This document shows positions 1 through 25,856 of a stretch of 25,856 nucleotides of DNA, one piece after another. The stretch comes from a virus. The translations under genes and the position numbers were made by a program. The notes beneath the pieces were generated by a model. That model ran no database searches and was not told the origin of the DNA. It saw nothing but the letters and a program-made list of their open reading frames with translations. Location: positions 1-25,856 of the IMG/VR virus record IMGVR_UViG_3300039191_000253. One strand, given 5' to 3'. Numbering within the stretch: the stretch's first letter is position 1; each line of letters starts with the position of its first letter.

Positions 1-3000
1 AAATATAGGATATTGAGCGGTTGTAATTAAATTTTTAGTATATTGTGGACCTACAGGGTCTACAAGGTCACTAAAACTAAAATCTGGGTTTTGTGGTGAA
101 TAACACTCAAAACCTAAAAATGGGATAGCATTATCACTAATACTACTATCTCTATTATAAGTTAACATCACTTGTAATGAATTACCAATATGTCTACTCT
201 CTCTATTTTTATCATTTAATAATTTTGATTGTTCGTTAAGAGTACTACAAAAGTTAATACCTTTTACAATGTCACTTCCAGATATTGTTTGACTTTTAGT
301 TTGTAGTAATTCAGAACCTGTTAAACCATCTTTTACTTCAATACCTCTAACTTCATTAGTAGAAGGGTCTTTAACTATATCATATGTTGTTTTACTAACT
401 ACATCACCAGATATTCTTCTTTGTCCAGCAAATGCTGGTCTGTCAGTTGTATTTGAAAAAAATCTAATCCATGCTGGTATTTCTGTACCAAAACCTTCAT
501 AATTACTTGGTTGGTCAATTGTTCTAAATTCATGACTTGCCCATTTACCAGAAAATAAACCATTATAATTCGTCATACCCTCTTTAGGGATTGTAGATAA
601 TTCATTCATATTAAATATTGACGATTTATAAGGTAAGTTATCAAATATACCATCTGGCAGTTCTGGATAACGACCTTGTTCAGTATTTTCATATGTTGAC
701 GTACCAATAATTTCAATTGTTGTAGCACCATCATCAACTTTTTGCTCCCAACTTGCTTTTGAATTACCTCCAATCTGGGCACTAAAGAAAATTTTACCAC
801 TATTTCTAAGTGCAATTCTTTCACTATTTGAAAGTTCACCACTTACAATAGTTTCATTTGGTTTTGCAACTAATTCATTACCCGTAAAGAATGTAAAATC
901 ACCTGGTATCGGAGAAGCAAGTGGTATAAAGTATTCAGTACCAGCATTATTTCTATCAATACCAATTAATTCAGCAAAATTCTTATCACCAGATAAAGGT
1001 TCATTATTATCCTTTGGGGTCTTTGGTAAAATATCAGCTAGTGATAAATTATCTGTATCTGCGCCAACTGTTTTTTCATACTGAGATGCTACAAATTCAC
1101 CACCAAATAACCCTTGTGCTTCTGGTGAACTATTAATTTTACCATATAGGTAATCTTGTCTAGGTTGTGCAACATAAATATATTCATCTAATCGAACTGT
1201 TGGATTAACTGTTTGTTGAGCTGCTATTTCTGAGGCACCTTCTGGAAGTGATGGTCCACCAAAGAAATCACTAATTCCACTAATTAAATCAAAATTTAAT
1301 TCTGCTACATCAGTAACAGCATCTCGAATATTATAACCTAATATCCCAAATTCACCAATAAAACCTAATGTACTCTCATTATAATAAAACTCTCTAAATA
1401 TCTTATCACCATTCCATATTCTAGAAGCATTTCTCCAAGGTTTATGACCTTGTGTTTTTGCATATCTATAAATTGTACTATAAAAACTATTTGCTGAGTT
1501 ATTACTATCACCATATAATGCAATGTTATGTCTAATATCTCTATTTTCAATATTATTAAATGCATTATTAGCTTCAAGTTTAGCCATTACTCTAACCTCT
1601 TCATTTGATAATTGTGTATGTGAATATCCCAAAAATGTTGTCATTCTCAATAACATATGTCTGATAACATCATCTGGATTAATTGTTTTTTCAAATTGCT
1701 TCCAAGGATTTTGTAAACCAGTCATTATTTTAGTGTCAAATGGATTTATTGGGAACCATTTATCTTCACCATATCTAAGTTCTTCTAAAAGCTCATTATC
1801 TTTCCTTTTTGCATTTAATAAACCATCTAATAATTGTTCAATATAATCAACTTCTGGCATTGTTGGTGCTATTGTACCGACCCAAGTATCTTCAAATGGT
1901 CCACCCTTTTTCTTTTCTTTATAATCTGGAAATGGTAGTACATTATTAATGGTAAAATCATTTTCACTTTGAGTTTTTTCACCAATAACACACTTTGGTT
2001 CATTAGTATTTGATAAATCACTTCTCCTATTTGTTGTTACTTTAGATAGTTGCTCTTCTCTATCATAATTATCAATACTTTCTTGAACAATTTGACCCCT
2101 TTCTCTAATAGTTCTTAATAAAATATGAACATGCTCGGTTAAAATATACACCATATTCCTAATAGTTGGTTTAAAACCAAGTGTTTTTTCTATTTGTTCA
2201 ATTAATTTTTCTGAAACGTTTTCTTTGGTACTCTTAAGGTCTTCCCTGATAATATCTTCGACACCCTCAAGTTCCGCGAACATATCTCTAAAATCAAACA
2301 TACGCATCTCTTGTATTGGGGTAACCTTAGAGTTAGGAATTCTATCTAATATATCTTTTATATAACCGTAATATGTGTTACCATGTTCACCAATGTTGAA
2401 TTCCTCATTATCTTTATGATTAAGAATTGGGTAGGATTTATATTTATTTTCATTACTAGATAAATTAGTAATATCTATATCATCCTCATCGATTTTATTA
2501 CCAATATTATCTTTATATGTTGAAAATAACTCTGGCCTAAAATCAACTTTTCTAACACCACTTTCAGTATTTTTTTGATTAATAATAAACTTATCTGGAT
2601 ATATATAATATCTAGAACCCTGAGTTGAACCAACTTCATTATTAATATTAATGATATCATCTTTTAGTTTTTGACTAAAAGTTTCTTTACGTTTTTTAAT
2701 ATTATCTTTAACTATTTGACTACTAGGTTCTCTAATTAATGCAAATCGATTATTATTATATACTTCTAAAGTTTTTTGACTACTTGGGTCTTGAGAACCT
2801 GTAATTGATTTTAAAAATCTTCTAAGTTTATTTTTAACATCTGATATAGCGATTAATGAGTTTTCACCAATGCTTAATCTAGCAATATCATTATCATCAT
2901 GTTTTAATTTTGTTATTTCTTTTTTAACCTCTAAAATCCTTTCATGTAACTCATTAAATGGTAGAAAATCTGGATTTCTTTGTTTAGCATCTAGTATGGC

Positions 3001-3624
3001 TTCTTGAGCCATATCTGTTTCTACAACACCCCTCAATAAACCCATAAGCATATCAGCTAGAAAAGCATAAGTATAACCAACAAATTCACATTGAATTTCA
3101 AAATTACCAGTTTTATCATTAAGTTTACCATTAAATTTAGTTAAATGTAAACAATATTTAACAGCCTTTCCATAATAACCTTTGATTGTAAGTTGAAATA
3201 TTGGATATGGTAAGTTAAAGAAAACATTATAAGGTGAGTTATTACCCATCTCAAATAGTTTACCCCTAACATCGGTAAAATTAATTTTAACCAATGGGGT
3301 ATAAGCTGAATTAAAATCAATATCAATTCCAGTGATTCCTAATGTTTCTAAATCTGGATTAGATTCAGCAAAATTAGTATTAATTTTTGTGTAATGGGTT
3401 GTTAGTTGTTCTCGACCATCACCATCAATATCACTACCTTTTAAAAACTTAATAGGTACTTTTTTACCACCTTGTTCTAGGTTGTAAGTTTTTTCTTCAC
3501 CATCAACATTAATTTCAGACCTACGCTTCTTCGTTGTTACTAATTCAACAAAAATGCTTAAATCTTCGTGATTGATTAAATCTTTACCCTCTGGATTTGG
3601 GTCTATGTAGGAAACTTTTGCCAT
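1..3624 (-). CDS. Large baseplate-region structural protein, 3' end outside the window
   Basis: The frame is open without a stop from the ATG at 3624 to base 1, giving 1208 codons with the C-terminus missing. The protein begins MAKVSYIDPNPEGKDL. Residues about 85-190 hold segments such as DFNSAYTPLVKINFTDVRG and LPYPIFQLTIKGYYGKA, which read like a beta-rich module of a phage baseplate component. A charged, probably helical section follows at about 215-300. I see no signal peptide, membrane segment or enzyme motif. It starts 16 nt after the gp53-like gene and is the third gene of a run starting at 7512, so a role in baseplate or tail-tip building is likely. That role is inferred from position and general composition; I cannot name the T4 counterpart. 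The ORF is real: codon use is even and the start is operonic. Confidence 0.8.
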   Translation of the reverse strand, partial: MAKVSYIDPNPEGKDLINHEDLSIFVELVTTKKRRSEINVDGEEKTYNLEQGGKKVPIKFLKGSDIDGDGREQLTTHYTKINTNFAESNPDLETLGITGIDIDFNSAYTPLVKINFTDVRGKLFEMGNNSPYNVFFNLPYPIFQLTIKGYYGKAVKYCLHLTKFNGKLNDKTGNFEIQCEFVGYTYAFLADMLMGLLRGVVETDMAQEAILDAKQRNPDFLPFNELHERILEVKKEITKLKHDDNDIARLSIGENSLIAISDVKNKLRRFLKSITGSQDPSSQKTLEVYNNNRFALIREPSSQIVKDNIKKRKETFSQKLKDDIININNEVGSTQGSRYYIYPDKFIINQKNTESGVRKVDFRPELFSTYKDNIGNKIDEDDIDITNLSSNENKYKSYPILNHKDNEEFNIGEHGNTYYGYIKDILDRIPNSKVTPIQEMRMFDFRDMFAELEGVEDIIREDLKSTKENVSEKLIEQIEKTLGFKPTIRNMVYILTEHVHILLRTIRERGQIVQESIDNYDREEQLSKVTTNRRSDLSNTNEPKCVIGEKTQSENDFTINNVLPFPDYKEKKKGGPFEDTWVGTIAPTMPEVDYIEQLLDGLLNAKRKDNELLEELRYGEDKWFPINPFDTKIMTGLQNPWKQFEKTINPDDVIRHMLLRMTTFLGYSHTQLSNEEVRVMAKLEANNAFNNIENRDIRHNIALYGDSNNSANSFYSTIYRYAKTQGHKPWRNASRIWNGDKIFREFYYNESTLGFIGEFGILGYNIRDAVTDVAELNFDLISGISDFFGGPSLPEGASEIAAQQTVNPTVRLDEYIYVAQPRQDYLYGKINSSPEAQGLFGGEFVASQYEKTVGADTDNLSLADILPKTPKDNNEPLSGDKNFAELIGIDRNNAGTEYFIPLASPIPGDFTFFTGNELVAKPNETIVSGELSNSERIALRNSGKIFFSAQIGGNSKASWEQKVDDGATTIEIIGTSTYENTEQGRYPELPDGIFDNLPYKSSIFNMNELSTIPKEGMTNYNGLFSGKWASHEFRTIDQPSNYEGFGTEIPAWIRFFSNTTDRPAFAGQRRISGDVVSKTTYDIVKDPSTNEVRGIEVKDGLTGSELLQTKSQTISGSDIVKGINFCSTLNEQSKLLNDKNRESRHIGNSLQVMLTYNRDSSISDNAIPFLGFECYSPQNPDFSFSDLVDPVGPQYTKNLITTAQYPIF

Positions 3625-3640
3625 TTAATTCATTCTAATA

Positions 3641-3958
3641 TTAACCATATAACGTTATATACCTGTCCACTTCTGCTTTATACCTTGATATCGCATCCTT
3701 AAATGGAAACGGTATTCTAATAATTGTTCTATCTGGAATATCCCATTCCAAACCACCAAATCTAGGATTTGCCGCGAGGATTAACCACCCATGATATGGA
3801 TTACCATAATACTCTTGAGACAATTTGTCAAGCCTTGTCTGTCCTAATTTATAAAGAACTTCTTTATCTTGAGCTCCATCTAAAATTCTAATACCTGGCA
3901 TTGGTTTAATATCACCATCTACCTTAAATTGTTTATATCTATCGTAATACGTTGCCAT
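3641..3958 (-). CDS. Baseplate wedge protein, gp53-like with LysM-type fold
   Basis: A 105-aa protein. Residues about 33-85 match a LysM pattern: LYKLGQTRLDKLSQEYYGNP, a WLILAANPRFGG segment, then DIPDRTIIRIP, as in LysM repeats where a yG-N-p-W-I-aN core is followed by an IP ending. The C-terminal ISRYKAEVDRYITLYG resembles the tail of small T4 gp53-like wedge proteins, which join wedges to the hub and carry a LysM-type fold. The gene sits 11 nt downstream of the 1180-aa hub-like gene and 16 nt upstream of the large structural gene, so the three are probably cotranscribed. The LysM resemblance is seen directly; the wedge role comes from family knowledge and position. In this setting the LysM is more likely structural than peptidoglycan-binding. 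Confidence 0.75.
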   Translation of the reverse strand: MATYYDRYKQFKVDGDIKPMPGIRILDGAQDKEVLYKLGQTRLDKLSQEYYGNPYHGWLILAANPRFGGLEWDIPDRTIIRIPFPFKDAISRYKAEVDRYITLYG

Positions 3959-3969
3959 AATATTTTTTA

Positions 3970-6900
3970 TTAACCTTCTTCTTCTTCTGTTTCTGTTCCA
4001 GAATTATTTTGTTCAGCCCTTGCCTCTTCATCAATCTCTGGTGATGGATTAGTTGTTATACCAGCTGAGATTGCATCTCTATATTTATACCCATCTGATG
4101 GATTATCGAAATTGTTAGGGTTTACACCATTAACTATTTGATATTCATTATCAGTAGCTTCACCAGTTGTAAGATTAATACCATTCGTCTTTTTAATAAA
4201 GTCAGCTCTTTCATCATAAATCTCTGAATTAGCAAAGAAGTTAAATGATACAGCATTTTGTAATCTATTAATTGGACCTTGTAATGAGGAACCACCGATA
4301 AACTTAAATGATAAATCTACATTACAAATCATTGGTTGAACACCTACACCTTCTGGGTTTAAATCCCAAACCAATGGGTCAAATGAGAAACTAAGGTTAT
4401 CTATTACAATTTTAGTATGGTAAAAATCACCAATTCTTAAAATACAAACAGGTGCTTTACCAAATGCTAAATTTGTTGGTGTATTATCTCTATTCAATGT
4501 AGGTCCTTGTCTTGTACATTGCATTAAGAAGTTTAACCTTGCATTAAACCCTTCTGGTGTGATTGAGTGAAATGCTGGGTGGAAATATTTAACCTTCTCC
4601 CTAACTGTATTATATATGAATTTATCATTTTGCTCCAACTTTTGGAAATATGAACATTCATTGAAATATCTTTTTCTAACATCAAATGAAATATCTGAAA
4701 CAGATGGTTCTTCAATCGGTGGTGCAATATCTTGTAATCTCTCATCTAAAGTTTCATCATATCTAAATGAAATTTCAGTATATCTTGATGTTTTTTTATT
4801 ATATGAATCAATACAATTACTAAGACATTTAGCTCCAACCTCATAATTACCACTAGGTGTATCATATACAGCTCTTGGTGCGCCAGTAGCACCTTCACCT
4901 TGAACAAATTCAAACCTATCACCCCCTAATGGGTCATCATTAAGTTCAAATTGAGTTCTAAGAGTTTGAGCAACATTTTTTGCCCTATCTTCTGATAACC
5001 TTTGGTTAGCATCTGGTGCCGTGTTTTCACCATCTTGACTTGCATACCCAAAAATTTGTACCCTTGTTGCTGGTGCTTTTTCAAGTATATATTCCACTAA
5101 ATCAATAATATAATTATTACTTTTCCAACCATCATACTGTTTACCATCTAATGTAATTTTCTGACCATTTGGACAGTCACCACTAGTACAACCATTTAAA
5201 CCAAAATCGGTATTATCTTCATAGAATCTAGTTTTATAATTTTCACCCCTAATTGCCTCAGTTATATATCCAGCATCAGCAATATAACTACCAACACCTT
5301 GACCATCACCATCTTCATAATCTGTTCTAACATTAGTTTTATCATTTGGGAAATAAACCTTAAATGGTTGTGGTACTGGAGCTGGATTAGCTTCTGTTTG
5401 TGGTTTCTCTTGAGCTGTAGCAACCTCAATTTGGTCCCTTTCTGGTTGACTTAACTTTTCGCCAATAAGACCATCTAAATCCATACAACCAGCAGCAATA
5501 CTAGCAAATACTTCATCACTAGCACTCGTATCCCTTAAATCATTAACATTTGTTGGATGGTCAATAATTACTTGCCATTGTAATGTCCCACTTCTTTCAG
5601 TATTGTTGTAAGTATATATTGGTTCACCTCTACCAATGAAGTTAGTTGTATCCCAATTAACTGATGAATTATCAGTGAAATTCATACCATATGGTGGGAA
5701 CCACATAATTCTACCGCGAGTTCCAGTGATTGGGTCGCCAGGTCCTTTTTCACAATTTGGTAAAAATGAGAATGACGTATCATCACCCCATGCAAGGTTT
5801 TCAATTGAGAACATAAATCTTTTGATTTTAGTATCACCAAAATCATCAGCATTATCACCATCACCAACCTTTGGTGCAATTCTAACAAATCCATTATCAT
5901 CTAATACAGAACCTTCAACATTCTTTCTAAGTGTACTAACAGCGTTTGAATCTAAACCTCTACTCTTCTGTAAATCAAATACATTATTATATCTATCAAT
6001 TGTTGTCCATGTTCTACAGAATACATCTTTTGCATTTGGGTCTTCAAGTGCTCCAAATACTTCTGGAGCAGCAGCACTTGGTGATAATACACCAGAACCT
6101 TTAGATGCAAATCCAAATTGTACAGAAGTTTGTATTTCGTTAGCGGTCTGACTTTTAACACCATGACCAGTAACAAGTGTTCTCATTTTATTAGTATTGA
6201 ACAATGATTCGGTTTTAGATAATAAACTTTTCTTAGTGTTAAATCTAGTACCAGTTCCAAAGGCATCTTTACCAGCTTTGTTACTAGCTTTATCCGACCA
6301 ACCATATTGTGTTAATAAATCACCATCTTCATTACGACCATTAACCCCATCATTTGGGCCAATACCAAAATCTTGATTAAATCCACCATCGATTTCACCA
6401 GTAATTCTACCATATTCCCTTTCAAACTCACTTGCCTCAGCATTATCATCTGTAGTTGGGGAACTTAATAAATCTTTAATACCACCTTCACCAGTATCAA
6501 ATGCATATAATTCACCATTAGTTCCAATCTCACCATCTTCACTACGGTCATCAGATATGGTTGGTTTATATTTATTTTGACTAAGGTTATCAATTAAAGC
6601 TAAAACTTGACCTTTACCAGTATTCTGTACTTGTGCATTCGCCCTAATGGTATTCGTTACTGGGTTTTCTTTCTGGAATATCGATGAAGCATCATCAAAA
6701 TCACTAACTGGTAATTCAACTCCAGTTACCCTATTGAAAAAATCACCACCACGTCCAAGTTGACCTCTTGGAACTGTAAGTGCAAAATTTTGAACATATA
6801 AATCATTACCTTGTAATTGACTTAGTGGGTTTAGATTTATCTGACCTAAAGTTTCTTGTGCTAGACCAAATGCAGCATTATAACCAAAATGTGTTAATAA

Positions 6901-7512
6901 CTGCTCGTTTGCAATTCTACCCATTTCACTTTCCTCATTATCAACAACAGTACCTATTGTTTGAGATGCACTACCTAAGTTCACTGAATTAGCTAAAAAA
7001 TCTACAGTTCTTTCAATAAGTGACGTTCTGAATTGATAAATTCCATTGGACTTCTGAGCTGTAATGTTTGTATTAATATTTACTTTGTAAAGCTCATCAT
7101 CATCAAAATACTGATTCTTCAACATTTGCTCTCTAGCCTCATCAGCTGATTGATTAAATGGAGAAGTTGGATTCTCAGAACCAATGTTTTGTTGGTATTC
7201 AACAGGTTGAGTGCCTGGCGGCAGATTACCTATATTACCTACAGTTGCTGTAGTTATGTCAATTTCTTCATTACCATTAATAGATTTATACGGATTATAA
7301 AGTAAGTTCAAATCCCTATAAAATTCACCCTCAGATGTTATATCTGTTGAAGCTTGGACTGAATTAGGTGGTGTATCAATCTGTGCTGGTTGACCAAGAC
7401 CAACCGCTAACCCCTGTAAACCGTTATCAGTAACAGTGTCAGACAATATTAGGTTCCTATTTAATAACCAGTCCCTTAAATTTGGTGAAATATCATTAAT
7501 TCCGTTTGGCAT
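3970..7512 (-). CDS. Baseplate hub-like protein with internal OmpA-like domain
   Basis: A 1180-aa protein. The N-terminal 500 residues are Asn/Gln/Asp-rich with no recognised motif. Residues about 560-660 contain IMWFPPYGMNF, a YNNTERSGTLQWQVIIDHP stretch and related beta segments typical of phage baseplate or tube-adaptor proteins. Residues about 715-900 look like an OmpA-like peptidoglycan-binding domain: FKVYFPND, then VQIFGYASQDGE, then the signature NQRLSEDRAKNV with N at about residue 836. The C-terminal 200 residues return to a beta-rich baseplate-like module (FDPLVWDLNPEGVGVQPMI, FFANSEIYDERADF). It is the first gene after the tape measure and begins a three-gene run. I infer a hub or tail-tip role with the OmpA-like domain inserted into a structural scaffold. 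The OmpA motif is clear; the exact baseplate position is not. Confidence 0.72.
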   Translation of the reverse strand: MPNGINDISPNLRDWLLNRNLILSDTVTDNGLQGLAVGLGQPAQIDTPPNSVQASTDITSEGEFYRDLNLLYNPYKSINGNEEIDITTATVGNIGNLPPGTQPVEYQQNIGSENPTSPFNQSADEAREQMLKNQYFDDDELYKVNINTNITAQKSNGIYQFRTSLIERTVDFLANSVNLGSASQTIGTVVDNEESEMGRIANEQLLTHFGYNAAFGLAQETLGQINLNPLSQLQGNDLYVQNFALTVPRGQLGRGGDFFNRVTGVELPVSDFDDASSIFQKENPVTNTIRANAQVQNTGKGQVLALIDNLSQNKYKPTISDDRSEDGEIGTNGELYAFDTGEGGIKDLLSSPTTDDNAEASEFEREYGRITGEIDGGFNQDFGIGPNDGVNGRNEDGDLLTQYGWSDKASNKAGKDAFGTGTRFNTKKSLLSKTESLFNTNKMRTLVTGHGVKSQTANEIQTSVQFGFASKGSGVLSPSAAAPEVFGALEDPNAKDVFCRTWTTIDRYNNVFDLQKSRGLDSNAVSTLRKNVEGSVLDDNGFVRIAPKVGDGDNADDFGDTKIKRFMFSIENLAWGDDTSFSFLPNCEKGPGDPITGTRGRIMWFPPYGMNFTDNSSVNWDTTNFIGRGEPIYTYNNTERSGTLQWQVIIDHPTNVNDLRDTSASDEVFASIAAGCMDLDGLIGEKLSQPERDQIEVATAQEKPQTEANPAPVPQPFKVYFPNDKTNVRTDYEDGDGQGVGSYIADAGYITEAIRGENYKTRFYEDNTDFGLNGCTSGDCPNGQKITLDGKQYDGWKSNNYIIDLVEYILEKAPATRVQIFGYASQDGENTAPDANQRLSEDRAKNVAQTLRTQFELNDDPLGGDRFEFVQGEGATGAPRAVYDTPSGNYEVGAKCLSNCIDSYNKKTSRYTEISFRYDETLDERLQDIAPPIEEPSVSDISFDVRKRYFNECSYFQKLEQNDKFIYNTVREKVKYFHPAFHSITPEGFNARLNFLMQCTRQGPTLNRDNTPTNLAFGKAPVCILRIGDFYHTKIVIDNLSFSFDPLVWDLNPEGVGVQPMICNVDLSFKFIGGSSLQGPINRLQNAVSFNFFANSEIYDERADFIKKTNGINLTTGEATDNEYQIVNGVNPNNFDNPSDGYKYRDAISAGITTNPSPEIDEEARAEQNNSGTETEEEEG

Positions 7513-7527
7513 AACTATTCGTTTCTA

Positions 7528-7535
7528 TATAAATA
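7528..7535 (-). promoter_or_regulatory. Candidate promoter box, TATTTATA
   Basis: On the minus strand the site reads TATTTATA, 15 nt before the ATG of the 1180-aa gene. It is one of a set of similar boxes upstream of transcription units in this window. Promoter function is inferred only from that recurrence. Confidence 0.3.
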
Positions 7536-7537
7536 CT

Positions 7538-7550
7538 AATCTAATAGATT
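7538..7550. repeat. Short inverted repeat, AATCTA/TAGATT
   Basis: Arms AATCTA and TAGATT are separated by a single A, between the two TATTTAT boxes ahead of the 1180-aa gene. It is too short for a convincing hairpin and could be a protein-binding site or chance in AT-rich DNA. Confidence 0.25.
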
Positions 7551-7560
7551 TTTGTCCAAA

Positions 7561-7567
7561 ATAAATA
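7561..7567 (-). promoter_or_regulatory. Candidate promoter box, CTATTTATT
   Basis: A second TATTTAT box (context CTCTATTTATTTTGG on the minus strand), 48 nt before the start of the 1180-aa gene. It fits the placement of the boxes at the sheath, tube and chaperone genes better than the start-proximal copy does. Confidence 0.3.
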
Positions 7568-7747
7568 GAGGTATATCTATTCTATTCAGTTGGGTTATAT
7601 TTTAAGAAAGAAAAAGAAGCAAAAAGAAAGAATATATAATAAAAGAAAGTATATAATAATAATACTAAAGTATTATATAATATAAAAAAAAGGGTATTTT
7701 TAATTTAAATGCAAGTCTTTTTACATATTTTTTTAAAAAGCCTTATT

Positions 7748-10336
7748 TTAAACAGGGTTTGGATTCATTTTACCACCACCAATTGCTTTTCTAACTTCTT
7801 CTTGGATTACCTTACTTAAGTCTCTCATGAATATTGGGTCACTCATATCTAAATTGGAAGTACCACCTTCACCAGTTAACTCCAACGTTCCACTTATATT
7901 AATTGGACTGAATGATATATTCATTTTACCACCACTTGATGATTTACCACTATCCATAGCTTTATCTATAGGTCCATCTTTCTTAGCTGCAACAACATCA
8001 TCAGCTGGATTAATAGCAATAGGTGCTTGACCACTTCTCATGATAACATCATCATATTTACTTATGGCACCAGTTGTATCTTTGGTGAAATATTCATCAT
8101 ATAAACCTTTACCAGCACCAGCTAAACCTCCAATTAAGGCACCAATACCTGTACCAAGACCTGGTATTATACTACCAATCATAGCACCAGTACCAGCCCA
8201 ACTAGCAGCTTTACCACCAACACCCATAGCTTTACCAGCTCCAGAATCTGGGTCATCCAATGAACCTCTCCAAGCATCAAGACCCATACCTATACCAGCA
8301 CCAGCAAGTCCACCGAGACCACCTCTAAGTAATCCTTTACCTAATCCAAGACCTCTACCAGCAATACCACCACCAGCTCTTTTAGCAGCCATATTCCTAA
8401 GACCTTTACCTATCTTAGTTTTCTTACCACCAAACATACCACCAAGACCTTTCATCATTCGTCCACCCATTCCCATACGTCTACCACGGCCTCTTCCACC
8501 ACTCATCATTCCACCACCAGCAGAAGCAACAGAATTAAAGCCCATTCCAAGTAATTTACCATTTGCAAGCCACATAGCAGCTTTACCAGCCAATATTGCA
8601 GCTCCAGTTGTTAACAATGAAGTAATTGGATTATCTGTGACGAAACTAACTAAACCTTTAACCAATGGTTTAACAAATTTACCGAAATCGATGATAGCTT
8701 CTCCAAATGAAGCACCCATTTCGAATAGTTGGTCCCCAAACCCACCCTCAGATGTCATATTATCCATAAAATCAGCCATTGGGCCCTTTAAAGCCTCAGA
8801 TAAGCCGTTTAAGACTGGTAATAGAATTGTTTTAAAGGTATTTTTAAGGTTATCCCAAGTTTCATCGAAAGTTTGTGCTTGTTTAGCCCTTTCTTTTAGA
8901 TTTTGCCTTTCATTCCTTAATTTTTCAATTTCTGTTTCTTTTAATTCATTAATATTTTTGGTTTGACCATCAATGGTTACTTGATATTGTTTACTGGTTT
9001 CATTAAATTCGGCTACAGATGCTACAAATGCTGAATTTTCATCATCTAGATTTGTCATCATCTCAATTCTTTCCAATTTAGCCGCATCTCTTGACATTTT
9101 TGCAATATCATCAGCTGCCATACCAGTAATATCAGCAATTTCTCTAATTCTATCTAATCCAGCACCAGAAATATCAAATTCTCCAGTCTCAGCATTGAAT
9201 TTAGCAAATTCTTTTGATGCATCGATGATATCATTGGTGAAACCTTCGAAATCATTCCTTGCTTTGAACATTAATTCGAATGGGTCAGCCATTTTAGCAA
9301 ACTCACCACCCATAGTTTGTAGTCTAGAAGCCATTTCAACGGCCCCTTCTGGCCTAAACACCTTATCAGCCATACTTGCTATACCATCCATGTTAACACG
9401 AACCTTAGCAGCCTCCGCTGCAAGTCTTGTCATACCCTTAACACCATCCTTGAAGTGGAATCGGTTAGCAAGTTTCATATTTTTCTTAAGATTTTCGGTA
9501 ACTTTAACTGAATTAACACCCATACTTGAGGCTAAATTCATCATTTCTTCAACCCTATCCCTTGATGCAGCAGCAGATATACCAAAGCTCTCCATATTTC
9601 CAGCCATTTCTCTTGCACCATCAGCACCAAGCATAGTACCACTTGCCATTTCAGCCATAGCTTCAAGACCTTGTTGTGATAGTTGTACACTTCTACCAAT
9701 TTGTTCAGAATAAGCACCTTGCATCTTTGCTAATTCACCAGCATTGATACCCATTTGGTTGGTAGACATTGATGCCCTTTGTATGTTGGTTCTAAATCCT
9801 TGTGCCTGGCTTGACAATACACCCATAGCCTTCTCAGACTTCTGAATTTCCTTCTGCCAATTAATAACTTCTCCCCAAGCACCATTTAAATTCCAAAAAT
9901 CTTTAGCTAATTTCTTAGTAGACCTACCAATAGATTTAAATGAAGATGCCATTAAGTTAGTTGAGTTAACAGCCTCACTCAACTCATTATTCATCAAGTT
10001 AAGCTCTTTAACTTCCGATTTTAACTCTTTCTTAAGATGTCTATGTGATTTTACTATTTGAACAAGGATTTGATATTCCTTGCTATTCATCTTCTTCCTT
10101 CTTTCAGATTCATCTGAAATACCTTTAAGAAGCTCCCTTTGTTGCTTTTTTGCATCAGTGATGGTTTTATCAGCATCAGCAATGTCTTGGCTATTTTCGG
10201 CAATAGTTCTATTGTTAATCCCAATTTGCTTTAGGATTTCATTATAGTCTTTAAGTGAGTTTGCAGCTTTCTCATTAGCAGCTGCAAGTAACTTAGCTAA
10301 CTGTTTGGGGGTTAAATTATCAAAACTATCGGCCAT
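7748..10336 (-). CDS. Tail tape measure protein
   Basis: An 862-aa protein. The N-terminal 130 residues are charged and helical, predicted coiled coil by eye (many K, E and Q in heptad-like spacing). Residues 130-520 are Ala/Met-rich helix with repeated AxxMAxM patterns. Residues about 575-740 are hydrophobic and very Gly-rich (for example GGRGRGRRMGMGGRMMKGLG and AGAGIGMGL), which suits a membrane-interacting part released during DNA injection. The C-terminus (ISFSPINISGTLEL ... SKVIQEEVRKAIGGGKM) resembles the ends of other tape measures. Position supports the call: it follows the chaperone and the 424-aa gene and precedes baseplate genes. It starts 3 nt after the stop of the 424-aa gene, so the two are coupled. 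At roughly 0.15 nm per residue it would set a tail of about 130 nm, an estimate from general knowledge. Confidence 0.88.
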   Translation of the reverse strand: MADSFDNLTPKQLAKLLAAANEKAANSLKDYNEILKQIGINNRTIAENSQDIADADKTITDAKKQQRELLKGISDESERRKKMNSKEYQILVQIVKSHRHLKKELKSEVKELNLMNNELSEAVNSTNLMASSFKSIGRSTKKLAKDFWNLNGAWGEVINWQKEIQKSEKAMGVLSSQAQGFRTNIQRASMSTNQMGINAGELAKMQGAYSEQIGRSVQLSQQGLEAMAEMASGTMLGADGAREMAGNMESFGISAAASRDRVEEMMNLASSMGVNSVKVTENLKKNMKLANRFHFKDGVKGMTRLAAEAAKVRVNMDGIASMADKVFRPEGAVEMASRLQTMGGEFAKMADPFELMFKARNDFEGFTNDIIDASKEFAKFNAETGEFDISGAGLDRIREIADITGMAADDIAKMSRDAAKLERIEMMTNLDDENSAFVASVAEFNETSKQYQVTIDGQTKNINELKETEIEKLRNERQNLKERAKQAQTFDETWDNLKNTFKTILLPVLNGLSEALKGPMADFMDNMTSEGGFGDQLFEMGASFGEAIIDFGKFVKPLVKGLVSFVTDNPITSLLTTGAAILAGKAAMWLANGKLLGMGFNSVASAGGGMMSGGRGRGRRMGMGGRMMKGLGGMFGGKKTKIGKGLRNMAAKRAGGGIAGRGLGLGKGLLRGGLGGLAGAGIGMGLDAWRGSLDDPDSGAGKAMGVGGKAASWAGTGAMIGSIIPGLGTGIGALIGGLAGAGKGLYDEYFTKDTTGAISKYDDVIMRSGQAPIAINPADDVVAAKKDGPIDKAMDSGKSSSGGKMNISFSPINISGTLELTGEGGTSNLDMSDPIFMRDLSKVIQEEVRKAIGGGKMNPNPV

Positions 10337-10339
10337 CTA

Positions 10340-11614
10340 TTACCATTTAAACTTTTTATTCTTATTATCCCTTTTCTTCTCAATTTTTATCTTTGCTCTA
10401 TCTAACTCTCTTGCACCAGGTCTATTTTGTCTAATATACTTGTGTTTAACATTAACTATTGATATATCGTCATCGTCTGTAGTTCCAACAATTTTGAACT
10501 CTACAGCATCTTTTCTATTAGATGATTTCACAATAATCTTGTTCTCACCTAAATATTTACCAACATATTCTTTACCCTTTTCAAATTGTAAATCTTTTGC
10601 AATGTCGATATCTTTACCAATATATTCAAACCAAACTTTATCACCGTATTTAAGTTCTTGTACTGGTGAGCCCATTGCTCTGAATAATCTATCAATATCA
10701 CCCTTTGGTTTAACTTTATCACCACGGAATAGTTGATTGAATAAAGTAGGATTACCTAAATATCTTTTTCTAAGTTGGGGTGATGATTTAATTATATCCC
10801 ACTTTTCTTGGTTGGATAATTCATGTGGTTTGCCAGGGTCGGCCATACCTAAATTCTCCAATCCAAATACATTTGGTATAGTTTCTTTTTTAACTTCTTC
10901 ACCCTCTTTATATTTGAATGTCAACCCAATACCTTCACCAAGTGGTTTTAATGAATCAGTACTAATGAATATTGGTCTTTTTTTAAACTTTTCATATTTA
11001 CTTGATTCAGCACCATCAACTTCAATGACTTTAGCTTTAACCATACCTTTGGTTAATTTTTCAACTTTAAGTTTAATATTAGTGATAGTATTCTTAGCCA
11101 AAGAGCCTTTATCTTTACCAGTTGTAATTACCTTACCAGTGGTTATTTCAATTACATCATCAACATCAAATTGTTTTAATTGATTTGTTAAATCATCATA
11201 TCTATCTTGTGCAAGATTCTTTTTCGCTTTTTGTTTTTTTCCTTCTGGCTCATTTCTACCAGTACTAGGTGTAACACCAGAGACAACATTTCCATTTCTT
11301 TTAACAATTATATTATAAACACCTTTAACTGTTGGTCCTTTAACGGTACCAGATGTCCTACCTTCATCGTTAGTTATGATTCTTTGGGTATGTAAATTAG
11401 AACCATCAAATGAGTTATGAGTTATTAAATAATATTGACCATCCCATTCAAATGTTACTTGGTTAGAAAACTTGTTTATAACCCTCACATCATAAACTTG
11501 ATTACCAGTTTTAACCACCAAAGTATCTCCTTTTTTAATTTGAGAAAAGGCATCTTGATATGTTGCCTCGTTAATTGGTTGCTTAAGTTTTATATGTTCA
11601 GCTCTTAATTTCAT
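10340..11614 (-). CDS. Unknown protein between tail chaperone and tape measure
   Basis: A 424-aa basic protein of unknown function. I place the start at ATG 11614; the reading frame also has an in-frame TTG directly upstream at 11617. Several stretches look like small beta-barrel modules with a GD-x-V pattern followed by strands: KKGDTLVVKTGNQVYDVRV near residue 28, a VDDVIEITTGKVI segment near 150 and KYGDKVWFEYIGKD near 325. The last 30 residues are highly basic (ARELDRAKIKIEKKRDNKNK). No signal peptide, membrane segment or catalytic motif is visible. It is tightly coupled to the tape measure (3 nt), so a tail assembly or tail completion role is plausible. The SH3-like reading of the repeats is an impression from sequence pattern, not established. 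Confidence 0.75.
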   Translation of the reverse strand: MKLRAEHIKLKQPINEATYQDAFSQIKKGDTLVVKTGNQVYDVRVINKFSNQVTFEWDGQYYLITHNSFDGSNLHTQRIITNDEGRTSGTVKGPTVKGVYNIIVKRNGNVVSGVTPSTGRNEPEGKKQKAKKNLAQDRYDDLTNQLKQFDVDDVIEITTGKVITTGKDKGSLAKNTITNIKLKVEKLTKGMVKAKVIEVDGAESSKYEKFKKRPIFISTDSLKPLGEGIGLTFKYKEGEEVKKETIPNVFGLENLGMADPGKPHELSNQEKWDIIKSSPQLRKRYLGNPTLFNQLFRGDKVKPKGDIDRLFRAMGSPVQELKYGDKVWFEYIGKDIDIAKDLQFEKGKEYVGKYLGENKIIVKSSNRKDAVEFKIVGTTDDDDISIVNVKHKYIRQNRPGARELDRAKIKIEKKRDNKNKKFKW

Positions 11615-11629
11615 CAAAGTTGTTTAGTA

Positions 11630-11636
11630 ATAAATA
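11630..11636 (-). promoter_or_regulatory. Candidate promoter box, GATATTTATT
   Basis: The minus strand reads GATATTTATTACT, 15 nt before the ATG of the 424-aa gene and directly after the terminator of the chaperone unit, which is where a new promoter would be expected. Confidence 0.3.
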
Positions 11637-11649
11637 TCATATAATACCA

Positions 11650-11679
11650 AAAATCCCCCATTTACTGTTGAGGGATTTT
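11650..11679 (-). terminator. Intrinsic terminator of the chaperone unit
   Basis: On the minus strand the arms AAAATCCCTCA and TGGGGGATTTT form an 11-bp stem with one T-G wobble, ending in a T5 run. The stop codon of the +1-frame chaperone extension (11662-11664) lies in the loop, so translation to the stop would cover the hairpin. The stem core is nearly the same as that of the terminator at 23462-23494. Confidence 0.75.
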
Positions 11680-11934
11680 GTTATTTTTAATTTGTGATTT
11701 TAAAGCTTCTCCAGATACGGTCCTACTTCTACTACCTTTTCCTCCAGATGAGCTGTTTTTAGCTTGCTCTTCCATCTTCTCTTTCTTCTCTTCCATTTCC
11801 TCTTTATAAGTTTGGATGTAAAACCTTCTCTCGAAAGTAGGCATCCTCATTATATCACTATAAGATATTTTTAAATGCCTCATACAGACATATATCTCTT
11901 GTAGGAATGGATATTTATAATTAGAGTTGAGGCC
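11662..11934 (-). CDS. Second-frame extension of the tail assembly chaperone (gp51-like)
   Basis: This 90-codon segment lies in the +1 frame relative to the 383-aa chaperone and is read from GGC at 11934 if ribosomes shift on the seven-T run. It encodes GLNSNYKYPFLQEIYV, then MRHLKISYSDIMRMPTFERR with a FYIQTYKEEMEEKKEK helix and a Ser/Gly/Lys-rich tail. The 'S-x-x-D-I-M-x-M-P-x-x-E-R-R-x-Y-I' pattern resembles the downstream half of tail assembly chaperones and small gp51-type hub assembly proteins. There is no ATG near its 5' end: the frame's upstream start is a TTG at 12000, and the first ATG is at 11883, which would drop the conserved-looking N-terminal part. I therefore favour production as a fusion of about 469 residues, with an internal start at 11883 as the alternative. 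Confidence 0.62.
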   Translation of the reverse strand, partial: GLNSNYKYPFLQEIYVCMRHLKISYSDIMRMPTFERRFYIQTYKEEMEEKKEKMEEQAKNSSSGGKGSRSRTVSGEALKSQIKNNKIPQQ

Positions 11935-13072
11935 AAAAAAAGTCGAGGTTAAAGGGAAGAAAGGGATTAATAGACTCACCTCCAGGAGTCTCAATCTCAA
12001 GCTTCATATCTACTCCACTCTCAATATCATCAATATTTTTACGTAATGCTCTTGAATCACCCGCTCTCATTGTTTGAACGAAACTCCCAATAAATTCTCT
12101 ATCTCTATTTCCATTAACTTCAACTATTTGTTTAGCTAATGTGTAAGTTACCGTATCGGCATGTTCAGCACCTAATGTCTCTTTTATTTTCTCAATATGT
12201 TCTTCAATTTCATCCACCTCACCAACTGTAAGTAATTTATACTTAATCGGTGTTTTAGTTACTGGTAAAGTAAAATCAAATAAACCTTCTTTATCTGGCT
12301 CAGCACCTAATGGTTTTGATTTAATAGTTGATAAATCAACAATATGTTCAAATGGTTCATATGTTGTTGGGTCATAAACTTGAATAGGATATTCATGTCC
12401 ATAAGCTGTAGCTCTAAGCCAAATCATAATAGCATTTCTATCACCAACATGTAAGTTTTCATACCTTAACTCTGGCTCAAGAATTTTTCTATTTAATAAA
12501 ACCTCAAGAAACTCACCACTCTCCATTAAGTTTGGATTAGATAATATATTCTCATCCGCAGCTGTTAAATAAGCCACCTTAATCGATTTCTTTTTAGTTT
12601 TGTATATCTTACCCTCAGACGGTAATGGTATAACGTCAAATGCGGCATCATATTGAGGCTCACTAATGGCTTTTAATTTATCTACTTCTTGTGGTTGGTT
12701 TTGTTGATTACCACCAGACGGACTATCCCCACTTGGTGGAGTAGGTGGTGTTGGTGGAGTAGGTGGTTGTTGATTTGGTGGCCCTTGGTTTGGCGGCTGT
12801 TGACTCATCATTTCTGCTCTTTGCTCATCTAACTTCCTAGCTTTATCAATTTGCTCTTGCATCAACCTATTTCGTTCAGCAATTTGCTCTTGAGTTTTTC
12901 TAGCCATTTCCTCAGCAGCCTTTTGTTCAGCATCACTTGTTTCTGGCTTTAAATTGTTTTCCTCAGCAAATTGTTGAGCGATTTCTTCACCCGTTTTATT
13001 TGCTTCTTCCATCATATTTTTATTTGGGAAAACATTTGGCCTTTGTTGTGGCATTTCATTTTCTTCTGACAT
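11921..13072 (-). CDS. Tail assembly chaperone, gp26-like (T4 baseplate family)
   Basis: A 383-aa protein. Residues about 1-130 are a Glu/Gln-rich helical region (AEQKAAEEMARKTQEQ) followed by a Pro-rich linker with PTPPTPPTPP. From about residue 133 the pattern DVIPLPSEGKIYKTKKKSI, then AYLTAADENILSNPNLM and NAIMIWLRATAYGHEYPI resembles the T4 gp26-like baseplate/tail chaperone family. T4 gp26 is only about 208 aa, so the N-terminal 130 residues are an extension. The frame ends four codons after a seven-T run at 11935-11941, and the adjoining frame stays open for 90 codons, the classic layout of frameshifted tail chaperones located before the tape measure. The family assignment is from remembered sequence pattern and would need a profile search; the gene position fits well. 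Confidence 0.68.
   Translation of the reverse strand: MSEENEMPQQRPNVFPNKNMMEEANKTGEEIAQQFAEENNLKPETSDAEQKAAEEMARKTQEQIAERNRLMQEQIDKARKLDEQRAEMMSQQPPNQGPPNQQPPTPPTPPTPPSGDSPSGGNQQNQPQEVDKLKAISEPQYDAAFDVIPLPSEGKIYKTKKKSIKVAYLTAADENILSNPNLMESGEFLEVLLNRKILEPELRYENLHVGDRNAIMIWLRATAYGHEYPIQVYDPTTYEPFEHIVDLSTIKSKPLGAEPDKEGLFDFTLPVTKTPIKYKLLTVGEVDEIEEHIEKIKETLGAEHADTVTYTLAKQIVEVNGNRDREFIGSFVQTMRAGDSRALRKNIDDIESGVDMKLEIETPGGESINPFLPFNLDFFWPQL
11933..11944 (-). other. Candidate programmed frameshift site (GAC TTT TTT TGG)
   Basis: In frame 0 the codons are GAC TTT TTT TGG CCT CAA CTC TAA. Seven consecutive T let a Phe tRNA re-pair perfectly in either direction. A +1 slip gives TTT TTT then GGC (protein LDFFGL); a -2 slip gives one extra Phe (LDFFFGL). 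Both lead into the 90-codon open frame. A perfect GGAGGTGA lies 34 nt upstream (11976-11983), too far for a normal stimulatory Shine-Dalgarno position. Confidence 0.6.
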
Positions 13073-13110
13073 ACTTAAAACTTTTTTCTATTATTATTGT
13101 AATCTATTCA

Positions 13111-13117
13111 ATAAATA
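13111..13117 (-). promoter_or_regulatory. Candidate promoter box, ACTATTTATTG
   Basis: The minus strand reads CGACTATTTATTGAAT, 38 nt before the ATG of the chaperone gene, inside the 61-nt spacer after the 77-aa gene. Confidence 0.3.
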
Positions 13118-13133
13118 GTCGTAATTAACTTTT

Positions 13134-13367
13134 TTAAATTGTAGTATAATCTACTTTATTGATTGATGAAATTGAAATATACTCAGTAGTATTACCTCTT
13201 TCTTTATTATATTTTTCTTCAATATGTTCAATAACACATTTAACTGTATGACCCATAACATATAATGTAACTTCACCTTCACATCCACCTCCGTTTTGTT
13301 CACCATCATCACTATAAGTTATATGGTTCAAAGAACCAACTACAATAAATAAACCTTTTCTACCCAT
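13134..13367 (-). CDS. Small protein of unknown function (77 aa)
   Basis: A 77-aa protein starting MGRKGLFIVVGSLNHITYSDD, with a central Gly/Cys stretch (NGGGCEGEV) and a beta-rich C-terminal half (VTLYVMGHTVKCVIEHI, TEYISISSINKVDYTTI). The ATG at 13367 follows an A-rich leader (TTAATAAAAAAGAA). The gene has its own spacer on both sides: the tube terminator upstream and a candidate promoter for the chaperone downstream. I recognise no family. Its place between tail tube and tail chaperone suggests a small tail accessory or assembly factor, but no sequence feature demonstrates this. Confidence 0.6.
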   Translation of the reverse strand: MGRKGLFIVVGSLNHITYSDDGEQNGGGCEGEVTLYVMGHTVKCVIEHIEEKYNKERGNTTEYISISSINKVDYTTI

Positions 13368-13433
13368 TTCTTTTTTATTAATTACTAATTATTAAATCTA
13401 ATCTAATTAAAGATTGGTGATAGTCAAGTTTAT

Positions 13434-13440
13434 ATAAATA
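13434..13440 (-). promoter_or_regulatory. Candidate promoter box, TATTTATA
   Basis: A TATTTAT box directly beyond the T-run of the tube terminator, 66 nt before the 77-aa gene. The overlap with a T-rich terminator tail makes chance more likely here than elsewhere. Confidence 0.22.
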
Positions 13441-13442
13441 AA

Positions 13443-13469
13443 AAAAGGATACCCATCGGATATCCTTTT
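13443..13469 (-). terminator. Intrinsic terminator after the tail tube gene
   Basis: On the minus strand the arms AAAAGGATA and TATCCTTTT form a 9-bp stem around the loop TCCGATGGG, followed by further T's. It lies about 21 nt past the tube stop codon and is the clearest terminator in the window. Confidence 0.85.
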
Positions 13470-13490
13470 AATATTTTTGTATAAGATTTA

Positions 13491-13979
13491 TTAGAATACT
13501 AATATAGCTCTATCAAATCTCAAGTCAGCTGTAATGTCTGCGATTGAATCATCATCAAAGGCAAGGTCACCAAACTGAACGTTTGTAAGCATTGTACCTT
13601 GTAGTACCCATTTTTCGATTACTACACCTGTTGGGTCTAGCATTTCTACTTCAATGTCTTTCTTATAACCAGCGGCATAACCTTGTCTACCAGTTACGGA
13701 TTCTGAGTGAAGTCTCACCCATTCCATGATAGCTTGTGCAGCTGATGGACCTATAGGGTCCCTAAATGTGACAGTTATCGGCTCCCAAGTAAATCTACCT
13801 ATCACCCAAGTTGATGTGTTAAGAAATGGAATCTCAACCTCATTTTGCGTAATTGAAGGTCTAGAAGCACTTTGTAACCACCATTCTTGAATACCCAAGT
13901 CAGATGGGAATCTTATTAACCAACGATTCTTTTTCTTTGGTTCATAAGGTACAGGCATTTTCATTAACAAATCGGCCAT
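13491..13979 (-). CDS. Tail tube protein, gp19-like
   Basis: A 162-aa protein, almost the same length as T4 gp19 (163 aa). It opens with MADLLMKMPVPYEPKKKNRW and has the expected beta-rich tube pattern: WWLQSASRPSI, FTWEPITVTFRDPIGPSA, a helix AAQAIMEWVRLHSESVTGR, and the ending ADITADLRFDRAILVF. Its rings stack to form the inner tube through which DNA passes. It has its own terminator, a candidate promoter box 34 nt upstream, and lies one gene downstream of the sheath, as tube genes usually do. A separate transcript fits the high copy number needed. The assignment from sequence pattern, length and neighbours is strong. Confidence 0.92.
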   Translation of the reverse strand: MADLLMKMPVPYEPKKKNRWLIRFPSDLGIQEWWLQSASRPSITQNEVEIPFLNTSTWVIGRFTWEPITVTFRDPIGPSAAQAIMEWVRLHSESVTGRQGYAAGYKKDIEVEMLDPTGVVIEKWVLQGTMLTNVQFGDLAFDDDSIADITADLRFDRAILVF

Positions 13980-14013
13980 TTCAATTAAGTTTTTAAAGTT
14001 CTCTTATTTAATA

Positions 14014-14020
14014 ATAAATA
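14014..14020 (-). promoter_or_regulatory. Candidate promoter box upstream of tail tube
   Basis: The minus strand reads CGATATATTTATTATT, 34 nt before the tube ATG. The decamer GTTTTTCAGA lies further upstream (14037-14046) and occurs again just upstream of the sheath box. Confidence 0.32.
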
Positions 14021-14028
14021 TATCGTTC

Positions 14029-14049
14029 AAAGTTTTTCTGAAAAACTTT
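14029..14049 (-). terminator. Possible terminator hairpin after the 111-aa gene
   Basis: Arms AAAGTTTTT and AAAAACTTT enclose the loop CAG (minus strand), giving a 9-bp AT-rich stem just past the 111-aa stop codon. On the minus strand there is no T-run beyond the stem, and the longer T-run lies on the plus strand, so it is a weak terminator or a symmetrical element. Confidence 0.4.
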
Positions 14050-14060
14050 TTTTAAACATA

Positions 14061-14396
14061 TTAATCATTATCATTATTACCGTCTACGGTCTGTTCGATA
14101 TCACCAACCTTAGCATTAACAATTTGTCTGATGTTAGGTATTCTATCTTCCACTTTATCTAGGAATTTAGTTAACCTTTCTTCATCTGACATTATCGCTT
14201 GAACTTGATTAATAATATCTGGATTTTTAACAGCTTCTTTACCAATCATTTCATTTTGTCCAGTAAGTTCAACACCCATAAGATGTAATAAACCTAATGT
14301 AACATCACTAAATCCCTCAGTAATTACTTCATTTTCAATAATGTAATCACTTATGGTTTTTAATTGTTTATCTGATATGATTAATTTTCTAGCCAT
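14061..14396 (-). CDS. Unknown 111-aa protein between sheath and tube
   Basis: A 111-aa mostly helical acidic protein beginning MARKLIISDKQLKTISDYII and ending in an Asn/Asp-rich tail. Segments such as SDKQLKTISDYIIENEVI and MSDEERLTKFLDKVEDRI look like amphipathic helices. No membrane segment, signal peptide or known motif is visible. It lies between the sheath terminator and the tube promoter, so it is expressed on its own or by read-through from the sheath. The position inside the sheath-tube pair suggests a minor tail protein, chaperone or regulator. I do not recognise the family. The ORF is well supported by its uninterrupted length and spacing. Confidence 0.65.
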   Translation of the reverse strand: MARKLIISDKQLKTISDYIIENEVITEGFSDVTLGLLHLMGVELTGQNEMIGKEAVKNPDIINQVQAIMSDEERLTKFLDKVEDRIPNIRQIVNAKVGDIEQTVDGNNDND

Positions 14397-14423
14397 TGTT
14401 TTTATTTAATCTTCAAAGGCAAA

Positions 14424-14441
14424 AAGCCCCGTTTGAGGCTT
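14424..14441 (-). terminator. Intrinsic terminator after the tail sheath gene
   Basis: On the minus strand the arms AAGCCTC and GGGGCTT pair (one T-G wobble) around the loop AAAC, then run into TTT. It starts about 23 nt past the sheath stop codon. Confidence 0.75.
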
Positions 14442-14463
14442 GATGCTTTTGGAAGAATATATT

Positions 14464-17316
14464 TTATATGTCATCGAAAGATGCACCAGTGTTCATGATG
14501 TTGAACTCTACGCAGATGAACTCAAGAGCCCTTGTAGGCTTAATGAATATTCTACCACAAAGTTCATTTCTATCAATCGCTTCTGGGTCATCATCTAGAA
14601 CCACTCTAAAGTCAGTTAAACCTCTTTCAGTTCTGATGTTATCCAAGATTGGATTAACCAAACTTAGGAATTGATTTCTAACGACTTCATCATTTTGTTC
14701 GAATAAAAGTCTAATAGATACTGCTGAAATAAGTTTTCTAGCTTGAAGTAATAATCTTCTAACGTTAATTCTGTTAAGAGCTGTTTCAGCTTCTTGTAAC
14801 GTCTTGTTACCCCAAACCTTAATACCCTCAGATGCAAATGTTGCAATTGGATTAATTCTACCCTCATACAATTCATCTCTTTCTTCAAGTGTTAACTTTT
14901 TCCTTGCTTTAATAGCATCAACATCACCCCTTTGAACACCCGCTGCCGCGAACCATGGGAATGCAATATTATCAGTAAGTGCAATGTTTCTAACAACATC
15001 TCTTGTTGGTGGTAACCAAATCAATTGATTGTTTTCAGCATCATTCACTTGTACCCAAGGCCAGTATGTTGCAGTATAGTTACTGTCATACATATCCTCG
15101 ATATTAAGAACTGCATCTTCTGTTGTAAGTATTTCACCACCACTGTCAACATCTGGTAACGTTGCAATGTATAATGAATCACATCTCTCAGTCTCAATCA
15201 TTTCGATTGATTCTTCAATTAGGTTAGTATTATCAACCATATCAATACCTAGTGTAGCAAATACGTTGATGTTTGTTGCCTCTGGGTTAGCAAATGTTCT
15301 AAGACCCTCGAAGTAAGCATAGTAATCAGATGTGATACCAATCTCACCATTTGAAAGTGCCTTATTCTCAAATACTCCAGAAGTTAAACCTACAGAACCT
15401 TTATTTCCATTGATTAAGTAATTATCTGTGTTCGTTCTTCTTGTTCTATACACGTCCCATCCATCGAAACCACCATATGGTGTAAATGTGAACTTACGTG
15501 CGTATGTTTTCTCATAGTCAGTTCCAGCAAGGTCGAAATCATTTTTGAATTCAGCATTACCTGTTTGGAATATAAATGTTGGATTATATGTACCACCAGT
15601 ACTATTAACCACAACTTCAACATTATCAATTGTAACCGCAGAAGCTTCAATATCCATGTGGAATCCGTCTGTAAGACCTGTCCACATAATTAATGATGAA
15701 CTATCTGGTTTACCTTTGTAGTCAAAGAAATCTTGGTCAATACCAACAATATCTGAAAGACCTAAGTATGCTTTTCTCTTCTTCTCGAATGTTGTATATT
15801 CTGTTTTATAAGTTAAGCATGGTGGAAGTACATTTGTATTTCCGTTCTCAGTGTAATCTCTCAATGGGAATCCTGTAAATCCAGCTGGGAATGCATCTGA
15901 ACCATCAGACTCTTCATCAACTTCAACTAATACATAGTTAGACCTAGATGAATATTCACCATCCAATGTACCAATTCTTCTTCCGATAAATCTATCAGAT
16001 GTTGGGTCCATTGTACATTTAGTGAATTTCTCAAGAACTACTTTATTTGCATCAGTATCCGCATATGACCTAATCTCAACATCAAATAACTTATCGTCTG
16101 GTTTAATGTTTACGATTGAAATCTTAAATTCTTTATTTGCAGAATTACCATCTGAAATTGTCCAGAATCTGAATAATCTCAATACCTTGTTACCTCTAAC
16201 TTCCGAAACGATGTAAGGAGTTACGGCTGGTTGGTATTCTTCTTTATAATCATCAAATGCGTTTCCATATTTAATAATATCTAAGTTAATACCTCTAATC
16301 TTATCATCTGTGATTAAATCATCAAATAAATCTTGATATATTTCTTCAACAAATAATGCAGTTGTATTATCTTGTGCTGTTCTACCAAGTACTCTTGGAA
16401 GGTAGCTTTTATTAGTTCTATCCATTGATACTTTATAATTGAAAGCACCTTGGAAGTATGAAGTACCAGTTAATTGGAATGTTGATAATGGACTACTTTC
16501 AGCAGTTGTTGCTGTAGATGAAATACCTACTGGTGTTGTGTTACCTGTACAATCAAATACAAGGAATTCATCACCATCGTATTTACCTCTTGACCTAAGC
16601 AATGCAACAAGCTTATTATCTACATCACTATAAGATTGACCACTGTATGTGATTGAAATACCACTAGTTACACCAGTTGTGTTACCACTAATATTAGTAC
16701 CAGTAGAAATAACCTCAAGTGAACCACTAAATCCAGTAAATAGAGATGTAGTCTCATCTAATTTATCATAGAATGGACCAAACTCAGCTGTATCACCAGA
16801 AGATGCTGTACCTAAGAAATCTAGGTCAAGCGCACCAGTACCATAGAAGAAATTCGTTGGTACATCTGATGTTGAAATGTTAGTTACTGTTCCAGCAGTT
16901 GTTGCTGTATATGTGATGTAAGTACCACTATATGTTGTAGTTGTTGTTACTGCACTAGTTGATGGGTCTAAAGCACCATCGATTGTTATACCCCAAGCAT
17001 TACCAGCATCATATCCAGAGAATCCTAAGACCCTTGTTACGAATAATTGGTTAGATTGAGACAAATATGATTTTGAGATGTATGGAAGTTCATACATTGG
17101 GTACCCAGTGTCCTTTACCTTTTTTGGGTTTAATCCACCGAAGAATGATTTGAATTCATCGTAATTGGTAACAAATATTGGTTGGAAAGCTGGACCTTTT
17201 ACAGTCTCACCGACTAAACCAAGAGTCGTTACACCAACGTTTCTTGTTACGAAGGATAAACCTCTTTCGGATGTGTAAACACCTGGGGATACAAATACTC
17301 TGTTTTGAGAAGCCAT
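14464..17316 (-). CDS. Contractile tail sheath protein
   Basis: A 950-aa protein. The N-terminus SQNRVFVSPGVYTSERGLSF and the following VGVTTLGLVGETVKGPAF are typical of phage sheaths. The C-terminal domain (LLLQARKLISAVSIRLLFEQ ... GRIFIKPTRALEFICVEF) is the conserved part that holds neighbouring subunits. T4 gp18 has 659 residues, so this protein carries an extra 300 or so, probably the Ser/Thr/Gly-rich stretch at about 115-330 facing outward. The sheath contracts around the tube to drive it through the envelope. It has a terminator downstream and a candidate promoter box 43 nt upstream; the leader is A-rich without a Shine-Dalgarno. The identification is firm; the domain limits are by eye. 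Confidence 0.94.
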   Translation of the reverse strand: MASQNRVFVSPGVYTSERGLSFVTRNVGVTTLGLVGETVKGPAFQPIFVTNYDEFKSFFGGLNPKKVKDTGYPMYELPYISKSYLSQSNQLFVTRVLGFSGYDAGNAWGITIDGALDPSTSAVTTTTTYSGTYITYTATTAGTVTNISTSDVPTNFFYGTGALDLDFLGTASSGDTAEFGPFYDKLDETTSLFTGFSGSLEVISTGTNISGNTTGVTSGISITYSGQSYSDVDNKLVALLRSRGKYDGDEFLVFDCTGNTTPVGISSTATTAESSPLSTFQLTGTSYFQGAFNYKVSMDRTNKSYLPRVLGRTAQDNTTALFVEEIYQDLFDDLITDDKIRGINLDIIKYGNAFDDYKEEYQPAVTPYIVSEVRGNKVLRLFRFWTISDGNSANKEFKISIVNIKPDDKLFDVEIRSYADTDANKVVLEKFTKCTMDPTSDRFIGRRIGTLDGEYSSRSNYVLVEVDEESDGSDAFPAGFTGFPLRDYTENGNTNVLPPCLTYKTEYTTFEKKRKAYLGLSDIVGIDQDFFDYKGKPDSSSLIMWTGLTDGFHMDIEASAVTIDNVEVVVNSTGGTYNPTFIFQTGNAEFKNDFDLAGTDYEKTYARKFTFTPYGGFDGWDVYRTRRTNTDNYLINGNKGSVGLTSGVFENKALSNGEIGITSDYYAYFEGLRTFANPEATNINVFATLGIDMVDNTNLIEESIEMIETERCDSLYIATLPDVDSGGEILTTEDAVLNIEDMYDSNYTATYWPWVQVNDAENNQLIWLPPTRDVVRNIALTDNIAFPWFAAAGVQRGDVDAIKARKKLTLEERDELYEGRINPIATFASEGIKVWGNKTLQEAETALNRINVRRLLLQARKLISAVSIRLLFEQNDEVVRNQFLSLVNPILDNIRTERGLTDFRVVLDDDPEAIDRNELCGRIFIKPTRALEFICVEFNIMNTGASFDDI

Positions 17317-17359
17317 TTACTTTTTATTTTTAAGCCGTATTATTTTCAGTTATCATTAA

Positions 17360-17366
17360 ATAAATA
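17360..17366 (-). promoter_or_regulatory. Candidate promoter box upstream of tail sheath
   Basis: The minus strand reads GACATATTTATTTAATG, 43 nt before the sheath ATG. The decamer GTTTTTCAGA sits immediately upstream (17369-17378) and is shared with the tube leader. This is the best placed of the TATTTAT boxes. Confidence 0.35.
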
Positions 17367-17390
17367 TGTCTGAAAAACGCAAAAGAAATT

Positions 17391-17413
17391 TTATGCACTT
17401 TTCAAGTGCATAA
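17391..17413. repeat. Perfect 10-bp inverted repeat in the divergent control region
   Basis: Arms TTATGCACTT (17391-17400) and AAGTGCATAA (17404-17413) with a 3-nt centre TTC. It lies between the sheath start and the plus-strand regulator. It could be an operator bound by a dimer, or a terminator for minus-strand read-through from the phospholipase gene, since the minus strand continues AATTTCTTTT. The sequence alone does not decide between these. Confidence 0.7.
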
Positions 17414-17415
17414 TT

Positions 17416-17446
17416 AGTATGATTTTTTTCTACCTTTTGTCATACT
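17416..17446. repeat. Spaced inverted repeat, candidate operator
   Basis: Arms AGTATGA (17416-17422) and TCATACT (17440-17446) flank a T-rich centre. Arm centres are about 24 nt apart, roughly two helical turns, directly ahead of the AT-rich promoter-like stretch of the plus-strand regulator gene. This fits a site for a dimeric repressor, possibly the regulator itself. Function is inferred. Confidence 0.45.
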
Positions 17447-17467
17447 TATTATATAAAGGACTTAAAA
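17447..17467 (+). promoter_or_regulatory. Promoter-like stretch and ribosome binding site of the regulator
   Basis: TATTATATAAAGGA runs up to 7 nt before the ATG at 17468. It supplies an AT-rich -10-like element and AAAGGA, the most Shine-Dalgarno-like leader of any gene in the window. The -10 and the ribosome site overlap, so the transcript start may lie further upstream. Confidence 0.4.
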
Positions 17468-17629
17468 ATGAAGATTAAACGTACTAAAAACCTTAAAATC
17501 ACTCCAGACACTCACAAATTATTAAAAGAATATTGTGAAGAGAATGGACTAAAGATGTTTGCATTTGTTGAAAAACTAATAAAGGACCAATGTAAAAAAC
17601 CTAAAAATATCTACGGTGAAGAAGATTAA
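17468..17629 (+). CDS. Small ribbon-helix-helix DNA-binding protein
   Basis: A 53-aa basic protein: MKIKRTKNLKITPDTHKLLK, then EYCEENGLKMFAFVEKLIKD and a Lys-rich tail ending GEED. The order is a short strand (TKNLKIT), helix (PDTHKLLKEYCEENG), turn and second helix (MFAFVEKLIKDQ), which is the layout of Arc/MetJ-type ribbon-helix-helix repressors. It is the only plus-strand gene I can support. It is divergent from the sheath gene and converges on the phospholipase gene, with the two stop codons overlapping by 4 nt (TTAA at 17626-17629). Two inverted repeats lie directly upstream. A role in controlling its own promoter, late tail genes or both is likely but inferred. The fold assignment is by pattern and is fairly confident. 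Confidence 0.72.
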   Translation: MKIKRTKNLKITPDTHKLLKEYCEENGLKMFAFVEKLIKDQCKKPKNIYGEED

Positions 17630-18636
17630 GATTTCGTCATATCTTTAATCAATTTAGCTTTTCTACCTTTTACTAATTTGTATGATTTGAACTTCTTATT
17701 CTTAGCATATTCAAATCCCTCATCCCACCATTCTGACATTACATCCTTATCAAATATCAAGCTATTATTTGTAAGATTTCTAGGTGTGTAATAAAAATTA
17801 AGTTTAACCTCATTATCAGAAGTAATTGCTTTCAACTTACCTAATTGTATATCATCTTTACTTAATTCGGAATGCATCATATCAATCTCTTTCATAATAC
17901 CATGAAAAACATTTCTAATATATTCTGCCTCAAACTTAGGGTTCTCTTCTTTCAATACAATTATATCAATATCAGTAGCTCCCCTATTAATTGCTTCTTG
18001 GATTGGTACCGTTTCAAGGATACCACCATCGATATACTGAAAATTATTCTTATATACAGCACTCATGAATGGGTAAGCACTAGATGATGCCTGAGTCCAA
18101 TCACAAAAATCCTCATATCCCCAATCATTTGATGATTTATATTCAACTTCCCTTAAAGTCGCGTTAACAACGCAAACAACTAATTCTGTTTTAAGTTCTT
18201 CTCTAACTCGATTATATTCTTTTTCACTCATGAACCTTCTAATAAGTTTAGATAAGTTACTTGAATCACCAAATGATATTGAACCATCAAACTTCTTAAG
18301 TTTAAACCAAGGGAACCCATCTTTCTTAATAAACCTAAATCTAGGGGTAATATTTAAAAATATTTTCCACCAGTTCAATTCCATTTTAACTTTACCCTTT
18401 TGATTTTGCTTAACTTTGAATGGATTTCGTTTCCATATATCCTCATTCTTTACAGTAGTGTAAGCTTCTTTTAGCTTTTCTATGTTACCTGTTGAGGCTA
18501 ATAATTGCACTAGTGTACCTGTTGAAGATGCGACATACATGTCGTACTTCTTATTTTTAACTGTTTTTAAATACTCTACAATTCCTCCAGCAAATGCGCC
18601 TTTAGAACCACCTCCAGATATCACTAATGCTTTCAT
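17626..18636 (-). CDS. Patatin-like phospholipase
   Basis: A 336-aa protein with the patatin active-site pieces in order: the oxyanion loop SGGGSKG (residues 7-13), the nucleophile site ASSTG with Ser38, and the DGG motif with Asp203. Patatin-like enzymes are Ser-Asp dyad lipid acyl hydrolases. The usual GxSxG has Ala at its first position here, a tolerated variation in some family members. There is no signal peptide or membrane segment, so the protein is cytoplasmic or packed into the virion. It follows the fibre genes at 13-nt spacing and ends against the plus-strand regulator. It may attack host membrane lipids at entry or lysis; the sequence does not show which. The enzyme assignment is strong, the biological role open. 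Confidence 0.86.
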   Translation of the reverse strand: MKALVISGGGSKGAFAGGIVEYLKTVKNKKYDMYVASSTGTLVQLLASTGNIEKLKEAYTTVKNEDIWKRNPFKVKQNQKGKVKMELNWWKIFLNITPRFRFIKKDGFPWFKLKKFDGSISFGDSSNLSKLIRRFMSEKEYNRVREELKTELVVCVVNATLREVEYKSSNDWGYEDFCDWTQASSSAYPFMSAVYKNNFQYIDGGILETVPIQEAINRGATDIDIIVLKEENPKFEAEYIRNVFHGIMKEIDMMHSELSKDDIQLGKLKAITSDNEVKLNFYYTPRNLTNNSLIFDKDVMSEWWDEGFEYAKNKKFKSYKLVKGRKAKLIKDMTKS

Positions 18637-18649
18637 ATTTTTTTATAAA

Positions 18650-19813
18650 TTATATTTGTGGATTTAATCTACTAATAATAAAATCCCTTATTTTTACTGT
18701 ATTACCCGTATTAGGTACATAATTATCTAACCTACTATAAGGATGTTGACTAACTGTTTGAATTAGAGCACAAGGATTACCTTGACTATCTTCTCTAGTA
18801 CCAGATTCATAATAAGACATTATATCCCCTTCAATGTCGCGCATAAACGGAATAGCATCAGTTTCTGCATCACTTACAGTATTTAAGTCATTACTTGTAA
18901 TGATAAATAGTCCAACAGTATCTATGAGTAACCTACTAATCAAGTTCTTCCTTCTTCTACGACCCTCTCCCCTTGCATTAAGAGGTTCATATATTTTAAA
19001 ACTAACCTTGGAATCATTAGAAAGACTACCATTCGATTTATACCATCTTCTATTAACAGTTCTCGATTGTACATACCCGTCATCACCACTCACATAACTT
19101 GCATCATATTCAAGAATAGGATTAGAGAAATTAAATACGTGAAAACCATAAGAATCCAAAGAAACGTCTAAACTTTCATAATATGTACACCCAGTTAACC
19201 AACCATTAATGTCAAACCTATATTGTGGATGTAACCTTTGACTCAAATCTTTTTTATAATCGATTGACTTTGGTGTCTCTTTAATATCTTGTTTAAAATT
19301 TTTACATTTATCATCTGTAAGGAATCGATAAATTTCAAAATACGCCATATCATCTAACTCACCTTGATTATAAACCTCAAGAGACTCACCACTTGTTGGA
19401 ATAAATAACTTAGCAGCAATCTTTTTTTCTACATAAGTCATCCCAGACCAACCCAAATTTTCATATTCAGATTTAACACTTTGAATATATGATTCAAAAC
19501 TAGAAGATAAAAACTCTTCTTCAACTTTATTATTTAATGTTGCAGTTTCAATTGTAGTATACCCACTTTTTGTTGAATAATCTTCTACTAATCCAGACAA
19601 CACTAATGTTTGACCCGTATTTAATTCCTCATCAAATTTAAACGTAGCAATTTCATTTGAATATGTTAATGATGGTTCAACACCAACATGTTCATTAATT
19701 AATTTACGTAAATTAAGTGGTTCACCATATTCATTAATACAAAATGAATTAGGAATCACCACATTACCGTTTAGTTTTCTATTAAAATCAAATATATAAT
19801 TACCTTTTGCCAT
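18650..19813 (-). CDS. Unknown structural-region protein (387 aa)
   Basis: A 387-aa protein starting MAKGNYIFDFNRKLNGNVVI. The N-terminal 100 residues are beta-rich, followed by a mixed region with helices (SSFESYIQSVKSEYENLGW) and a C-terminal half with aromatic strands (YRFDINGWLTGCTYYE). A basic patch GEGRRRRKNL is at about residue 285, followed by SRLLIDTVGLFIITSND. I do not recognise a family and see no catalytic motif, signal peptide or membrane segment. It starts 1 nt after the stop of the 905-aa fibre and is followed by the phospholipase at 13 nt, so it belongs to the fibre transcript. Possible roles include fibre attachment, fibre assembly or a neck/baseplate accessory; none is demonstrated. 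Confidence 0.7.
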   Translation of the reverse strand: MAKGNYIFDFNRKLNGNVVIPNSFCINEYGEPLNLRKLINEHVGVEPSLTYSNEIATFKFDEELNTGQTLVLSGLVEDYSTKSGYTTIETATLNNKVEEEFLSSSFESYIQSVKSEYENLGWSGMTYVEKKIAAKLFIPTSGESLEVYNQGELDDMAYFEIYRFLTDDKCKNFKQDIKETPKSIDYKKDLSQRLHPQYRFDINGWLTGCTYYESLDVSLDSYGFHVFNFSNPILEYDASYVSGDDGYVQSRTVNRRWYKSNGSLSNDSKVSFKIYEPLNARGEGRRRRKNLISRLLIDTVGLFIITSNDLNTVSDAETDAIPFMRDIEGDIMSYYESGTREDSQGNPCALIQTVSQHPYSRLDNYVPNTGNTVKIRDFIISRLNPQI

Positions 19814-19814
19814 T

Positions 19815-22532
19815 TTATAAATATTTTACAACAACATTATCAATACAGAATGGTGGTGCAGCACCAATACTGGAATCATTATCCCAAGTAAATATAATTC
19901 TAACTGTTGAACCAATATATGTTGGTGGTATTTGTATCGTTTCATTAACAAATCCTGTTTGATTAACATATTTATCTTGACCAACTTGATAGATAACATT
20001 AGGTTGTGAACCAGCAACTGGTGTTTCAGATGTTGGTGCCATGTAAACTTTACCAAAGTCATAATCAAAACTACCTGGTCCGTCCTCGGCTTGACATTGC
20101 CATGCAAATGTTAAGTTTGCAGTTGTTACACTACTTGGAATTGCAACATCAACATACATATGTGAAATATTAGTTGTCGTTATATTATATGAGTCATTAG
20201 TACCACCGTCAGCACTAATATATGCGGAATAAGACCCACTAGCAGATGTAGCGGTACCAACCTCCCAAACGTTTGTGGAATCATTAGCCAAAGTAAACGC
20301 TGAAAGTGAAGCACCCTCAAAGTCCTCACTAAATAACTCTATAAACCTTGTATTAATTTTACGACCACCATTACACCACTTTGTGTAAAATGGTAATATT
20401 TCAACTAAGACGACATCATCAGTGTGAGTATCGGCAGCATTACCACCAGTCCTTTCAAGTGTACACCATATTAAATCACCAAACCCATCAATTACTCTTG
20501 ATACCATATCACTAATATCTAATTTTACTGATGATGTTTTAATAACATTTGGGCTTAATGGTGCTGAATCTAATAATACAATCTCCTGTTGGTTAGGACC
20601 CGTTGTTGGTGCAGCAGCTGTAGTACCATAAACATTATCACCTACATTTGTATAACCCCATCTGACAACCCATCTTACGTCACCACCAGAACTACCCTCA
20701 CTGTACCAAACCCAGTCAAATTCAACAACTGATGAAGTATCAAGGTCTTGTGGTAATACAGATACAAATCCTGTTCTATCTGTTTTACCATCAATAAAAT
20801 TGTTTTCAACTCTACCAACCCCAAGTGTATCAGAAATATAAATATCTTGGTCAGCTGGTGAATTATTTGCTGCAATTAATCCAGATGAGTTCCAAGGTAA
20901 AGTTCCAATCGGTCTAGCTTTTCCAAAGTACTCTACCCACCCATCGTCATTTATTAATGTACTATTGGTATGTAATCTTATTTTTTGGAATACAGGTGAA
21001 GTAGTTATAGTTGAATCAATTCTAATTCGAACCCAGTATCTATTAGTACCACTTGATATTGGGTCATTAACCTCCCAATCATTATATATTCTATCATTAA
21101 ACCTAACTTGGATATTTTTACCAATTGATAAATCAGTAAAATCATTTTCTCTAGTTTGTACATATGGTGAATTACCACCAATAAATGAAGTATTAAGTGG
21201 GGCCCAAGCGGTACCATTCCAAAATTCCCATACAATTTCACCAAGACCTATATCCGTTGCAGAATCGATAATAATATTTAAACCACCAAATTGAAAATTA
21301 GTACCAATTTTAAAGTAATCTGATGATACATATATTGCATTATCAGCACTATTACCAGAAAATGAAAATGTTGAACCGAATGAGGAAATAGCCTCTTCCG
21401 TCACACTCGTAAATGCACCTAAACCATCACTAAGATATATTAGTTCACCTTCTGATATTGAATTACCTTCACCAAAACTAGATTTTGAACCCTTTTCTGG
21501 GTAACCAACATGTAATTCACCAAAAATATATAAACCTTTATCACCAACTTTTCCATCGGTGAAATCGATTCTAACATCAGCCCAATTATCAACATCAAAT
21601 TTTGATTCGTCAATTTCAACACCATATAGGCCAATTTTTGAACCACCACTTTCTTGATATATATCAATTCCATTTTTTTTAGAATTCATCAGATTACACT
21701 TTATTTCATTAACACCAACTCCAGTTCTAACAGCATAAGTAGCACCACTTATATTAATTACTTTGGACTCAATCTGACCACCATTAGTTGCGTATAATCC
21801 ATTAACGCCACCTAAAGCCCCACAATTCTGAATCAAAATGGTACCACTAGATGCATAAAAGTGAGAGGTATTTGCATATGATAAAATATTAGCTGCTTTA
21901 ATATCCCCACCAAACTCTGAAACTAAAGCGTTATTTACGTCAGGATATACTTTTGATTCTTCGATTAACATATTTGAAGAATTTTTAGATTTAAATGCAT
22001 TTAAACCACTATATATTCTAGTATTTTGAACAAATGAAGTTGTAGAACTAGATGTTGTAAGTACAGTTGTTGATGCTGTAGGGCCAAACAATGAACCACC
22101 GTTTAAAGTTGAATCACCATCCATTGTTAATAATGGGTTTGTATCATCATTAGCATAAATAATAACACTACTATTTAAACTTAATGTTACATATGAACCA
22201 ACTGACATGGGTGATTCATTATAAACTCCAGCCATTACATCAACCTCAATAGGGTTGCCAGATGTTGCAATAGATTCAGCAGCATCCAAACCATCTTTAA
22301 CAGATGTATAATCACCACCAGTTAATGCAACGATAATTGTATTTCCATAACCACTGAAACTAGTAGATGGTAAATTAGTTAGATTAGAACCATCACCACT
22401 AAATGATGGTGCTGTTATTGCACCATTAAAGGTACCCCCAGATTTAGGAACTATTACCTCTCTATAATCAACAAATTGATTATTTGTCATTCCACTTTCA
22501 GAATCGGTTTTTCTTATATTGTATTGTGCCAT
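19815..22532 (-). CDS. Tail fibre or spike with beta-helix and jelly-roll-like C-terminus
   Basis: A 905-aa protein. Residues about 35-60 hold a GDGSNLTNLP module found in phage fibres. Residues about 60-330 look like a right-handed beta-helix: the entry GGDYTSVKDGLDAA with IEVDVMAGVYNE is a common start of pectin-lyase-like spikes, and Asn/Gly/Ser-rich turns follow. At about 440-500 a module with WEFWNGTAWAPL and YWVRIRID occurs, as in other phage adhesins. From about 730, LFSEDFEGASLSAF, GSYSAYISADGG and IDNVVVKYL match the choice-of-anchor J/cleaved-adhesin type of ligand-binding jelly roll, frequent in Bacteroidota surface proteins. The likely role is receptor binding, perhaps glycan binding or cleavage. 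No catalytic residues can be assigned. It begins 5 nt after the 285-aa fibre gene. Confidence 0.78.
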   Translation of the reverse strand: MAQYNIRKTDSESGMTNNQFVDYREVIVPKSGGTFNGAITAPSFSGDGSNLTNLPSTSFSGYGNTIIVALTGGDYTSVKDGLDAAESIATSGNPIEVDVMAGVYNESPMSVGSYVTLSLNSSVIIYANDDTNPLLTMDGDSTLNGGSLFGPTASTTVLTTSSSTTSFVQNTRIYSGLNAFKSKNSSNMLIEESKVYPDVNNALVSEFGGDIKAANILSYANTSHFYASSGTILIQNCGALGGVNGLYATNGGQIESKVINISGATYAVRTGVGVNEIKCNLMNSKKNGIDIYQESGGSKIGLYGVEIDESKFDVDNWADVRIDFTDGKVGDKGLYIFGELHVGYPEKGSKSSFGEGNSISEGELIYLSDGLGAFTSVTEEAISSFGSTFSFSGNSADNAIYVSSDYFKIGTNFQFGGLNIIIDSATDIGLGEIVWEFWNGTAWAPLNTSFIGGNSPYVQTRENDFTDLSIGKNIQVRFNDRIYNDWEVNDPISSGTNRYWVRIRIDSTITTSPVFQKIRLHTNSTLINDDGWVEYFGKARPIGTLPWNSSGLIAANNSPADQDIYISDTLGVGRVENNFIDGKTDRTGFVSVLPQDLDTSSVVEFDWVWYSEGSSGGDVRWVVRWGYTNVGDNVYGTTAAAPTTGPNQQEIVLLDSAPLSPNVIKTSSVKLDISDMVSRVIDGFGDLIWCTLERTGGNAADTHTDDVVLVEILPFYTKWCNGGRKINTRFIELFSEDFEGASLSAFTLANDSTNVWEVGTATSASGSYSAYISADGGTNDSYNITTTNISHMYVDVAIPSSVTTANLTFAWQCQAEDGPGSFDYDFGKVYMAPTSETPVAGSQPNVIYQVGQDKYVNQTGFVNETIQIPPTYIGSTVRIIFTWDNDSSIGAAPPFCIDNVVVKYL

Positions 22533-22537
22533 AATTA

Positions 22538-23395
22538 TTATTTAATTCCAGTATATTCAAAAACTAATCCCCAAATATAAGCTGTTCCACCAAAAGTATC
22601 TGGCGCATCTGAGGCATCTCTATTTATTCTTATTGCAACATTTTTATCTTTAGAAAATGTTGAACCACTTGGGTTATATGCGGAAGTTTCAACCATGTCC
22701 CAAGACGAGGCTGAACCAGTTGTGCTATTTTGTATTGCAGTATCTGTTGGTGTTGACAAATCACCACCATTGTCTCTTGATGTTATATTCATTTCAAATT
22801 GAATATCATTTACAGTAGCTTGTGTTGTAAATTTAATATAAAATGTACCACCACTTATATAATCACTTGGAACTGAAAAATTAAACGATGCTTGGTCATC
22901 ATCTGTGCCTACCCCACCAAATGATAAGAAAGCTGAACCAGAGGTACCTAAATAAGCCCTACCAGCTGTTATAGTATTACCTTCCTCAGCTGTCATTACA
23001 AGTCGTTTAGTTTCTTTTAGATTAATTAAAACATCGGGTGCGGTTTCATTTAATTCCAAATTAATTGTGCCACCCGTTGTTAACGTTCCACCTGTTAAAT
23101 AAGTATCAGCACTTGTTATCCCAGTTAAATTTGAACCATCACCATAATATGTACCACCAGAAAATGTGGTCGCTGAAAAAGAAGGTGCGAAAAGGTCACC
23201 ACTCATGGTATCACCAGTAGTTGCAACTCTATCCCATCCTATGGGTAGTATTTGATTTGCTGTAGTTCCAGAAGCATATAATTTAACATCGGCAGTATTT
23301 AGTGCCATCTCACCCAACGAAAGGTCTCCAGATGTTGGTATTTTACCAGCTACATTAGAACGCTTTAAAAGGAACTTATTTTTCCTTTGTGCCAT
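22538..23395 (-). CDS. Tail fibre protein with shared attachment domain
   Basis: A 285-aa protein. The N-terminal FLLKRSNVAGKIPTSGDLSL followed by GEMALNTADVKLYASG is the type of baseplate-attachment domain seen at the start of many phage fibres. A GDGSNLTGI module lies near residue 88, and the C-terminal half (about 165-285) is a compact beta-rich domain (ASFNFSVPSDYISGGTFYIK ... AYIWGLVFEYTGIK) that may form the distal tip. The N-terminus resembles that of the 395-aa neighbour, suggesting duplication. The start at 23395 follows the spacer with the terminator and a 12-bp palindrome, and the next gene is 5 nt away. Function as a fibre is inferred from the modules; the receptor is unknown. Confidence 0.74.
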   Translation of the reverse strand: MAQRKNKFLLKRSNVAGKIPTSGDLSLGEMALNTADVKLYASGTTANQILPIGWDRVATTGDTMSGDLFAPSFSATTFSGGTYYGDGSNLTGITSADTYLTGGTLTTGGTINLELNETAPDVLINLKETKRLVMTAEEGNTITAGRAYLGTSGSAFLSFGGVGTDDDQASFNFSVPSDYISGGTFYIKFTTQATVNDIQFEMNITSRDNGGDLSTPTDTAIQNSTTGSASSWDMVETSAYNPSGSTFSKDKNVAIRINRDASDAPDTFGGTAYIWGLVFEYTGIK

Positions 23396-23416
23396 ATATA
23401 TGACTATTTAAATTTT

Positions 23417-23428
23417 TCCTATATAGGA
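23417..23428. repeat. 12-bp perfect palindrome upstream of the fibre operon
   Basis: TCCTATATAGGA is its own reverse complement, 21 nt upstream of the 285-aa fibre start. A partner CCTATA lies at 23451-23456. It may be a protein-binding site or part of the promoter of the fibre operon. Confidence 0.4.
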
Positions 23429-23458
23429 TTATTATTAGGATTATATGAACCCTATAAA

Positions 23459-23465
23459 ATAAATA
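23459..23465 (-). promoter_or_regulatory. Candidate promoter box, GATATTTATTTTA
   Basis: A TATTTAT box 63 nt before the 285-aa fibre start. It overlaps the 3' arm of the terminator at 23462-23494, so it may simply be the tail of that terminator. Confidence 0.22.
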
Positions 23466-23494
23466 TCCCCCATTTAAACTAAATGAGGGATATT
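23462..23494 (-). terminator. Strong intrinsic terminator after the 395-aa fibre gene
   Basis: On the minus strand the arms AATATCCCTCATTT and AAATGGGGGATATT form a 14-bp stem with one T-G wobble around the loop AGTTT, followed by TATTTTA. It lies about 22 nt past the stop codon. The core ATCCCTC/GGGGGAT recurs in the terminator at 11650-11679. Confidence 0.82.
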
Positions 23495-23516
23495 AAATTA
23501 AAATGTTTAAATTCTT

Positions 23517-24704
23517 TTAGAATGTGCCACCATCTAAGGTGTCAAATTCAGCTAAAACCCTAACACCTGTAATTGAACCTGGTGTTCCCTCATCTGTGGA
23601 ATTAGTACTTCTAATTAGAATATCATTTAGTTCCGTAATCCAACCTCTATTTGCATATCCCGTACCAGCAGAATATTCAGTGATATCTGGTATATCAGTA
23701 GCAGTTAACCCAGTAAGGCTTTCCATTCTAACAACATTATAACTAACGTCATTGGAAGCACCATCACCATCTTGTACCACAAATCCAGAGTTGATTGATG
23801 TAGCATTTGTTGTACCAGTAGGGTTATAGTTAAGTATTACATTATTATCTTCAATATATAATTCACCAGTAAATGCTGAAACCGCACTACCTAACACTGT
23901 AAGGTCACCACCAATAACAACGTCTTGAGATGTTTCAATATTTGCAACTTCAAATGTATTGGTTGATTCGTTGTATGTGAACCCAGCTTCATCGGTTAAT
24001 TCACCACCACTTCCTACATAAACAACCCTTCCACTTGTTAAATTTGAAAATGTTAATCCAGATACTGTATCAAAATTAACATCAAATGTATTTCCAGAAT
24101 TATTTGTGAATGTAAATGTATTCGCATCATCATATGTGGCACCTGTTACGAATGTGTCATTTGTATCAAGAGATGATAAGTCTAATGTATACGCTGATAA
24201 TGAATCATTCCTATTAAAATAAGCTGTGTTACCAATTAGAGTAGCACCAGTTGTGAAATTATCAGTAACACCAGTAATATTAAAACTTGGTTTACCGTTG
24301 TTAACACCTATTGTGATTACATCAGTTGAAGGATTATAAGTACCACCAGTTGAATATGAATCAATAGCTGTTGCAATATCTGTAATATCGGCCAACACAA
24401 AACCATTTGTCGTACCAGAAAGGAATTTACCACTTAAACCAGCACCAGTAGTTCCTTCATATTCAGTTATTCGATTTCTTAATCTTAAATCATATAAATT
24501 AGAACCAACTTCGAAGAATGTAGATTCTGTAGTACCTGTACCAGCTGGTGTCCACTCACTTGATGAAGTAGTTACACCACTGAACCACATTATACCGTCA
24601 GCTGTATTTACTATTGCCTCACCCGCAAGTAATCCACTTGATGGTAACGGCCTACCAACTATATCACTATTTTTGGTTATTAATGTTGTATTTCTTATTG
24701 CCAT
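23517..24704 (-). CDS. Tail fibre protein
   Basis: A 395-aa Thr/Gly/Asn-rich protein. The N-terminus (IVGRPLPSSGLLAGEAIVNT) looks like the same attachment domain as in the 285-aa fibre. Residues about 100-245 are repetitive beta-strand and turn segments (DVITIGVNNGKPSF, TNDTFVTGATYDDANTFTF), as in fibre shafts. At about 260-290 the motif DVVIGGDLTVLGSAVSAFTG followed by ELYIEDNNVILNYN is a common module of phage fibres. No catalytic motif is visible. It has its own spacer upstream with an 18-bp tandem repeat, and a strong terminator downstream, so it is transcribed separately from the next fibre genes. The fibre role is supported by composition and modules. Confidence 0.76.
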   Translation of the reverse strand: MAIRNTTLITKNSDIVGRPLPSSGLLAGEAIVNTADGIMWFSGVTTSSSEWTPAGTGTTESTFFEVGSNLYDLRLRNRITEYEGTTGAGLSGKFLSGTTNGFVLADITDIATAIDSYSTGGTYNPSTDVITIGVNNGKPSFNITGVTDNFTTGATLIGNTAYFNRNDSLSAYTLDLSSLDTNDTFVTGATYDDANTFTFTNNSGNTFDVNFDTVSGLTFSNLTSGRVVYVGSGGELTDEAGFTYNESTNTFEVANIETSQDVVIGGDLTVLGSAVSAFTGELYIEDNNVILNYNPTGTTNATSINSGFVVQDGDGASNDVSYNVVRMESLTGLTATDIPDITEYSAGTGYANRGWITELNDILIRSTNSTDEGTPGSITGVRVLAEFDTLDGGTF

Positions 24705-24720
24705 TTTATTTTTATTTAAT

Positions 24721-24756
24721 TATAAATAGTTATTTCTTTATAAATAGTTATTTCTT
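24721..24756. repeat. Tandem duplication of 18 bp in the fibre leader
   Basis: Two exact adjacent copies of TATAAATAGTTATTTCTT (24721-24738 and 24739-24756) fill most of the 54-nt spacer before the 395-aa fibre. On the minus strand each copy contains ACTATTTATA, so the candidate promoter box is present twice, ending 16 and 34 nt before the ATG. Confidence 0.85.
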
Positions 24757-24758
24757 TA

Positions 24759-25151
24759 TTAAAATGAACCACCCAATAGAATATCATTTCTAATTATTGA
24801 GTTGTCCGCAGTTATTGTTCTTGTATTACCAGAACTATCTTGTCCTAAATGTACTTCTGGAGTATGTGTTCGAGTAGTTGCAGACCATACCGATACACTA
24901 CCACTAATTGCATTTAATTCCCTAAATCTTTTAAGTGGACTACCAATAGAATGTGAATTGGGATTATCTGGAAGAAGGTCATTATTAATTTTTATCTCTC
25001 CAGTGGACATTTCTATTTTAGTATCACCACTACAACTAAGAAGTTGATTAGTATAAATACCAGTACAAGCGGAATACGATGTATTATCCCCCTCTGGTGG
25101 TTCAATAATGAACGTTTTATTTATATTTTGTGATGAATTTCCGCAGCCCAT
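24759..25151 (-). CDS. Small fibre-like structural protein (130 aa)
   Basis: A 130-aa protein beginning MGCGNSSQNINKTFII. The stretch SHSIGSPLKRFRELNAISGS resembles the 'LGSPSKRFRDLY' segment found at joints of phage fibres, followed by VHLGQDSSGNTRTITADNSI. It ends in ILLGGSF, similar in style to the LDGGTF end of the next fibre. It starts 1 nt after the stop of the upstream gene, so the two are coupled. A connector or short fibre is likely. The Cys at position 3 is not in a lipoprotein signal, since no hydrophobic segment precedes it. Confidence 0.66.
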   Translation of the reverse strand: MGCGNSSQNINKTFIIEPPEGDNTSYSACTGIYTNQLLSCSGDTKIEMSTGEIKINNDLLPDNPNSHSIGSPLKRFRELNAISGSVSVWSATTRTHTPEVHLGQDSSGNTRTITADNSIIRNDILLGGSF

Positions 25152-25152
25152 T

Positions 25153-25856
25153 TTATATTAGATTACCAGTTAGTAAGAAGCTCCCAGTTTTATTGAAGTC
25201 CTTTGTTATATTAATAAATATGGTATCACCACCAGTAACTACGAACGGAAGAGTAACTGGTGAACCATTTACCTTAACTTCGATATTAGAAATATCATTA
25301 ACATTAGATAAATTAATAAATTTAATATCATATTCAGCCTTAAATGACATCTCATCCTCGGCCCTTGATTTAAATATAAAACTATAATTTACCACCTTTG
25401 TATCTTCATCAGTCGTTATTTTAACTCTAGGTTTAACAGTATTATCACTTACTTCCTCAACAACTAAAGCCCTATTTACTGTTGGTATCACTTCGAATTT
25501 ATCCTCATCCAATAAATAACCCTTTAATTTCATTTCAAATAATTGAACATAAAATCTTCTATTTTCAAAATCATCGATAGGGCTCTCATCACCAACACTT
25601 TCTAATACGATTGGCATCGGGTGACCATTAGGATTAATATAATGTTGTCTTGATTGGAATGTTTGTTGAACCACTCTATGTAATTTATTAAGGTCTTTCA
25701 TCTTATTACAAAATAACCTAACTTCGTAATTCACATCTACAGAAGTTGGTTGCGGTATTTTATAGGTGTCAACACCTTTCCTACCACCCTCATATGTAGG
25801 AACCTTAACATATGTATATGTTTTACGACCTTGAGGAATATTCCAATTACCAGCTT
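25153..25856 (-). CDS. Unknown structural-region protein, 5' end outside the window
   Basis: The frame is open from the right edge of the window, 234 codons plus two bases including the stop, so the real start is off-window; the GTG at 25734 is internal. Visible sequence includes NWNIPQGRKTYTYVKVPTYE, then VNYEVRLFCNKMKDLNKLHR, QHYINPNGHPMPIVLES and FENRRFYVQLFEMKLKGYLL. The last 80 residues are beta-rich and may form a separate immunoglobulin-like domain (KPRVKITTDEDTKVVNYSFI). No signal peptide or enzyme motif is seen. Its place before the fibres suggests a neck, tail-completion or baseplate component. I do not recognise the family with confidence. Confidence 0.68.
   Translation of the reverse strand, partial: AGNWNIPQGRKTYTYVKVPTYEGGRKGVDTYKIPQPTSVDVNYEVRLFCNKMKDLNKLHRVVQQTFQSRQHYINPNGHPMPIVLESVGDESPIDDFENRRFYVQLFEMKLKGYLLDEDKFEVIPTVNRALVVEEVSDNTVKPRVKITTDEDTKVVNYSFIFKSRAEDEMSFKAEYDIKFINLSNVNDISNIEVKVNGSPVTLPFVVTGGDTIFINITKDFNKTGSFLLTGNLI

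Follow-up and report, generated by a model that had tools for sequence, protein, structure and literature searches.

A single gene in the window, a 25,856-nucleotide stretch of viral DNA (IMG/VR record IMGVR_UViG_3300039191_000253), very probably gives rise to both a short and a long tail assembly chaperone by P-site +1 slippage of the ribosome at a YUU_U site, a reading that we base on comparison of sequences. The layout of the gene, its conservation, the variants of the site and the homology to known chaperones were all observed directly. With rather less confidence, though still as more likely than not, we propose that a dedicated +1 signal, UUU-YUU_U followed by UGG or UAC as the A-site codon, is shared by a large group of contractile-tailed phages, most of them uncultured. 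A U ahead of the signal would be selected against because it would divert the ribosome to -1, and within this gene family the direction would have switched to -1 on two or more occasions, always where a U precedes the run. The features of the locus are as follows.

11921..13072, minus strand: short form, gp26-like tail assembly chaperone (TAC-N), 383 aa; phrog_150, PF12322 (the latter below the curated cut-off for this protein itself)
11935..11941, minus strand: shift site TTT TTT T (GG); TTY YTT T in 243 non-redundant loci
11921..11935, minus strand: zero-frame tail past the site, TGG CCT CAA CTC TAA; stop 5-12 codons past the first TTT in 243 loci
11662..11934, minus strand: gp51-like C-domain plus stop in the +1 frame, 90 aa; phrog_634; +1 in 246 of 252 loci; expected solely as a chaperone extension
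11662..13072, minus strand: long form (TAC-NC) as predicted from the layout, 469 aa after a +1 shift
13491..13979, minus strand: tail tube protein, gp19-like, upstream neighbour; phrog_4542, 3.5e-29
14464..17316, minus strand: tail sheath, upstream neighbour; phrog_23, 3.9e-55
7748..10336, minus strand: probable tape measure, 862 aa, downstream, judged by position, length and composition; no family match
10340-11617, minus strand: 425-aa protein without an assigned family, flanked by chaperone and probable tape measure

The genes run in the order sheath, tube, chaperone, 425-aa gene and probable tape measure, and the chaperone thus sits between tail tube and tape measure. The gp26-like protein carries a Pro-rich, low-complexity N-terminal extension and ends in N L D F F W P Q L before its stop. 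At the site, the first TTT occupies 11941-11939, the second TTT 11938-11936 and the seventh T 11935; the +1 frame reads GGC CTC AAC from 11934 and stays free of stops for 90 codons. A first-pass annotation of the window had described a gp26-like gene ending four codons after GAC TTT TTT TGG, followed by a gp51-like frame open for 90 codons with no good start of its own, and this description holds: the gene spans 13072-11921, the second frame ends at the stop at 11664-11662 and matches phrog_634, and the start listed for it is a TTG that lies before the site, within the gp26 frame, with no ATG until well inside the C-domain. The predicted fusion would comprise 379 + 90 = 469 aa, and its tryptic junction peptide would be LEIETPGGESINPFLPFNLDFFGLNSNYK if the shift is +1, with FFF replacing FF if it is -2.

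Other genes of the window include a patatin-like phospholipase inside the tail gene cluster (17626-18636, minus strand; PF01734, 3.9e-23) and, adjoining the baseplate genes, an 1180-aa protein (3970-7512, minus strand) with an OmpA-like, peptidoglycan-binding-type domain that scores slightly below cut-off (PF00691, 9.4e-06). A DNA-level search with the window against named phages returned no match.

We assigned the chaperone by profile comparison. The window gp26-like protein matches phrog_150 (baseplate hub) at 4.4e-05, and the Pfam family T4_baseplate (PF12322) matches 30 of 37 aligned N-domain members, with a best value of 1.8e-16; the window protein itself scores 17.2 bits against PF12322, below the curated cut-off of 24.5. 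Judged from these matches, the N-domain belongs to the T4 gp26 type of tail assembly chaperone. An AlphaFold2 model of the N-domain core (pLDDT 92) was aligned to 638 PDB chains, of which the best two, on a second look, were YqbN (3klu, Z 5.2, 80 residues aligned, rmsd 3.2) and the HK97 chaperone (2ob9, Z 4.8, 86 residues, rmsd 4.2). With Z below 8, the resemblance of the modelled fold to YqbN and to the HK97 tail assembly chaperone is suggestive and not proof.

The C-terminal part of the window locus matches phrog_634 (baseplate hub assembly catalyst) at 2.6e-05 over positions 70-119 of the 121-position profile (2.3e-05 in another comparison), a family that only 2 of 27 C-domain members match on their own. 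T4 gp51 aligns to the gp26 profile over its residues 15-200 (hhalign, 99.2%), and its C-terminus gives a weak match to the C-domain described here (hhalign, P 0.004). Because residues 15-200 match the gp26 profile, gp26 and gp51 of T4 are, on this comparison, the short form and the long (N plus C) form respectively, and only the C-domain of the latter corresponds to the gp51-like part of the window locus. The suggestion that gp26-like and gp51-like proteins are two halves of one frameshifted gene is supported for this lineage, where a single gene has the +1 layout, and does not simply carry over to T4, whose gp51 itself contains both domains. Vladimirov, Gautam and Davidson reportedly identified T4 gp26 as TAC-N and gp51 as TAC-NC, the tail assembly chaperones of T4-like phages, in 2022.

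Searches with the gp26-like protein yielded 154 relatives, 80 of which were kept, and in this first set the gp51-like frame was +1 relative to gp26 wherever the junction was complete. We widened the search using profiles whose lead members were Flavobacterium phage immuto, Bacillus phage SP-15 and a megaphage, added named phages, and removed near-copies to obtain 252 non-redundant loci. The C-domain lay in the +1 frame in 246 of them, in the -1 frame in 2, and went undetected in 4. These 246 loci have the arrangement that defines a G/GT-type gene, an open and conserved second frame that follows a site near the zero-frame stop and, in 92 of 243 loci, has no start codon in reach; the lambda-type arrangement, with the C-domain in the -1 frame, is not what they contain. 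The earlier reading of the locus as a frameshifted tail chaperone whose shift must be +1 or -2, not the -1 of lambda, is thereby supported, and the direction now leans clearly to +1.

Several further observations bear on the site. Similarity of the gp51-like frame starts right there, the -1 frame stays open for at most 17 codons past it (measured in 120 loci), and the zero-frame stop falls 5-12 codons past the first TTT in 243/243 loci, mostly 6 or 8. An in-frame run of seven Ts occurs elsewhere in the same genes at 1 in 58,185 codon positions, the site excluded, so the presence of TTY YTT T in 243 non-redundant loci is far beyond chance. Searching with the C-domain alone retrieved no relatives from viral contigs or from the phage collection, because the domain is too short and diverged. 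Among isolated phages, the annotations of immuto, LIS04 and SP-15 list genes for tube, hub and tape measure in order, and in immuto the annotated tape measure comes after the same chaperone locus.

The extension of the chaperone is left blank or partly covered by a short hypothetical gene in immuto, LIS04, SP-15 and GXN1; unannotated extensions lie at L084 4634-4858, L085 3206-3425, L086 3158-3359 and L185 3248-3518. The long chaperone of several isolated phages is consequently absent from databases. One locus, L271 (2001-2720), has a C-domain detected in neither shifted frame and a zero-frame stop that overlaps an ATG (TAATG), so that a separate start may have replaced the shift in this branch.

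The site itself varies in an informative way. TTT TTT TGG is found in 179 loci, 177 of which continue exactly as TTT TTT TGG CCT, and TTT TTT TAC CCT in 36. A further 20 loci carry TTT CTT T (TTT CTT TGG CCT in 17, TTT CTT TAC CCT in 3), and three carry TTC TTT T (TTC TTT TGG CCT in 2, TTC TTT TAC CCT in 1), both groups keeping both frames; the remaining variants occur in one or two loci each. Named phages sample this range: Microcystis phage Mel-JY01 and Rhodothermus phage RM378 have TTT TTT TGG, Flavobacterium phage immuto TTT CTT TGG, Streptococcus phage GXN1 TTC TTT CGT and Bacillus phage SP-15 TTT TTT CAC. As read from these variants, the conserved core is YTT (a UUU or CUU codon) followed by T, not the seven-T run, and YTT then T is what +1 re-pairing to UUU requires. 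The first-pass annotation had named the seven-T run as the site and had asked of relatives whether the run and the second open frame are conserved; the second frame is, and the run is present in most loci without being strictly kept. Loss of the run with both frames retained, which had been taken to count against a shift, does occur literally, but only the run is lost and the +1-slippery core stays.

Some loci count against a slip at YUU_U, as a different slip codon would be needed in LR756508 (TTT CTA TTC), LIS04 (TTT TTT AGT) and L268 (TTC TTC TTC CCC CAG). L268 has the +1 layout without TTT at the site (at about 2720), and its slip may instead occur at CCC_C, where the codon specifies proline, as it does in phage PSA.

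Bases around the core also appear constrained. Codon usage predicts a T before the seven-T run in 108.5 loci and we found one (1/218 of the T7 sites), and it predicts TTC as the first site codon in 49.8 loci and we found five; both expectations ignore shared ancestry and are read as a direction, not an exact probability. An earlier set of 120 loci had shown no preceding T in 88 T7 sites. AAT does precede TTT CTT sites (L114-L116), and we read the missing T before T7 as selection against a -1 slip, T TTT TTT being a -1 heptamer. The sole +1-layout locus with T before the seven-T run, L200 (AAT TTT TTT TGG GTT), counts against the main reading; it should also shift -1.

Past the core, the zero-frame codon at the majority sites is UGG or UAC. 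UGG accounts for 96 of 53,568 codons in these genes, and its rarity makes a slow A-site plausible. RNAalifold found no conserved RNA structure downstream of the site in either clade. A 5-bp upstream pairing, GGAGG/CUUCC, appeared in the first clade only (alifold -3.6) and probably just follows conserved codons.

The main competitor to a +1 slip is a -2 ribosomal shift, in which the P-site tRNA on the second codon would move back two bases and insert one extra Phe, the direction taken by phage Mu. Base pairing would also permit such a slip at TTT TTT T and TTT CTT T, which make up most of the sites, as the -2 codon is UUU or UUC, and a -2 slip would likewise account for a first codon that is almost always TTT. 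The TTC variants argue against it: at TTC TTT T (L217, L279, L283) and TTC TTT CG (GXN1, L198) the -2 codon would be UCU, a mismatch for tRNA-Phe at the middle base, whereas +1 pairs fully, and the layout is unchanged in all five. The -2 codon would mispair in LR756508 too. We consider a -2 shift improbable.

Slippage of RNA polymerase on the seven-T run, yielding a mixture of mRNAs of which some are one base shorter, would fit a homopolymer that is invariant in most relatives. However, in the 20 TTT CTT T and three TTC TTT T loci the longest run is four Ts and the frame arrangement is the same, and eight-T runs are avoided, opposite to what selection for slippage would produce. Since variants without the seven-T run keep both frames, we rejected this explanation as very unlikely.

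Another alternative makes the gp51-like frame a gene in its own right, translated from a start codon and ribosome binding site independent of the gp26-like gene. Precedents are T4, where genes 26 and 51 are separate, and some distant relatives that start the frame anew, with TAATG at the junction in LR756511 and Pseudomonas phage Cygsa01. In the clade studied here, by contrast, we scanned the +1 frame of 243 loci from the preceding stop codon to the third codon beyond the site: ATG, GTG and TTG are all absent in 92, and ATG is absent in 208. The +1 frame becomes conserved only from the shift site onward. For this clade only, we rejected an independent start, which we rate about as unlikely as transcriptional slippage. 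Homopolymer runs are prone to sequencing or assembly error that could split one gene, but 246/252 non-redundant contigs, which come from numerous samples, have the same layout, as do complete genomes of phage isolates; this excludes such an error in practice and leaves it a negligible chance.

We therefore return to the +1 slip, of which we infer both the event itself and its exact tRNA step, as well as its rate. Most ribosomes would read the gp26-like frame to its stop and release the short tail assembly chaperone. In a fraction, tRNA-Phe (or tRNA-Leu in the CUU variants) would occupy the second site codon in the P-site while the A-site holds the seldom-used UGG or UAC codon; the ribosome would move one base forward, the P-site tRNA would re-pair with UUU, and reading would resume at GGC CUN into the C-domain to give the long chaperone. 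A weak E-site UUU duplex on the first codon, nearly always TTT and not TTC, would favour the forward slip, and the scarcity of TTC as first codon can be read in this way, as proposed for RF2 and PA-X (PMC3498833). The codon preceding the run would have to end in a base other than T, since T TTT TTT is a -1 heptamer. UUU_U and CUU_U are known +1 slippery codons in the context of release factor 2 (PMC10885494). By analogy to lambda G/GT, the short and long forms may coat the tape measure protein and bring in subunits of the tail tube.

Two loci of the family have the C-domain in the -1 frame, both with a T before the run: L194 (GAT TTT TTT TTC) and L205 (AAT TTC TTC). In a maximum-likelihood tree of the N-domain, L194 is sister to the window's clade and L205 falls inside the wider +1 clade. 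The L194 locus (4001-4714) contains a nine-T run, and its contig, binned in a Candidatus Wolfebacteria genome, is probably from a phage. The more distant Agrobacterium phage Atu_ph07, Pseudomonas phage PA5oct and Vibrio phage Bakedbeans carry T TTT TTC with a -1 frame. Like the window, all five of these -1 relatives pair a gp26-like gene with a C-domain and have the site in the same place; unlike the window, their C-domain is in the -1 frame and the site is T TTT TTC, T TTT TTT or T TTC TTC. If the proposed dedicated +1 signal is real, the family offers a natural series on what sets frameshift direction: sites with UUU_U, CUU_U and UUU_C, with and without a preceding U, in +1 and -1 relatives, would amount to an evolutionary experiment on slippage direction.

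Tail chaperone frameshifts are widespread; +1 shifts are much rarer, with few well-supported cases in phages. T4-type phages reportedly ceased to be an exception in 2022, when gp26/gp51 were recognized; they had long been given as one (PMC5009743). Chaperone frameshifts and the gp26/gp51 assignment are thus already known. In the literature covered, which did not include Vladimirov 2022, we found no earlier report of a +1 shift in T4-like chaperones, nor of this lineage's +1 direction, the rule for its site or the switches from +1 to -1. Our results would make the T4-type chaperone pair a single +1-shifted gene across hundreds of environmental phages.

T4 gp26/gp51 belong to the same protein families as the window chaperone (N-domain T4_baseplate/phrog_150, C-domain phrog_634). 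A paper that cites Vladimirov 2022 (PMC12846349) describes -1 poly-T signals for T4-like chaperones, in contrast to the +1 of the window lineage. In T4 itself the short and long forms are separate, divergent genes, whereas the window has one shifted gene.

The -1 frameshift of lambda gpG/gpGT was reportedly described by Xu, Hendrix and Duda. Both lambda proteins bind the tape measure and recruit tube subunits (PMC5009743). Lambda and, on our reading, the window are alike in that one gene ahead of the tape measure encodes both a short and a long chaperone, with a stop few codons past the site. They differ in that lambda shifts -1 on a heptamer and the window would shift +1 at YUU_U, and the sequences are unrelated.

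Closer parallels for the slip come from other +1 sites. Influenza A PA-X has been shown to shift +1 at UCC_UUU_CGU, where P-site UUU re-pairs to UUC, and weak E-site duplexes have been tied to more +1 shifting (PMC3498833). PA-X shares with the family a P-site UUU, the +1 direction and no obligatory downstream structure, and the GXN1 (TTC TTT CGT) and HSTV-2 (TCC TTT CGC) sequences are nearly the PA-X site; the virus and host are unrelated, and the majority sites here are UUU_UGG after UUU. The release factor 2 gene prfB (CUU_UGA) shares its CUU_U core with 20 non-redundant loci, including immuto. The RF2-type combination of CUU_UGA with a Shine-Dalgarno-like element three bases upstream is not what these loci contain: in the contexts listed, we found neither an A-site stop nor a Shine-Dalgarno-like element.

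Among tail chaperones, that of halovirus HSTV-2 is annotated in GenBank as a joined reading frame, and its shift is +1 (PMC5009743). HSTV-2 resembles the window in having a +1 tail chaperone before the tape measure, with UUU_C at the likely site as we deduce it; it is an archaeal virus, and the likeness is one of layout, direction and likely site. Listeria phage PSA shifts +1 at CCC_UGA and phage Mu shifts -2, and both reach the same reading frame as the window. PSA does so in capsid and tail shaft genes and on proline codons, and Mu by going in the -2 direction.
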